A DNA stretch of 64,000 nucleotides, from contig NZ_CP042432.1 of the NCBI RefSeq assembly GCF_008033235.1, positions 2,542,001 to 2,606,000 of the forward strand, in the 5' to 3' direction. The DNA comes from Anseongella ginsenosidimutans (lineage in GTDB: Bacteria > Bacteroidota > Bacteroidia > Sphingobacteriales > Sphingobacteriaceae). Every line of letters starts with the position of its first letter. Positions within the stretch are counted from its first letter, which is position 1. The position numbers and the translations under genes were made by a program. The notes beneath the pieces were generated by a model. That model was not told the origin of the DNA, searched no databases, and saw only the letters and a list, made by a program, of their open reading frames with translations. Below are positions 1 through 64,000 of this stretch, one piece after another.

Positions 1-1038
1 TGCATAAAAGATACGGGGCTGTCCCATCAGCATCACCAAAATTACCGAGCTTAAGCCGGCAATAGCTCCGATCTTTACCGGGAAGCGGAGCCAGAAAAGA
101 TCCGGGCCGGCCGCATTAACGGCAACAGCCACCGGGTCAGGTACATTCAGCGCTTCGTAAGAAACCACTCCGGTCATTACCAGGCTAACAAGGATATAAA
201 GCAGGGTACAGACGGCAAGCGAGCCCAGAATTCCCTTAGGCATGTCCTTCTGCGGGTTTTTTGCTTCCTGTGCCGCGGTAGAAACCGCATCAAAGCCGAT
301 ATAGGCGAAAAAGATGATACTGGCTCCCCGCAGAACACCGCTCCATCCGTAAAGGCCGGGTCCTTCATTTTCAGGAATGAAGGGAGTAAGGTTATCCGTG
401 TCAATATAAGCGATACCAAAGCCGATGAAAAGCAGAATGATGGTCACTTTTATAAGGACAATGATATTATTGAACTTAGTTGATTCCCGTATGCCAACTA
501 CCAGCAGGGTAGTAACAATGGCAACAATGAACATCGCAGGGAAATTAATGAGCCCTCCGGTGGAAGTCAGCTCTCCGGTAGCCGAATTATAGTCATAGGG
601 AGCGCTGGCAATATTCGATGGTAAGTGAATCCCGATATCCCTGAAAAAGCTGACGACATAACCCGACCAGCTTACCGCTACCGTGGATGCGGCGAACAGG
701 TATTCGAGGATAAGGTCCCAGCCAATGATCCAGGCGATGAATTCACCCATGGTTGCATAGGCATAGGTATAGGCGCTTCCGGCTATGGGGATCATGGACG
801 CAAATTCCGAATAACAAAGGCCGGCGAAAACGCAGGCGAAGGCAGCCAGGAGGAAGGAGAGCATAACTGCCGGCCCCGCGTTAGTAGCCGCCGCTGTACC
901 GGTTAATGTAAAAATTCCCGCGCCGATAATAGCCCCAATGCCAAGGGCCACCAGGTTACGCGCGGTAAGGGTTCGTTTAAGGCCTCCTTCCGCCTCTGAT
1001 TCAGCAAGTAATACTTGTAATGGTTTTTTGTAAAACAT
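1..1038 (-). CDS. APC-family amino acid permease (3' end cut by window edge)
   Basis: Inner-membrane amino acid transporter of the APC superfamily, closest in look to the cationic amino acid transporter (CAT) group. The reading frame is open from the ATG at 1038 to the window edge (346 codons). It begins with a short cytoplasmic tail, then the Gly-rich first helix (LGIGAIIGAGIFTLTG) that forms part of the substrate site in this family, followed by repeated hydrophobic helices and a conserved FFAYIGFDAVSTAAQE-type segment. About 100-150 C-terminal residues should lie outside the window. It is divergent from the symporter at 1184. A TAGGTTTG sequence on the minus strand (1075-1082) resembles a Bacteroidota -7 box, but I see no matching -33 element. 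Substrate cannot be told from sequence. Confidence 0.9.
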   Translation of the reverse strand, partial: MFYKKPLQVLLAESEAEGGLKRTLTARNLVALGIGAIIGAGIFTLTGTAAATNAGPAVMLSFLLAAFACVFAGLCYSEFASMIPIAGSAYTYAYATMGEFIAWIIGWDLILEYLFAASTVAVSWSGYVVSFFRDIGIHLPSNIASAPYDYNSATGELTSTGGLINFPAMFIVAIVTTLLVVGIRESTKFNNIIVLIKVTIILLFIGFGIAYIDTDNLTPFIPENEGPGLYGWSGVLRGASIIFFAYIGFDAVSTAAQEAKNPQKDMPKGILGSLAVCTLLYILVSLVMTGVVSYEALNVPDPVAVAVNAAGPDLFWLRFPVKIGAIAGLSSVILVMLMGQPRIFYA

Positions 1039-1183
1039 ATTTGATTGGTTGATCAAAACTCAAAATAACGGGGCCAAACCTAACTATTTAATTGGAAAAT
1101 ACCTTGCATATCTTTTTTCAAATGAATACTTTCACGTTTAATTTCCGGAAAACTAACCAATTTAACACCTAATAAAGCGCTGT

Positions 1184-2817
1184 ATGCATCAAAAAAAACT
1201 ATTCATTCTCGGCCTTCTTTTTCTTGTACCTGTCAGTCTGTTTGCCCAGCAAAAGCCCGGTCTTGATCAGCGCATCAATGATTGGTTCGCTCCCATAGCC
1301 GATGCCTGGGAAGCCATTGTCTTTACTACCGTTCCGCTGGGCTCGCTGGACGTTCCTATCGTACTCATCCTGCTCATCGGCGGAGGGTTTTCTTCACCTT
1401 GTACTTTTCCTTCGTAAATATCCGGAAATTTCCTATGGCATTGAAAGTGGTAAGAGGAAAATATGATTTCGTCGAAGGCAACGGAAACGAGAACATTCAC
1501 CCGGACAAGGACCTGATCACCCGGGACGGCGATATTCCCGATACCATAAAGGATGAAAGCAGACAGGGTGAAGTAAGCCATTTCCAGGCTCTTACGGCGG
1601 CTGTTTCGGGTACCGTGGGTTTAGGGAACATTGCCGGTGTGGCAGTAGCCATCGCGCTGGGAGGGCCGGGGGCTACGTTCTGGATGATCATTGCCGGCTT
1701 GCTGGGAATGTCCTCGAAATTCGTGGAATGTACACTTGGCGTAAAATACAGGGATGTAGATCCGGACGGTACTGTGCATGGAGGGCCTATGTATTACCTG
1801 GCCAAAGGATTAAAGGAGAAAGGCTGGACAAAGGCGGGAAAAACACTTGCAATACTGTTTTCCATTTTATGCGTCGGCGCTTCATTTGGCGGCGGCAACT
1901 CGTTTCAGGCTAACCAGGCCGTGGCGCAGATAACTTCTACATTTGATCTGACGGGAGGATTTATTAAATCATTGCTGGGAGTAGGCATGGCCGGATTGGT
2001 GGCCATTGTTATTATCGGGGGAATTAAGAGGATCGCGAACTGGACGGAAAAGATCGTGCCTTTTATGGCCGGGCTTTACATCCTGGCCTGCCTGATCATT
2101 GTATTTGCACATTTCTCCTACATAGACGATGCGATCGTGCAGATCTTCAGTCAGGCATTTACCCCGCTTGCAGGACTGGGAGGAATGGTAGGCGTGCTTA
2201 TTACCGGATTCAGAAGAGCGGCTTTTTCCAACGAAGCAGGAATGGGTTCGGCGCCCATCGCCCATTCGGCGGTTAAGACCAGGTATCCCGCCAGCGAAGG
2301 CGTTGTCTCCCTCCTGGAGCCCTTCGTAGACACAGTGGTGATCTGTACCATGACTGCCCTGGTGATCGTGCTGTATAATATGGAAGGCGCTTTTACCTAC
2401 GGGGTGCAGGATGAATTCGGGAATGTAATTCTTAATTCATCCGGCGAAGCCGTAGGAGGCGTAGGGTTAACGACCCTGGCATTTGATTCCGCATTACCGC
2501 ATTTCTCCTACGTGCTTACCATAGCCATCGTGCTGTTTGCCTTTTCCACGATGATCTCCTGGTCATACTACGGCATGCAGGCCTGGAAATTCCTTTTCGG
2601 CAAATCAAAAGCCGCCGATCTGACTTATAAAGTATTGTTCCTGATCTTCGTGGTGATAGGGGCTGCTACCACGCTGGACGCTGTAGTCAAGTTTTCCGAC
2701 GCCATGCTGCTAGCAATGGTGTTTCCCAACATGATCGGGCTGGTCATACTTGCGCCCAAAGTTAAAGAAGAGCTTAACCGGTACGTTAAAGCGGTTAAAC
2801 AGCGATTCTTGTCCTGA
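1184..2817 (+). CDS. Alanine/glycine:cation symporter (AGCS family), frameshifted near 1385
   Basis: Sodium- or proton-coupled alanine/glycine symporter in the inner membrane. The N-terminus (from 1184) has a hydrophobic leader ending FAQQ, then [17 protein letters not shown], and breaks at GGG (1385-1387). The family-typical continuation [19 protein letters not shown] lies in another frame that runs to 2817. Adding one G at 1385-1387 joins the halves into about 544 residues, the usual family length. Later signatures are present: the [15 protein letters not shown] sodium-site helix, the GGPGATFWM segment and the [16 protein letters not shown] stretch. The leader-like N-terminus is, as far as I recall, common in Bacteroidota members. 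It converges on hppA with no clear T-rich terminator. The frameshift probably reflects an assembly error because everything downstream is well conserved. Confidence 0.88.
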
Positions 2818-5069
2818 GCCACGTTCCCGGGGGCTGCCACGGCATTAGCCGCTGCCGGCCTCCGTGGAATTTCCCCGCAAAGGCCGGAGCCTGTGTTATG
2901 CTGCTGAACGGCTTCCGTTTTATTGCTTTCCGGAACAGCGGAATGATGAGCCGTCTCTACTGCAATATGAGGGGCGATCACCAGGGAAACAATGGACATC
3001 AGCTTGATCAGGATATTCATAGAGGGGCCGGAAGTATCCTTGAACGGATCGCCTACCGTATCCCCGGTAACGGACGCTTTGTGCGGCTCGGATCCCTTAT
3101 AATAGGTTTCTCCGTCAATTTCAACCCCTTTCTCGAAGGATTTTTTGGCATTATCCCAGGCGCCGCCCGCATTGGACTGGAACATGCCCATCAATACCCC
3201 TGAAACCGTCACGCCAGCCAGCAAGCCGCCGAGTACTTCGGGGCCGAAGGCAAAGCCGATAACCAAAGGTGTTATTAGTGCAATAGCGCCGGGAGCAAAC
3301 ATTTCCCGGATAGAAGCTTTGGTGGAAATGGCTACGCATTTTTCATATTCGGGAGTAGCCTTATGTTCCATGATGCCTGGAATATCGCGAAACTGCCGCC
3401 GTACTTCATTTACCATGTCCATGGCGGCACGTCCGACAGCTGAAATGCAAAGCGACGAAAAAATGAAGGGAATCATTCCCCCGACAAACAGTCCCGCCAG
3501 TACATCGGCTTTGTAGATATCAATCTGGTCGATACCCGCCACACCAACAAAAGCTGCGAAAAGAGCCAGGGACGTGAGGGCGGCGGAAGCAATGGCAAAA
3601 CCTTTTCCGGTGGCGGCGGTCGTGTTGCCGACTGCATCCAGGTTATCAGTACGTTCCCGCACTTCCTTGGGCAGCCCGCTCATTTCTGCAATCCCGCCCG
3701 CATTGTCTGCGATTGGCCCGAACGCATCAATAGCCAGCTGCATAGCCGTAGTTGCCATCATTCCGGCAGCGGCAATAGCTACGCCGTAAAGCCCCGCGAA
3801 GAAATAGGAACCGTAAATACCTCCCGCCAGCACCAGGATAGGCAGCAGGGTGGATTCCATTCCTACCGCCAGCCCGCCGATGATATTAGTGGCATGGCCG
3901 GTTGAAGACTGTTTAACGATGGAATTAACCGGCCGTTTATTCATGGCCGTGTAATATTCGGTAATGGTACTCATCAGCGCGCCTACGACCAAACCAAGCA
4001 CAATGGCTGAATACACGTCCATGCTGCTGAATTCGTATCCGCGGATGCTCATTTCGGACGGAAGCATCCAGTAAACCGCCAGGAAGGAAAATACGGCAGT
4101 CAGGATGATCGAAGACCAGTTCCCCATATTAAGTGCCGCCTGTACGTTATCGGTTTCCTTTTTAATGCGGACAAACCAGGTACCCACGATGGAAAATACG
4201 AGTCCCAGGCCCGCAATAACCATCGGCAGCAGGATAGGGGCGATCCCCCCGAAGTTATCTTCCGAAACGATCTCACGGCCCAGTACCATTGTTGCAAGAA
4301 TGGTGGCCACGTAAGAACCGAAGAGATCCGCACCCATTCCGGCAACATCGCCCACGTTATCCCCTACATTGTCGGCAATGGTGGCAGGGTTGCGCACATC
4401 GTCTTCCGGTATCCCGGCTTCCACTTTTCCTACCAGGTCGGCGCCTACGTCCGCCGCTTTCGTGTAAATGCCGCCTCCTACGCGGGCAAAAAGCGCAATG
4501 CTTTCAGCGCCCAGGGAAAAGCCCGCCAGCACTTCCAGCGCCTTTTCCATTTCCACACCATTTACGCTGGCCCCGTGCTGAACGACAAAAAGGTTGTAGA
4601 ACACGATAAAAAGGGAGCCCAGCCCTAATACAGCCAGGCCTGCAACGCCCATTCCCATTACCGAACCGCCGGTAAAAGATACCTTAAGGGCCCTGGCAAG
4701 ACTCGTGCGGGCGGCTTGTGTGGTGCGTACATTCGCTTTGGTAGCGATGCTCATTCCTATATATCCTGCGAAAGCAGATGTTACCGCTCCAATAATGAAG
4801 GAAACGGCGATGATCCAACTCGATGTTTCCACCAATGTTCCCGACCAGCCCAGCAAAAGGGCGGCAATCACGACATAATATGACAATACCTTCCATTCTG
4901 CTTGTAAAAAAGCCATAGCGCCCCTGGCGATGTATCCCGCCAGTTCCACCATTTTCGCTTCACCGGGATCCTGCTTTGTCACCCAGCTGGACCGCATCCA
5001 GGTAACAAAAAGCCCCAGCAAACCAAGCACAGGGATCAGGTAAATTAAGTTCTGTCGTAAAAATTCCAT
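2625..5069 (-). CDS. hppA: Membrane-bound ion-translocating pyrophosphatase
   Basis: Couples pyrophosphate hydrolysis to H+ and/or Na+ export across the inner membrane. Multi-helix protein with the substrate-binding signatures [11 protein letters not shown] and [18 protein letters not shown]. The [10 protein letters not shown] segment has Ala where K+-independent enzymes carry Lys, so a K+-dependent type is predicted; H+ versus Na+ selectivity is not decided. The conserved body ends at [11 protein letters not shown], after which the frame runs on about 115 residues, the last 64 being antisense to the symporter's 3' end, which looks unnatural. Adding one G to the run at 2873-2876 would give a stop at 2845-2847, a protein near 741 residues, and a 27-bp gap to the symporter. 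A short hairpin (CCACGG 2837-2842 with CCGTGG 2862-2867) lies in that gap. Confidence 0.92.
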
Positions 5070-5551
5070 ATACAGTTTTCGTTTAACGCTTTTTTATAAT
5101 AAAGCCGCTAAAATACGCCGCAGGTGCTGAATATTCAAATAAATTTTCCTGGCTTGACGGGGACAGGCTTTTCGCCCTGCTTCTCTGAACATTTAGGATG
5201 GTTCTGCACATTCATGAATGAAGTCGAATGCTTACGCGCCCTGCTTCTCTGAACATTTTAGGATGGTTCTGCGCAACGAGGCTCCTGCCGTTGACGATCC
5301 GGATATGCGCCTGCAAACCTGCGGGCACTAATGCTTCTTTGGCGGAATTCGTGTAAAAAATACCTGTTGCTGTGGTAGTTTCGCCACAAATGATGTGCGT
5401 CCACTTCGCGTGTTCCTGCTTTCCAGTGCCCTTGGTATATAAATTGCTTATACTAACTGGTAATTGAACAATAATTGGTTAATAAGATCATTATCAGAAA
5501 TACGTCTACATTTTTAAAACGGATGATTTGTTTAACCTTAAAATTAAGATC
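5070..5551. repeat. Gene-free stretch holding a 35/36-bp direct repeat (5173-5207 and 5237-5272)
   Basis: No convincing gene here. Two nearly identical copies of a segment beginning CGCCCTGCTTCTCTGAAC lie at 5173-5207 and 5237-5272 (64-bp period). They differ by one T in a T-run. Between them is unrelated sequence with ATTCATGAAT. The rest is AT-rich toward 5500, probably the leader of the small lipoprotein gene at 5552. I could not define a promoter with confidence. Confidence 0.6.
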
Positions 5552-5776
5552 ATGAAATTATCAAAAATGAGCATTAAAAAAAGCATGGCGCTTTTTGGTA
5601 TTGCCGGGATGTTTGCCGGTGCGGTAGCTTGTAATTCTCCCCAGAACGATTCCCAGAATGACAGCGAAGAGCTGGATCCTGGTACGGAAAACATGTATGA
5701 GGAGCCAATGCCGAGCGACGATACCACTTCCGCGGTAGATACTACCCTGACGGATACCCTGGATAATGGTTTTTAG
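5552..5776 (+). CDS. Small acidic lipoprotein (74 aa), function unknown
   Basis: Predicted lipoprotein. The N-terminus MKLSKMSIKKSMALFG is basic then hydrophobic and ends in GAVAC, a signal-peptidase II lipobox with the acceptor Cys at residue 28. The mature part is short (about 47 residues), lacks aromatic core residues and is rich in Asp, Glu, Asn and Thr (for example DDTTSAVDTTLTDTLD), so it is probably disordered at the outer membrane. The frame extends 8 codons upstream to a TTG, but the ATG at 5552 is preferred because it opens directly on the signal peptide. The next gene (5803) has the same design, suggesting a paralogous pair. No known family recognised. Confidence 0.7.
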   Translation: MKLSKMSIKKSMALFGIAGMFAGAVACNSPQNDSQNDSEELDPGTENMYEEPMPSDDTTSAVDTTLTDTLDNGF

Positions 5777-5802
5777 TTTTTTAACCATTTAAGTTAAAAA
5801 CA

Positions 5803-5982
5803 ATGAAAAAAGGAGCTATTTATGCTGTGCTTGTAGCAGCAATGGGTCTTATGGCGTCTTGTGGTACGACCAAGAACACCGAATCCGGTGATACGATGGA
5901 GAGCGACACAACAATGACGCAGCCCATCCCGGACACCAGCGGAACTGAGACTCCGATGCCCATGGATACTATGGGACAATAA
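5803..5982 (+). CDS. Small Thr/Met/Asp-rich lipoprotein (59 aa), function unknown
   Basis: Short reading frame of 59 residues from the ATG at 5803 to TAA at 5980-5982. It starts MKKGAIYAVLVAAMGLMASC, a classic lipoprotein signal with lipobox MASC, so Cys20 would be lipidated. The mature part is about 40 residues of Thr, Asp, Pro and Met (ESDTTMTQPIPDTSG), similar in composition to the lipoprotein at 5552, which lies 26 bp upstream and is probably in the same transcript. A strong hairpin terminator follows at once. Function unknown; the codon pattern, lipobox and position before a terminator make it a credible gene despite its size. Confidence 0.7.
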   Translation: MKKGAIYAVLVAAMGLMASCGTTKNTESGDTMESDTTMTQPIPDTSGTETPMPMDTMGQ

Positions 5983-5986
5983 TCAA

Positions 5987-6027
5987 CAACCCCGGAAGCC
6001 ATGTAACCCTTCCGGGGTTGTTTATTT
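5987..6027 (+). terminator. Rho-independent terminator after the small lipoprotein pair
   Basis: Perfect 12-bp inverted repeat, caaccccggaag at 5987-5998 and cttccggggttg at 6009-6020, with a 10-nt loop, followed by tttattt. It lies 4 nt past the stop of the 59-aa lipoprotein and also separates it from the convergent folC (ends 6050). Confidence 0.85.
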
Positions 6028-6049
6028 GCAACTTCCCGCGGTAAGCCGG

Positions 6050-7354
6050 TCAGAGTGTATTCGCCGCAACTATTGCTTCCGCCACGACAAAAGTGCTTCC
6101 TCCGATAAATATCATGTCCAGGACAGATGCCGCTTGCCGCGCCGCTTCAACCGCCTCCTTTACAGAAGTAAATGCCTCACCTCTTAAGCCGGCCGCAAAC
6201 GCTTTTTCCTGCAACACATTTTCATCCATTGCGCGGGGAACACCCGCCTTACAGAAGTAATAACAGGCCTTCTGTGGAAGTATAGTCAGGATTTTTTCCA
6301 CGTCCTTATCGTTCACCATTCCAAAAACTATGTGCAGCTTTTCATGAGGGGTCGCGGAGATTTGCTGCAACACTTCCCGGATACCGTCCTGGTTATGGCC
6401 GGTATCGCAGACCATGAGCGGCGCCGCGCTTAATATTTGCCAGCGGCCGGCGAAACCGGTCAAAGCCTTAACCCGTCGTACTGCGTCCCTTACAATTTTG
6501 TCACCTACAGTGAAACCCCGTTTTTTTAATTCCTCCACAGCCGAAAGCACCGTTCTGATGTTTTTTTTCTGATATCCCCCGGTCAGATCCAGTTGTAAGT
6601 CAAGGGTCTTTCCAAAGGTTGATGAACGAACAGCTATCTCCAAAAACCCTTCTTCCCGGTTTATGGAATTCACGTCCCAGTCCAGGGAGGCGAAATGAAC
6701 AGGCGCCTGCATTTGCGCGGCCTTTTCGCGGAAAACCGGTGCGGTTTCTTCCTGGTATTCGCCGATGACCACCGGAACGCCGAATTTTATAATGCCCGCT
6801 TTTTCTCCGGCAATGGCATCCAGCGTACTACCAAGGACATGTACATGGTCCAGCCCGATATTGGTAATCACGGAAAGTTCGGGTGTAATGATATTGGTGG
6901 AATCCAGCCTTCCGCCCATGCCCACTTCGACGACCGCGATATCTACCTCCTGCAAGGCGAAATACCAGAAAGCCATGGCTACCGTCACTTCAAAAAAAGA
7001 TGGGGAGATGCCTTCTATCCCAGAGCGGTTTGCCGCTACAAAACGAACAACATCTTCTTCCGGGATCATGCAGCCGTTAACCCGGATACGTTCCCTGAAG
7101 TCAACCAGATGAGGAGAAGTATATAAGCCTGTTTTATAGCCCGCAGTTTGCAGAATAGCAGCCAGCATATGGGAAACGGATCCCTTTCCGTTGGTTCCGC
7201 CGATATGTACGGAGCGAAAGCGATTTTGCGGATTTTCAAGCCGCTGACAGAGCGTATTGATATTACGAAGGTCAGGCCGGTAGGCAGGTAAGCCTATTTT
7301 GTGGAATACAGGAAGCCGGCTGTACAGGTAATCGATCGTTTCCCGGTAATCCAC
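6050..7354 (-). CDS. folC: Bifunctional dihydrofolate / folylpolyglutamate synthase
   Basis: Cytosolic Mur-ligase-type enzyme that adds glutamate to dihydropteroate (making dihydrofolate) and then to folates. 434 residues, the usual length. Near residue 50 is the ATP P-loop VHIGGTNGKGSVSHML, followed by TGLYTSPHLVDFRERI, the folate-binding loop of the family, and VVEVGMGGRLDSTN with its metal-binding region. The C-terminal domain carries DTGHNQDGI. It is the last gene of a leftward block; the TonB-like gene ends 23 bp upstream, so co-transcription is likely although the functions are unrelated. Confidence 0.95.
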   Translation of the reverse strand: MDYRETIDYLYSRLPVFHKIGLPAYRPDLRNINTLCQRLENPQNRFRSVHIGGTNGKGSVSHMLAAILQTAGYKTGLYTSPHLVDFRERIRVNGCMIPEEDVVRFVAANRSGIEGISPSFFEVTVAMAFWYFALQEVDIAVVEVGMGGRLDSTNIITPELSVITNIGLDHVHVLGSTLDAIAGEKAGIIKFGVPVVIGEYQEETAPVFREKAAQMQAPVHFASLDWDVNSINREEGFLEIAVRSSTFGKTLDLQLDLTGGYQKKNIRTVLSAVEELKKRGFTVGDKIVRDAVRRVKALTGFAGRWQILSAAPLMVCDTGHNQDGIREVLQQISATPHEKLHIVFGMVNDKDVEKILTILPQKACYYFCKAGVPRAMDENVLQEKAFAAGLRGEAFTSVKEAVEAARQAASVLDMIFIGGSTFVVAEAIVAANTL

Positions 7355-7377
7355 TGTTGCTCGGTTTTTCCAGTGTT

Positions 7378-8238
7378 TTACCGGAGGATAAACGTAAATA
7401 CAACCGTGCCGGCCTGGATTTCGGGGCCTTTGGCGATGGGGTTTAACTTGGCATTCATTACCGCTTGCTCACATTTGGCCCACAAGGCGGCGCTGGAGAT
7501 GGTAGTGCCCCGGGCGCCCGCTTTGGCAGTTTTTATATTTCCGCTGCGGTCTACCGTGATCTGGACCGCTATCTTTCCTGTACTTTGGCCGTCGTCCTGC
7601 AGGGTAGGGCGTGAAGTGAAGTACCTTCCCGCAAGGTTAAGGGCAATGCCCCCGCCGCCGGAGCCTGTTCCTTCGTAACTGTTAGAAAGGTTATTCCCTG
7701 TTTGCGCTCCCTGGTTTCCGGCCTGTGTGCCGGTTCCGTCGCCGCTTCCGGCGCCCTCGCTCTGGTTGCCTTTATATAAGGCATTCTGGTTAACTACGGG
7801 TTCCTTTTTCTCTTCCGGCTGGCTATGATCATTATTGGTTACCGGGCCTTCCACGGGTTTAGCCGTAACTTCCGGGTTATTCGAGCTTTTCACGGCCGGC
7901 GCTTCTTCAAAATCCTGGGTAGCTATGCGTCTTTCATCAGCTTCCGGTACCGGGTTAGAGGAGGCCGCTACTTCTTCCTGCGTTTCCACCGGCGGGCGGT
8001 TATTAGCTTCCGGAGAAGCCGAAACCGCTTCCATACTGGTATAATCCGTTCCCATTCCTACTTCATCAGGGCCGTAATTGATCTCAATTCCGCCGCTCAG
8101 TATTTCTTCCCTGGTTTCCTGCTGCGTCCGGATGTAAACAAAGTAGAGGACGAGTAAAATTACAATATATACGCCTGAAGCGTAAGCAAGCGCTTTTTTC
8201 CACTGGGGAGGCTGGTCTATATATTGATAATTTGCCAT
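7378..8238 (-). CDS. TonB-like energy transducer
   Basis: Periplasm-spanning protein that should pass proton-motive energy from ExbB/ExbD to outer-membrane receptors. 286 residues. A single N-terminal helix (about residues 14-33, ALAYASGVYIVILLVLYFVY) follows a short cytoplasmic stretch. A long variable linker is rich in Glu, Pro, Asn and Gly, with GNQSEGAGSGDGTGTQAGN. The C-terminal 90 residues (QITVDRSGNIKTAKAGARG and onwards) resemble the TonB/TolA C-terminal fold. exbD lies 4 bp upstream and exbB before it, the usual gene order. Small differences from TonB proper, such as a short Pro region, leave open a TolA-like role. Confidence 0.85.
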   Translation of the reverse strand: MANYQYIDQPPQWKKALAYASGVYIVILLVLYFVYIRTQQETREEILSGGIEINYGPDEVGMGTDYTSMEAVSASPEANNRPPVETQEEVAASSNPVPEADERRIATQDFEEAPAVKSSNNPEVTAKPVEGPVTNNDHSQPEEKKEPVVNQNALYKGNQSEGAGSGDGTGTQAGNQGAQTGNNLSNSYEGTGSGGGGIALNLAGRYFTSRPTLQDDGQSTGKIAVQITVDRSGNIKTAKAGARGTTISSAALWAKCEQAVMNAKLNPIAKGPEIQAGTVVFTFILR

Positions 8239-8242
8239 GATA

Positions 8243-8644
8243 TTATTGTTCTTTATCGGTGGCCAGCACCATTTTTACCTGGTTGCGGTTGCATGCGTCC
8301 ATAATATCCACCAGGTGTTGTACATCCACCGAACGATCTACGTATAAAACGGCGGAAAGTTCATTATTGTTTCCCCGGGGATAATTTTGCAGCAGGCTGT
8401 CAAGCATGCCTACTGATACCGGACGCTTGTCGATATACAGCTGCAGATCTTTGGTCAGCGTAATGTTAACGGTTTGTTTCGAATAGGTGTCACCTGATTC
8501 GGACCGCGGATTTTGTACCCTGATCACATTTGGATTGATCACCAGGGAAGCGATAAGGAAAAACAACATCAGGAAGAACATGATATCGTTCATCGATGCT
8601 GCGTTTACTTCCGCCTGTACTTTATGCCTCTTTCTGATGTTCAT
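8243..8644 (-). CDS. exbD: ExbD/TolR-family biopolymer transport protein
   Basis: Inner-membrane subunit of the TonB-energising proton channel. 133 residues with a cytoplasmic Lys/Arg-rich start, one transmembrane helix (about 18-38, DIMFFLMLFFLIASLVI) whose first Asp sits where the proton-conducting Asp of ExbD/TolR lies, and a periplasmic domain containing TLTKDLQLYIDKRPV and ending in DACNRNQVKMVLATD. It lies between a TonB-like gene (4 bp downstream) and exbB, but the exbB-exbD spacer is 223 bp and full of tandem repeats, unusual for such a pair. Confidence 0.92.
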   Translation of the reverse strand: MNIRKRHKVQAEVNAASMNDIMFFLMLFFLIASLVINPNVIRVQNPRSESGDTYSKQTVNITLTKDLQLYIDKRPVSVGMLDSLLQNYPRGNNNELSAVLYVDRSVDVQHLVDIMDACNRNQVKMVLATDKEQ

Positions 8645-8651
8645 TTTCTAA

Positions 8652-8766
8652 GTTGCTTCGCAAATAGTTCAAAGTTTCATGTTGCTTCGCAAATAGTTCA
8701 AAGTTTCATGTTGCTTCGCAACAGTTCAAAGTTCCAATTTGCTTCGCACAGTTCAAAGTTACCGCT
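8652..8766. repeat. Four tandem copies of a 28-29 bp unit between exbB and exbD
   Basis: Units begin at 8652, 8681, 8710 and about 8738. The first two are identical 29-mers starting GTTGCTTCGC and ending AAGTTTCAT; the third and fourth are degenerate (CAACAGTTC or CACAGTTC in place of CAAATAGTTC). There are no unique spacers between units, so this is a minisatellite and not a CRISPR array. It lies inside the presumed exbB-exbD transcript. Confidence 0.85.
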
Positions 8767-8807
8767 TCAGGGTGCAAATTCGAAGCCGGAAAAACACGCG
8801 TTAACAT

Positions 8808-8870
8808 AAAACCTTAAACCTTAAACCTTGAACCTTGAACCTTGAACTTTAAACCTGGAACTTTAAACTA
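8808..8870. repeat. Heptamer satellite (AACCTTA/AACCTTG) touching the exbB stop codon
   Basis: From 8808 to about 8840 the sequence is an almost unbroken run of 7-mers: three AACCTTA-type, then AACCTTG-type units. It passes into degenerate AACTTTA/AACCTGG forms up to 8867, directly beside the exbB stop codon (8868-8870). On the coding (minus) strand it reads as a telomere-like G/T-rich repeat (AAGGTTT/AAGGTTC). Likely slippage-prone. Confidence 0.85.
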
Positions 8871-9578
8871 TTTAGTAGGTTCTTCCAGTAAATCAATAAA
8901 ATCGATCGAATCCGTTTCCATTTGCAAAATTACCTTATCTACCATCATGGTTAAAATATGATGACCGATATAAGCCAGGATCCCGATGAACAGGCCGGCG
9001 GCACTGGTGATCATTTTCTGGTACAAACCGCTGGAAACAGTGTCAATGGAATATTCTCCGGTAGCGGAAATATCGTAAAAGATCGTAATTACCCCAATGA
9101 TAGTTCCAATAAAGCCCAGCATGGGAGCAATGCCCGCGATAATTCCCAGGATACTAATGTTCTTTTCCAGTTTCGACACCTCCAGTTTCCCCTGGTTTTC
9201 AATGGCGCCTTCAATATCCTTAATAGGCTTACCTATGCGAAGAAGCCCTTTTTGAAGCATGCGGCCAATCGGAGTTGCGCTATTCCTGCAAAGAGCAATG
9301 GCGCCGTCAAGATTGCCGGCAAGCACGTACTGCTTTATCTGCATGGTAAGGTTGGCTTCATAGCGGGCGGCCTTCCGGATGGTGAAATACCGCTCGAAAA
9401 AGATATAAATACCAAGGAAGAGCAGCAGCGCTATCGGAAGCATAACCCAGCCCCCTTTGATCAAAAGACTCAATATATTCACCTTTTGCTCAGCCGCAAT
9501 CACGGAATTCTGGGGGAGCGCTTGCTGTAAAGTATCTGCCGCCTGGTTCAGGGTATCCCCAATCTGTAACAACAACAT
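8868..9578 (-). CDS. exbB: ExbB/TolQ-family proton channel subunit
   Basis: Inner-membrane channel component (MotA/TolQ/ExbB family) that works with ExbD to energise TonB. 236 residues: an N-terminal segment with weak signal-like character, a first helix at about 40-60 (GGWVMLPIALLLFLGIYIFFE), a cytoplasmic domain with the LEKNISILGIIAGIAPMLGF-type junction, then two close helices containing GFIGTIIGVITIF and SGLYQKMITSAAGLFIGI, which hold the conserved small/Thr residues of the proton path. Encoded 32 bp after the HU-fold protein gene. Its stop codon abuts the heptamer satellite. Confidence 0.93.
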   Translation of the reverse strand: MLLLQIGDTLNQAADTLQQALPQNSVIAAEQKVNILSLLIKGGWVMLPIALLLFLGIYIFFERYFTIRKAARYEANLTMQIKQYVLAGNLDGAIALCRNSATPIGRMLQKGLLRIGKPIKDIEGAIENQGKLEVSKLEKNISILGIIAGIAPMLGFIGTIIGVITIFYDISATGEYSIDTVSSGLYQKMITSAAGLFIGILAYIGHHILTMMVDKVILQMETDSIDFIDLLEEPTK

Positions 9579-9610
9579 AAATTATTCTTGATTTTTTACT
9601 GTTTTTAACT

Positions 9611-10210
9611 TTAAACTCCAATAATATTCAGCCTCACAAGCAGCAGGGATACAAGCCCTAATATAATCAGACCAATCAGAATTGCCCAAACAAGCTTGAA
9701 TTTATTTTTTCTTACATTTTTAAACCCGATTTTCCGGGTGATGACCTCTACCATATTCCCGTGTTCCAGGGGCTTTAGTTCCACTGGGCTCAGGCCGAAG
9801 ATAGCACGGTCGTTGAGTAAGGACTCAAAGATGACCTTCCCTGACTGGCCGGCGGTTAATTTACCCACTTCCGGAAGCTCAAAAGAGCCGTTACGGCTTA
9901 GCTCCTGTTTTACGCGGATAACAAACTTATCAACTTCATAACCGGCCAGGTTCGGGTTTATCTGCCGGCTCTCCGCTATTTTTTCTGCCAGTTTCCTGTC
10001 TCGCGCATCGTATTTCTCAGAGAAAGCAAGCCCTGCCAAAAAGGGGAAAAAGTGATCACGCCCTTCTTTTTTCTGCCCGCTCTGTTCCGCCGGTTTCTTC
10101 TTCGGATGTTCATCCGCATGCTGAACCGAAGTGGAAAGGGTACCCAGGCCGGGTATGCAGACCTGTTTTTCGGTACTTAAAAGTATTGCTATCGATTTTG
10201 TAATATCCAT
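9611..10210 (-). CDS. HU/CCDC81-type domain protein with C-terminal membrane anchor
   Basis: 199 residues. The first part (ITKSIAILLSTEKQVCIPGLGTLS) and the middle (KFVIRVKQELSRNGSFELPEVGKLTAG) look like the two HU-fold modules of the bacterial CCDC81-like family, which in Bacteroidota often precede a membrane helix and a SPOR domain. Here the protein ends shortly after one helix (about 173-194, WAILIGLIILGLVSLLLV), so the periplasmic SPOR domain is missing. The HU-fold part should be cytoplasmic. Neighbours are an outer-membrane barrel gene (15 bp upstream) and exbB (32 bp downstream), so a role in cell-envelope organisation is inferred. Whether it binds DNA is unknown. Confidence 0.75.
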   Translation of the reverse strand: MDITKSIAILLSTEKQVCIPGLGTLSTSVQHADEHPKKKPAEQSGQKKEGRDHFFPFLAGLAFSEKYDARDRKLAEKIAESRQINPNLAGYEVDKFVIRVKQELSRNGSFELPEVGKLTAGQSGKVIFESLLNDRAIFGLSPVELKPLEHGNMVEVITRKIGFKNVRKNKFKLVWAILIGLIILGLVSLLLVRLNIIGV

Positions 10211-10225
10211 ACCCTTTCGCGTTCG

Positions 10226-11940
10226 CTAAAGTGAAAATGTAAGTCCGGCCATCATGTTAAAGCCCATTCCCTGGTAATTCAGGTAGCGCTCGTATTGTTT
10301 GTTCAATACATTGTTGGCATTGAGGAAAATACCGAAGTTTGTGTTGATCTTGTAGCTCGCACCAAAATTAAGATCCGCATAGGGGTCCAGCACCTCGTAG
10401 GTAGTGCCTTCGCCGGCGGCCCCAGGTATGCATTACGCTCGCCGACATAGAAGAGGTCAGCGGTCAGGAAAAGCTTGTCGCGGTAATTATAAGTGGGTGA
10501 AATATACAATTTCATGGAAGGAACATTCCAGGCGCGCTGGATGAAGTCATCTTCGTACTTGTAGCTCCAGACACCCATATTCATTCTGAACGCTTCCGAA
10601 TAACGCACATTCAGTTCGGCATTGATCGTTGTCCGCTTGCCGTTCTCACCTGCCTGGTACACGCTGAATTCGCGGCTGTTCAGCGTATCGTTAACAATGA
10701 AATTCTGGTAGTCTACATTTGCATACTCGAATTGTGCCTTAAAGCCAACGCTGGACGAGAAAGAGCCCCGGATTCCTCCGAATGCATTGTATTTTTCACG
10801 GGAGTTGCCAAGCCCTGAGAAGTTGCGCATGTATGGATTTTCTTCTGAGAAATCTTTTACCGTATTTTTTACCACGTCTCCGCTCAAGCCACCGAATAAA
10901 GCGAGGTAATCAGGGATAAGCTGGAAATCAATGCTCAGGTCGGGGAAAAGGAACATTTTCTTATCAATCCCTGCAAAGGCATTGTCGTCCGAGATTCCCA
11001 CCAGGTTAATCCCTCCTTTAAAGGTAAAGCTTCCGTTCTTGAAAAGGAGATAGGGTTTGAAGCGGTAAACCGGGTTTTTAACCGAGGCAACTTCACCGCC
11101 GCCGGCGGTTGCCATGTCCAGGTTGGTGATATCAATATTCCCGGAAAGGTTAATGGAAAAAGTACCCAGTTGCTTCCCGATCAGCCCCGTGAGGTAAAAG
11201 TTATTTTCTTTCGACTCGAATTCATCGGAAAGTGTGTAGCCTCCGAGCTTCAGGCCGTATACAAAATCAGATGAGGTGGTCCGGAGGTTGGCAATTTCAA
11301 CTTCCCCTTCCAGGAGATTGAAGTTTTGTTTAACTGTGCCGGTATCGACGGCAGTAGGTATGGGAAATACATCGGGATCGGTGATATCCAAGGGGCCGTT
11401 GAGAACAGAGATACGGTTTCCACGCTGCCGGTATGCCGCATTTACGTTCAGGCTTGCACGCTCTCCGATATTGAATTTTCCAAAGCCGCCCACCGCGGTG
11501 CGGCCGTACTGCTGATAATCAAAATCTCCTTTAGCGGAATTATGCTGAAAAAAGAGGCCGTACTGGTTGTTTTCGTCCTGTTTATTATTGAAATATATTT
11601 CTCCGAGAACGCCGCCCAGGTTTCCTGCCCCGGCTTTCCCATAAAGGTAAGGGATGAAACCATTGGTGACAGCACGAGGTTGTTTGGCCGGAACGGGGCC
11701 GGGGTTGGAATTGTCGCTTAATTTTTCGTCCGTCACAAGGTAGTTTAACCGGGGCCGGACCTGGTTGGTGTCGCTTAATTGAGGGTTTTTCCTGATCTTA
11801 ACCGCATCGGCCAGCACCGGGCGGTAAGCCCTTACCACATTGATCTGCTCTTCCAGGGTTCGCTGGGCGTATCCGGCCTGCGCGGCAGAAAGAAAAATAA
11901 TGATCCAAAAATATCGTTGAAATTTCATCTTAATTTTCAT
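10226..11940 (-). CDS. Outer-membrane beta-barrel (TonB-receptor-like), frameshifted near 10430
   Basis: Signal peptide (MKFQRYFWIIIFLSAAQAGYAQ) then a barrel-type protein with many alternating aromatic strands and no obvious plug domain. The first frame breaks after YVGERNAYLG at a GGGG run (10430-10433). With one added G it continues in another frame to 10226, through NFGIFLNANNVLNKQYERYL and on to a final strand ending in MAGLTFSL, the C-terminal pattern expected of TonB-dependent receptors. Corrected length is about 571 residues. Start: ATG at 11940 overlaps the TPR gene stop by 11 nt; ATG at 11928, one base past that stop, is equally plausible. Tight linkage to the TPR gene suggests a shared envelope function; substrate unknown. 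Confidence 0.75.
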
Positions 11941-14900
11941 TACTGGTTGAATCCTGTGCTGCTTCTTCCGCTTTGTCTGCGGCATTTATTTCTTCCAGCT
12001 TCTGTTTTGCGGAAGGAACGATGTCGTCATCGCCCTGGTAATTATCGATCACGCTCTGAAGCGTACTCCTTGCCTGGAAGATATTCCCCTTTTTCGCGTA
12101 ATTATCTGCGAGGAGAACAAAGCTCCTGGCTACCCAGTAGTCCTGGTTAGGCATGTTGTTGATGACCTCGAAGCAGCTCTTTTCAGATGCATCGTAATCG
12201 CCGGAAGTGTTTTGTATTTGTGCCTCCAGGTATTTTGCTTCAGCCGCTACCGCTGTCTTGGCTGTTTTACTGGCGGCCCGGAACTCTTCGAGCGCTCTGG
12301 CTGCCTCACCTCGGGCCAGGTAAGATTTCCCGGCATACAAATGGGCCATATTCAGCTCGTTAGTTGACGCTTTTTCATTCTTAAGTACTTCCTGGCTATA
12401 ATAGAATGTAGAATCCGCATTTCCCTGGGCATTATAAGCGCGCATCAGGTTAACAATGGCAAAACCCTGGTTTTCCTGGTACTCGGGATCGCCCTCCAGC
12501 GTCTTCAGCAAGGGCAGGACATTTACGAAATCCTCCCGGGTAATATAAATCTCTGAAGCCGCTACCAGTGCGCGCTGAGAGTACTGGTTCTTGGGCTGTT
12601 CGGCCAGGTACAGGAAATCGCTAAGCGCTTCATCATGCTTGTTGCTTCTAACCAGGCACTCAGCGCGGTAAAAATGTACATCGTTGGTGAATTGACCTTG
12701 CGGGAAATTGCTCAGGTAATTACTGAACGTAGCAACGCCTTTTTCGCAATCACCTTTAAGATACATAGAATAAGCTGCCTGGTAACTGATGGAATCCTGT
12801 TCGCTGGTAGAGATATTTACGTTCGGGACTGTTTTGCTGTAGGATAGGAAAGCTTCCGCATTACCCTGTTCCACATAAATGTTCCGGATGGCCTGGATGG
12901 CTTCTCTTCTCTGCGCGGTAGAACCATAGTTGCTGACTACTTTTTTATAGGTTGCCAGGGCTGCTTCGTCATTGCCTGCATTATACTGGATCAGCCCCAG
13001 TTTCATCATCGCCTCGGGGGCGCGGCTGCTGTTTGGATACCTGCTGATCAGCGAATTGAATTCGGCGGTAGCCTGGGCTACATTCCCTTCCAGCAAGTAG
13101 GTGTTCCCGATTTCAAACTGCGCATCGTCCGCATAACCCGACTCCGGGTATTTGCTGATAATACCTTGCAGCGTACCGGCTTTATTGGCATTTTGTCCGC
13201 GCAGCCCTTCGATCATTCCTTTCTGATACAAGGCATAATCTACGCCGGAACCGCCGCTGGCGATCACCGAGTTATAAACGTCAAGCGCCTGGCCGTAATT
13301 TTTCAGAACGAACCGGGAATCGGCAAGGCGAAGCCGCGCATCGTTAATGACTCCCTGTTCGCTGCCGCCGCTGCTGATATACTGCTGGAAATGCTGCGCT
13401 GCCTGGCGGAAGTCGTCATTCTGGAAATAAGCGTAGCCAGCGGTGTAATAAGCAAAAGGCATCACATTCGTAGACGCTGCACGTTCATTGGCAAAGAAAG
13501 CGCGGTAATTAGCAACCGCTTCGCTGAAATAGCGCAGCTCATAATAGGCTTCTCCTGCCCAGTAATTCGCAAGGGCGGTAATATTCCTGTCTTCGGAATA
13601 ATAAACGGCCTGCTTAAACAGCTCAATGGCCTGTTCGTATTTTTTTTCGTTGAATAATTCGGCGCCGCGGTAATAGCTCACCTTCTGGTAAAGTTCATTA
13701 CTCTGCCGGGTCTTGTTGCGTACGCTTTCCAGCACTTTCAGCGCTTCGGCGTAATTCCGGCTGCTTAACAGGACTTCTCCCCGTACGGTACGCGCCTCAT
13801 CGATGTAAACGGAATTCGGGAAGCGTTCAATGTATTGCTGGGTAGCCGTTAAGGCAAAGGAGTTAAAGCCCAGTTCGTAAGAAAGCTTGGCATATTGCAG
13901 CAGGGCATGCTGCTGAATCTCTTCATCGTGCGCCAGCTTGGACGCCCGTTCAAAGGCAGCCCGCGCATTTTGCTTGTTATCCGTTTTCAGGAAACAGTCC
14001 CCCAGCGTGTACATCGCATATTGCGTCCAGATATCATCGCCGTTCACCAGCGGTTCCAGGAGGATGATCGCATTCTTGTAATCGCCGGTTTTGTAATAAC
14101 TGTACCCGATCTGGTAGCTGTCCTGAGATGATTGATCTGCTGCATGGGTGCTGTTGAGGAAAAAGCCGAAGTATTCCACCGCCTTCTCGTATTCGCCTTT
14201 ATTAAAATAGGCTGATCCCAGTAATTTGGCCAGCTGCGCTTCGTATTCCGAACCCCGGCCGTTCTCAAAGGCGGGTTCAGCCAGGGCAATGGCGGCATCT
14301 ACTTTATCCAGCACCAGCAGAATCTGCGATTTATAATATATGTATGCATCCTTGTACTGAGGAACGTCGCGCAGTTTCTCAAATTCCCTGAGCGATACAT
14401 CATAATCCTTTTTCAGGAAAGAAACATGCGCATAGTAATAGGTGGCGTCATTGGTGTAAGGATTCCGGGGCTGCTGCGCTTTCTTGAAAAACCCAAGGGC
14501 GCGGATATCTTCCCCGGTTTCCAGGTGGCTTATGCCCATTTTGAAATTATATTCGGCCCGGTCGTTTCCGGCGAGGTCGTTTTCCTTCACTTTGCTGAAC
14601 CACTCAATAGCCTGCGGGTAATCTTTTCTCGCATAGTACAGCTTGCCCACATGGAACATCGCCGACTTCGTTTTCTCGCTTTCCGGGTAATCGGTAATAA
14701 AGCTCAGCAGGGCCTCCTGTGACTGCCGGTTCCCCAGTTCAAGGCCGCAAAGGATCTCATAATAGCGGGCATCGGCCTTCATCATCGTGATATCGCCGTT
14801 TTCAGCAGGAGTACTTCCGGCAACCTGCTTGTCCGTGTACACCTGCCGGAACATTTCCGCGGCGGACGCAAACTGATTATGGTCAAAAAGCTCAAGGCCC

Positions 14901-15013
14901 TTCCGGAAGGTCGCATTCGTTTCGTAATAAGCCGGCTGCTGTGCAAACAGGGTATAGGACGAAGCGAAAAATAAAAATATAAGGGGGAATAACTTTTTTC
15001 TGAACTGCATCAT
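11930..15013 (-). CDS. Large secreted/periplasmic TPR-repeat protein
   Basis: 1027 residues beginning with a signal peptide (MMQFRKKLFPLIFLFFASSYTLFAQ). Nearly the whole mature part is a chain of tetratricopeptide repeats; clear 34-residue units show the pattern YYxGEAYYxLxxYxxAVxxY, for example YWAGEAYYELRYFSEAVANYR, FAYYTAGYAYFQNDDFRQAA, FEIGNTYLLEGNVAQATAEF and MKLGLIQYNAGNDEAALATY. The end is acidic and Ala/Glu rich. Such solenoids scaffold protein complexes. It overlaps the barrel gene that follows, so the two are probably translated together and may work together at the outer membrane. A second Met one codon downstream (15010) is an equal start candidate. Confidence 0.85.
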   Translation of the reverse strand: MMQFRKKLFPLIFLFFASSYTLFAQQPAYYETNATFRKGLELFDHNQFASAAEMFRQVYTDKQVAGSTPAENGDITMMKADARYYEILCGLELGNRQSQEALLSFITDYPESEKTKSAMFHVGKLYYARKDYPQAIEWFSKVKENDLAGNDRAEYNFKMGISHLETGEDIRALGFFKKAQQPRNPYTNDATYYYAHVSFLKKDYDVSLREFEKLRDVPQYKDAYIYYKSQILLVLDKVDAAIALAEPAFENGRGSEYEAQLAKLLGSAYFNKGEYEKAVEYFGFFLNSTHAADQSSQDSYQIGYSYYKTGDYKNAIILLEPLVNGDDIWTQYAMYTLGDCFLKTDNKQNARAAFERASKLAHDEEIQQHALLQYAKLSYELGFNSFALTATQQYIERFPNSVYIDEARTVRGEVLLSSRNYAEALKVLESVRNKTRQSNELYQKVSYYRGAELFNEKKYEQAIELFKQAVYYSEDRNITALANYWAGEAYYELRYFSEAVANYRAFFANERAASTNVMPFAYYTAGYAYFQNDDFRQAAQHFQQYISSGGSEQGVINDARLRLADSRFVLKNYGQALDVYNSVIASGGSGVDYALYQKGMIEGLRGQNANKAGTLQGIISKYPESGYADDAQFEIGNTYLLEGNVAQATAEFNSLISRYPNSSRAPEAMMKLGLIQYNAGNDEAALATYKKVVSNYGSTAQRREAIQAIRNIYVEQGNAEAFLSYSKTVPNVNISTSEQDSISYQAAYSMYLKGDCEKGVATFSNYLSNFPQGQFTNDVHFYRAECLVRSNKHDEALSDFLYLAEQPKNQYSQRALVAASEIYITREDFVNVLPLLKTLEGDPEYQENQGFAIVNLMRAYNAQGNADSTFYYSQEVLKNEKASTNELNMAHLYAGKSYLARGEAARALEEFRAASKTAKTAVAAEAKYLEAQIQNTSGDYDASEKSCFEVINNMPNQDYWVARSFVLLADNYAKKGNIFQARSTLQSVIDNYQGDDDIVPSAKQKLEEINAADKAEEAAQDSTSNEN

Positions 15014-15119
15014 TTAGGTTTTAACACTCTCGCGTGTAAAATTATTGCTTAGCCGGGAGTATTTGCCCCCGTAGTTATTAACACTTGTGGATAAGGTTTA
15101 ATGTCTGACTGGCATGAAG

Positions 15120-16045
15120 TTAGTGTTTCTGGGCCAGAAGGTACATGACCGCCATACGGATAGCGACACCGTTTTCTACTTGTTCCAGGATAATGGAATG
15201 TTCGCTGTCCGCTACATCGCTGGTGATTTCTACACCGCGGTTAATTGGCCCCGGATGCATGATGGTAATGGTCTTGTCCAGGGAATCGAGCAAGGCCCGG
15301 TTCAGCCCGTACATCATCGTGTATTCCCGCAGCGAAGGAAAATATTTAATATCCTGGCGTTCCAGTTGAATGCGCAGCATATTGGCAATGTCACACCATT
15401 CCAATGCTTTTCGAAGGTTATGCTCCACCAAAACTCCAAGGTCTTCCATGTAGCGAGGTATCAGGGTAGTAGGGCCGCAGACCATTACTTCGGCGCCCAG
15501 TTTTTGCAGGCACAAAATATTGGACAGGGCCACGCGGGAATGCAGGATATCACCCACGATCACTACTTTTTTCCCGCTGACATCTCCAAGTCTTTCACGA
15601 ATGGAAAACGCATCAAGCAGCGCCTGTGTAGGATGCTCGTTAGCGCCGTCCCCTGCATTAATAATATTAGCATGGATGTGCCTCGAAAGGAACACCCCGG
15701 CCCCGGGTAAGGATGACGCATGACGATCATATCCACCTTCATCGCCAGGATGTTTTTAACCGTATCCACCAGGGTTTCTCCCTTACTGACCGAGGAGGAG
15801 GACGCTGAAAAATTGATTACATCTGCTGAAAGTCGTTTTTGAGCCAGCTCAAACGAAAGCCGGGTACGTGTGGAATTTTCAAAAAACACATTCGCTACGG
15901 TCACGTCACGCAGGGAAGGCACCTTTTTGATCGGCCGGTTGATGACTTCCTTGAAATTATCGGCCGTTTCAAAGATCAGCTGAATATCCTTCTCGTTCAA
16001 ATCCTTTATCCCCAACAAATTCCTGGTGCTGAGCTGGTTATTCAT
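15120..16045 (-). CDS. pyrB: Aspartate carbamoyltransferase catalytic chain, frameshifted near 15701
   Basis: First committed step of pyrimidine synthesis: carbamoyl phosphate plus aspartate to carbamoyl-aspartate. N-terminal half (16045 to about 15700): [19 protein letters not shown] is the carbamoyl-phosphate site, followed by [15 protein letters not shown], the mobile loop with the catalytic Ser and Lys. The conserved [14 protein letters not shown] region is broken: one G is missing in the run at 15701-15704. The second frame resumes at [30 protein letters not shown] and runs to LLAQKH at 15120. Corrected length is about 308 residues, normal for the family. pyrR lies 8 bp upstream, forming a small pyrimidine operon. 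As all active-site elements survive, the shift is probably an assembly error. Confidence 0.92.
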
Positions 16046-16053
16046 TACTTATC

Positions 16054-16593
16054 CTATGTATTTAATAAATAAATAGCATCCTCTCCCTCGGTTTCTTTCC
16101 AGGTGACCTTGACACTCTGAGAGGCGATGGAATCAACCTGTATACCGATATAATCGGGTTCAATAGGCAAATGCCGGGAATAACGCCGGTCAACCAGCAC
16201 CAGCAATTCCACCCTTGCCGCCCTTCCAAAGGCCATCATCGCGTCCAGGCCGGATCGAATGGTCCGTCCCGTATACAATACGTCGTCCACCAGGATAACC
16301 TTTTTGTTTTCGATCATAAAATCAATACTGGTAGAATTAGCCACCAGCGGCGTATCCCGCCGGCGGAAATCATCCCGGAAAAAGGTGATATCCAAATGCC
16401 CGCAGGGAACGGTTGATGCGGGAAGTATCTTTTTTAATTCCTCATGGATCCGGTCAGCAAGATAGATGCCCCGCGGCTGCAGCCCGATGATGGCCGACTC
16501 ACTAAAATCGTCATGAATTTCGATCAGCTGGTGGCAAAGCCGCTGGATCACAAGGTCAAATTTCCGACTGCCAAGCAAAAGTTTTTGTTGCAT
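16054..16593 (-). CDS. pyrR: PyrR: pyrimidine regulator / uracil phosphoribosyltransferase
   Basis: 179 residues of the type I phosphoribosyltransferase fold. The PRPP loop is VILVDDVLYTGRTIRSGLDA, the PyrR-type form, with the following ALMAFGRAARVELLVLVDR stretch and a YSRHLPIEPDYIGIQVDS segment typical of PyrR. In Firmicutes PyrR is an RNA-binding attenuation protein; in Bacteroidota the RNA-binding role is less clear, and I see no evident anti-terminator leader here. It is directly upstream of pyrB. A TATATTTG sequence on the minus strand (16650-16657) resembles a -7 box and would give a leader of about 50 nt; no -33 element was seen. Confidence 0.93.
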   Translation of the reverse strand: MQQKLLLGSRKFDLVIQRLCHQLIEIHDDFSESAIIGLQPRGIYLADRIHEELKKILPASTVPCGHLDITFFRDDFRRRDTPLVANSTSIDFMIENKKVILVDDVLYTGRTIRSGLDAMMAFGRAARVELLVLVDRRYSRHLPIEPDYIGIQVDSIASQSVKVTWKETEGEDAIYLLNT

Positions 16594-16748
16594 GGATGCT
16601 GTGCTGAGGCAATTCCGGCCCTGCTGTTTTCCGCCGGGAGCGCCTGAGGCAAATATAGGGATAAGTAGGAGAAAGAAAAAAGCAGGAGATTTTCATTATC
16701 CGGAAGCCCTTCGTCCAGTGTAGCAATCACTAAACTTGGTATAGGCTA

Positions 16749-17126
16749 TCAGGCTGGCGGCGAATAAGTGACTATATCAATGGAAACGCCGTTTGGATCC
16801 TGAATGGCAAAGTGCCGGTCGCCCCAGGGCTCGTCACGGAGCGGGATACTGATTGCAGCGCCTTTGCTCTTCACATCATTATAGATCGCGTCCACGTCCT
16901 CTACTTCGATGGTGAAGTACACGCCCCGGCCTTCAAAAGGAGCGTGGAAAAGCGGTTGCTGGGAGGAGTGATCCGGAAGCAGAAAACTGATTTCGGAGTT
17001 TCCACCCGGGCTGTGCATCAGAAGGTAAAATTCGTTTTCAAACGATATTCCAAAACCCAGCACTTCCGTATAGAAAGCCTTGGTTTCCGCCATTTTTGCG
17101 GTGATAATGCCTGCGTTTAACTTCAT
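16749..17126 (-). CDS. VOC-family (glyoxalase/bleomycin resistance-like) protein
   Basis: 125-residue cytosolic protein with two beta-alpha-beta-beta-beta modules of the vicinal oxygen chelate fold. It starts MKLNAGIITAKMAETKAFYTEVLGF, the standard first module, and ends with PWGDRHFAIQDPNGVSIDIV, the usual second-module motif in which the Glu/Asp and His positions form a metal or ligand site. First-module metal residues are not clear. Members range from lyases to antibiotic-binding proteins, so no specific reaction can be named. It stands alone between pyrR and rpsA on the same strand. Confidence 0.85.
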   Translation of the reverse strand: MKLNAGIITAKMAETKAFYTEVLGFGISFENEFYLLMHSPGGNSEISFLLPDHSSQQPLFHAPFEGRGVYFTIEVEDVDAIYNDVKSKGAAISIPLRDEPWGDRHFAIQDPNGVSIDIVTYSPPA

Positions 17127-17302
17127 TTTTGTCGTGTTTTAATGCCTCAAAAATAGCGGGACCCCACATGGTTTCCTTGTAAAAATCGGACAAATGCCAG
17201 CTTTGCCCAAGGGGTATGAAAAGACCCGGGGTGCTGCCGGTTACAGATAAGGCGTTACGGGCGTTTATCGCGAAACAGCTGGCCGGGTGTCAGGCCATAA
17301 AT

Positions 17303-17336
17303 AAAAAAAGCCCCGCAATCTGCAGGGCTTTTTTTT
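17303..17336 (-). terminator. Terminator of rpsA
   Basis: Stem of about 14 bp (left arm 17303-17316, right arm 17322-17335, one mismatch), 5-nt loop, A-run on one side and T-run on the other. It lies 20 bp past the rpsA stop on the minus strand and ends in a run of T in that direction. Confidence 0.85.
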
Positions 17337-17355
17337 ATGAGATATTTCTATCAAA

Positions 17356-19560
17356 TTATTCGGAATCTTTGTTTTCTTCAGGATTTTCTCCTTCGGAGCT
17401 TTCTTCCGGAGCTTTAGGAGCTTCTGCTTTAGGCTCTGCAGCTTTGGGCGAAGCTTTGCTCTGTTTTTCGGAATCTTCCATTTCGGCTTTCAGGTTGGCA
17501 AGTACCGCGAGGTCGCCTAAAGTGGTTTTCTCTACGGATTCTTTTACCTTTTTTACCGTTTTTGCCTGCTTAACGGTATCTTTTTTCCGTGAAGCCCTTT
17601 CGGATTTATCCAGTTCGGCTTTTTCTTCTTCCCAGATCCTGGAGTGGGATACCAGAATGCGGCGACTGTCCTTGTTGAACTCAAGTATCTTGAATTCGAG
17701 GGTTTCATCGGCTGCCGCCGTGGTTCCGTCCTCCTTCACAAGATGCTTGCCGGGGCAGAAGCCTTCCACGCCATAAGGCAGTGCGATAATTGCTCCTTTA
17801 TCCTGGAGTTTTATCACAGTTCCCTGATGAACGCTGCCTTCGGTAAAGACCGTTTCGAAAGTATCCCAGGGGTTTTCTTCCAGTTGTTTATGACCAAGGC
17901 TAAGCTTGCGGTTTTCTTCGTCTACTTCCAGAACAACCACTTCCATTTCTTCACCTACTTTGGTGAATTCATTGGGATGGTTGATCTTCTTGCCCCAGGA
18001 GAGGTCGGAAATATGTACTAAACCGTCAATGCCTTCTTCCATTTCAACGAAAACGCCGAAGTTGGTCATGTTGCGTACCACAGCCTTATGCTGGCTGCCA
18101 ACCGGATAGCGATCAGCAATACCTGCCCAGGGATCCTGGCTCAGCTGCTTAATGCCTAATGACATCTTCCTGTCATCGCGGTCAATGGTAAGCACTTCTG
18201 CTTCAACCTCGTCGCCAACCTTCAGGAATTCCTGCGGGTTACGCAGGTGCTGTGACCAGGACATCTCTGAAACGTGAATAAGTCCTTCCACGCCGGGGAT
18301 GATCTCCATGAACGCACCGTAATCGGCAACTGTCACGACTTTTCCTTTTACCCTGGAGCCTGGCTGGATGGATTCGTCCAGTGATTCCCATGGGTGAGCG
18401 GTCAGCTGTTTTAAACCTAAGGCAATGCGTTTCTTGTCATCGTCGAAATCAAGCACTACCACATTGATCTTCTGATCAAGCTGCAGTACTTCTTCCGGAT
18501 GTTCAATACGTCCCCATGAAATGTCGGTAATGTGAAGCAAGCCATCTACGCCGCCAAGGTCAATGAATACCCCGAATGGCGTAATGTTCTTAACGGTGCC
18601 TTCCAGTACCTGGCCTTTTTCCAGTTTGGAGATGATCTCCATTTTCTGGCTTTCAAGGTCGTCTTCAATAAGGGCCTTGTGGGAAACTACCACGTTCTTG
18701 AACTCGTGATTGATCTTCACCACCTTGAATTCCATATCCTTGCCTACGTACTGATCGTAGTCACGGATAGGCTTAATATCAATTTGCGAACCAGGAAGGA
18801 ACGCTTCCACACCTTCAATGTCCACGATAAGACCGCCTTTCGTACGGCTCTTAACGAATCCATTGATCACTTCGTCCGTTTCAAGCGCCTGGTTGATCCG
18901 CTCCCAGGACTTCTGAGTTTTCGCACGCTTACGGGAAAGAACCAGCTGACCATTCTTGTCTTCCTGGTTTTCCACATACACATCAACTACATCGCCCGCC
19001 TTCAGGTCAGGCATGTCGCGGAACTCGGAAAGGGGTACCAAACCGTCTGATTTGAAGCCGACGTTCAGTACCACGTCTTTAGCGGTAACGGTCACTACTT
19101 TCCCACTAACAATTTCATTCTTGCTGATGGGGCGTAATGTCTCTGAGTAAATGTTTTCAAGCTTTTCCCGCTCTTCTTTTGAATAGCCGGAAAAACCTTT
19201 CTGATCTGCATCCCAGTCAAACTCCTCGGTAGGCGTTTCGAAGTTAAGTATGTCTTCTGTAGCCTGGGCCGGGGCTTTGGCTTCAGGTTCGGCAGCCGCT
19301 TGAGCTTCCGCTTTTACTTCCGCAGGCGCTTCAGCTTCCGCGGGGGTTTCAGCTTTTGCCGGAGTTTCAGGCTCAGCCGGGGTTTCGGTAGATTCCGGTG
19401 CTTCGGTGTTATTTTCCGCAACCGGGACATCTTCCTTGGGCGCTTCTTCAGCAGCGTCCGGAGTGGCAGCAGCTTCTTTTGCCTGATCCTCTCCCGAGGC
19501 GGCTTCAGAGCCTGCTGGCAGTTCTTCGTTTAATTCTTCCTGTTCTTTTTTTGTTGTCAA
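17356..19560 (-). CDS. rpsA: 30S ribosomal protein S1
   Basis: Binds mRNA on the small ribosomal subunit and helps start translation. Six S1 RNA-binding repeats are visible, beginning roughly at residues 150, 231, 318, 404, 489 and 577 in the numbering used here. Repeats 3 to 5 have the clear GVFIDLGGVDGLLHITDISW, GAFMEIIPGVEGLIHVSEMSW and GVFVEMEEGIDGLVHISDLSW signatures. A long Ala/Glu/Pro-rich N-terminal tail (about 120 residues) and an acidic C-terminal tail flank them, making it longer (734 aa) than typical. Start: TTG at 19560 is chosen because AAGGAG lies 9 nt upstream and the likely promoter (19599-19630) lies between this TTG and the in-frame ATG at 19629, which would not be transcribed. 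Confidence 0.93.
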   Translation of the reverse strand: MTTKKEQEELNEELPAGSEAASGEDQAKEAAATPDAAEEAPKEDVPVAENNTEAPESTETPAEPETPAKAETPAEAEAPAEVKAEAQAAAEPEAKAPAQATEDILNFETPTEEFDWDADQKGFSGYSKEEREKLENIYSETLRPISKNEIVSGKVVTVTAKDVVLNVGFKSDGLVPLSEFRDMPDLKAGDVVDVYVENQEDKNGQLVLSRKRAKTQKSWERINQALETDEVINGFVKSRTKGGLIVDIEGVEAFLPGSQIDIKPIRDYDQYVGKDMEFKVVKINHEFKNVVVSHKALIEDDLESQKMEIISKLEKGQVLEGTVKNITPFGVFIDLGGVDGLLHITDISWGRIEHPEEVLQLDQKINVVVLDFDDDKKRIALGLKQLTAHPWESLDESIQPGSRVKGKVVTVADYGAFMEIIPGVEGLIHVSEMSWSQHLRNPQEFLKVGDEVEAEVLTIDRDDRKMSLGIKQLSQDPWAGIADRYPVGSQHKAVVRNMTNFGVFVEMEEGIDGLVHISDLSWGKKINHPNEFTKVGEEMEVVVLEVDEENRKLSLGHKQLEENPWDTFETVFTEGSVHQGTVIKLQDKGAIIALPYGVEGFCPGKHLVKEDGTTAAADETLEFKILEFNKDSRRILVSHSRIWEEEKAELDKSERASRKKDTVKQAKTVKKVKESVEKTTLGDLAVLANLKAEMEDSEKQSKASPKAAEPKAEAPKAPEESSEGENPEENKDSE

Positions 19561-19569
19561 TATTTTAAT

Positions 19570-19575
19570 CTCCTT
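19570..19575 (-). promoter_or_regulatory. Shine-Dalgarno AAGGAG deciding a TTG start for rpsA
   Basis: On the minus strand, AAGGAG at 19575-19570 lies 9 nt before TTG at 19560; a second purine tract (GGAGG) is just upstream. Strong SD sites are not the rule in Bacteroidota, so this one is informative for start choice. Confidence 0.65.
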
Positions 19576-19598
19576 TTCCTCCGCTTTTCGCGGGGACG

Positions 19599-19630
19599 CA
19601 AAGTTAGAAATAAAAGTACTAAGTATCAAA
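19599..19630 (-). promoter_or_regulatory. Bacteroidota-type promoter of rpsA
   Basis: Minus strand: -33 element TTTG (19630-19627), 20-nt spacer, -7 element TAACTTTG (19606-19599). This matches the TTTG / TAnnTTTG consensus of the main Bacteroidota sigma factor. Expected transcript start is near 19592, giving a leader of about 32 nt to the TTG start. Confidence 0.6.
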
Positions 19631-19684
19631 TAGTAAAGAATGTTATGGCAAGCCGGGACCTGACTTTTTGAACATTAACTGCCA

Positions 19685-20609
19685 TTACAGGGCGTTCATG
19701 ATCCCCGCCCGAACCTTTCTTACAAAGCTTTCTTCAACTCCCTCGATGGAAGCAATCTTTTGATCATCCAAGTCCGTTTGTTTGATCAGGGCCAGGACAG
19801 ATGAATGTTTCTGCTGTTGAATACCTTCCCGCAGGCCTTCCTCCCGGCCTTCCTCCCGGCCTTCCCGTTTCGAGGCGCTTGCAATACTTCTAAGGTCGCG
19901 ATCATAGTCAATTGTCATTTTTTGGTCCTCCTTTAGCTTATTGTAATCGGTTAATTGAAATAGTTTTTCAAATAAGGGCCCCTCAAAGGACGAAGGCTGC
20001 TCCTGCAGATGAGGTAAGGCCTTCATGAGGCACAGCCACTTATCAAGATTGGTTTGCAGTTCGGCGATCGTCTTGGTGAACCTGGGAAGCTCCACCAGTA
20101 TCAGTTCAAATGAAGCAGGGTAGGAGTGATCCTTTCCGGAATTCACAAGCTGATAGACGTTCAGGTACTCCCTTTTCCGCTCACACGGCAAGTTCATGTC
20201 CTTCCAGGGATCGTAGTTGACAATGGCAATGGCACAAATTCCCGGAAGGGGATAATGGTTTCCCTGTTTCCCAGCCTGTACCTGCTCGCTGCCTAAACGC
20301 ATTGCATAGTAGAGCAGCCTCCGGAAAAAGCCGTCCCGGGCATCCCGCTGCATCTCAATCAGGAATTGCTCTCCCTGGTCGCTGGTATACTGGATATCGT
20401 ACAGCACTTTCCTGATTTTTTTTCGTTTCGCCCTGGCGCTCGCTAAGGCCATACCGGAGGTCTCCGATCGCTTTCCGTCCCTGGCGCAGGCTGTTGAGGA
20501 AGTCAATCAGCAGCTCTTTGTTAGCTTCTTTGCCGAAGATATGCTTAAACGCAAAGTCACTGCGGAGGTCCAGGTAGCGGGAGCCGTACCTGGTGGATTC
20601 CGGTTCCAT
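19685..20609 (-). pseudogene. Rpn-family PD-(D/E)XK nuclease/transposase relative, frameshifted near 20416
   Basis: Family of recombination-promoting nucleases (Rpn, PDDEXK type). The first frame holds RYLDLRSDFAFKHIFGKEAN and DFLNSLRQGRKAIGDLRYG, typical of the family start. It then breaks at an A8 run (T-run 20416-20423 on the plus strand). The second frame resumes with VLYDIQYTSDQGEQFLIEMQ, containing the Asp and E-x-Q of the nuclease core, and continues to a C-terminus with REEGREEG repeats, a hallmark of this family. Removing one A restores about 307 residues. Start taken at ATG 20609 because the upstream in-frame extension is low-complexity. No terminal inverted repeats or target duplications seen. 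Confidence 0.8.
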
Positions 20610-20657
20610 CAGCCACAGCGCGCAGGGTCCCGTCAGCCACAGCGCATAGGGTCCCGC
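20610..20657. repeat. Two tandem 24-bp units upstream of the rpn gene; rest of 20658-21075 featureless
   Basis: Units at 20610-20633 and 20634-20657 both read CAGCCACAGCGC then two differing bases then AGGGTCCCG. The repeat continues in frame from the rpn start codon, lengthening the open frame upstream, and is why I did not use the more distal ATG. The remaining sequence to 21075 holds nothing I can identify. Confidence 0.75.
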
Positions 20658-21075
20658 CAGCGCCCGCGCGTCCGGGCCTGGCGGGTACTCCCATGAGCGA
20701 TAGCGCTTTTTTACCTGCGGTTCCTGCAAATTTTCCTGCGGTTTCAGCAGGCTTTCCCGGCGATACTGCCAACATGAACTGCTCCGGGGGCGCAAGTCCA
20801 TACGTTCTTCTCTGGTTTTCAACTGGTACATGTTCTAAATAGGTTTTGTATAGCCATGCTGATCTGTAATGGGTACATTCCACAGGCAGCGGTTAAAATT
20901 GATAACAGGAGTAAAGGTAAGAACCCCGCACTTTAAGGCCAAGACAATTCGTAAACCTTTTAGGAATACTTTTCTATGCAGAATGGCTGCTGCAGTAAGT
21001 TAGCGAACAAGTCCAATGCTATAACAACTTAGAAAACATTGCCTCTTCGCCAAACCGGTAACGGAAGAAAACTGG

Positions 21076-21993
21076 TCAATGCTTACTAACCGGGGAGTTG
21101 CTTTCTTCTATTTCAATAATCTTGAATTTTACGGATTGCCTCGCGGCTCTTACCGGGCGGCCGATCGCTGCTGCATAATTTTTGGTGAAAACCGCCCCGT
21201 AATAAAAAATAAGCGATGAATAGAAAATAAATAAAAGGAGTACGATTACACTGGCGGATGTCCCGAATACGGAACCGATATCGCTTCTGATAAGCACACG
21301 GCCCAGGATAAACTTCCCCAGCGTGAAAAGGAGGGCCGTACAGAAGCCACCAACCAGGGCCGGTTTCCAGGCAATGCGTGCGTTAGGCAGCAGCTTGAAG
21401 ATAATGCCGAACCAGCCGGTAATGCTCAGGACGGAAAAAAGAAAGTTAATCGTTTTAATAAAAAAGACGTCCTTGCCCGGAAAAAGGGCGTGAAGCCGGC
21501 TTCCGAGAAAAGCCAGGAAAGTGTCTGATACCAGGGAAAGCAGGAAAAGCAGGCCGCTTATCAATACCACCAGGAAGGATAGCCCTCTTCCCGCCAGGAT
21601 CTCCCTGATCGTTGCTCCCTCGCGCACTTTCAGGTGCCAGAGCTGGTTAATGGAACGTTTTATCAAACTCATCAGCGTGGTGGCCACGAAAGTCAGGAAC
21701 AGGAAGCCAAGAATGGAGCGGAGGGGATCGCCGGCCAGCGCCCGGAAATTCCGGAAGATCATGTTCACAGTTTCGGTACTCTTATCACCAAGGACTGCTG
21801 AAAGTTTGCTGAAAAGTTCTCCGCGCAGCATGTCGGGCTTGACAATTATTCCAAGTACGCTGATCAGGATGATCAATATGGGCGGCAAAGCGAACAGGGT
21901 AAAGAAGGCGGTTGAAGAGGCAAGTTGGAGCGGGTTGCTGTTCCGGTATTCCTTTATGGAAAGGATGGTGGTCTTATAAAGCTGGCGAAGCAC
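21076..21993 (-). CDS. YihY/BrkB-family inner-membrane protein
   Basis: 305 residues with about six transmembrane helices. It opens with LQLASSTAFFTLFALPPILIILISVLG, the conserved first helix of the YihY/virulence factor BrkB family (once mislabelled ribonuclease BN). Later helices include LSFLVVLISGLLFLLSLVSDTFL, VLSITGWFGIIFKLLPNARIAW and ASVIVLLLFIFYSSLIFYYGAVF, which are typical of the family. Molecular role is unknown. It uses a GTG start that shares one base with the cmk stop (TAGTG), so translation is likely coupled to cmk. Confidence 0.9.
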   Translation of the reverse strand: MLRQLYKTTILSIKEYRNSNPLQLASSTAFFTLFALPPILIILISVLGIIVKPDMLRGELFSKLSAVLGDKSTETVNMIFRNFRALAGDPLRSILGFLFLTFVATTLMSLIKRSINQLWHLKVREGATIREILAGRGLSFLVVLISGLLFLLSLVSDTFLAFLGSRLHALFPGKDVFFIKTINFLFSVLSITGWFGIIFKLLPNARIAWKPALVGGFCTALLFTLGKFILGRVLIRSDIGSVFGTSASVIVLLLFIFYSSLIFYYGAVFTKNYAAAIGRPVRAARQSVKFKIIEIEESNSPVSKH

Positions 21994-22664
21994 TATAGCC
22001 TTTCTTTTATCTTTTTCATGATCCAGCTCAGCTGTTCTTCCCGGCTCATGCAGGAATTATCCAGTTCAAGTGCGTCCGGCGCCTTCAGGAGGGGGCTCCA
22101 GGCTCTGGTGGTGTCTTCATGATCTCTTTTCAGCAGGTTTTTATGTATTTCTTCCAGGCTTACCGCCAGTCCTTTGGCACGCAGTTCTTCGTACCGTCGC
22201 CGGGCCCTTACGCCGGGATCTGCAGTCATGAATATTTTCAGTGAAGCTTGGGGAAACACGACCGTGCCGATATCCCGTCCGTCCATCACAAGATTTTCTT
22301 TCTTCCCCATGTCCCGTTGCAGTTTTACCATTTTATCGCGAACCTCAGGAATAGCGCTCACCTTGCTTACCAGGTTAGAAACGGGCATTTTCCGGATGTC
22401 TCCGGTGATATCCCGGCCATTTAAGAATACCTGCATTCCTTCCTGCCCGGCTTTTAGTTCAATGTTGATCTGATCAAGCGCAGCCTTAACGGCTTCATTA
22501 TCTTGAAGGTCGATATTTTTCTTGAGAAAATAAAAAGTAACCGCCCGGTACATGGCGCCCGAATCAATATAAATAAATCCCAGTTCGCCGGCAACCGCCC
22601 GGGCAAGGGTACTTTTTCCGCAGGAGGAATGTCCGTCTATTGCTATGATGAAAGGCACTGGCAT
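21993..22664 (-). CDS. cmk: Cytidylate kinase
   Basis: Phosphorylates CMP and dCMP to diphosphates with ATP. 223 residues. P-loop IAIDGHSSCGKSTLARAVA at residues 7-25, the YIDSGAMYRAVTFY nucleotide-binding segment, and the MDGRDIGTVVFP motif that places the acceptor CMP. The lid region RARRRYEELRAKG follows. It is divergent from arfB, whose start lies 42 bp away, and its stop overlaps the yihY-like GTG. Standard length and complete motif set. Confidence 0.96.
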   Translation of the reverse strand: MPVPFIIAIDGHSSCGKSTLARAVAGELGFIYIDSGAMYRAVTFYFLKKNIDLQDNEAVKAALDQINIELKAGQEGMQVFLNGRDITGDIRKMPVSNLVSKVSAIPEVRDKMVKLQRDMGKKENLVMDGRDIGTVVFPQASLKIFMTADPGVRARRRYEELRAKGLAVSLEEIHKNLLKRDHEDTTRAWSPLLKAPDALELDNSCMSREEQLSWIMKKIKERL

Positions 22665-22706
22665 GGTTTTTCCTGCGAAATAAAGGCTATATTTGCAAAT
22701 ATCCTA

Positions 22707-23138
22707 ATGAAAGATCAGCTAAACGAAGAAGAAGTTGCCCGGGAGGTTCGGTTTAAAGCCACCAGGAGTTCCGGGAAAGGGGGACAGCATGTGAATAAAG
22801 TGTCTACCCGCGTGGAAGCTTATTTGGATATACCGGCGGCGGAGTGCTTTAGCTCAGAACAAAAAAACCTTCTTTTTGAAAAGCTCGGCGGAAAACTCAG
22901 TCAGGCCGGCGTGCTGCAGGTGACCAGCGAAGAGGAGCGCAGCCAGCTGATGAATAAAGAAAGGGCCCTGAATAAAATGCTGGCGTTGCTGGCAAAGGCG
23001 CTGAAACCACGAAAGCCCAGGAAAGCGACCCGGCCCGGTCGCGCTGCCGTCGAAAAACGCCTTCGCGAAAAAACCTACCTGTCCCGGAAAAAGGAAGTCC
23101 GCCGTAAACCTTCTGTGGAAAAAGATAATTCGGGCTAG
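22707..23138 (+). CDS. arfB: Alternative ribosome-rescue factor ArfB (YaeJ-type peptidyl-tRNA hydrolase)
   Basis: Releases peptides from ribosomes stalled without a stop codon. 143 residues. It has the catalytic GGQ loop in ATRSSGKGGQHVNKVSTRVE, as in class I release factors, but no codon-recognition domain. The C-terminus is a Lys/Arg-rich tail (RLREKTYLSRKKEVRRKP) that in ArfB enters the empty mRNA channel. The frame is open farther upstream, but ATG at 22707 opens the homologous part and avoids running antisense through cmk. A TATATTTG box (22688-22695) lies just upstream. The last codons are part of a 30-bp direct duplication (see separate entry). Confidence 0.92.
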   Translation: MKDQLNEEEVAREVRFKATRSSGKGGQHVNKVSTRVEAYLDIPAAECFSSEQKNLLFEKLGGKLSQAGVLQVTSEEERSQLMNKERALNKMLALLAKALKPRKPRKATRPGRAAVEKRLREKTYLSRKKEVRRKPSVEKDNSG

Positions 23139-23176
23139 TTCCCTGCAAACTTTCTGTGGAAAAAGATAATTCCGGC
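23106..23176. repeat. 30-bp direct repeat at the 3' end of arfB
   Basis: Copies at about 23106-23136 and 23147-23176 share the core TTCTGTGGAAAAAGATAATT. The first encodes the last residues of ArfB and its stop; the second lies just past the stop. Looks like a local tandem duplication of the gene's end. Confidence 0.75.
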
Positions 23177-23224
23177 TGTGGCGATACCGTCCAGACTACC
23201 GTAGCGGCCAGACGACTGACCGGT

Positions 23225-23791
23225 TCAACGTTTTTTTCTGAGAGGATTGTAAAAGAGGCTGAGCAGCAGCAAGGCGGTAACCAGCACCAATGCTATGGAA
23301 AGCCCCCTGTTTGCCGATTGCCGGCGTTCAATTCCCGCCTTGAGCGTGCTTTCACGTTTTTCCAATGCCGATAATTGCTCCTCATACCTTGATTTCAGCG
23401 TTTCTGCGGAATCAAGGCGGTTGTAAAGGGATTTTCTAAGCTGAAGCGTTTCGTCTTTTTCGGTTTTCTGTTTTGTATAGTTTTCCAGTTTGCCGTAATT
23501 CAGGATCTGGTTATCCAGCTCAATGATCCTTTGCTGAGTTTGCAGGATATTCCTGAGGTCTTTCTTGCTTTGTCCTCCGAAGAGCGCGTTTTCCTCCAGG
23601 TTAAAACGCCTCCACTGCTGAAGAAGGCCGGCACGGCGGCTCATCATTTCCCGCAGCTCCGCGTCCGCACTCTGGCCGGCGGCCATACCTGAAAAAAGAA
23701 GGAGGAGAACAAGCGGCAGCAAGAAGCGGCAGGCACATTTGCAGGAAGGACGGCCTGCGCCGAAGGGAGTTGATAGTTTTAATGGCATCAT
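23225..23791 (-). CDS. Membrane-anchored coiled-coil protein, unknown
   Basis: About 188 residues. The N-terminal part contains a hydrophobic stretch (CRFLLPLVLLLLFSGMAAGQ) that looks like a signal peptide, then a long Gln/Glu/Leu/Arg-rich region (LRNILQTQQRIIELDNQILN, KSRYEEQLSALEKRESTLKA) of coiled-coil character, and a C-terminal transmembrane helix (SIALVLVTALLLLSLFY) followed by a basic tail (NPLRKKR). This predicts a periplasmic rod anchored in the inner membrane. The open frame reaches farther upstream into accC, so the ATG at 23791 (or 23788) is preferred; it gives a 55-bp divergent spacer with accC. No family recognised. Confidence 0.65.
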   Translation of the reverse strand: MMPLKLSTPFGAGRPSCKCACRFLLPLVLLLLFSGMAAGQSADAELREMMSRRAGLLQQWRRFNLEENALFGGQSKKDLRNILQTQQRIIELDNQILNYGKLENYTKQKTEKDETLQLRKSLYNRLDSAETLKSRYEEQLSALEKRESTLKAGIERRQSANRGLSIALVLVTALLLLSLFYNPLRKKR

Positions 23792-23846
23792 GAGGAAAAA
23801 TAGTAAATTTAGCAGCAAAAATAAGCTGAACCGCAAAAGTAGCCGA

Positions 23847-25334
23847 ATGAAAAAACTTTTAATAGCAAACCGGGGAGAAATTGCATTAAGGATCATGCGG
23901 TCAGCCAAAGAAATGGGCATTGCTACCGTGGCGGTTTTTTCCGAAGCAGATCGCCGTTCTCCTCATGTGCAATTTGCCGACGAAGCAATTTGTATTGGTT
24001 CCGCGCCTGCCGCGTCTTCCTATCTTTCTGTGGAAAATATCCTGGAGGCTTGTAAAGCTGCCGGTGCAGATGCTGTTCACCCCGGCTATGGTTTTTTGTC
24101 GGAGAATGCCAGCTTCGCAAAAAAAGTGCAGGAGGCAGGGCTGATCTTTGTGGGGCCTTCGCCCGAAAGCATAGAGATGATGGGGAATAAGCTGGAGGCC
24201 AAAAGCGCTGCGCGGAAACAAGGCGTCCCCCTGGTACCCGGGACCGCATCTGCTATCTCCGGGATTGAAGAGGCTCTGGAAGTAGCCAGGGAAATCGGCT
24301 TTCCGCTGCTAATCAAGGCTGCCGCCGGCGGAGGGGGAAAAGGGATGCGCATAGTTGAAGATATAAATGAAGTAGAAGAGCAGATGCGTCTGGCTATCAG
24401 TGAAGCAACTTCCGCATTTGGTGACGGGTCTGTCTTTATAGAAAGGTACGTAAGCGCTCCCAGGCACATAGAGATACAGGTTCTTGCCGATACGCATGGA
24501 AACGCCGTTTATCTTTTTGAACGGGAATGTTCCATCCAGCGAAGGCATCAGAAAGTTATCGAGGAAGCCCCTTCGGCGGTGGTTACCCCGGAGATCAGGA
24601 AGGCTATGGGCCGCTGTGCGATAGCGCTTTGCAAAGCCTGTAGCTACATAGGAGCGGGAACTGTGGAGTTTATTTTTGATGAAGATCACCGGTTTTACTT
24701 CCTTGAAATGAACACCCGGCTGCAGGTAGAACATCCGGTTACGGAGATGATCACCGGGATTGACCTGGTAAAGGAACAGTTGAAGATCGCAAGGGGAGAA
24801 GCGCTGTCTTTCAGCCAGGAAAGCCTTTCAATTAATGGACACTCCCTGGAACTGAGAGTCTATGCCGAAGACCCCGCCAACGGGTTTCTGCCCGATATCG
24901 GCCGGCTCCGGAATTACCGGTTGCCCCAGGGCCCCGGGGTGCGCGTAGATGGCGGCTACGAGGAAGGGATGGACATTCCTATCAATTATGATCCCTTAAT
25001 TGCCAAGCTGATCGTTCATGGAAATAGCCGCGAGGAAGCTATTGCCCGGATGATCAGGGCCATTGGCGAATACCGTATTTCGGGGGTGCAAACTACACTG
25101 GATTTCGGGGATTTTGTCATGCGGCATCCCGCCTTTACCTCCGGAAATTTTGATACGCATTTCGTGAAGAACTATTTTGGACCACTGAATAGTCAGTCAA
25201 ACGGAGGTAATGAATCTTTGGTTTCATCATTCATATCTTATGATTTGATTAACAGAAATTTAAAAAATACAAAATGCCAAAATGGCAGTTCGGATCTACG
25301 AAGTGAATGGGTCCGAAAGAGGAAAAACAGCTAA
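23847..25334 (+). CDS. accC: Acyl-CoA carboxylase biotin carboxylase subunit (PCC/MCC-type)
   Basis: ATP-dependent carboxylation of biotin on a carrier protein. 495 residues, ATP-grasp fold. MKKLLIANRGEIALRIMRSA opens the N-domain; KAAAGGGGKGMRIV is the ATP-binding Gly-rich loop; ECSIQRRHQKVIEEAP and FLEMNTRLQVEHPVTE carry catalytic Lys, Glu and Arg residues. It exceeds the classic 450-residue AccC by a tail ending SEWVRKRKNS, a style seen in Bacteroidota propionyl-/acyl-CoA carboxylase subunits. No carrier or carboxyltransferase gene is adjacent; ribE follows. The ATG at 23847 is used because the longer frame runs antisense over the neighbouring gene. Confidence 0.93.
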   Translation: MKKLLIANRGEIALRIMRSAKEMGIATVAVFSEADRRSPHVQFADEAICIGSAPAASSYLSVENILEACKAAGADAVHPGYGFLSENASFAKKVQEAGLIFVGPSPESIEMMGNKLEAKSAARKQGVPLVPGTASAISGIEEALEVAREIGFPLLIKAAAGGGGKGMRIVEDINEVEEQMRLAISEATSAFGDGSVFIERYVSAPRHIEIQVLADTHGNAVYLFERECSIQRRHQKVIEEAPSAVVTPEIRKAMGRCAIALCKACSYIGAGTVEFIFDEDHRFYFLEMNTRLQVEHPVTEMITGIDLVKEQLKIARGEALSFSQESLSINGHSLELRVYAEDPANGFLPDIGRLRNYRLPQGPGVRVDGGYEEGMDIPINYDPLIAKLIVHGNSREEAIARMIRAIGEYRISGVQTTLDFGDFVMRHPAFTSGNFDTHFVKNYFGPLNSQSNGGNESLVSSFISYDLINRNLKNTKCQNGSSDLRSEWVRKRKNS

Positions 25335-25356
25335 GTTTTAATTGAAAATCACCTGC

Positions 25357-25941
25357 ATGTTTACAGGAATTATTGAAGCAATGGGGAAAGTTGTTTCCCT
25401 CGAAAAAGACAGAGGCAATGTGCATCTTACCCTGGAATCGGAACTGGCGCCTGCGCTAAAAGTCGATCAGAGCCTTTCGCACAACGGAGTTTGCCTGACC
25501 GTGGTGGAAACCGGCGACGCAGCCTATAAAGTAACGGCTATTTCAGAAACGCTCAGCCGGAGCAATATTGGTTTATTAAAAACAGGCCACCTGGTAAACC
25601 TGGAGCGTTCCCTGCTGATGAACGGCCGCCTGGACGGACACATTGTCCAGGGGCATGTGGACCAAACAGCGGAATGCCTGGAGGTCAGGGAGCAGGGCGG
25701 CAGCTATCTTTTTGTATTCGGGTATGCTCCCTTGCCGGGAAATGTTACAGTCGAAAAAGGATCTATCTGTGTGAACGGCGTGAGCCTGACGGTCGTTGAT
25801 TCCCTTCCCGGAAAATTTTCTGTTGCGGTAATTCCTTATACTTTTGATCATACGAATTTTTCTGCCATCCGGCCGGGCGATACGGTAAACCTGGAGTTTG
25901 ATATAATTGGAAAATACGTTCGCCGGTTAATGAATTTATAA
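25357..25941 (+). CDS. ribE: Riboflavin synthase, alpha subunit
   Basis: Makes riboflavin from two 6,7-dimethyl-8-ribityllumazine molecules. 194 residues in two similar lumazine-binding halves: the first opens with MFTGIIEAMGKVV, which is diagnostic, and has LSHNGVCLTVVE; the second repeats the pattern as GSICVNGVSLTVVD. Normal length. ATG at 25357 is chosen over an upstream TTG (25342) because the protein family starts exactly at MFTGI. accC ends 22 bp upstream. Its TAA overlaps the next gene's ATG by one base. Confidence 0.96.
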   Translation: MFTGIIEAMGKVVSLEKDRGNVHLTLESELAPALKVDQSLSHNGVCLTVVETGDAAYKVTAISETLSRSNIGLLKTGHLVNLERSLLMNGRLDGHIVQGHVDQTAECLEVREQGGSYLFVFGYAPLPGNVTVEKGSICVNGVSLTVVDSLPGKFSVAVIPYTFDHTNFSAIRPGDTVNLEFDIIGKYVRRLMNL

Positions 25942-27158
25942 TGAGATGTACTAGTTTATTTTACCTGCTCTTGTCGGCAGGCGCCCTGCTATTCTACGGC
26001 TGCGGCAACAAAAGTACCCGCGATGCGGAAAGTTACCAGGAAAGCAAATCCTGTATTGAAGAGGAACTCGAAATAAGTGACCGGAAGGCTGACAAGATCA
26101 GGAAAAAGATCAATGCCGCGGAAAAGGCGGCAAGTATTGATTCTATCTTCCGGATCAAACGAAGAGAAGGCTTTAACGGGAACGTATTGATCGCTCAGCA
26201 AGGTGTAAAGATATATGAGAAGTCCTTTGGCTACGGTAACATGAAAAAGAAGGACTCCCTCCATTTAAAATCCCGGTTTCAGCTGGCTTCCTTGTCAAAA
26301 ACCTTTACGGCGGTTGCCACGCTTATGTTAAAGGAACACGGGCATTTAAAACTGACCGATACCGTGCAACAATATTTTCCCGATTTTCCATATCCGGGTG
26401 TTCGTATTCGCGACATGCTATCTCACAGAAGCGGCCTCCCCAATTATATGTATGCTTTTGACGATAGCCTGGGCAGGGTAGAAGCGCTTCCTGACAATGC
26501 CCGTATCATGCATTGGTTTGACATAGCGGAACCCACAGTTGCGCCTTACAGCCTTCCGGATAAGCACTTCGCCTATAACAATACCAATTATATAGTACTG
26601 GCGGCTATTATAGAAAAGATAACGGGAATGAAATATGGTGAATATTTGAAAATGGCCATTTTCGACCCCCTGGGAATGAAGGATACCTGGACAGCTACCG
26701 ACCCGCCGGATTCACTGAACGTACACGAGACTACGGGTTACGATAAAGGGCGTGCCGTCCCCCAGGATTTCTTTGACAGGGTAGTCGGCGACAAGGGTAT
26801 TTATTCCACGATCGAAGATCTTTTTATCTGGTACAAAGCCCTGAATACCGAATGCCTTTTGAAGAAGGAAACCCTGGAAGAGGCATTTACCCCGCGCAGT
26901 TTTGAACGGCCCGGCGTGAAAAATTACGGCTACGGTTTCCGAATGTATCTCGAGGAGAACGACAAACCGGAATATATTTACCACAACGGCTGGTGGAAAG
27001 GCTACAGTTCCCTGTTTTGGTTCAGTCCGAAGGATGAATTCGTAATAATTATCCTGGCTAACAGGTATAACGGAACAGTTTATCGTATCAAGGAATTATT
27101 GCCGATACTTCACGGCCATTCAAACGGTGAGAATGTAGAAGAAGAGATCAGGGACTGA
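25941..27158 (+). CDS. Serine hydrolase lipoprotein (class C beta-lactamase/PBP fold)
   Basis: 405 residues. Signal peptide ends in FYGC, a lipobox, so it is likely membrane-anchored. The hydrolase core has FQLASLSKTFTAVA with the SxxK nucleophile (Ser-Leu-Ser-Lys), FAYNNTNYIVL with the YxN motif, and IYHNGWWKGYSS as the H-x-G element replacing KTG. This is the pattern of the AmpC/esterase-like group, which includes DD-peptidases, esterases and peptidases, so true beta-lactamase activity should not be assumed. It starts one base inside the ribE stop (TAATG), suggesting translational coupling though the functions are unrelated. Confidence 0.88.
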   Translation: MRCTSLFYLLLSAGALLFYGCGNKSTRDAESYQESKSCIEEELEISDRKADKIRKKINAAEKAASIDSIFRIKRREGFNGNVLIAQQGVKIYEKSFGYGNMKKKDSLHLKSRFQLASLSKTFTAVATLMLKEHGHLKLTDTVQQYFPDFPYPGVRIRDMLSHRSGLPNYMYAFDDSLGRVEALPDNARIMHWFDIAEPTVAPYSLPDKHFAYNNTNYIVLAAIIEKITGMKYGEYLKMAIFDPLGMKDTWTATDPPDSLNVHETTGYDKGRAVPQDFFDRVVGDKGIYSTIEDLFIWYKALNTECLLKKETLEEAFTPRSFERPGVKNYGYGFRMYLEENDKPEYIYHNGWWKGYSSLFWFSPKDEFVIIILANRYNGTVYRIKELLPILHGHSNGENVEEEIRD

Positions 27159-27204
27159 GTTCGTCAGCCCCTGCGGGGGAAAACAGTCTGTCCCTGATCT
27201 CTTT
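27144..27204 (+). terminator. Large stem-loop at the serine hydrolase stop codon
   Basis: Perfect 12-bp inverted repeat gagatcagggac (27144-27155) / gtccctgatctc (27190-27201), enclosing a GC-rich inner hairpin (cccctgcgggg). The left arm ends at the stop codon and a short T stretch follows the right arm. Could act as a terminator or mRNA 3' stabiliser; the T-run is weak. No other feature seen up to 27366. Confidence 0.5.
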
Positions 27205-27366
27205 GAAATACTTCCGGGCCCTGAAATATTTCCGGCCCCCGTATAAACCTTCGGCCTTCCCGCGGGCAGGTCCCCGGTTGTTAATCGCGGACTATCCCAT
27301 CGATTAATTACGGGCAGTCCGGGTGGGCGGGTCCCGGCGGTTAATTACCTTCAGGTCCCGGCTGAA

Positions 27367-28758
<1,392 letters not shown>

Positions 28759-28880
28759 TCAAATGTAACGTATTGGTATCAATATAAAAAACGAATAGAA
28801 GAAATCTATGGGCTAAATAGACTACTGCCTGAGGTTAAGCGGCGGGAAGTAAGATTGTAAGTGAGCTGGGCCGGGGTGCG

Positions 28881-28982
28881 GCGCGTGCTGGTTTGACTGC
28901 CCGGACTCACTCAGGCAATTTGTGCGGCGTGGCCGCAGGAAGTGACATCGTTCGCTGCGGGCAGTCAAAGCCTTGCACGCGC
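28881..28982 (+). repeat. Folded intergenic repeat element, copy 1
   Basis: Order of parts: outer arms GCGCGTGC (28881-28888) with GCACGCGC (28975-28982); main stem TTTGACTGCCCG (28892-28903) with its complement 28958-28969; conserved strand GACTCACTCAGGC (28904-28916); inner stem TGCGGC/GCCGCA (28923-28928, 28932-28937) with loop GTG; conserved strand GACATCGTTCGCTG (28944-28957). It differs from the other copies by one base in each conserved strand. It occupies the 398-bp gap between metY and the 113-aa gene; nothing else was recognised there. Confidence 0.8.
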
Positions 28983-29072
28983 CTCCTGCAGCGCTTTCCC
29001 GGTACTTGCGTACGTTTCATTTTGATTCGGGCCCGGGAGGGTGTTCAGCAGGACATTGATTTGTCCCCGGCC

Positions 29073-29414
29073 CTAAAATAAAATCTGGTCGTCCCGTTCC
29101 TCAACGGGGACCTGGCTGATAAACTTGGCAAAAAGATCCGTGTCGTAATCAGAATAGGTACCAAAAGCGTCGAGCAGGTAACCTTTCGTTCCGCCGGAAG
29201 TTTCCACCGCGTACAATACCGACATATCCGCCGGGTCGGATACTCCTTCGAAGCGAAATACACGCACGATCAAAAGGTCTTCAGGTGCAAAAGTATCTCC
29301 GGTATCCGTCAACTCACATCCTTTCCCTGTGATTCGAAATTCCTGCCCGTAACCATGTTCCGATAATTTTTCCATTACCCTGGAAAGTGTTGACATATCA
29401 TTTGCGTCGCTCAT
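29073..29414 (-). CDS. Small acidic conserved protein (family often labelled 'PRPP synthetase')
   Basis: 113 residues, acidic, no signal peptide. The layout (LSRVMEKLSEHGYGQEFRI, then LTDTGDTFAPEDLLIVRVFRFEG, then SVLYAVETSGGTKGYLLDAFG) matches a family of about 100-residue Bacteroidota proteins commonly annotated as phosphoribosylpyrophosphate synthetase. It has none of the PRPP synthetase motifs and is far too short, so I treat that name as an error and the function as unknown. It stands alone between two folded-repeat copies. Confidence 0.75.
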   Translation of the reverse strand: MSDANDMSTLSRVMEKLSEHGYGQEFRITGKGCELTDTGDTFAPEDLLIVRVFRFEGVSDPADMSVLYAVETSGGTKGYLLDAFGTYSDYDTDLFAKFISQVPVEERDDQILF

Positions 29415-29550
29415 GATGATTTTTTTCTTTAAGTAGAAGCAAAAATCAAACCTGTTTTAGGTAAATGGCACTATCTGGCAAGTACCCCGTCCGGGAGGCA
29501 GCTGCCGCACTAACCCGGGGCGAGGTACCCGAGTTTTGTTCAGAAACGCC

Positions 29551-29670
29551 CGGCTGGCCGGCGGCAGCTTGTCCAGCTACGTTGGGCGGCACTGGGCGGA
29601 AGGTGTCCAGCCATGATGGGCGGTGGCGGCGGAAGATGTCCAGCCATGGCGGGCTGGCCGGCGGAAGGTT
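29551..29670. repeat. Tandem 33-34 bp repeats beside folded repeat copy 2
   Basis: TGTCCAGC recurs at 29570, 29604 and 29637 (periods 34 and 33). Each is preceded by a GGCGG-AAG or GGCGGCAG block and followed by a GGGCGG or GGGC-TGGCC block. A partial fourth unit runs into the left arm of the folded element. GC-rich, no credible gene. Confidence 0.75.
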
Positions 29671-29758
29671 TTGATTGCCTGCACTCGCTCAGGCTGATTT
29701 TTCAGGGCCTGCGCCCTGAAAAATCAAACATCGCTCGCCGCAGGCAATCAAAACCTTC
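29664..29758 (+). repeat. Folded intergenic repeat element, copy 2 (best example)
   Basis: Outer stem is a perfect 19-bp palindrome: gaaggttttgattgcctgc (29664-29682) with its complement at 29740-29758. Conserved strand ACTCGCTCAGGCT (29683-29695). Inner stem is a perfect 13-bp palindrome (29696-29708 with 29713-29725), loop CTGC. Second conserved strand AAACATCGCTCGCC (29726-29739). Located in the 431-bp gap 3' of yidC and upstream of the 113-aa gene. Confidence 0.85.
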
Positions 29759-29845
29759 ACGTGCAGGGCGGGCGATACGTCAGGACGATACGTCAGAACA
29801 AAAGCGATACGACAAGCAAAGGCACCCCGCCCCCGCACTTTCGTT

Positions 29846-31669
29846 TTATTTTTTCGCTTTCGCCCCAGCCTTCGCCTTCTGCTGCTGCTGTTGCTGCTTC
29901 ATCATTTCTTCAAGGCGCGCCTGGAATTTGGATTTCTTATTGGCGTTAGGGCGTTTTTTGTTTTCCTGCAGCTTGTTGTGAATGGCGCCTTCGTCAATGA
30001 ACATACGGATCATGAATTGCTGGCTGAAGGTGATCAGGTTAGCGCAGAGATAGTAGTAGTTCAAACCCGCCGGATAGCTGTTCAGGAAACCCAGGAACAT
30101 GATGGGCATAATATAGCCGATGTATTTCATTTGCCCGGTGACGCCTGATATCTGGTTGTTCATATAGGTGTAAATGATGGTCGAAGCCGTCATCAGGATA
30201 CACATAAGGCTCAGGTGGCTTCCCACAAACGGGATGGTAAACCCGAACTTAAAGAATTCATCGTAAGTAGCCAGGTCATTCACCCAGAGAAAAGACTCCT
30301 GCCGGAGTTCAAAGGAGGCCGGGAAAAAATAGAAAAACGCAAGTAAAATGGGCATTTGCAAGAGCATAGGCAAGCATCCGCCCAGGGGATTTACCCCCGC
30401 GCTCTTGTATAGTTTCATGTATTCCTGCTGCACCTTAGTGGGCTCATCCTTGAACTTTTCCTTGATCTCGTCCATTTCCGGTTTCAGGACGCGCATTTTT
30501 GCCTGGGAAATGTAGGACGTATAAGTAAGCGGGAAAAGCACAAGTTTCAACAGGATGGTAAGGATCAGGATAATAATTCCATAGCTGAGGTTAAAATTAT
30601 CCAGCCAGTTAAATACCGGGATTACCGCCCACCTGTTGATCCATTGCAAAGGCCCCCAGCCCAGCTGTACCTGGTCTTCCAGGTCATACCCCACTTCTTT
30701 CAACGTATTGAAATGGCTCGGCCCGAAATAAAACTGCATATTGAATGTTTCGGAAGCCTGATGCGTAAAGGGAAGGGCCAGCGTCGCTGATGTGGTTTTG
30801 ATCACGTTGTTTTTGGTGACGTCCGTGACTACCGAGGCCTTTCCTCCCTGGAACTGGCTTTCCGCGATAAGCGCGGAAGTGAAAAAGTGTTGTTTGAAGG
30901 AAAGCCATTTTACCGGGCCGGCCAGTGTTTCTTCATCGTCCTTGTTTTCCTTCAGGCGGTCCACATCCTCTTCCATGTTGTAATACACGGTAGAATAGCG
31001 TTGTTCGGCGGCCATGTCTTTTTCCTGCTGAAGCAGGTCGGCCGTCCACTGCAGGTTCAGTTTATCCACGTCTGATGCGATAACCTGCTGCATTCCCTGA
31101 AGACGAATGTCAAAATTTACCAGGTAATTGCTTCCCTCAAGGCTATATACAAAGTCAATATATTGTCCGGGTCCGTAATTTAGACGCATCACCGCCTGAT
31201 CGCTCCCAGATGCCGGCTGGGGAACGAAATAAAGGTCATTGGTGGAATAATTCCTGTTATTAACAAAAAGATTGAGCCCAAAGCTGTTTCCCGGTCCTTC
31301 AAACAGTACCAGCGGGTCGCCGTCCCATCGCTTTTCATTTTTCAGCTCTACGGAAGCTATTCTTCCGCCTTTGGTGTTTAAGGTAAGCTTTAATACGTCG
31401 TTTTCAAGTGTTACCAGCTGTTCTTCTCCGGTGATAGCGCTTCCGAACGGTCCGCTTAACAGGGCGGAATCGATGGTCTTTTCTGCTACTTTTGCATTGG
31501 CCATGCTGTCTCCGGCGGGTTGCTGTGCAACTCCCGCAGCAACTCTTTTCAAGGAATCCTGGAGCAGCTGTTCCCTTTTCAGGTCGGCTTCCGAAGGACG
31601 CATGAAATAAGTGAATGCCAGTAAAATGGCGGCGATGATGAGTAATCCTGTAAAGGTATTTCTGTCCAT
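29846..31669 (-). CDS. yidC: Membrane protein insertase YidC
   Basis: Inserts and folds inner-membrane proteins with or without Sec. 607 residues. Residues 1-21 form the N-terminal helix (FTGLLIIAAILLAFTYFM), then a large periplasmic beta-rich domain (about 60-350), then the conserved membrane core: GIIILILTILLKLVLFPLTY, a cytoplasmic hairpin with VQQEYMKLYKSAGVNPLGGC, LPMLLQMPILLAFFYFFP, and the last helices ending SYPAGLNYYYLCANLITF. The C-terminus is a basic, Gln-rich tail (KQQQQQQKAKAGAKAKK) typical of ribosome contact. pyrG lies directly upstream on the same strand. Confidence 0.96.
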   Translation of the reverse strand: MDRNTFTGLLIIAAILLAFTYFMRPSEADLKREQLLQDSLKRVAAGVAQQPAGDSMANAKVAEKTIDSALLSGPFGSAITGEEQLVTLENDVLKLTLNTKGGRIASVELKNEKRWDGDPLVLFEGPGNSFGLNLFVNNRNYSTNDLYFVPQPASGSDQAVMRLNYGPGQYIDFVYSLEGSNYLVNFDIRLQGMQQVIASDVDKLNLQWTADLLQQEKDMAAEQRYSTVYYNMEEDVDRLKENKDDEETLAGPVKWLSFKQHFFTSALIAESQFQGGKASVVTDVTKNNVIKTTSATLALPFTHQASETFNMQFYFGPSHFNTLKEVGYDLEDQVQLGWGPLQWINRWAVIPVFNWLDNFNLSYGIIILILTILLKLVLFPLTYTSYISQAKMRVLKPEMDEIKEKFKDEPTKVQQEYMKLYKSAGVNPLGGCLPMLLQMPILLAFFYFFPASFELRQESFLWVNDLATYDEFFKFGFTIPFVGSHLSLMCILMTASTIIYTYMNNQISGVTGQMKYIGYIMPIMFLGFLNSYPAGLNYYYLCANLITFSQQFMIRMFIDEGAIHNKLQENKKRPNANKKSKFQARLEEMMKQQQQQQKAKAGAKAKK

Positions 31670-31696
31670 TGTAAACTTTTTCTGTCGCTCCTGTAT

Positions 31697-33396
<1,700 letters not shown>

Positions 33397-33632
33397 CTAA
33401 AAAGATCTTTTACAATTGTTCGTTTCAAGGCGCCGCTTTTCAGATATTGGCCTGCTGTATGCGGAGCCAGTGCTGTAAGTTCACGATTACTGCGGCGCTT
33501 GACGCGTCAACTGTATTGTGGTTGACACTTCAGGGGCAAAATAAAAACAGGATGGCGAGCATAGTGTATTTTTTACAAGAATGTTTATTTTTAGCAATTC
33601 GATAACGAAGTTTGAACCAAACCAGGAAAAAT

Positions 33633-34964
33633 ATGAATTCGTCCCGACGGAAATTTCTAGAAAAAAGCGGTATGCTGGCAGGTTTTGCCGGGGCATCCGC
33701 CATCCTTCCCATGGAACTGCTGGCAGGAATGCGGCGAACGGTGGCCCCCGCCGACCGGATAAACGTAGGCCTTATTGGCTGTAACGGAATGGGCTTTGCC
33801 GATCTGTCTTCCATGCTGAAAAGAAGCGAAGCCAATTGCATTGCCCTTTGCGACGTGGATCAGAACGTGCTTTCACAGCGAACGGCTGACCTGGCGAAGG
33901 CGGGTGTGAAAAAACCGGCTTTGTACGGCGATTACCGGAAAATGCTGGAGAACAAAGATATTGATGCGGTAATTATCGGAACTCCTGACCACTGGCATTG
34001 CCTGCAGCTGACCGATGCCCTGGAAGCAGGAAAGGATGTATATTGTGAAAAGCCGATCGCCAATTCCGTGCAGGAAGCGGGGATCATGCTGGCGGCTGTA
34101 AAAAAACACGGGCGGCCGGTGCAGATAGGGCAATGGCAGCGGAGCCAGCAGCATTTTGCCGATGCCGTAGCCTTTGTTCGTTCGGGAAAATTGGGCAATA
34201 TCCGCCTGGTGAAAGCCTGGGCATACCAGGGCTGGATGAAACCGGTACCGGTGAAGCCGGACCAGGCGCCGCCTGCAGGAGTGGATTATTCCATGTGGCT
34301 GGGGCCGGCGCCGGAACGGGCATTTAACCCCAATCGTTTTCATTTTAATTTCAGGTGGTTCTGGGATTATGCCGGCGGGCTCATGACCGATTGGGGCGTA
34401 CATCTGATCGATTATGTACTTCATGGCATGGATGCCACACACCCAAAATCCGTAATGGCCCTGGGAGGAAAGTATGCCTACCCCGATGATGCATCCGAAA
34501 CACCCGATACGTTACAAACAGTCTATGAATTTGATAATTTCACGGCGCTTTGGGAACACGCCACCGGAATATCGGGCGGCAATTACGGAAGGAATCACGG
34601 GATAGCCTATATCGGGAACAACGGGACCCTGGTACTTGACCGCGGAGGCTGGGAAGTCATTCCGGAGAAAGACGGCGATAAACCCAGAATGGAAGCGGTG
34701 CCCCATCAGTCGCCGAGTGATAACGGCCTGGATAAAAATACCTCGAATTTTATTGACGTGATGCAGTCCGGGGATCTGTCGAAGTTGAATACCTCCATCG
34801 AGACCGGCTATTATGCGGCGCTGGTTTCCCACCTTGGAAATGCCGCCTATAAATCGGGGCAGCGGCTCACATGGGACAGCAATAAATTACAGTTTGAAGA
34901 GGCCGAAGGGAATAAGTACCTGGAAGCTCAATATCATAATAACTGGAAAATACCGGTATATTAG
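33633..34964 (+). CDS. Gfo/Idh/MocA-family oxidoreductase with Tat signal
   Basis: Exported NAD(P)-dependent sugar oxidoreductase. 443 residues. N-terminus MNSSRRKFLEKSGMLAGFAG is a twin-arginine signal (SRRKFL). The dinucleotide fold begins INVGLIGCNGMGF; CEKPIANSVQEA is the family EKP motif; the C-terminal sheet domain has FRWFWDYAGGLMTDWGVHLID, typical of secreted Bacteroidota members. Start at 33633, not the upstream ATG at 33612, because the Tat motif then lies at the very N-terminus and AGGAAAAAT precedes it. It is followed by a DUF1080 gene, a pairing often met in sugar-modification loci. Substrate unknown. Confidence 0.92.
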   Translation: MNSSRRKFLEKSGMLAGFAGASAILPMELLAGMRRTVAPADRINVGLIGCNGMGFADLSSMLKRSEANCIALCDVDQNVLSQRTADLAKAGVKKPALYGDYRKMLENKDIDAVIIGTPDHWHCLQLTDALEAGKDVYCEKPIANSVQEAGIMLAAVKKHGRPVQIGQWQRSQQHFADAVAFVRSGKLGNIRLVKAWAYQGWMKPVPVKPDQAPPAGVDYSMWLGPAPERAFNPNRFHFNFRWFWDYAGGLMTDWGVHLIDYVLHGMDATHPKSVMALGGKYAYPDDASETPDTLQTVYEFDNFTALWEHATGISGGNYGRNHGIAYIGNNGTLVLDRGGWEVIPEKDGDKPRMEAVPHQSPSDNGLDKNTSNFIDVMQSGDLSKLNTSIETGYYAALVSHLGNAAYKSGQRLTWDSNKLQFEEAEGNKYLEAQYHNNWKIPVY

Positions 34965-34998
34965 GCCGTTTTAAGGACATTTAAAAGAATAAAGAAAT

Positions 34999-35739
34999 AT
35001 GAAAAGATCATTCGTACTTAGTCTGCCATTATTAACAATTGCAGTTTTAAGCCAGGCTCAGGACAAAGCCAAGCCGGAGGACACCGAAGTATGGGAACCG
35101 GTTCCCGAAGTAGTAACACCCGGCGAGGGTACCAAGCCCCCTTCGGACGCTATTGTGCTGTTTGACGGGAGCGGGTTCAAGAACTGGGAATCGGCAAACG
35201 GAGGAGAAGTAAAATGGAATTTGGAAGGTGATGCGATGGTGGTCAAAGCAGGTACGGGGAATATTCAAACCAAACAGGAATTTACCGATTACCAGTTGCA
35301 TATCGAATGGAGAACCCCGGCGAAAGTTTCGGGAGAAGGCCAGGGAAGAGGCAACAGCGGGGTTTTTATGCAGGGACGTTATGAACTTCAGGTGCTGGAT
35401 TCCTACAATAACCGGACTTATTCGAACGGGCAGGCCGGCAGTATCTATAAAGACGGTATTCCGCTCGTTAACGTCAGCCTTCCCCCGGGAGAATGGCAGC
35501 GGTACGACGTGATCTACACCGCCCCGCGTTTCAATGCCGACGGTTCGGTAAAGAGCAAGGCGCGTATTACGGTACTGCAAAACGGGGTGCTGGTACAAAA
35601 TAATTTTGAGATTGCAGGCCTCACCCTGTTTATCGGGGAACATCATTACGAAGAAGGCGGCCACGGCCCCGGCCCCATCATGCTCCAGGATCACGGCAAC
35701 CCGACCGCTTTCCGGAATATCTGGATCAGGGAATTGTAG
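34999..35739 (+). CDS. DUF1080 (3-keto-disaccharide hydrolase-like) secreted protein
   Basis: 246 residues with signal peptide (MKRSFVLSLPLLTIAVLSQAQ). The concanavalin-like DUF1080 domain fills the rest: VLFDGSGFKNWESANGGEVK, TKQEFTDYQLHIEWRTPA, GRGNSGVFMQGRYELQVLDS and ITVLQNGVLVQNNFE. Some family members cleave 3-keto sugars made by Gfo/Idh-type dehydrogenases, which fits the oxidoreductase gene 34 bp upstream; joint action on an oxidised disaccharide in the periplasm is therefore inferred, not shown. Confidence 0.9.
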   Translation: MKRSFVLSLPLLTIAVLSQAQDKAKPEDTEVWEPVPEVVTPGEGTKPPSDAIVLFDGSGFKNWESANGGEVKWNLEGDAMVVKAGTGNIQTKQEFTDYQLHIEWRTPAKVSGEGQGRGNSGVFMQGRYELQVLDSYNNRTYSNGQAGSIYKDGIPLVNVSLPPGEWQRYDVIYTAPRFNADGSVKSKARITVLQNGVLVQNNFEIAGLTLFIGEHHYEEGGHGPGPIMLQDHGNPTAFRNIWIREL

Positions 35740-35792
35740 TTCCCGCAAATTGGCCGCGTCCCGGTCAGGTCAGGGCCGCCGGCATTTACAAA

Positions 35793-35846
35793 GCGGCGCA
35801 GTAATTTTAGGGTGTGAAAATAATTGCCATAAAATTGCTGCGCCGC
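35793..35846. repeat. 17-bp imperfect inverted repeat between DUF1080 gene and next lipoprotein gene
   Basis: gcggcgcagtaatttta (35793-35809) pairs with taaaattgctgcgccgc (35830-35846), one mismatch, 20-nt loop. No T-run follows, so it may be a processing or stabilising hairpin and not a classical terminator. Confidence 0.6.
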
Positions 35847-35890
35847 TGTCATATCATATCTGTGGAAAATACGTTATACCTAAAAATTAT

Positions 35891-36397
35891 ATGAACCATC
35901 TTCTGAAACTGGCCGCGCTTTTACTAATATTTACGGGAACTTCCTGTGAAGAGGTAAACGAGCTTAGGGGCAAAGCCCCGGACGACCCGGAGGAACTGAA
36001 GGAATATAACCAGTTCAAAACGACCATTGAGCAGGGAGTTTCAGGCACCGTACTGTTTCAGGAAGGTAATTGCGGGTTTCCGCTGGGAGACAGCTGCAGG
36101 ACTTACCCTGTTTCCAGGAACGTAAGGATTTACGAATATACCACCAAAAGCCGGACTGAAGGAGACGGGCCCTTTTTTACAAAGGTAAATACCAGGCTGG
36201 TGACAACTGCACGCTCCGACAATGAGGGTTTTTACCAGGCAAAACTGGCGCCGGGAAAGTATTCGCTTTTTATAGAGGAAGACAGCCTGTTATATGCAAA
36301 CCTGTATGACAAGGACCGGGGTATCCTTGTGGCCGTTGTGGACTCCGGCTGGGTGACCATGCTCCATCCGGAGATTACGTACAAGGCTGTTTATTAG
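35891..36397 (+). CDS. Lipoprotein with carboxypeptidase-regulatory-like fold, unknown
   Basis: 168 residues. Signal peptide ends FTGTSC, a lipobox. The mature part has VSGTVLFQEGNCGFP, SRNVRIYEYTTKSR and DNEGFYQAKLAPGKYSLFIE, resembling transthyretin/carboxypeptidase-regulatory-like beta sandwiches often found on Bacteroidota surface proteins. Two Cys residues (NCGFPLGDSC) may form a disulfide. The frame is open far upstream within the DUF1080 gene; ATG 35891 is chosen because it opens on the signal peptide. Function unknown. Confidence 0.7.
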   Translation: MNHLLKLAALLLIFTGTSCEEVNELRGKAPDDPEELKEYNQFKTTIEQGVSGTVLFQEGNCGFPLGDSCRTYPVSRNVRIYEYTTKSRTEGDGPFFTKVNTRLVTTARSDNEGFYQAKLAPGKYSLFIEEDSLLYANLYDKDRGILVAVVDSGWVTMLHPEITYKAVY

Positions 36398-36438
36398 TAT
36401 TTGCCACACTTGCGGTCGCAAACATCCAACCGCATTAT

Positions 36439-37209
36439 TTAATTAAGTTCTCCTCCGAATTCTTTGAGGACACGCTGCAAGTCTTCCGGGGTGTCAATGG
36501 CATGAGTAGCCGCCCGGGTCTCGGCAAGGCGGATCGTATAACCGTTCTCCAGCCATCGGAGTTGCTCCAATGATTCGCTTAGCTCCAGCGGGGAGGGAGG
36601 AAGCTTTGTGATTTCCAATAGAATGTCCCTGCGGTACCCGTAAATGCCAATATGCTTGTAATAATCCCGGTGTTCAAGCCATTTCTCCGCCGGGACCCCT
36701 CTCAGGTAGGGAACGGGGAAGCGACTGAAATAAATGGCTTCCTTTTTCCCGTTCATGACAATTTTGGGAAGGTTGGGATTCTTCAATTCCTCCGGGGAAG
36801 TGATCTTCTTGTACAGGCTGGCCAGCTCCACACCGCTGCCATTCTCTTTTTCGCCCGTTTGAAAACAGGAACACAGCTCATCTATCTGCGCCGGATCAAT
36901 GAAGGGTTCATCCCCCTGGATGTTAATGACAATATCGTAGCCGGGGAACATCCCTGCTACTTCAGCGCAGCGATCCGTTCCGCTTTGGTGACCGGAAGAC
37001 GTAAGCATGGCTTTGCCGCCGAAGCCGGTTACGGCCCTCAGAATGCGTTCATCATCGGTAGCAACGACTACTTCAGAAACAGCAGATGATTTACAGACCT
37101 GCTCGTACACGCGCCGGATCATGGGTTTTCCCCCGATATCCGCCAGCGGCTTCCCCGGAAACCGTACGGATGCAAAACGAGCCGGTATGATCCCGATGAT
37201 TTTCTGCAT
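36439..37209 (-). CDS. kdsB: CMP-KDO synthetase
   Basis: Activates KDO with CTP for lipopolysaccharide core synthesis. 256 residues. Nucleotidyltransferase start IIGIIPARFASVRFPGKPLADIGGKPM; VVVATDDERI; GTDRCAEV; VINIQGDEPFI, with the metal-binding Asp; later RFPVPYLRG and YKHIGIYGYRRDIL. Start at ATG 37209, since the upstream frame extension has no homology-like content and overlaps the kinase gene. It follows the deoxynucleoside kinase by 10 bp and is convergent with the lipoprotein gene at 35891. Confidence 0.95.
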   Translation of the reverse strand: MQKIIGIIPARFASVRFPGKPLADIGGKPMIRRVYEQVCKSSAVSEVVVATDDERILRAVTGFGGKAMLTSSGHQSGTDRCAEVAGMFPGYDIVINIQGDEPFIDPAQIDELCSCFQTGEKENGSGVELASLYKKITSPEELKNPNLPKIVMNGKKEAIYFSRFPVPYLRGVPAEKWLEHRDYYKHIGIYGYRRDILLEITKLPPSPLELSESLEQLRWLENGYTIRLAETRAATHAIDTPEDLQRVLKEFGGELN

Positions 37210-37219
37210 AGGATTAATG

Positions 37220-37834
37220 CTAAAAAAGTCCGTGTAACTCTGCCTCGATGCTCTGGATGATCGTTCCAAGATCTTCGGGCTTATCCACCGGGTTTAATTT
37301 GTCCTGGTTCACCACCAGTAATTTACCCTCCGTATAACCGCCAATCCAGGCCTCGTATTTCTCATTGAGCTTGTTCAGGTAATCCAGGCGAATGCCCACT
37401 TCGTACTCCCTGCCGCGGCGCTGTATATTGCTAACCAGGGTGGGTACCGACGCTTTCAGGTAAATAAGGAGGTCCGGCGGCTTGACAAACTGGATAATGG
37501 ATTGGAAAATACCCAGGTAATTGTTGTAGTCCCGGGAAGTCATCAGGCCCATATCGTGCAGGTTATTTGCAAAAATATAAGCGTCTTCGTAAATCGTGCG
37601 GTCCTGGATGATCAGGTGTTCCTTTTCCCGGATCTCCGAAAGCTGCTGGAACCTGGCATTCAGAAAGAATATCTGCAGGTTGAATGACCAGCGCTTCATA
37701 TCATTGTAAAAGTCTTCCAGGTAAGGATTATTGTCTACCGTTTCGAATACAGGCTCACACTTATAATGCCGGGCAAGTAAGCCTGTCAAGGTTGTTTTCC
37801 CCGCCCCGATATTTCCAACGATTGCTATATGCAC
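37220..37834 (-). CDS. Deoxynucleoside kinase (dGK/dAK family)
   Basis: Salvage phosphorylation of deoxynucleosides. 204 residues. P-loop IAIVGNIGAGKTTLTGLLA at residues 3-21; catalytic Glu in EPVFETVDNNPYLEDFYND; the family DRTIYED(AYIF) signature in IIQDRTIYEDAYIFA; LID-like RRGREYE segment. These match the bacterial deoxyguanosine/deoxyadenosine kinase family, and the base preference cannot be fixed from sequence. It lies between trpS and kdsB, 10-12 bp from each, probably one transcript. Confidence 0.92.
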   Translation of the reverse strand: MHIAIVGNIGAGKTTLTGLLARHYKCEPVFETVDNNPYLEDFYNDMKRWSFNLQIFFLNARFQQLSEIREKEHLIIQDRTIYEDAYIFANNLHDMGLMTSRDYNNYLGIFQSIIQFVKPPDLLIYLKASVPTLVSNIQRRGREYEVGIRLDYLNKLNEKYEAWIGGYTEGKLLVVNQDKLNPVDKPEDLGTIIQSIEAELHGLF

Positions 37835-37846
37835 AGCTTTATGATT

Positions 37847-38842
37847 TCAGAATGGCTTAATACCGATAATTTCCCTGACTTCAGCAAGGGTCTTGCGAGC
37901 GCTTTCCGATGCTTTCATTGCGCCTTCTTCCGCTACCTGCCGGATATATGCCTCGTCTGCGGATAATTCCCGGATCTTTTCACGGAAAGGGGCGGTAAAG
38001 GTAATCATATCTTCCGCCAATTGCTTTTTCATGTCACCGTAGCGTATCCGGCAGGCGTTGTACGCTTCGTTGAAATGATCGTATGTCTCCGGAGCGGATA
38101 CCAATTGCAATAATGTAAAAAGATTGGCAATGGCTTCCGGCTTTTCCTGGTTCGGGACGGTAGGGCCGCTGTCGCTGACCGCGCGCATTACCTTTTTCCG
38201 GATCAGTTCCGGCTCGTCACGCAGGAAAACCGCATTACCTTCTCCTTCGGACTTGCCCATTTTCCCGCCTCCGTCAAGGCCCGGAACTTTTACCAGCTCC
38301 GTTCCGAAATTAAAGGCAAAGGGTTCCTTGAAATAGTCTGTTTTATAAAGAAAATTGAACCGGTTGGCAAAATTCCGGGTCATCTCAAGATGCTGTTCCT
38401 GGTCTTTTCCTACGGGTACCTTGGTGGCATGATGAATAAGGATATCGGCGGCCATCAGGGTAGGGTAGGTGAGCAGGCCGGCATTTACGTTTTCCGGTTG
38501 CTTGCGAACTTTTTCCTTGAAAGAAGTACAGCGTTCAAGTTCTCCAAGGTAGGAAATCATATTCAGGTAAAGGTATAATTCCGTCACCTCGGGTACGTCC
38601 GACTGTACGTAAATCGTAGCCTTTTCCGGATCGATCCCCGCTGCCAGGTATTCTATCAGCACGTTCTTTACGTTTCCGTGGAGGTCGCCCGGCGTGGGAT
38701 GAGTGGTGAGGGAATGCAAGTCGGCGATAAAGAAATAGCAGGAATGCGTCTCCTGCATTTTAACAAAGTTCTTCATGGCGCCGAGGTAATTCCCCAGGTG
38801 CAGGTTTCCCGTTGAACGTATTCCGCTTACTACGATTTCCAT
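37847..38842 (-). CDS. trpS: Tryptophanyl-tRNA synthetase
   Basis: Charges tRNA-Trp. 331 residues, class Ic synthetase. Opens MEIVVSGIRSTGNLHLGNYLGAMKNF, with the HIGH-type motif as HLGN; KMGKSEGEG is the KMSKS counterpart; VPVGKDQEQHLEMTRN binds the tRNA/amino acid region. ATG at 38842 is preferred to the longer frame because trpS proteins start just before IVVSGIRSTG and the extension overlaps plsC upstream sequence. Normal length for the family. Confidence 0.96.
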   Translation of the reverse strand: MEIVVSGIRSTGNLHLGNYLGAMKNFVKMQETHSCYFFIADLHSLTTHPTPGDLHGNVKNVLIEYLAAGIDPEKATIYVQSDVPEVTELYLYLNMISYLGELERCTSFKEKVRKQPENVNAGLLTYPTLMAADILIHHATKVPVGKDQEQHLEMTRNFANRFNFLYKTDYFKEPFAFNFGTELVKVPGLDGGGKMGKSEGEGNAVFLRDEPELIRKKVMRAVSDSGPTVPNQEKPEAIANLFTLLQLVSAPETYDHFNEAYNACRIRYGDMKKQLAEDMITFTAPFREKIRELSADEAYIRQVAEEGAMKASESARKTLAEVREIIGIKPF

Positions 38843-38913
38843 GGGGCCGAAAGTAAGAAAAAATCTCCTATTGGCATGCCGGGGAACCCCCGCTTTTCTT
38901 ATTTTTGGAGCAA

Positions 38914-39663
38914 ATGAAAGGATTCCCGGCAAAGCTGCATGCAGTGTGGCTTCAGTTTATACTTCTACTGGTTTACGCGGTACACTATCCTTTCTTCCTG
39001 TTTTTTTCCAGGCAGCCGCGTTATTTCAGGATGTTGAACATATGCCGCAGGAACTGCTCTGCGGCCTTCATGAACCTTTCCGGGATATTTTTTGATATCC
39101 GTTACGAGGAGCCCCTTGACAGGAAAGCCACCTTCGTGTTTTGCCCGAATCATACCTCCTACCTGGATATTCCGCTTATGTGCCTGGTAGCGAACGGCGC
39201 CTTTTATTTTATGGGGAAAGAAGAGCTGCTCAGAAATCCGCTTTTCCGGTTATTTTTCAAGACCATCGATGTGCCGGTGAACCGTGATAGTAAACTTTCG
39301 GGATACCGTGCGATCAGGCGTGCCTCCGGGAACCTGAAAAATGGAATGAGCCTTGTGCTTTTCCCGGAAGGTACGATATCGGAACATCCGCCGCAGATGT
39401 TACCCTTTAAAAACGGCGCTTTCCGGCTGGCTATTGAAAACAAAGTCCCTGTGGTTCCCGTGTCCATGCTCAATACCTGGGACATCCTGTATGACAAAGG
39501 CCAGGAAAAAGGTTCCCGGCCGGGAATTATTCGTATTTTTGTGCATAAACCCGTGCCTACTGCCGGATTGGACCTTTGCGATGAAGAAAAGCTCAGGGAC
39601 GAAGTATCCGGCATCATGCGCGCTAAACTTTCCGAATATGCGAGTAAGCAAAAGCACCGTTGA
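38914..39663 (+). CDS. plsC: 1-acyl-sn-glycerol-3-phosphate acyltransferase-like protein
   Basis: Inner-membrane acyltransferase that makes phosphatidic acid in phospholipid synthesis. 249 residues. N-terminal hydrophobic helix (FILLLVYAVHYPFFLFF), catalytic NHTSYLD with the H-x4-D motif (FCPNHTSYLDIP), substrate-site GKEELLRNPLFR, and FPEGTIS motif III. Start at ATG 38914 (an in-frame TTG lies 9 bp upstream). Its 3' end overlaps gatC by 26 bp. Acyl-chain or acceptor specificity not resolvable. Confidence 0.92.
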   Translation: MKGFPAKLHAVWLQFILLLVYAVHYPFFLFFSRQPRYFRMLNICRRNCSAAFMNLSGIFFDIRYEEPLDRKATFVFCPNHTSYLDIPLMCLVANGAFYFMGKEELLRNPLFRLFFKTIDVPVNRDSKLSGYRAIRRASGNLKNGMSLVLFPEGTISEHPPQMLPFKNGAFRLAIENKVPVVPVSMLNTWDILYDKGQEKGSRPGIIRIFVHKPVPTAGLDLCDEEKLRDEVSGIMRAKLSEYASKQKHR

Positions 39664-39922
39664 AAAGATGGCCCATCTGGCGCGTCTTGAAGTGGAAAAC
39701 ATAGAGAAGATGCAGGAAGATATGAGCAAGATCCTGGACTTCATGGATAAGCTGAATGAACTGGATACAGCTGAAGTAGCTCCGCTGGTGTATATGAACG
39801 AAGAAGTGAATATTACCCGGCCGGATGGAATGGGCGGAGAGCTTTCACGGGAAGAAGCCCTGAAAAACGCTCCTTCGACCGACGGCGCCTTTTTCAAGGT
39901 GGCCAAAGTCATTGATCTATAA
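39638..39922 (+). CDS. gatC: Glutamyl-/aspartyl-tRNA amidotransferase subunit C
   Basis: Small subunit that stabilises the GatAB amidotransferase making Gln-tRNA or Asn-tRNA. 94 residues. VEKMAHLARLEVE and DMSKILDFMDKLNELDTAEVAPLVY are the GatC signature, followed by RPDGMGGELSREEALKNAP and GAFFKVAKVI. ATG at 39638 gives the family length; it starts 26 bp inside the plsC 3' end in another frame. gatA and gatB are not in this window, as is common in Bacteroidota. Confidence 0.93.
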   Translation: MRVSKSTVEKMAHLARLEVENIEKMQEDMSKILDFMDKLNELDTAEVAPLVYMNEEVNITRPDGMGGELSREEALKNAPSTDGAFFKVAKVIDL

Positions 39923-39984
39923 TGATTGTGTAATTTTTTTTATACATCCCTTTTCTGCCTGGTAAATTTTATTAGATTTGGTTT

Positions 39985-40707
39985 ATGGAGAAAGCACTTA
40001 TCTCTCTGAAAGATATCGGAAAGAAATACCTGATAGGTTCTGAAGTCATTCATGCCCTACGATCGGTGACCCTTGATATTCACAAAGGCGAATTCGTGGC
40101 CTTGATGGGGCCTTCCGGTTCCGGGAAATCTACGCTTATGAACATCCTGGGATGCCTGGATACGCCTACAAAAGGACAATACATATTGAACGGTACGGAT
40201 GTGAGCCGAATGAGCGACAACCAGCTTGCCGAGGTACGGAACAAAGAGATTGGCTTCGTGTTCCAGACATTTAACCTGCTTCCGCGTTCCACCGCCCTTG
40301 ACAATGTAGCCCTTCCGCTGGTGTACGCCGGCGTTCACAAGACGCAGCGGGAAGCCCGGGCCACCGAGGTCCTGGAGCATGTGGGGCTTGGCGAAAGGGT
40401 AAAACATAAGCCTAACGAGCTTTCCGGGGGGCAACGGCAGCGTGTGGCCGTGGCACGCGCCCTGATCAATGATCCTTCTATTATTCTTGCCGACGAACCT
40501 ACGGGAAACCTGGATACTAAAACTTCCGTGGAGATCATGGGGCTTATCGAAGAGATCCACCGCAGGGGGAATACGATCGTATTGGTTACCCATGAAGAAG
40601 ATATCGCCCAGCATGCTCATCGCATCATTAGGGTAAGGGACGGGGAAGTGGAGAACGATTATGCCAATGAAAACATCCGCTCAGTATCTGCTGTTATAGA
40701 GAGCTGA
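39985..40707 (+). CDS. ABC transporter ATP-binding protein (MacB/LolD type)
   Basis: 240 residues, cytosolic ATPase of a lipoprotein/efflux-type ABC transporter. Walker [20 protein letters not shown]-loop [10 protein letters not shown], signature [16 protein letters not shown], Walker [15 protein letters not shown]-loop LVTHEEDIA. The [16 protein letters not shown]-type core is typical of the MacB/LolD clade. No permease is adjacent, but a MacB-like permease lies 3.2 kb away at 43951 and may be the partner. A TAGATTTG box ends 4 bp before the ATG (39973-39980), hinting at a leaderless transcript if it is used. Confidence 0.93.
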
Positions 40708-40729
40708 AAACAGGATATTATTTCCGGGA

Positions 40730-41278
40730 ATGAAGATCTACACGAAAAAAGGAGATCAGGGTGAAACCTCATTGATAGGGGGGACGAGGGTCCTTAAGTC
40801 CCATCTTCGCATAGACAGTTACGGGACTGTTGATGAATTGAATGCTTATATCGGGCTCATCCGCGACCAAGCCATAGCAGCTCACTATAAAGCCGTGCTT
40901 AAAAATATACAGGAAAGTTTGTTTACCATCGGGTCTAACCTGGCTGCTGATCCTGAACATACAAAAATGCGCCTTCCGGAAGTAAATGCAAAAGGGATCG
41001 CGGAGCTGGAAATTGAAATCGATCGGATGCAGGAAGAGTTGCCGGAATTAAAACATTTTATTTTGCCAGGAGGTCATAGTATTGTATCATTTTGTCACGT
41101 AGCGCGCTGTGTGTGCCGGCGGGCCGAACGATTGATCGTTCGGCTTTCGGGCGAGGAAAAAATTAATGAGTTGATAATCAGCTATATGAATAGGCTGTCT
41201 GATTACCTGTTCGTTCTGGGAAGAAAACTGGCAATGGATTTGAAAGCGGAAGAATATAAATGGCTGCCAGAGGTATGA
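40730..41278 (+). CDS. PduO-type cob(I)yrinic acid a,c-diamide adenosyltransferase
   Basis: Transfers the adenosyl group of ATP to cob(I)alamin, forming coenzyme B12. 182 residues, helical bundle. MKIYTKKGDQGETSLIGGTRV is the N-terminal ATP-binding signature (the G-D-x-G-x-T-S/L part), followed by IDSYGTVDELNAYIGL; the C-terminal helix carries SFCHVARCVCRRAER and MNRLSDYLFVLGRKLA. Typical length. No B12 riboswitch or other cobalamin gene nearby. Confidence 0.94.
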   Translation: MKIYTKKGDQGETSLIGGTRVLKSHLRIDSYGTVDELNAYIGLIRDQAIAAHYKAVLKNIQESLFTIGSNLAADPEHTKMRLPEVNAKGIAELEIEIDRMQEELPELKHFILPGGHSIVSFCHVARCVCRRAERLIVRLSGEEKINELIISYMNRLSDYLFVLGRKLAMDLKAEEYKWLPEV

Positions 41279-41334
41279 AATTTATTATATCTTTGCGAAA
41301 ATTAGGAAAAGGCTGAATTAAACTGATTAGCGAT

Positions 41335-41556
41335 ATGTATTGGACACTTGAATTGGCTTCCCACCTGGAAGACGCTCCGTGGCCTGCCACCAAGGATGAG
41401 TTAATCGATTACGGTATCCGCTCAGGTGCGCCTGTAGAAGTAATCGAGAATCTGCAGGCCCTGGAGGACGATGGAGAGCCCTACGAGAGCATTGAAGAAA
41501 TCTGGCCGGACTACCCGACCAAAGACGATTTCTTTTTTAATGAAGATGAATATTAA
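41335..41556 (+). CDS. DUF2795-type small acidic protein
   Basis: 73 residues. The WPATKDELIDYGIRSGAP and EVIENLQALEDDG parts match the small DUF2795 fold, and the end EDEY is very acidic (YPTKDDFFFNEDEY). No signal peptide. Function unknown; short size, strong codon bias, a TATCTTTG box (41288-41295) in front and a proper terminator just after all support a real gene. No -33 element was found. Confidence 0.8.
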   Translation: MYWTLELASHLEDAPWPATKDELIDYGIRSGAPVEVIENLQALEDDGEPYESIEEIWPDYPTKDDFFFNEDEY

Positions 41557-41559
41557 AAG

Positions 41560-41585
41560 ATCCCGCCTCGAGCGGGATTTTTCAT
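41560..41585 (+). terminator. Terminator of the DUF2795 gene
   Basis: ATCCCGC (41560-41566), loop CTCGA, GCGGGAT (41572-41578), then TTTTTC. Three bases past the stop codon. Confidence 0.85.
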
Positions 41586-41618
41586 TTCAGGTATCCCGGA
41601 ATTAAGCGTAAGGGCGCC

Positions 41619-41706
41619 GAATTTTGCCTTACCCGGTCTCGCTCAGGCGATTCTTGCGGCCGTGCCGCAAGAATCAGCATCGCTCGCTTCGGACAAGGCA
41701 AAATTC
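41619..41706 (+). repeat. Folded intergenic repeat element, copy 3
   Basis: Outer stem gaattttgcctt (41619-41630) with complement 41695-41706; conserved strand GTCTCGCTCAGGC (41636-41648); perfect 12-bp inner stem (41649-41660 with 41664-41675), loop CGT; conserved strand AGCATCGCTCGCT (41676-41688). The bases between outer stem and conserved strands form a short bulge. Same orientation as copies 1 and 2. Confidence 0.82.
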
Positions 41707-41942
41707 CGCTGGCCTCGCCCGCATTTCTGCAGTCCCCCTCTACCGTCCTGCCCCCTGATTTAGGTTTTTCCGTTGTTTCCTGTGTTGTTGCGACAATGCC
41801 GGGACAAAGCTGCGACAATGCTGCAATCCCGGAGCAATATCCTATTTTCTGGAAAGGACTTCCGCGAGAGGAGCGTGCGAAAGGAAGCGTGCATGCGGGA
41901 GGGAGGGAGGCAGGGTGCTTGTGTGCGTGCGTATGAGAGGAA

Positions 41943-42039
41943 GCGTGCCTGCAAGGCTTTGATCGCCCGCAGCGAGCGATGTTGATTCTCCGGAACGGAG
42001 AATCGCCTGAGCGAGACCGGGCGATCAAAGCCGGCACGC
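41943..42039 (-). repeat. Folded intergenic repeat element, copy 4 (inverted)
   Basis: Read on the plus strand: outer GCGTGCC/GGCACGC (41943-41949, 42033-42039), main stem ggctttgatcgcccg (41955-41969) with complement 42018-42032, conserved strand CAGCGAGCGATGTT (41970-41983), inner stem gattctccg/cggagaatc (41984-41992, 41996-42004), conserved strand GCCTGAGCGAGAC (42005-42017). The two conserved strands are exact reverse complements of those in copies 2 and 3. Confidence 0.82.
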
Positions 42040-42055
42040 GCGCACAGGCCAAAAC

Positions 42056-42140
42056 TTACTACCAAAGCAGCGCCTGCTTACGGCTAAAGCAGATACCCTG
42101 CTTACTACTAAAGCAGCGCCTGCTTACGGCTAAAGCAGCG
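42056..42140. repeat. Tandem 22-24 bp repeat reaching into the ispD stop codon
   Basis: Three and a half units built on AAAGCAGCGCCTGCTTAC followed by GGC or TAC-T run from about 42056 to 42140. AAGCAG and CTGCTT make each unit a small palindrome. The last unit supplies the terminal codons and stop of ispD (stop 42130-42132), so the gene end evolved within, or gave rise to, the repeat. The rest of the 573-bp gap (41586-41942) contains copy 3, short GGAAGCGTGC repeats near 41875-41950, and no gene. Confidence 0.75.
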
Positions 42141-42785
42141 CTTCGGCAATTTTAAGGTCGTCGGGGTAGGTGATCTTTATATTGCTGGTTTCGCCTTCTA
42201 CAAGGTGAATGGGCTCGCCCGATTTTTCCACTACTGACGCATCATCGGTGAACTCATTTCTGAACTCCTGCCGGTAGGCGCGTTTGAGCAAGGCGCTGTT
42301 AAAACACTGGGGCGTCTGGACCAGGAAGTAATCATCCCTGCTGAGGCTCTGAGAGGAGTCGGCCCCCCCTTCCGCAGCGATTCCCTGCAAGGGACAGCGG
42401 GAACAGCATTCCCAAGTTCTTCAGCTTTTTCAAAACATTTCAGGATCAAGCCGGCGGAAACAAGGGGCCTTACCGCATCATGTACGGCTACGGTGCCTTT
42501 TCGCGTGACTTCCTTCAATCCCTTCCTGACAGAGTCAAAACGGGTAACCCCTCCCTTTACGAGCAGGTGAGGCACGTTAAAATTATATTCTTTGCACAAT
42601 TTCTCCCAGTAGGAATGAAAATGCACATTCAGGACCAGGATGATATCGGAAGCTGCGCTTTCATGGAAGCGGTTGATGGTATGCATCAGTACAGGGAGGC
42701 CTTTCAGTTCCAGGAACTGTTTGGGGAGTTCCGAGCCCATTCGTTCTCCTTTTCCGGCTCCCACTATGATCGCATACCGGCTCAT
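42130..42785 (-). CDS. ispD: 2-C-methyl-D-erythritol 4-phosphate cytidylyltransferase, frameshifted near 42363
   Basis: Makes CDP-methylerythritol in the MEP isoprenoid pathway. First frame: [27 protein letters not shown], with the nucleotide-binding G-x-G-x-R-M-G loop, then [17 protein letters not shown] and [12 protein letters not shown]. It breaks at a 7-G run (42363-42369 on the plus strand). The other frame resumes with [19 protein letters not shown] and [10 protein letters not shown], and ends with [16 protein letters not shown]. One added G restores about 218 residues, the usual length. The start ATG overlaps the queA stop (TGATG), so they are likely translated together. Confidence 0.92.
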
Positions 42786-43834
42786 CAGATGATCAGCATG
42801 GCATCTCCGTAGCTGTAAAAGCGATACTTTTCTTTCACAGCAATATTATAGGCCTGCATGATCAGGTCATACCCGCCGAAAGCCGCCACCATCATAAGCA
42901 GGGTGGATTCCGGTGTATGAAAATTAGTGACCATGGAATTGGCAATGCTGAATTCGTAAGGAGGAAAAATAAATTTGCTGGTCCAGTCGTTGGCTGGTTT
43001 TAGTTTTTTGTTCGCCGATACCGCCGATTCGATGGCGCGCATGGACGTGGTGCCTACCGCACAAATGCGTTGTTTGGCAGCCAGGGCCTTGTTGACCATT
43101 TCGGCATGTTCCGGGCTGATCATGAAATGTTCGGAGTCCATTTTATGCTTGGTGAGGTCCTCCACTTCTACCTGGCGGAAGGTGCCAAGGCCAACGTGAA
43201 GCGTTACTTCCGCGAAATCAACACCCTTCAGTTCCAGGCGTTTCATCAATTCCCTGCTGAAATGCAGCCCCGCGGTAGGCGCTGCAACGGCTCCCTCATG
43301 CTTGGCGTAAATGGTCTGGTAACGATCCTTGTCCTCGGGTGTGGGCCTGCGTTTAATGTATTTGGGAAGGGGTGTTTCGCCAAGGATCTCAATGGCCTCC
43401 CTGAACTCCTCGTCAGTACCGTCAAAAAGGAAACGAATGGTGCGGCCCCGTGAAGTGGTATTATCCACGACTTCAGCAACCAGCAGGTCATTCTCCCCGA
43501 AATATAATTTGTTGCCTACTCGAATTTTGCGGGCGGGATCTACCAGTACATCCCACAAACGCATTTCCCTGTTAAGCTCGCGCAGGAGAAAAACCTCGAT
43601 CTTAGCAGCGGTCTTTTCCTTGGTCCCGTAAAGCCGGGCGGGAAAAACCTTTGTATTGTTCAGGATCAGTACGTCCTTTTCGTCAAAATAATCTATAACA
43701 TCCTTGAAAACCTTGTGTTCAATTTTGCCGGAATCTTTGTGTACCACCATTAGCCGCGATTCATCCCGGTGTCCTGCGGGGGAATGGGCAATTAAAGATT
43801 CCGGGAGCTTAAAGCCAAATTGTGATAACTTCAT
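42785..43834 (-). CDS. queA: tRNA preQ1(34) S-adenosylmethionine ribosyltransferase-isomerase
   Basis: Moves and isomerises the ribosyl part of SAM onto preQ1 in tRNA, making epoxyqueuosine. 349 residues. [24 protein letters not shown] opens the protein; [34 protein letters not shown] and [16 protein letters not shown] are the QueA signatures, and [21 protein letters not shown] follows. Full length. It has its own promoter (43871-43903) and is followed by ispD in a one-base overlap. Confidence 0.96.
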
Positions 43835-43870
43835 TTTCCAATTAATATATATTTAAAGCCGAAAAGTGCG

Positions 43871-43903
43871 CAAAGTTATGGATTTTTTTATGGGTTTCGC
43901 AAA
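43871..43903 (-). promoter_or_regulatory. Bacteroidota-type promoter of queA-ispD
   Basis: Minus strand: -33 element TTTG (43903-43900), 21-nt spacer, -7 element TAACTTTG (43878-43871). Expected start is near 43864, giving a leader of about 30 nt. Confidence 0.6.
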
Positions 43904-43950
43904 ATGTGCAATCGCATAAATTTTCTGTACCTTTGGCTTAAAGCATTGCT

Positions 43951-45201
43951 ATGTTATTTCTGCGGTCCATTAAGGAAAGTATCCTGTTCGCTCTTGAAGC
44001 GCTTCGCGTAAATAAACTGCGAACCATTTTGTCTCTCCTGGGAGTCACGATCGGCATCTTTCTTATCATCAGCGTTTTTACCGTAGTGGACACGATGGAG
44101 TCCAAAATCCGTACCAGTGTTCAGAAGCTGGGCGATAACGTGGTATATATCCAGAAGTGGCCCTGGGGTGGTTTTGGCGACTATCCCTGGTGGGACTATT
44201 TCCAGCGCCCGGTCCCTACCCTGGAGGAACACCAGAAGTTATCCGACCGCCTGCAGACGGCTGAAGCTTCGACTTTTAACGTGGGGATCGGCGACCGCAT
44301 GCTGGAATTCGGGACCAATACCGTGGAAGGTGTGGATATTATCGGCACTACTTTTCAATTCGATAAAGTAAGGGACCTGGAATTCAGCGGGGGGCGTTAC
44401 TTTACCAATATGGAAATGGCCAAGGGCAGCAATGTAGCGATCATCGGCGCTACCATAGCTGACGGCCTGTTTGGCAGCGTGGACCCGATCGGGAAAGAAA
44501 TAAAGGCTGCCGGAAGGCAGGTGACGGTGATAGGCACTCTGGTTAAAGAAGGGGATGATATGTTCGGCAACACTACGGATGAATGGGTAATTGTTCCGGT
44601 GAATTTTGCCCGAAACCTGGTGAATATACGCAGCGAGAGCAGCAATCCTGATATCTGGGTGAAAGGGAAGGAGGGCGTTGGCGCCGCCGAAGTGGAAGCG
44701 GAGCTGCGCGGGGTAATGCGTTCTATCCGGAAGCTTTCTCCCGGTGAAACGGATGATTTTGCACTGAACCGGAATGATATTGTGGCACAGCAGCTGGAGC
44801 CGGTGTTTGCCATTGTGAATTTCGCCGGCTGGGTCATCGGGCTGTTCTCCATTTTGGTGGGCGGTTTCGGGATTGCGAACATCATGTTCGTTTCGGTAAA
44901 AGAGCGGACGAATATTATAGGCATCCAGAAATCGCTCGGCGCTAAGAATTATTTCGTGCTTTCCCAGTTCCTGGTAGAATCTATTGCGCTTTGCCTCATA
45001 GGAGGTACCATCGGGCTTTTCCTCGTATTCATGCTCACGCTTGTGTTTTCCTCCCTCACCGGCACCGCCGTGGTGCTTTCGGCCTGGAATATCACGCTTG
45101 GGCTCCTTATTTCCGTGATCATTGGCATCGTGGCAGGGTACTGGCCGGCTTACAGCGCCGCCAAACTTGACCCCGTGGAAGCCATTCGCTCCGGATTCTG
45201 A
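43951..45201 (+). CDS. MacB-like ABC transporter permease
   Basis: 416 residues, FtsX/MacB-like inner-membrane permease. A first helix (about 24-44, ILSLLGVTIGIFLIISVFTVV), a large periplasmic domain (about 50-280) typical of MacB, then three C-terminal helices (FAGWVIGLFSILVGGFGIANIMFVSVKERTNIIGI, IALCLIGGTIGLFLVFMLTL, LGLLISVIIGIVAGYWPAYSAAKLDPVEAIRSGF) with the family end motif. No ATPase is adjacent; the MacB/LolD-type ATPase at 39985 may serve it. A TACCTTTG box lies at 43928-43935, divergent from the queA promoter. Cargo unknown. Confidence 0.92.
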   Translation: MLFLRSIKESILFALEALRVNKLRTILSLLGVTIGIFLIISVFTVVDTMESKIRTSVQKLGDNVVYIQKWPWGGFGDYPWWDYFQRPVPTLEEHQKLSDRLQTAEASTFNVGIGDRMLEFGTNTVEGVDIIGTTFQFDKVRDLEFSGGRYFTNMEMAKGSNVAIIGATIADGLFGSVDPIGKEIKAAGRQVTVIGTLVKEGDDMFGNTTDEWVIVPVNFARNLVNIRSESSNPDIWVKGKEGVGAAEVEAELRGVMRSIRKLSPGETDDFALNRNDIVAQQLEPVFAIVNFAGWVIGLFSILVGGFGIANIMFVSVKERTNIIGIQKSLGAKNYFVLSQFLVESIALCLIGGTIGLFLVFMLTLVFSSLTGTAVVLSAWNITLGLLISVIIGIVAGYWPAYSAAKLDPVEAIRSGF

Positions 45202-45280
45202 CATAGGGTAACTTTTAAGGTACAATTTGCTGTTTTTTGTAAAAAAGTTGTTATCTTCATCAACCAACCAGAATCACTTG

Positions 45281-45823
45281 ATGAGACTGTTTACTGATGA
45301 AGATCAACTGATTGAAGGCCTTTGTAACAGCGATCCGGTAAGTTTTAGAATAATTTACAGGCTGCACTGGAAAAGACTGTTTGACCTCGCCTGCCATATC
45401 ATGCAGGACGAGGCGGATGCGGAAGATGTAGTACAGGATGTTTTCTGTTCCCTCTGGTACAGGCGCGAGCAATTGCAGATCAGAACGGCCCTTGAAAATT
45501 ACCTGGTAAAAGCCGTGAAATACACCGCTTTCTTTTATCTTAAAATGCAGGCTGCCCGGCGAAACGCCACGTTGCCGGAAGAAGCAATCCCCTCCCCGGT
45601 AAACAGCACGGAAGAATCTCTTTTTCACAAGGAACTCGAAGCAATGATGAACAGGCTGCTCGGAACCCTGCCATTTAAGACCCGCCGGATATTTTCGCTC
45701 AGCCGGTTCCAGGGTCTGAGTTATCCTGAAATCGCCAATGAAATGGGCGTTTCAGTCAAAACCGTAGAGTATCATATTTCCAAGGCCCTTAGAAGGTTAT
45801 CAGCGAGGCGGGGCCTTTTTTAG
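45281..45823 (+). CDS. ECF sigma factor (SusCD-linked), cassette 1
   Basis: 180-residue sigma-70-like factor. Region 2: IIYRLHWKRLFDLACHIMQDEADAEDVVQDVFCSLW, including the core-binding helix; region 4: LPFKTRRIFSLSRFQGLSYPEIANEMGVSVKTVEYHI, a helix-turn-helix that reads the -35 element. Start at ATG 45281; the longer frame adds a hydrophobic stretch not part of the family. A FecR-like anti-sigma gene follows at 45902 and SusC/SusD after it, so it probably controls that cassette in response to a substrate signal carried by SusC. Confidence 0.9.
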   Translation: MRLFTDEDQLIEGLCNSDPVSFRIIYRLHWKRLFDLACHIMQDEADAEDVVQDVFCSLWYRREQLQIRTALENYLVKAVKYTAFFYLKMQAARRNATLPEEAIPSPVNSTEESLFHKELEAMMNRLLGTLPFKTRRIFSLSRFQGLSYPEIANEMGVSVKTVEYHISKALRRLSARRGLF

Positions 45824-45901
45824 CCGGGCCTTTTAAAAAATTCAATTTTTTTTAGGGTATGCCGGGGTGTTTATACACTAGTATATAATTAACCTGGCAA
45901 T

Positions 45902-46864
45902 ATGTCGCCCATCAGCAGAAACATGCTTGAAAAATACCTTCGGGGAGAATGCAGCCCTGATGAGGAAAAACATGTGCGCAACTGGTTCGATCTCAACGAC
46001 GCAGGAGAGTACCCTACCGTCCTTGACGAAAAGGAATACTCGCGGAAGGAACAAAAACTTTGGGGACGTTTAACCCGGAGCCTGCGTGGCGCGGGCATGT
46101 CCGTTAAGGGGAACAGGCGCCCTTACCGGCGGGCCATACCATACGCCGCGGCCGTTGTATTGCTGCTTTCTGTGTGGTTTGCCTGGGAGCAGCTGAACCC
46201 GGGATTTTGGCGGAACGGCAGCAGCTATAGTACTGCTTCCGGGGAGGTCAGAAGCTTTAGCCTGCCGGACGGTACAGTGGTCACGCTGAACGCTATGTCA
46301 AGAATAAAGATCCCGGCTGATTACGGGAGAAAAGACCGGAGCGTTTACCTGGAAGGAGAAGGGTATTTTATGGTTCAGAAGAACCCGGACCTTGCCTTCA
46401 CCGTCTATTCAAATGATATCGCTACCACCGCATTAGGAACCATATTCAACGTTTCGGCTTATCCCACCGATGGCGAAACCATTGTGTCGCTTCATGAAGG
46501 CAGTGTTTCGGTAAACAGGAAGGGCGGAGAGGAAAACAGCGTGCAGCATATGGTCCTGGAGCCCGGAGAGGAAATCATTTGCTCGGGGAACGGGAACTTC
46601 GTCCGGAAGCTGTTCAACCGGATGGAAAGGTTAGGTTGGAAAGACCAGGTGATCTATTTCGACCAGGCTGATCTGCAGGAAGTTATCCGGAAGCTGGAAC
46701 GGTATTACGGCGTCAGTTTTGATTACCGGGAACTGGAAGGCGATAACTGGGAACTCACGGGTGAATACCGGTATGTCCCCTTAAAGGACATTCTGGAAAG
46801 CCTTTCTTTTAATTACGGGATAAAATACAAGATAGAAGATGAGCAGGTAACCTTATTCAAATAA
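45902..46864 (+). CDS. FecR-type anti-sigma factor, cassette 1
   Basis: 320 residues spanning the inner membrane. Cytoplasmic N-terminal part (about 1-75) binds the sigma factor; helix YAAAVVLLLSVWFAWEQL at about 78-96; periplasmic FecR domain with SFSLPDGTVVTLNAMSRIKIP and SVYLEGEGYFMVQKN; C-terminal DUF4974-like part (VIYFDQADLQEVIRKLERYYGV, ending EDEQVTLFK) that contacts the STN domain of SusC. 78 bp after the sigma gene, followed by a terminator. Confidence 0.92.
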   Translation: MSPISRNMLEKYLRGECSPDEEKHVRNWFDLNDAGEYPTVLDEKEYSRKEQKLWGRLTRSLRGAGMSVKGNRRPYRRAIPYAAAVVLLLSVWFAWEQLNPGFWRNGSSYSTASGEVRSFSLPDGTVVTLNAMSRIKIPADYGRKDRSVYLEGEGYFMVQKNPDLAFTVYSNDIATTALGTIFNVSAYPTDGETIVSLHEGSVSVNRKGGEENSVQHMVLEPGEEIICSGNGNFVRKLFNRMERLGWKDQVIYFDQADLQEVIRKLERYYGVSFDYRELEGDNWELTGEYRYVPLKDILESLSFNYGIKYKIEDEQVTLFK

Positions 46865-46897
46865 CCTAACAATTATATATGGACTCAAGTTAAAAAA

Positions 46898-46922
46898 CCC
46901 CCGCTACGGGCGGGGGCTTTCT
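46898..46922 (+). terminator. Terminator between FecR and SusC, cassette 1
   Basis: cccccgc (46898-46904), loop TACGG, gcggggg (46910-46916), then CTTTCTT. Separates the sigma/anti-sigma transcript from susC, which would need its own promoter; I could not identify one in 46923-46999. Confidence 0.75.
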
Positions 46923-46999
46923 TCATCAAATTAAATACGTCAACAGGCTGAGTTTGGACGCCTGCACTGTCGACGGATTTTAACCTAATACCCAAAATT

Positions 47000-49900
47000 A
47001 TGAAAAAAAATGTATTAAGACTCCTCATAATGACCTCGAGGTATGTTTTAATTGGCTTAATAATTCAATTTGTCAGCTTCAATCTGCTGTTTGGGCATGA
47101 TGCCCATGCACAGTTGGATAAGGTGATACATACCAACCTGAACGGTAAAACCGTCGAGGAAATTTTTTCTGTCATTGAAAGCGAAACGGCGTTTAACTTT
47201 ATTTACGACTCCCGGCGCGTGGATGTTAGCCGGAAAATACCTGGCTGGCAGCCGGACCTTACCGTAGAAGCGATCATCAAAAAGATGGCTTTGGAAGGTC
47301 ATATGGCCTTTAAGCCGATTGATAATACCATTACGGTCATCCATTCGGCCAGGAGAACGATCAACAGCAGTCCGCTCCGGAGGACCGCGCGCATTACGGA
47401 AACCTGGAACACAAACCTCTCCCTGGCCTTTCCGGACATCAAATCTCACCTGGAGTTCCAGCAGGGAACCGTCAACGGAACCGTAACCGATAAAGAAACC
47501 GGCGCTGCGCTGCCCGGGGTGAGCGTGCAGGTGAAGGGGACCACGATAGGCACCTCCGCCGATGAAAACGGGAAATATGAAGTAGATGTACCCGCGGGCG
47601 CCGTATTGGTGTTCTCCATGATGGGCTACCGGAGCCTGGAAGTCCCGGTGGGCAACCGCTCCGTGGTGAACGTGCAGCTTGAAATGGACCTCGCCCGCCT
47701 GGAAGAAGTAGTCGTAGTCGGCTACGGCACTCAGCAGCAACGGAATATTTCCGGCTCGGTGACCAACCTCTCGGAAAGGGATTTTAACAAGGGCGTCAAC
47801 CGCAATGCCGTGGATATGCTGCAGGGAAAAGTGGCCGGCCTGATCGTTACAACCGGCAGCGGCGACGTTTCTTCCGAAAAAACGATCCGCCTGAGGGGAA
47901 CCTCTTCCCTGACCGGGAGCAGCGCGCCTTTCGTGGTTATTGACGGGGTGCCGGGGCTCAACATGAATTCAGTGGCTCCCCAGGATATAGAATCCATCAG
48001 TATTCTCAAGGACGCCTCGGCAGCCGCCATTTATGGATCCAGGGCGGCCAGCGGGGTGATCCTGATCACAACTAAAAAAGGTACAAAGGGAGCCGGAAAG
48101 CCGGTAGTGGAATACGAGGGCTTTGTCGCTACTGACAAGGTGACCAATATGCCCGAGGTCCTGGATGCCGCCACCTGGCGCAGTTATACCACCGAAAATG
48201 ACATTAATACCGAAGGGATGGACCTGGGCGCGTCTACCAACTGGTTTGAGGAGATCATGCGGACTGCAGTTACGCAGAGCCATAGCCTGTCCATGTCAGG
48301 CGGAAACCAGGCAAGCAGCTACCGGGGCTCCCTGACTTACCTGGATAAGCAGGGGGTAGTACGGGACAATGCGCTTGAGCGGTTTAACGCACGCCTGTCC
48401 TTTAACCAGCGCGCGCTGGACGATAGATTGAATCTCACCTTTACAGGGGCCATGACCGAACGTAATTATTCGCCTACCGATACCCGGAATTTCGTGCTGG
48501 CGTATAACATGATCCCTGTGGTCCCGGTGAAAATGGAAGACGGTTCCTGGTATGATTCCCAAAGCTATGATCAGGGTAATCCCGTCAGGAATATGACCTA
48601 TAACAGCTTCAATCATAAGAACAGTCTCTATTACGGCAACCTGAAGGCCAACCTTACCCTGGCGGAAGGCTTAACGGCCGGGATCAATTTGCTGAAACAG
48701 CGGGAATCCAATGATTATGATGAGTACCTCAATTCCCAGACGGAACGCGGGCGGAATGATCAGGGATTTGCCAAGCGGGAATCCTGGACTGCCGATAAGC
48801 AATTGATCGAAACCACGCTCAACTACGAATTAACAACCGGCGAACATGACCTTAATTTCCTGGCAGGGTATTCCTATGAAGACAATAATTATCAACGGTC
48901 AGGAGCCCAGAACCGCCAGTTCGTCACCGACTTCTTCGGTTCCGACAACCTCGGCGCAGGCGAAAATCTCAGGCCCGCCGACGTATGGTCCGAGGCGAAC
49001 ATGTTCAAACTGGCTTCGTTCTTCGGAAGGGTGAATTATACCTTCAACAGCAAGTATATTCTTACTGCTTCACTTCGCCGCGACGGATCCTCCAAATTCG
49101 GGGAAAACCATAAATGGGGCACGTTTCCCTCGGTCTCGGCGGCCTGGCTGGTGAGTGATGAAGATTTTATGCAAAGCGCGGCGTTTTTTGATTACCTGAA
49201 GATCCGGACCGGTTACGGAGTATCGGGCAACCAGGCAGGTATTGACCCTTACAAGACATTGCAGCTTTACGGGCAGTCAGGGCGGTATTACGATAACGGC
49301 AGCTGGTACACCGCTTACCAGATCAGCCAGAACGCTAACCCCAACCTGAAATGGGAAGAAACTGCCATGTTCAATATCGGGGTCGATTACAGCCTCTTTA
49401 ACGGCCGCCTGAACGGGACGATAGAATATTATGACAAGCGCACATCGGACCTGCTGTATACCTACCAGGTTCCCGTGCCGCCTAACCTGTACCCGGACAT
49501 GCTGGCCAATGTAGGATCCATGTCAAATAAAGGCGTTGAATTCCTGTTCAATACCGATGCCATCCGGAAAAACGATTTTCGCTGGAATATTTCACTGAAT
49601 ATCGCTCATAACGAGAATGAGATCACGGAACTTTCCAACGAGGACTTCAGTACCAGTTCCATTAAGACCGGTTCCGCATGGATCAGGGGCGGATCCGACA
49701 ATACGACGCATATCGTAGAAGAAGGCCGCGAAGTGGGCACTTTTTACGGCTGGCGCGCCCTGGGACTGGACGAGAACGGGAAGTACATCATGGACGATAT
49801 GGTGGACGGCAAGGCAGGCCTGACGGATGAAGACCGTACGTATATCGGGTCGGCCCAGCCGGAGCTTACCTACGGGATCGCCAACAGCTTTACGTATAAG

Positions 49901-50305
49901 AACTGGGAATTCAATTTCTTTTTAAGAGGTGTTTCCGGAAACGATGTGCTGAATTTTTCAAGGATGTCTTACGCCACCACGCAATGGCTCCCAGGCGCGA
50001 ATGTACTGGAAGATGCCCTTGTGAACGGCTTAACGGACAACCCCAAGTATTCCAGTTTCTATATCGAGGACGGTTCCTTCCTTCGGCTGGATAACGCCAG
50101 CCTTGCCTATAATTTTGATACGCAGAATTTCCTTGGTATAAGCCGGTTCAGGGTATTCGTCACCGGGCAGAATCTTTTCATTATCACCAATTATACAGGG
50201 CTCGATCCGGAGATAACCATGGATGGGCTGGATCCCGGGGTGGAAGGAAGGGAATATTATCCCAAATCCAGGACGCTGTCCTTTGGTGTGAACCTGAGTT
50301 TCTAA
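47000..50305 (+). CDS. SusC/RagA-type TonB-dependent receptor with STN domain, cassette 1
   Basis: Outer-membrane transporter, 1101 residues. Signal region MKKNVLRLLIMTSRYVLIGLI; STN domain about 38-112 (KVIHTNLNGKTVEEIFSVIE), which signals to FecR; carboxypeptidase-like beta domain about 155-240 (GTVTDKETGAALPGVSVQVK); TonB plug starting EEVVVVGYGTQQQ; then the 22-strand barrel, ending SFGVNLSF. The STN domain makes it a transducer-type SusC. SusD follows 18 bp later. No enzyme gene is linked to this cassette, so the substrate is unknown and could be a glycan, peptide or iron complex. Confidence 0.93.
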   Translation: MKKNVLRLLIMTSRYVLIGLIIQFVSFNLLFGHDAHAQLDKVIHTNLNGKTVEEIFSVIESETAFNFIYDSRRVDVSRKIPGWQPDLTVEAIIKKMALEGHMAFKPIDNTITVIHSARRTINSSPLRRTARITETWNTNLSLAFPDIKSHLEFQQGTVNGTVTDKETGAALPGVSVQVKGTTIGTSADENGKYEVDVPAGAVLVFSMMGYRSLEVPVGNRSVVNVQLEMDLARLEEVVVVGYGTQQQRNISGSVTNLSERDFNKGVNRNAVDMLQGKVAGLIVTTGSGDVSSEKTIRLRGTSSLTGSSAPFVVIDGVPGLNMNSVAPQDIESISILKDASAAAIYGSRAASGVILITTKKGTKGAGKPVVEYEGFVATDKVTNMPEVLDAATWRSYTTENDINTEGMDLGASTNWFEEIMRTAVTQSHSLSMSGGNQASSYRGSLTYLDKQGVVRDNALERFNARLSFNQRALDDRLNLTFTGAMTERNYSPTDTRNFVLAYNMIPVVPVKMEDGSWYDSQSYDQGNPVRNMTYNSFNHKNSLYYGNLKANLTLAEGLTAGINLLKQRESNDYDEYLNSQTERGRNDQGFAKRESWTADKQLIETTLNYELTTGEHDLNFLAGYSYEDNNYQRSGAQNRQFVTDFFGSDNLGAGENLRPADVWSEANMFKLASFFGRVNYTFNSKYILTASLRRDGSSKFGENHKWGTFPSVSAAWLVSDEDFMQSAAFFDYLKIRTGYGVSGNQAGIDPYKTLQLYGQSGRYYDNGSWYTAYQISQNANPNLKWEETAMFNIGVDYSLFNGRLNGTIEYYDKRTSDLLYTYQVPVPPNLYPDMLANVGSMSNKGVEFLFNTDAIRKNDFRWNISLNIAHNENEITELSNEDFSTSSIKTGSAWIRGGSDNTTHIVEEGREVGTFYGWRALGLDENGKYIMDDMVDGKAGLTDEDRTYIGSAQPELTYGIANSFTYKNWEFNFFLRGVSGNDVLNFSRMSYATTQWLPGANVLEDALVNGLTDNPKYSSFYIEDGSFLRLDNASLAYNFDTQNFLGISRFRVFVTGQNLFIITNYTGLDPEITMDGLDPGVEGREYYPKSRTLSFGVNLSF

Positions 50306-50323
50306 CCTCCAAAACGTAGTACA

Positions 50324-51850
50324 ATGAAAAAAGCGAGATTATATGGCATTGCCATCGCGGCGCTGCTGATGCAAGCCGGATGCACTGACCTGAGCGAAGA
50401 AGTATATGATAAACTTCCGGTAGGGGAGTTCGGGAATTCTGAAAGAGAAATCAACGCTCTGGTAGCCCCGATTTACCGGACGCTGAAGGGAGTCTATCCC
50501 AGCAATTTTTTCCTGCTGAGCGAATGCTCCTCCGATATGGCCATTACACCTACCCGCAAGGGCGGCGACTGGTGGGACGGCGGACAATTCAAGGAACTGC
50601 GCCTCCATACCTGGACACCGAACACGGCCGTTGTGCGGGATTCCTATAACAGCGCCTTCAGCGCCATTACTTCCTGCAACAAGATCTATTCGATGGTGGA
50701 AGAAAATCCCAACGTCCCGGAAAAGGAACAGGTATTGGCCGAGATCCGGGGAATGCGGGCCTACTGGTATTATATGCTGCTCGACTATTTCGGAAACGTA
50801 CCTATAGTGACCGATTTCGAGAATACCGAGCTGCCCAGTACCAATAGCAGGAAGGAAGTCTATGAATTTGTGGTTTCCGAGCTGAATGCCATTAAGGACA
50901 TTGTCCGGAGCGATGTTACCCCCGCCAGTTACGGCAAAGTGACCCAGGGTTTCGTTTATACCCTGCTGGCAAAAATGTACCTGAACGCCGAAGTATGGAA
51001 TCCCGAAGGAGGCGCCAAATGGCAGGAATGTATTGATGCCTGTAATAAGGTAATGGAACTGGACTATATCCTGGAGCCCGACTGGAAAACGAATTTTATC
51101 GTGCAGAATGAAAACTCAAAGGAGATCATCTTCCCCGTTGTGTTCAGTACGGCCGACGGCGGCAACCATATTGCCCAGCGGACGCTTCATTACCTTGATC
51201 CTATTGCCCTGGGCCTGAAGATCGGAACCTGGAACGGCATCAGCGCCATGCCGGAATATGTAGAGGCCTTTGACCCGGACGACAAACGGCTTGCCGGGAG
51301 TTTCCTTACGGGGCCAATGCTGGACCCAGCGACCGGAGAAGTCCTTATTACCGCGCATAACCGCCCCCTGATCCATACTGTGGACATCACGCTGAAATAC
51401 AATATGGATGCTGACGGCTGGGGTCAGGTGGAGCAGGAAGACGGCGCCCGCTGTTTCAAGTGGGAGTTTGAAAGCGGCCTCAACGGCGATGCCGAAAATG
51501 ACTTCGGGATCTTTCGTCTGGCGGACGTGTACCTGATGAAGGCCGAAGCCCTCGTCCGTAGCGGCGGAAGCAATGCAGAAGCCACCACCCTTGTCAATAA
51601 GATACGGGAACGTGCTTTTGATGATCCTTCCAAATTAAAGACAAGCGTTACGCTGGATGACATCTACCAGGAAAGGAGATTTGAACTGGCCTGGGAAGCC
51701 ACCTCCCGGCAGGACAATATCCGGTTCGGCAAATTCCTGGATGCTATTCCGGGCTGGAAAGGCGCCACTCCTGAGAAATGCCTCCTGTTTCCCATTCCCA
51801 TTACGGCGATCAACGCGAACGATAACCTGGAGCAGAACCCGGGATATTAA
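50324..51850 (+). CDS. SusD/RagB-family outer-membrane lipoprotein, cassette 1
   Basis: Surface nutrient-binding lid for SusC. 508 residues. Lipobox in LLMQAGCTD, Cys about residue 21. TPR-like helical start with SEREINALVAPIYRTLKGVY, a typical SusD region EIRGMRAYWYYMLLDYFGNVPIV with the canonical W-Y residues, and a C-terminal RQDNIRFGKFLDAIPG near LFPIPITAINANDNLEQNPGY, the standard SusD ending. Terminator 33 bp downstream. Confidence 0.93.
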   Translation: MKKARLYGIAIAALLMQAGCTDLSEEVYDKLPVGEFGNSEREINALVAPIYRTLKGVYPSNFFLLSECSSDMAITPTRKGGDWWDGGQFKELRLHTWTPNTAVVRDSYNSAFSAITSCNKIYSMVEENPNVPEKEQVLAEIRGMRAYWYYMLLDYFGNVPIVTDFENTELPSTNSRKEVYEFVVSELNAIKDIVRSDVTPASYGKVTQGFVYTLLAKMYLNAEVWNPEGGAKWQECIDACNKVMELDYILEPDWKTNFIVQNENSKEIIFPVVFSTADGGNHIAQRTLHYLDPIALGLKIGTWNGISAMPEYVEAFDPDDKRLAGSFLTGPMLDPATGEVLITAHNRPLIHTVDITLKYNMDADGWGQVEQEDGARCFKWEFESGLNGDAENDFGIFRLADVYLMKAEALVRSGGSNAEATTLVNKIRERAFDDPSKLKTSVTLDDIYQERRFELAWEATSRQDNIRFGKFLDAIPGWKGATPEKCLLFPIPITAINANDNLEQNPGY

Positions 51851-51882
51851 GTTAATCACTATATAGGTTTGCTGTTGCTTAT

Positions 51883-51924
51883 GCGCGGCATGTTCGCTTC
51901 GGCGATACATGCCGCGCTTTTTTT
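51883..51924 (+). terminator. Terminator of cassette 1 (UUCG-capped)
   Basis: gcgcggcatgt (51883-51893) pairs with acatgccgcgc (51907-51917), enclosing a tcgc-ttcg-gcga hairpin with a stable TTCG loop; a 7-T run follows (51918-51924). Textbook form. Confidence 0.92.
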
Positions 51925-52025
51925 CAGGATGCCAAAATAATACCAGTATTTGATTTAAAATGCAAAGCGATTCCGGTATCAAGGCTTTAACTTTAAAGGA
52001 GCATTGAAACAGATTTTTACGTGCT

Positions 52026-52598
52026 ATGGCTGCCCAAACAAAACCTGGCGCCTCCGACTGGGAGCAAGCTTACGATTGTTATTTTCCACTGCTGTTCCGT
52101 TATTCCCTTCGTTTTACCGCCGACCGGGATATAATCAAGGACCTGTTGCAAGACCTTTTTCTTGACCTTTACCTAAAACGGGAGTTGCCCGGCTCCATCA
52201 GGAACCTGAGAAGTTACCTGCTGGTAAGCGTCCGCAGAAACCTGCTGAAAAGGCTTTCCCGGGAGGCAGCACGCCGGATGATCCCTTTTTCCGAAGAAAG
52301 TAATGATTTCCTACTGGAACTTTCCGCCGAGAGCCGGATCATTGCCGGCGAGCTGCTGGAATCCAGGTCCCATTACCTTCAAAAGGCAGTAGATTCCCTG
52401 ACCAGGCGGCAAAAGGAAGCCGTCTATCTCCGTTTTTATGAAAACCTGAGTTATGACGAGATCGGGGAGATCATGGGGATGAAGGAAGTGAAATACGCCC
52501 GTACGCTGATTTACCGGGCCATTTCTGAAATGAAAGCAACGCTGAAGAAAGCGGGCAGCCCTATTTGCCTGGCTTTATTGCTTTCGCCCCGGTTTTGA
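52026..52598 (+). CDS. ECF sigma factor (SusCD-linked), cassette 2
   Basis: 190 residues. Region 2: YFPLLFRYSLRFTADRDIIKDLLQDLFLDLYLKREL; region 4: SLTRRQKEAVYLRFYENLSYDEIGEIMGMKEVKYARTL. The C-terminal end (ICLALLLSPRF) is slightly longer than usual and hydrophobic. A FecR gene follows at 52724, then SusC/SusD. It has no internal similarity close enough to the first sigma factor to suggest a recent duplication. A TAACTTTA sequence upstream is a poor -7 box match. Confidence 0.9.
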   Translation: MAAQTKPGASDWEQAYDCYFPLLFRYSLRFTADRDIIKDLLQDLFLDLYLKRELPGSIRNLRSYLLVSVRRNLLKRLSREAARRMIPFSEESNDFLLELSAESRIIAGELLESRSHYLQKAVDSLTRRQKEAVYLRFYENLSYDEIGEIMGMKEVKYARTLIYRAISEMKATLKKAGSPICLALLLSPRF

Positions 52599-52723
52599 AT
52601 GCCAGCACCGCTGCTACCATCGGCGACGCTTGTCGGTATTGCCGCCGCGACCAAGAAAAATAATTTTTTTTTGAGGGTATTTTGCGGGCCTGCGCCTCCT
52701 TATTGTAAAATCAGCAGGAATTT

Positions 52724-53740
52724 ATGGACTATCGGGAGTTTTCTGTGGAGGACTTTGTTCTGGACCCTTTTTTCCGGTCCTGGATAAAATATAACACACC
52801 TGGCGCCAGCGAGTTTTGGAGCGACTGGTTAGCAGCGAATCCCGGCATGACGGCCAGGGTGGAGGAAGCCAGGGAACTTGTTTTGTGTCTTGACTTCAAG
52901 GCCGGGGAACCTTCCGAGACGGAAATCCGGGAGGTCAAAGATGCGCTGACAAAGAAGTTCCGGAAGCCGGAACCTGGCGCCGAGACAGCATCCGCAGCGG
53001 CCAGGAGCCGTAGATTTTCATTTTCTTACCCTGTTGCGGCGGCGCTCGTATTCCTCTTACTGGCGCCGCTTGCGGTTCACTTTCTGCGTTCCTCAAAACT
53101 TAATATTTCCACAACATTCGGTGAAACCAGGAATATTACCTTGCCCGACGGTTCCAGGGTGAGCCTGAACGCAAATTCCAGGATATCCTACGCCAGGGAT
53201 TGGGAGGGAGAAGACGGGCGCGAAATATGGCTGGAAGGAGAGGCATTCTTTGACATCGCCGAAAAGCCGCAAGGTATGAAGCCGGAGTTTTATGTGCATG
53301 CCGGCGAGCTTACGATTAAAGTGCTGGGTACCGCTTTTAACGTGTACAGGCGGGCAGGTAAAACTTCGGTTGTGTTGCAGGAAGGGAGTGTGGAGCTTTC
53401 TTCGGCCAGCCAGCCGGCTTCTGCCGGTAAGCTGCTGATGAAGCCGGGGGAAAAAGTGGATTTCGAAAAAGGTAATTATAAGATTGAAAAGGTGGCCGTC
53501 GAACCGTTTTTATCCTGGAAAGACCACCGGATGGTCTTTGAGAATACGGAGCTTTCAGGGATCGCCCGCATGCTGGAAGATAATTACGGCTACCAGGTGA
53601 TCTTCAAAGACCCAGCGCTTGAAAAGTTGCGGTTCACCGGTTCATATTCCACCGAGCGGATAGATGTTTTCCTGAAAGCTCTGAGCGAGGCGTTTAATAT
53701 CAGGGTAAGCCTGAAAGATAAAACCATAACGATCCAATAA
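52724..53740 (+). CDS. FecR-type anti-sigma factor, cassette 2
   Basis: 338 residues. Sigma-binding N-terminal region about 1-100, helix YPVAAALVFLLLAPLAVHFL at about 103-122, then FecR domain: STTFGETRNITLPDGSRVSL, IWLEGEAFFDIAEKP and LTIKVLGTAFNVYRRAGKTS; C-terminal DUF4974-like part VFENTELSGIARMLEDNYGY. SusC begins 10 bp after its stop, with no terminator between, unlike cassette 1, so sigma-independent co-transcription of fecR and susC is possible. Confidence 0.92.
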   Translation: MDYREFSVEDFVLDPFFRSWIKYNTPGASEFWSDWLAANPGMTARVEEARELVLCLDFKAGEPSETEIREVKDALTKKFRKPEPGAETASAAARSRRFSFSYPVAAALVFLLLAPLAVHFLRSSKLNISTTFGETRNITLPDGSRVSLNANSRISYARDWEGEDGREIWLEGEAFFDIAEKPQGMKPEFYVHAGELTIKVLGTAFNVYRRAGKTSVVLQEGSVELSSASQPASAGKLLMKPGEKVDFEKGNYKIEKVAVEPFLSWKDHRMVFENTELSGIARMLEDNYGYQVIFKDPALEKLRFTGSYSTERIDVFLKALSEAFNIRVSLKDKTITIQ

Positions 53741-53750
53741 ATTAACCACC

Positions 53751-56700
53751 ATGCGACACCGATTAACCAGAAACCTCCGGCTGATTGTCCTGCTATGCTT
53801 TTTCAGCGGCAGCTTGTCCCTGAAAGCGCAGGACCTGGCTTCCGCAGGGGCGGAAAACTCCTCTTCCGGCGCAGAAAGCAGTCCTGCCCGCGCTGAAAAC
53901 CTTCCGGACGTGCTAGGAAGGCTGGAATCTTTTTTTAATATCTATTTCGGGTATGATCATCGCCTGGTAAAGGACGTGCTTGTGCCTTCCCGCCTGAGCA
54001 GGATCGTATACCGGGACCCCGAACAACAGCTGAATTTTCTCCTGAGGCCCCTGCACCTTGATTTTGTAAAGGTCGGTGAAAAGGATTACGTGATAAGGGC
54101 GGCTGACACCGGCAGCGGGGAGGCCGAAGGAAAGCTGGAAGCGGGCGCATACCTGCACCGGCCGTTCCCGCAGGAAAACCGGGAAACGTTTGACCTCTTG
54201 TCCGGCCGGCAGCAAGAGCTAAGAGGGACGGTAAGCAATGAATCGGGCGAACCCCTTCCCGGTGTGAGCGTTCAGGTGAAAGGGACGGCCAATGGCACTT
54301 CCACAGATGCCGACGGGCAATTCAGCCTCAGGGTTCCCGGAGAAGACGCGGTACTTGTCTTTACCCTGATCGGCTATGAAACAAGAGAGGTAACTCCCGG
54401 TAATCAAACGGAACTGGCTGTGCAATTGCAGCCGGATGCTGCCCAGCTGGATGAAGTAGTCGTAACCGCTCTTGGCATTTCCAGGGATAAAAAATCGCTT
54501 GGTTATTCCGTGGGAGAGGTAGACGGGGAAGCGATGGATAATGTAGGGAACGAAAACCTGCTGACCTCGCTTTCAGGAAGGGTTTCAGGGGTCACCATTA
54601 ACCAGACCAGCGGAATAGGCTCTTCTACCAGCATTATCATCCGCGGGGCTAGTTCCCTGCGCAATAATCAACCGCTTTTCGTTGTGGACGGAGTTCCGGT
54701 GGCCAGTTCTCTTGGCAACGTAAGCGATAAGGGAAGCGGCAATAAGGTGGACTACGGGAATGCTATTTCTGATATAAATCCCGACGATATTGAAAGCATT
54801 TCGGTATTGAAAGGGCCTAGTGCGGCTGCCCTGTACGGATCGAGGGCCGGAAACGGAGTTATCCTTATCACCACGAAGTCGGGAAAAAAGGGGCAGGGCC
54901 TGGGTGTAAACTTTTCCAGTTCGAATGTCTTTGAAGTACCTTACCGCTTTCTCGATTTCCATTATAAGTATGCCAACGGGGAGCGTCCCTTTTTGCTGGA
55001 AGAAAGCTCTGCCTACTGGGGAGGCCTCCCCCTTGATGTGGGAAATACGGCGGAGCAGTGGAACAGCCCGCTGGATGAGAACGGAAACAAGGTCCCGACG
55101 GAACTGCGGTCTTACCCGGACAATATGAAAAACTTCCTGGAAACGGGTATTACTTCCACCAATAATATTGCCCTGTCGGGCTCTTCGGATAAAGCCACTT
55201 ACCGGGTATCTTATAATAATATGACCCATAAGGGGCTTATCCCCAATTCTGATCTGCACCGTAACGGCCTGTCAGCTAACGGTACCTATCGCATCCTGGA
55301 TGATGTTTCGCTGAGTACTAATATTAATTTTACCCGTTCGAATTCTAAAAGCCGACCCCAGACCGCCGAGCGGAACGGAAACCCCCTGCAGCACGTGTAT
55401 AACTGGCCTCATGTCGACGTCCGGGAGCTGGAAAACTATTGGCAGGAAGAAGGGACCCAGCAGCTTAGCCCGGCGCCCGGAGATATGGATAATCCCTATT
55501 TCCTGGCTTATGAGCTAAAGAACGCCTATACCCGCGATCGTATTTTCGGGAATATAAAGCTGGACTGGACCATTGCCCCCGGCTTTACCGCCTTTGCCCG
55601 CATATCCCATGATGCGTACAATGAAAACCGGGAAACCCGGATCCCCTGGAGCTACAGCGAAATGGGGCAGGGAGGATATTACCTCGAAAACCTGAACCGC
55701 AGGGAAACGAATGCCGATTTTTTGCTGAGTCATCAGCGGAATTTCGGAAGCTTTGACCTGAATGTTTCCGGCGGCGGAAATTACATGAAACAACGTGGAT
55801 TCAACAATGATGTAGGTGGCGCAGGCCTTTCGATCCCGAATTTATACCGGATATCCAATATTCCAGCGGGAAACAGGCTGGCCAATAATTATGCCTATGA
55901 AAAGGCGATTTATAGCTTGTATGCCCTTGCTTCCCTGGGATTCAGTAACCAGGTTTACCTGGATCTGACCGCCAGGAACGACTGGTCCAGTACGCTTCCA
56001 GCGGATAACCGTTCTTATTTTTATCCTTCCGCTTCATTGAGCTGGCTCGCCAACTATACTTTTGACCTGCCGGCTTCCATATCCCTGCTAAAGCTGCGGG
56101 GAGGCTGGGCGCAGGTGGGCAATGATGCAGACCCTTACCAGCTTAAACAAAGCCTGGGCCCCGGCAACTGGGGCGACCTGGTGACTACCGGTATTTCCGG
56201 CACCATGCTGAATGCGGCCCTGAAACCGGAGATTGCAACCTCTGTCGAAGGCGGAATTGACCTGAATATGTTCAATGACCGGCTTCGTTTTGATATTACC
56301 TATTACAATATGGTGAACCGGAATCAGATCCTGCCGATTAAAACCGCTTCTTCTTCGGGTTTTGACAATAAACTGATCAATGCCGGGAAGCTGCAAAGCC
56401 GGGGATGGGAAGCCGGACTGGGATTCACGCCTATTGATAACCGGAATGGCTGGACCCTGGATGTTAACACCAATTTCAGCCGCAATCGCGTCACCCTGAA
56501 GGAGCTGATCCCCGGAATGGAATATTATGAGTTATGGGGCGAGAACGGCGGCGGCGCCTATACCTTCGTGGGTGAGCAAATGGGCAATATGTACGGCCGC
56601 GGGCATGCCTATGTGGAAGATCCGGCTTCTCCTTACTACCGGTGGCCTATTATTGATTATGACGGCAGCAACGGGGGAATGCAATGGCAGGAACTGGACG

Positions 56701-57416
56701 GCCGTGACAATAATGTGAAAGTAGGCAATTTCAATCCCGACTTCCTGATGGGGCTGCAGCTGAACCTTCGCTACAAGCGCTTTTCGGTAGACATGAGCTT
56801 TGACTGGCGAAGCGGGGGAGAATTCATGTCCTTTACCTACCGATACGGAGAATCCGACTGGAAATCCCAGCGTCAAATTGACAACCTCATCCCCGGCAGC
56901 CACTATTCTCCCGAAGAGCTGGTCAACCTGCTGAAATCGGATCCTGAGAAATACATCATCCCGCAAAACGGGAATTATCCCCGGGTGGGCGGGCACACCC
57001 CGGAAACCGGCGGCTTTGGCCCTGACGGAGACGGCGTGTTTATTCCGGGTGTCTGGCAGGATGCAGACGGCGAATACCACGAGTGGCTGGGCGGTGAAGG
57101 AACGCAGTACATTCCCATTACCAATGCCTATCCCTGGGGCTTTAACCGGCAGGTGACCTTTGACGCTTCCTTTATAAAAATGCGGGAGCTTTCTGTTTCC
57201 TACCGTATCCCGGAACTGTTCGGGGTAATCCAGAACGCGACGCTTTCGGTCTTTACCCGGAACCTGATGCTCTGGAATGCAGCAAAGATCGGCATTGATC
57301 CCGAGCGGGCCTTCTGGGCCGATCCGGGAAGGGGCGGCTTTAGGCAGGGTATCGAAAGGCAGAACGTGATGCCCTGGACCATGCCGCTGGGATTCAAACT
57401 GGATGTTAATTTTTAA
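53751..57416 (+). CDS. SusC/RagA-type TonB-dependent receptor with STN-like domain, cassette 2
   Basis: 1221 residues, longer than the cassette 1 receptor. Signal region RNLRLIVLLCFFSGSLSLKAQ; an Ala/Ser-rich linker of about 25 residues; STN-like part about 45-125 (VLGRLESFFNIYFGYDHRLV); beta domain GTVSNESGEPLPGVSVQVKG; plug DEVVVTALGISRDKKSLGYS; barrel ending FKLDVNF. The extra length is mainly in extracellular loops. SusD follows after 11 bp. The glycoside-hydrolase gene downstream suggests a carbohydrate, possibly uronic acid-containing, as cargo. Confidence 0.93.
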   Translation: MRHRLTRNLRLIVLLCFFSGSLSLKAQDLASAGAENSSSGAESSPARAENLPDVLGRLESFFNIYFGYDHRLVKDVLVPSRLSRIVYRDPEQQLNFLLRPLHLDFVKVGEKDYVIRAADTGSGEAEGKLEAGAYLHRPFPQENRETFDLLSGRQQELRGTVSNESGEPLPGVSVQVKGTANGTSTDADGQFSLRVPGEDAVLVFTLIGYETREVTPGNQTELAVQLQPDAAQLDEVVVTALGISRDKKSLGYSVGEVDGEAMDNVGNENLLTSLSGRVSGVTINQTSGIGSSTSIIIRGASSLRNNQPLFVVDGVPVASSLGNVSDKGSGNKVDYGNAISDINPDDIESISVLKGPSAAALYGSRAGNGVILITTKSGKKGQGLGVNFSSSNVFEVPYRFLDFHYKYANGERPFLLEESSAYWGGLPLDVGNTAEQWNSPLDENGNKVPTELRSYPDNMKNFLETGITSTNNIALSGSSDKATYRVSYNNMTHKGLIPNSDLHRNGLSANGTYRILDDVSLSTNINFTRSNSKSRPQTAERNGNPLQHVYNWPHVDVRELENYWQEEGTQQLSPAPGDMDNPYFLAYELKNAYTRDRIFGNIKLDWTIAPGFTAFARISHDAYNENRETRIPWSYSEMGQGGYYLENLNRRETNADFLLSHQRNFGSFDLNVSGGGNYMKQRGFNNDVGGAGLSIPNLYRISNIPAGNRLANNYAYEKAIYSLYALASLGFSNQVYLDLTARNDWSSTLPADNRSYFYPSASLSWLANYTFDLPASISLLKLRGGWAQVGNDADPYQLKQSLGPGNWGDLVTTGISGTMLNAALKPEIATSVEGGIDLNMFNDRLRFDITYYNMVNRNQILPIKTASSSGFDNKLINAGKLQSRGWEAGLGFTPIDNRNGWTLDVNTNFSRNRVTLKELIPGMEYYELWGENGGGAYTFVGEQMGNMYGRGHAYVEDPASPYYRWPIIDYDGSNGGMQWQELDGRDNNVKVGNFNPDFLMGLQLNLRYKRFSVDMSFDWRSGGEFMSFTYRYGESDWKSQRQIDNLIPGSHYSPEELVNLLKSDPEKYIIPQNGNYPRVGGHTPETGGFGPDGDGVFIPGVWQDADGEYHEWLGGEGTQYIPITNAYPWGFNRQVTFDASFIKMRELSVSYRIPELFGVIQNATLSVFTRNLMLWNAAKIGIDPERAFWADPGRGGFRQGIERQNVMPWTMPLGFKLDVNF

Positions 57417-57427
57417 TACCTAAGGAC

Positions 57428-59152
57428 ATGAAAATCAAAAAGATACTTTCGGGAAGCCTGCTCGTTTTAGCGCTTATGGCAGCCGGGTCCTGTTCCGATC
57501 AGTTAAGCGAGCTGAACGAAAACCCCAACGGGGTGAATCCCGAAGACGGGAACCCAAATATGATCATGCCAACGGTGCAAAGCGGCCTGGCCATGGAATA
57601 CCTCCGGCTGGGTTTTGGCAATGGCAATCTTTCAGGCGTGATACAGCATACCCAGGAAGACGGCTGGTTCACCAGCTTTAACCATTATGACTGGACGGAA
57701 ACCGACTGGAGCGTATGGTACGGCCTGCTTCGGAATAACAAGTTCATGATGGAACAAGCGGTGGCATTGGATTACCCATTCCACCAGGGCGTCGCCCTTA
57801 CCTTACGCGCCTTTATTTATGGGACCATTACCGATCTCTGGGGAGATGCGCCGTATACCGAAGCGGTGAAAGGCGATGAATCGGACGAGCTGCTGCGGCC
57901 GGTCTTTGACAGCCAGGAAACGATCTACAAAGGGATCATCGAGGACCTCAAAGCTGCTTCGGCCCTTTTTGCCGGCGGCGACAAAACCGGTTACCTGGAA
58001 AATTATGATATTTATTATAACGGCAATACCGCGCAATGGCAGCAATTCGCCGGCACCCTGCTTCTCCGTTATTCCATGCGGCTTTCCGAAAAACTGCCTG
58101 AGCTTGCGCGTTCGGGAGTGGAAAGCGTGTACAGTTCGGGAGTTTATATAGAAGAAGCGGCGGACGATGCGGTAATGGATTTTCCCGGTACGAATTCCGG
58201 GAATTCCTGGCCCCTTAACGTTGCCTTTAATTCCGACGAGTCCAACTGGCGCAGGAGAAAGCCTTGCCAGACCCTGCTGGACAAGCTGCTGCAATATGGT
58301 GATCCCCGACTGGAAGTCTGGGTACAGCCGGTACATGTACAATGGGTAGCTAATCCCGGCCTGGCAACGGCGGTAGATCCTTTTATCCGGCAGGACGGAG
58401 TGATACTCAATGGAGTAAAAGCCTATACGGACGAGGAATTCCAGGAAAAGATCAACCAGCAAGGACATACCTACACCCGGCATTTCAATCCCAGCCTGTA
58501 CCAGCCCAATCCGCCCTTTACGGTGGGGCCGCTGAACACGGCCGAATACGTGGGTTTGCCGCCCGGCCTTCTGTACCCGGATTATCACAATATGAACCCG
58601 ACCACAGGGCAGAGCGTGGAAAACCAGCACGTATCGCAAATCGCGAACCTGTTCAAGGGTACCGGGGGCGGCCTGCTTAAAGCTAGGCTGGCGTCCGCAG
58701 CGGAAACGCATTTTATCCTGGCGGAAGCAGCGCTGAAAGGCTGGTCAGCGGGCAATGCGAAAGACCATTATGAAGCAGGGGTTCGCAGTTCCATGGAAAC
58801 CTGGGGCGTGGACGATCAATATGCTTCCTATATTGCCGGAAGCGGAGTGGCCTTTAATAACACCCTGGCGCGCATCATGGAACAAAAATGGATCGCTGCC
58901 TGGACGTCTTCCGCAGAGGCTTGGTTTGATTTCCGGAGAACAGGGCTCCCGGCGCTGAGCCCGGGCCCGGCTTCTTCGGAACCGGTCCTGCCCCTTCGCT
59001 TCATTTACGGGAACGATGAACTTTTCAATAATACGGAAAATGCCAATGCCGCCGTTGACCGGCTGGAAGAAACCAGCTACTCAGGCCCGAAAGGAAAGAA
59101 CAGCCAGTGGTCCAAGCCCTGGATCCTGCAGGGAACGGGAGAGCCGTGGTGA
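57428..59152 (+). CDS. SusD-like nutrient-binding lipoprotein (SusD/RagB superfamily), cassette 2
   Basis: 574 residues. Lipobox LMAAGSCSD, Cys about residue 22. It differs from the cassette 1 SusD: LNENPNGVNPEDGNPNMIMP near the N-terminus and RAFIYGTITDLWGDAPYTEA are typical of the SusD_2 subgroup, as is the end SGPKGKNSQWSKPWILQGTG. Works with the neighbouring SusC at the outer membrane. The GH gene begins 11 bp later, likely same transcript. Confidence 0.92.
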   Translation: MKIKKILSGSLLVLALMAAGSCSDQLSELNENPNGVNPEDGNPNMIMPTVQSGLAMEYLRLGFGNGNLSGVIQHTQEDGWFTSFNHYDWTETDWSVWYGLLRNNKFMMEQAVALDYPFHQGVALTLRAFIYGTITDLWGDAPYTEAVKGDESDELLRPVFDSQETIYKGIIEDLKAASALFAGGDKTGYLENYDIYYNGNTAQWQQFAGTLLLRYSMRLSEKLPELARSGVESVYSSGVYIEEAADDAVMDFPGTNSGNSWPLNVAFNSDESNWRRRKPCQTLLDKLLQYGDPRLEVWVQPVHVQWVANPGLATAVDPFIRQDGVILNGVKAYTDEEFQEKINQQGHTYTRHFNPSLYQPNPPFTVGPLNTAEYVGLPPGLLYPDYHNMNPTTGQSVENQHVSQIANLFKGTGGGLLKARLASAAETHFILAEAALKGWSAGNAKDHYEAGVRSSMETWGVDDQYASYIAGSGVAFNNTLARIMEQKWIAAWTSSAEAWFDFRRTGLPALSPGPASSEPVLPLRFIYGNDELFNNTENANAAVDRLEETSYSGPKGKNSQWSKPWILQGTGEPW

Positions 59153-59163
59153 GAAAACCGGCG

Positions 59164-61757
59164 ATGAAATCCGGCCGCTGGCGCTTTCTTCAGTTGCTCC
59201 TGCTCCTGTTTTTTTGTAACGCGGGCGGAGCGCAGGCTTTCACAGGCGCTGCGGCCACGGCTTTGGGTACCGGAACGTCAGTGACCGCTGCAGCAGCGCT
59301 TCCCGGAGCAGCTGTTGCCGGGCCGCCGGCCGCAGGTGGATCCTTAGCGGTGGGGGCGACGCTTCCCGGAGCAGCTGTTGCCGGGCCGCCGGCCGCCAGG
59401 GTATTCTTGGCGGCGACAACGTTTCCCCGGGCTGTTACCGGGCCACAGGAAAAACAAACCTGGGAACAGACGACCATATTGATCGGGAACGGCGGCCGGT
59501 CTGGTCCCGTCGCGGCGGCAGCGGAAACGCTGGCGGAAGAAGTGGAAAAGCGGACGGGTTTGCATTGGGAAATCTCCGGGACCTGGCCCAAAGAAGGGAG
59601 TGTGATCATTCTTCAGCTGGCCGGGGAAGCCCGGCTCCTTCCGCCGAAATTTAGCGGCCTTTCCGGGAACCCCGGCGCCCTGCCGGCTCTGCCCGCCCTG
59701 CCGGCTTCCGCGGAATCCTACCGGATCACAGGTAACATATGTCCTGTCCGCGAAAAGGAAGCGCGGAAGGTGGTTTTAATCGAAGCAAAAGATGAGCGGG
59801 GCATTTTATTCGGAGCCGGGCGTTTGCTGCGGCTTATGAGGTTTTCGGCCGGGAGTTTGCAGCTGGCCTTTCCTCTTGCGCTTTCTGCAAGTCCCGAAGC
59901 GGCGATCCGCGGCCACCAGCTGGGGTACAGGCATACCGCCAATTCCTATGACGGCTGGACACCCGCCCAATACGAGCAGTATATCCGGGAACTGGCCATA
60001 TTCGGAGTAAACAGTATTGAAGCCATTCCCTTCGATAAAGGGAGTCCGCATTTTACCCTTTCTCCCCGGGAAATGAACATCCGCATCAGCCGCATTTGTG
60101 AAAAGTACGGCCTGGATTTCTGGCTGTGGTCCCCGGCGGACTTTCCCCTGGACGATACGCTGGAAAAAGCCAGGCATCTTAAAATGTCAGACAGCCTGTT
60201 CAGAGAACTTCCGCGGCTTGACCATGTCTTTGTTCCCGGGGGAGACCCCGGCGATAATCCTCCCGGGCCGGTGATGCCCTACCTGGAAAGGCTGTCCGCA
60301 ACCCTGCAACAATATCATCCCAAGGCGAAAATGTGGCTTTCCCTGCAAGGGTTTACGCCGGAAATGAGCCAATATGTCTACCATTATATCAGGGAGAAAA
60401 AGCCGAAGTGGCTGGCCGGGCTGGTAGCAGGCCCTGGTAGTCCGCCGCTGGCCGAAACCCGGAGCGAACTTCCCCCGCTTACGCTTTGCGGCATTACCCG
60501 GACATTACCCATACCGTTCGCTGCCAGTACCCCGTGCCCTGGTGGGACCCCTCCTTTAATTTTACACTGGGCAGAGAACCTGTGAATCCGCGCCCCGTCT
60601 TTTACACCGGGGTGTACCGGCAAACGGCAGCGTTTACCAATGGCTTTATCACCTATTCCGACGGCATACATGATGATGTCAATAAAATAGTATGGAGTTT
60701 ACTGGGATGGGACTCATCACTTAGTGAACAAGAGATGCTGCTGGAATATGCATCCTTCTTCTTTGGCGCCGAAGCGGCGGAAGAAGCTGCGACTGCTTTG
60801 CTTGAACTGGAGAAGAACTGGGAGGGACCTATTGCTGCCAACAAGGGTATTGACGCCTGTCTTCGCCTGTGGGAGAATATCGGGAAAGGCCAACCCTCGC
60901 TTTCCGGTTCCTGGCGCTGGCGGATGCATCTCATGCGGGCATATTACGATGCTTATACCCGGCGCAGGGCTATTTATGAACAGGAGCTGGAGCAGGAGGT
61001 TAACCAGGTGCTGCTGAAATCGGCGGAGACCGGTCCGGCGAAAGCCATGGAAAACGCAAAAAGTATTCTTTCCCGGGCTGATCAGCGCGTGATGCCGGTC
61101 TGGAGGCAGCGGATCGTTGCGCTTTGTGACAGCTTGTTCCAATCGGTATGCCTGCAAACAAGCGTGGGAAAATATGGCGCTAAAAATCCGGAACGGGGAG
61201 CCGTGCTGGATTTCCTGGACCGCCCCCTGAACAATCGCTGGTGGCTGGAAGACGCGTTCAGGCGCATTGATTCCCTGGAAAGCCGGCAGCAGCAGGTAAA
61301 GGAGCTGGAAACCATTGCCCGCTGGGAAAACCCCGGCAAGGGAAGCTTTTATGATAATGTCGGGAATGTTTCCCGGTCGCCGCATGTGCTGCGCGGGCCG
61401 GGGACCGATATACCCGGCTTTGACTGGTGGGAAAGCGGGTATAGCCGGGAACGTCTTTCCCATATGGTGAGCATGCGCTGGCCGGAAGAGATGGTGTATA
61501 ATGGCCTTGATACTAAAAGCGGGTACCTGGTCCGCGTCAGCGGCTACGGAGAATGCCTGCTCCGGGCGAACGGCCGGCGGCTGAAACCTTCGCGCTATGG
61601 AAAGGGGATAGGAGAAATAAAAGAATTTCATATTCCCCCGGAACTGCTAAAAAACGGCCGGTTGACGCTTACCTGGGATACGATCAATGAAGAACATCTT
61701 AACTGGCGGCAGCATTCGCGCGTCAGCGAGGTTTGGCTGATCCGGACAGAGGATTGA
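59164..61757 (+). CDS. GH67-like secreted glycoside hydrolase, frameshifted near 60472
   Basis: Signal peptide (MKSGRWRFLQLLLLLFFCNA), then an Ala/Gly/Pro-rich low-complexity region containing a duplicated 36-bp DNA segment, then an N-terminal domain resembling the GH67/GH20 accessory domain (ETLAEEVEKRTGLHWEISGTW). The catalytic-barrel candidate starts IRGHQLGYRHTANSYDGWTP and contains LDHVFVPGGDPGDNPPGP. The frame breaks at five C (60472-60476); one added C joins LPPAYALRHYPDITHTVRCQ, a conserved-looking strand with adjacent acidic residue, and runs to 61757. Corrected length about 864. Alpha-glucuronidase-like by fold, but family membership and substrate are uncertain. Confidence 0.72.
59298..59396. 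repeat. Perfect 36-bp direct repeat in the GH gene
   Basis: Identical segments at 59298-59333 and 59361-59396, 63 bp apart (21 codons), beginning GCTTCCCGGAGCAGCTG. They encode LPGAAVAGPPAA twice in an otherwise Ala-rich linker, so length can change in frame by recombination. Confidence 0.85.
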
Positions 61758-61793
61758 ACAACACGATCATTTATAATCTGAGACGTTATCAAT

Positions 61794-64000
61794 ATGCGAA
61801 TTTTTATCCTCCGATTTTTTTATCTGACGGCTATGGTTACCCTCACCGCCGGGAAATCCCCGGCGCCGGGGAATGATCCGGACACCTCTTTCCGGCAAGC
61901 TGTTTCCGTGAAATATGAATTACCCGAAGAATTAAAAGGGGCGCAGCTGAAGAAGCTGGCGGTGGATTATAACGGGATCGTTTACCTTTTGACGGATAAG
62001 GGCCTTTACCGGGCGTATGAAACAAAAGTGGCAAAGGATCTTCGCTATACGCCGCTGTCGGGAAGAATTCCCCTTGATATCGCCGTTCAGGAAGGCACGG
62101 GCCATCTCTACTATCTTTACGGCAATCAATTCCTGACCAATGGCTATGCCGGGGCTCCCTATGGCATGCTCCCGGAGGGGAAATACAGCCGGCTGGCGGT
62201 AGCTTCAGACGGGAAAGTGCTGCTTGCAGGCGAAAGAGAAGTAGCGGTTGTTGAAAATGGACGGCTCCGGGAAATCGGGCAGACCATGGAAGCGCTTATT
62301 TCCGTTCATGTTTACAAGGGCGCCTTTTACGGCCTTACGGCTGCGGCGGTTTACCGTTTCTCAGGCGGAGCGATCAACAGGATACATGAGGGTGAAGAAT
62401 TGCGGGCAATAGCTTTCCGCGAAAAAGAGGCTGTTTTAGGAACCGATTCCGGCTATTACGGCATAGGGCTTTCTCCGGGAAGCCCGGTCTTTCCCCTTCA
62501 GAACCGGGTACCCGTGCCGCAGATAACGGCCTTGCTTAGCGTAAACAACGTGCTGTGGGCGGGTACTCCCCTGGGAGTCTTTATGGAAGAACCCGCTATC
62601 AGCGGTTCGCCAGGCACTGTGGCTGCCCCCGGCCTCACCGCCGCGCCGCGCCAAACGGATACGGCAGGCTCCGGCGCCCCGCGCCGGCAGTACCGCTACT
62701 ATGCATCCAAAAGATGGCTGGACCAGGACCGGGTAACCGGCCTGGCAGCCGGACCGGAAGGCAATGTCTTCGTGCTTACGCCCACCGGGCTTAACGAGAT
62801 CCGTTTCATTACCCAGACGCTGGCGGAAAAGGCGGCCTTTTTTCAGCATAAGATCAGGCAGCGGCATATCCGCTATGGGCTGATCGCCAACCTGAACCTG
62901 CGTATCCCGGGTGACAAAACCACTTCCGAAATGGTGGACACCGACAACGACGGGCTATGGAGCGCCTTCTACCTCGGCAGCCAGGCTTTTCGCTATGCCG
63001 TCACAGGCGAAGCAAAGGCCAAACGTTACGCCTGGGAAGCCTTCGAAGCCTATGAACGGCTGCTCTCAGTAAACCAGCTGAAGGGTTTTCCTTCCAGGAC
63101 CTTTGAACGCAAGGGATTCAGGCATTCCGACCCGGAAAGATGGCGAGATTCTCCGGACCCGGAATGGGAGTGGAAGGGTCATACCAGCAGCGATGAATTC
63201 GTGGCCTATATTTTTGTAAGCGCTGTCCTGGATCAGCTGGCTGCTGAGACCGGGGAAGAGAAAGCGCGTGTGGCAACATTTATTGACAAGATCCTGACCC
63301 ATATCATTGAAAACGACTATTACCTGGTAGATATTGACGGTAAACCAACTATGTGGGGACGCTGGAACCCGGAATACATCAACTGGTATCCGAAAACAAT
63401 CGGCGACCGGAAGCTGGGGAGCGAAACCATTATCGCCGGGCTCCAGCTGGGTTATGCGCTTACAGGAAAGGAGCTTTATAAAACCGAGGCTGTCCGGCTG
63501 ATGGAGGAACATGGTTACCTGGAGAATATCCTCATTGACCTGAACGACATTCAGCCTACGCCAGGCTATGTGTATATGGGAAAAGATATGGGCATGGGCG
63601 GCTGGAACCATTCCGACGATGAAATGGCCTTCCTTACATACTGGGTGCTTTATCATTATGCGCTTGATGATGATCTCAGGGAAAAGTTTTCCCGGGCCAT
63701 TCATAACCGCTGGGAGATAGAGCTTTCCGAACGCAATGCCCTCTGGAACATGATCACCCTGGGAACGGAAGGCTCCTTTGACAAAGCGTCCGCTTTCTGG
63801 CACCTCCGGGAATTTCCGGTGGACCTGGTAAGGTGGAATGTCCGGAATTCTCACCGGAAAGATATCGTGCTGCTGGCGCCCAACTTCCGCGGGCAGTCAA
63901 CCGAAGAACTGCTGCCGCCGGGCGAACGAATGATCCACCGCCACAACGCCAATCCTTTTAAGCTGGACGGGGGAGAGGGCGGGAAGAGCGAACTGGCCGG
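61794..64000 (+). CDS. Large secreted protein, propeller-like N-terminus plus helical C-terminus (3' end cut)
   Basis: Open from ATG 61794 to the window edge (735 codons). N-terminal signal-like segment (RIFILRFFYLTAMVTLTAG). Residues about 35-330 contain repeated short blades (LAVDYNGIVYLLTDKGLYRA, LAVASDGKVLLAGEREVAVV, LAAGPEGNVFVLTPTGLNEI), suggestive of a beta-propeller. From about 370, TSEMVDTDNDGLWSAFYLG and EAKAKRYAWEAFEAYERLL have the look of an alpha/alpha-toroid enzyme domain with HTSSDEFVAYIFVSA, MTLG-like and GWNHSDDEMAFLTYW segments. Position after the GH gene suggests a role in the same polysaccharide locus. No family firmly recognised. Confidence 0.7.
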   Translation, partial: MRIFILRFFYLTAMVTLTAGKSPAPGNDPDTSFRQAVSVKYELPEELKGAQLKKLAVDYNGIVYLLTDKGLYRAYETKVAKDLRYTPLSGRIPLDIAVQEGTGHLYYLYGNQFLTNGYAGAPYGMLPEGKYSRLAVASDGKVLLAGEREVAVVENGRLREIGQTMEALISVHVYKGAFYGLTAAAVYRFSGGAINRIHEGEELRAIAFREKEAVLGTDSGYYGIGLSPGSPVFPLQNRVPVPQITALLSVNNVLWAGTPLGVFMEEPAISGSPGTVAAPGLTAAPRQTDTAGSGAPRRQYRYYASKRWLDQDRVTGLAAGPEGNVFVLTPTGLNEIRFITQTLAEKAAFFQHKIRQRHIRYGLIANLNLRIPGDKTTSEMVDTDNDGLWSAFYLGSQAFRYAVTGEAKAKRYAWEAFEAYERLLSVNQLKGFPSRTFERKGFRHSDPERWRDSPDPEWEWKGHTSSDEFVAYIFVSAVLDQLAAETGEEKARVATFIDKILTHIIENDYYLVDIDGKPTMWGRWNPEYINWYPKTIGDRKLGSETIIAGLQLGYALTGKELYKTEAVRLMEEHGYLENILIDLNDIQPTPGYVYMGKDMGMGGWNHSDDEMAFLTYWVLYHYALDDDLREKFSRAIHNRWEIELSERNALWNMITLGTEGSFDKASAFWHLREFPVDLVRWNVRNSHRKDIVLLAPNFRGQSTEELLPPGERMIHRHNANPFKLDGGEGGKSELA

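Follow-up and report, generated by a model that had tools for sequence, protein, structure and literature searches.

A conserved six-gene envelope module of Bacteroidota with an ExbB-ExbD motor, a predicted plugless barrel and a possible Tol-Pal-like role

Introduction

According to PMC12204202 (section 10), it is still an open question how Bacteroidota, without Tol-Pal, pull in and stabilise their outer membrane. PorE has been proposed as a CpoB-TolB-Pal fusion that takes the Tol-Pal role in Bacteroidetes (PMC12204202). In Cytophaga hutchinsonii, mutants lacking the genes named tolA and tolB are reported to digest filter paper and grow like the wild type (PMC5891637). A locus of Anseongella ginsenosidimutans raises the same question from the genome side: six adjacent genes encode a TPR protein, an outer-membrane barrel, a membrane-anchored HU-type protein and an ExbB-ExbD-TonB set. 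Do they build one machine, and what would it do? We analysed a window of 64,000 nt (contig NZ_CP042432.1, positions 2,542,001 to 2,606,000), for which a preliminary description had suggested a dedicated, powered outer-membrane machine with a chromosome- or cytosol-facing part. In an open-access library we found no published description of the module. As a conserved operon that combines a motor with a septum-seeking domain, the module is a concrete, testable candidate for the outer-membrane question.

Results

Layout of the locus

The ORF list and Pfam matches confirmed six adjacent ORFs on a single strand, in the order TPR-barrel-HU-ExbB-ExbD-TonB (15013..7378, minus strand; Table 1). The proposed 11-nt overlap of the TPR and barrel genes holds with the ATG at 11940 as the barrel start and vanishes with the second in-frame ATG at 11928. 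Spacers, described as short, are so between barrel and HU (15 nt) and between HU and ExbB (32 nt), but 223 nt separate ExbB from ExbD. This spacer consists of interspersed repeat, and segments of it match 120 places in the same genome; in the copy of the same genus the ORF coordinates leave 5 nt. The barrel had been read to end at 10303, which is a product of a frameshift: the alignment with the barrels of relatives stays in one frame as far as about 10396 and resumes in the next frame at about 10423, running to 10229. The true gene end is therefore 10226, which leaves 15 nt to HU. A second frameshift nearby splits pyrB (about 15695-15704), and with two such sites an assembly error is just as probable as real decay. 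The barrel copy of the same genus (L083) is intact (570 aa). The FolC-type Mur ligase downstream is probably a passenger.

Table 1. Features of the locus, in window positions
Feature	Position	Strand	Remarks
TPR protein	11930..15013	-	1027 aa, signal peptide, predicted periplasmic scaffold
Outer-membrane barrel gene	10226..11940	-	predicted plugless TonB-dependent-transporter type; frameshifted near 10396-10423
Third-gene protein	9611..10210	-	199 aa; two HU-CCDC81-type domains, one membrane helix, short tail
ExbB/TolQ-type motor subunit	8868..9578	-	member of separate Bacteroidota clade
Repeat-bearing spacer between motor genes	8645..8867		missing from same-genus copy
ExbD/TolR-type motor subunit	8243..8644	-	133 aa
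TonB/TolA-like transducer	7378..8238	-	286 aa; membrane helix, Gly-rich disordered linker, TonB-type C-terminal domain (model)
FolC-type Mur ligase	6050..7354	-	conserved downstream neighbour, 72/80 loci

Conservation of the gene order

Named genomes were scanned with an ExbB alignment and the best 80 of 511 matches were taken as loci, a choice that restricts this set to close Sphingobacteriaceae. Among these best 80, the six genes stand complete, in order and on one strand in 75 loci; in the remaining five, genes are missing at contig ends, and none of the 80 shows a contrary order. The order is thus not due to chance, and the placement of the ExbB-ExbD pair beside the TPR and HU genes, both subunits passing their cut-offs, is borne out. 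folC accompanies the module in 72 of these best 80 loci, and all seven genes are found in 68.

For the phylum we used a sample of 148 Bacteroidota genomes, in 107 of which the TPR gene was matched at E ≤ 1e-20, some matches being partial. In 42 of these 107 genomes, spread over 14 of 29 families, the top ExbB match is no more than 12 kb from the TPR gene, and the two are apart in the other 65; families without the linkage include two large ones, f20 (0/14) and f36 (0/18). Neighbourhoods were examined for 60 of the 107 TPR-bearing genomes; of the 40 nearest relatives, 37 contributed 40 stretches. ExbB shares the stretch with the TPR gene in 21 of the 60, and 19 of these 21 also have a SPOR match. 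The TPR and barrel genes stay paired in genomes from whose locus the motor has gone elsewhere.

These data bear on the plainest alternative, ordinary co-transcription, in which unrelated envelope and housekeeping genes share an operon and form no common machine. It would fit the separation of TPR gene and motor in 65 of 107 genomes, and folC and pyrR-pyrB flank the module in many relatives. However, the six gene kinds, unlike folC or pyr, are kept together across families and on both deep branches of the RpoB tree, which makes this explanation very improbable. (The RpoB tree was built without sequence G142, whose very long branch most likely reflects a wrong open frame; trees were made with FastTree, and supports are its local supports.) The six genes are an old, widely conserved envelope unit of Bacteroidota. 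The gene order, whose conservation the preliminary description had put forward as a check, is clearly conserved, and its proposal of a dedicated, powered envelope machine is supported.

Motor and transducer

MotA/ExbB and ExbD were matched above the curated Pfam cut-offs. The genome carries just two MotA/ExbB-type genes, the other of which adjoins two ExbD genes and a proline-rich TonB and belongs to a canonical Ton operon. A midpoint-drawn tree of 29 sequences groups the module motors together with weak support (0.74, with one unlinked ExbB within), apart from E. coli ExbB, E. coli TolQ and the TolQ of two tol-pal-bearing genomes. The best NCBIfam model for the module ExbB is tolQ, at 66.8 bits and below the cut-off of 221.

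The last protein had been labelled TonB. Pfam does not back this name, as neither TonB_C nor any other family matched above cut-off, and what stands of it is a TonB-like tip by predicted structure. In the model (mean pLDDT 60) a helix at residues 13-41 is followed by a long linker without order and then by a small domain at the C-terminus. The top nine PDB matches of this domain are TonB-type C-terminal domains, with probabilities of 0.77-0.99 and weak E-values (0.023-0.18). By this model, the transducer carries a TonB-type C-terminal domain.

The barrel

The barrel has no Pfam match above cut-off. We modelled the intact L083 copy from 40 sequences (pLDDT 73, pTM 0.73) and counted, by eye, 22 long strands; residues 19-95, ahead of the barrel, are disordered in the model and form no plug, and Pfam likewise yields no plug match. 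All 50 listed PDB matches of the model are TonB-dependent transporters, with BtuB first (E 1.1e-16), and the barrel profile matches FepA (E 4e-5). By model, then, this is a plugless 22-strand barrel of the TonB-dependent-transporter type; a normal TonB-dependent transporter is ruled out by the missing plug.

The disordered N-terminus keeps a box such as EEIVVT ahead of YKPVLADAVKI, which in deeper lineages reads like DFVITG, and which we take to resemble TonB boxes. Of 158 barrels, 69 carry the TonB-box-like pattern, compared with a mean of 1.0 after composition shuffling; for a looser pattern the figures are 111 and 15. The shuffles ignore shared ancestry, and the box was spotted by eye before counting. 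If the box is genuine, a TonB-boxed plugless barrel would be an unusual client of a TonB-type motor.

Transporter fold, TonB-box-like motif, own motor and transducer together suggest another reading, a dedicated TonB-driven channel: the motor would power the passage of a specific cargo, inward or outward, through the plugless barrel, the TPR protein would act as the gate, and SPOR would be a mere wall anchor. But no plug is there to carry or release a substrate, substrate-specific neighbour genes do not recur, and SPOR and a CpoB-like TPR protein are foreign to Ton transport. We consider a channel rather unlikely, if the most serious competitor.

The TPR protein

Pfam detects TPR repeats in the window protein, and the best natural PDB chain for its profile is CpoB (E 2.4e-18). 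Its score against the NCBIfam model tol_pal_ybgF is 247 bits (cut-off 90), summed over nine stretches of a repeat protein. It exceeds the cut-off of the BamD model too (102.7 against 81.4 bits), while a match to PorW/SprE stays below cut-off. These last matches, with the persistence of the TPR-barrel pair away from the motor, could point to an aid in outer-membrane or peptidoglycan assembly, be it of barrels, lipoproteins or type IX secretion, energised by the motor. The scores are, however, spread over many TPR families, and no recurrent assembly genes were noticed beside the module in an unsystematic survey of its outside neighbours. An assembly aid therefore appears improbable.

The third gene: HU and SPOR

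The preliminary description had noted an HU-type fold on a membrane helix without the usual SPOR domain, and both observations hold. HU-CCDC81 domain 2 scores 46.5 bits (cut-off 35) in the window protein, which has one membrane helix; domain 1 reaches 14.3 bits, below its cut-off of 26, and a Solitalea relative (L044) passes the cut-offs for both. A positively charged stretch precedes the helix, which would place the HU domains in the cytosol. No SPOR domain was found in the window protein, nor is there room for a remnant, since ExbB starts 32 nt past the HU stop.

HU-CCDC81 domain 2 was matched in all 78 complete third-gene proteins of Sphingobacteriaceae, window included. SPOR was detected in 66 of them by Pfam (E ≤ 0.1) and in 74 with a profile of our own, a count that is partly circular because the profile was built from these same proteins. 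The four proteins without SPOR are that of the window, its congener L083 and those of two Solitalea species (L087, L091). The window and both Solitalea sequences form one clade (support 0.994; TPR+ExbB tree, 75 sequences), a tree from which L083 is absent as its TPR gene is cut. Judged from these sequences, the absence of SPOR is a derived loss in a single clade, Anseongella plus Solitalea. The preliminary description had conceded that a SPOR domain lost only here would speak against it, and this is nearly the case: SPOR is present in 74 of 78 and gone only in these two genera. Missing SPOR as the mark of a new kind of machine is ruled out by this clade-level loss. In the Anseongella genome no SPOR domain was detected at E ≤ 0.01; SPOR was detected in 13 of 14 genomes searched, with only a weak match in the congener (G001).

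Beyond this family, two HU proteins of another family (L179 and L180; 209 and 201 aa) likewise end shortly after the membrane helix, and a further relative (L079) is the mirror image of the window protein, with a membrane helix and a weak SPOR match and no HU. Of 27 third-gene proteins from across the phylum, a biased set chosen by HU or SPOR profile match, 22 have a Pfam match to SPOR and nine to HU-CCDC81 domain 2; HU was not found in 16 of the 27. Phylum-wide, the third gene of loci with an adjacent motor mostly encodes a membrane-anchored SPOR protein, in which the wall-facing SPOR is constant and HU optional. This weakens a chromosome-facing part as the defining feature.

Taken to its strong form, the idea of the preliminary description is an HU part that ties the nucleoid to the motor, which would make this a chromosome-facing machine joining segregation to envelope constriction. 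All 78 Sphingobacteriaceae proteins retain HU, those without SPOR included, and this is in line with such a tie, as is the predicted cytosolic position of HU. The 16 phylum proteins in which HU was not found argue against it, and we give it little probability.

Burroughs and Aravind reportedly surveyed HU families in 2017; our search of an open-access library for HU-CCDC81 found no paper. Newly added here is the fixed position of the HU-CCDC81/SPOR family inside a motor operon.

Distribution of TolB

In the Anseongella genome TolB gave no match at E ≤ 1e-20, and a Pal lipoprotein is absent from the conserved gene order of the module; the 11 OmpA-domain matches of the genome (10 above cut-off) all lie away from it. 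With a motor outside the TolQ branch as well, the module is ruled out as a Tol-Pal operon. Full-length TolB (at least 332 bits) occurs in 30 of the 148 phylum genomes, all of one family (f30, presumably Chlorobiaceae), and TPR-bearing genomes have at most partial matches (best 165.6 bits, cut-off 343). The sample thus divides into 30 genomes with TolB and no TPR gene, 107 with the TPR gene and no full-length TolB, and 11 with neither. One f30 locus (L255) shows tol-pal order, with a motor pair, a membrane-anchored protein, TolB, a lipoprotein and a TPR protein, its unlabelled ORFs being named by order and sequence. In the RpoB tree f30, f28 and f41 are sister to all other families. As the TolB genomes are one family within a clade sister to the rest, the mutual exclusion of TolB and module counts as a single contrast and not as repeated replacement.

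Discussion

The anatomy of the module is well supported. From its sequences, the module is most likely a motor-driven link of inner membrane, wall and outer membrane on a plan similar to Tol-Pal, and it may do the job that Tol-Pal does in other bacteria; its role in division and at the outer membrane we infer. To the reading as an ancient force-transduction module of Bacteroidota that couples the outer membrane to the wall, a Tol-Pal-like job, we assign a probability of roughly 45%.

In such a machine the proton-driven ExbB-ExbD pair would work the transducer, whose tip would take up the N-terminal box of the barrel by strand addition. The TPR protein would link the barrel to the wall and may also shut its pore. 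Binding of SPOR domains to denuded septal glycan is stated in PMC6895207, and SPOR would bring the machine to such denuded peptidoglycan at the septum. Its likely purpose would be to couple outer membrane and wall while cells grow and divide, as in Tol-Pal. In Anseongella and Solitalea, where SPOR is lost and the HU-membrane part is left, other partners or the cytosolic side would have to provide the placement. A fuller version, which we offer tentatively, is that Bacteroidota have here their own proton-driven Tol-Pal replacement: a dedicated motor would pull a plugless TonB-boxed barrel and a CpoB-like scaffold, SPOR would guide the machine to the septum, and an optional HU arm would report on the nucleoid or hold it and be the sole anchor in Anseongella and Solitalea.

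Comparison with known systems

Among known systems, the membrane proteins of Bacteroidota with HU-CCDC81 and SPOR domains (PF18174, PF18175, PF05036) share with the third gene two HU-type domains followed by one membrane helix, whereas the Anseongella and Solitalea copies have lost SPOR. With TonB-dependent transporters the modelled barrel has in common 22 strands, the fold and a TonB-box-like N-terminus, and it differs in having no plug. The Ton system likewise has ExbB, ExbD and a TonB-type transducer tip (in the module by model only). In contrast to it, the module linker is glycine-rich where that of Ton is proline-rich, TPR and SPOR/HU partners are added, and the genome keeps a separate canonical Ton operon besides. 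PorE is proposed for the same missing role in Bacteroidetes, yet it is a single lipoprotein of other make-up and without a motor of its own. Tol-Pal (TolQ-TolR-TolA-TolB-Pal-CpoB) resembles the module operon in its motor pair, periplasm-spanning transducer, CpoB-like TPR protein, peptidoglycan-binding part and outer-membrane partner; unlike Tol-Pal, the module has a barrel in the place of TolB, SPOR in that of Pal, and a motor outside the TolQ branch.

The exbB-exbD spacer and neighbouring reading frames

The spacer between exbB and exbD is built with repeat units of 29 nt and 7 nt, and a search of the window's own genome yielded 120 genomic places matched by parts of it. The same-genus copy of the module carries no such repeat-rich spacer between the two genes. 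Close to the frameshift of the barrel gene a second one was observed, in pyrB, and the final stretch of the membrane pyrophosphatase ORF looks out of frame.

Features in the window and in stretches from relatives (L057, L079)
Feature	Location	Remark
Repeat-rich spacer	window 8645-8867	between exbB and exbD
pyrB, split into two frames	window 15120-16045	break near 15695-15704
Membrane pyrophosphatase ORF	window 2625-5069	
Second ORF, 828 aa	L057 7040-9526	adjoining TPR gene
Third-gene relative	L079 8771-9535	membrane helix, weak SPOR match, HU domain absent

Module genes in relatives

The 828-aa ORF is a partial TPR copy in tandem: it was hit by the profile of the TPR protein and, with a weak match, by that of the barrel. 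At least one SPOR match was found in 13 of the 14 genomes searched. In the window's own genome, searched as a whole, none was detected (E<=0.01). The third-gene relative in L079 thereby mirrors the protein of the window, which bears HU without SPOR.
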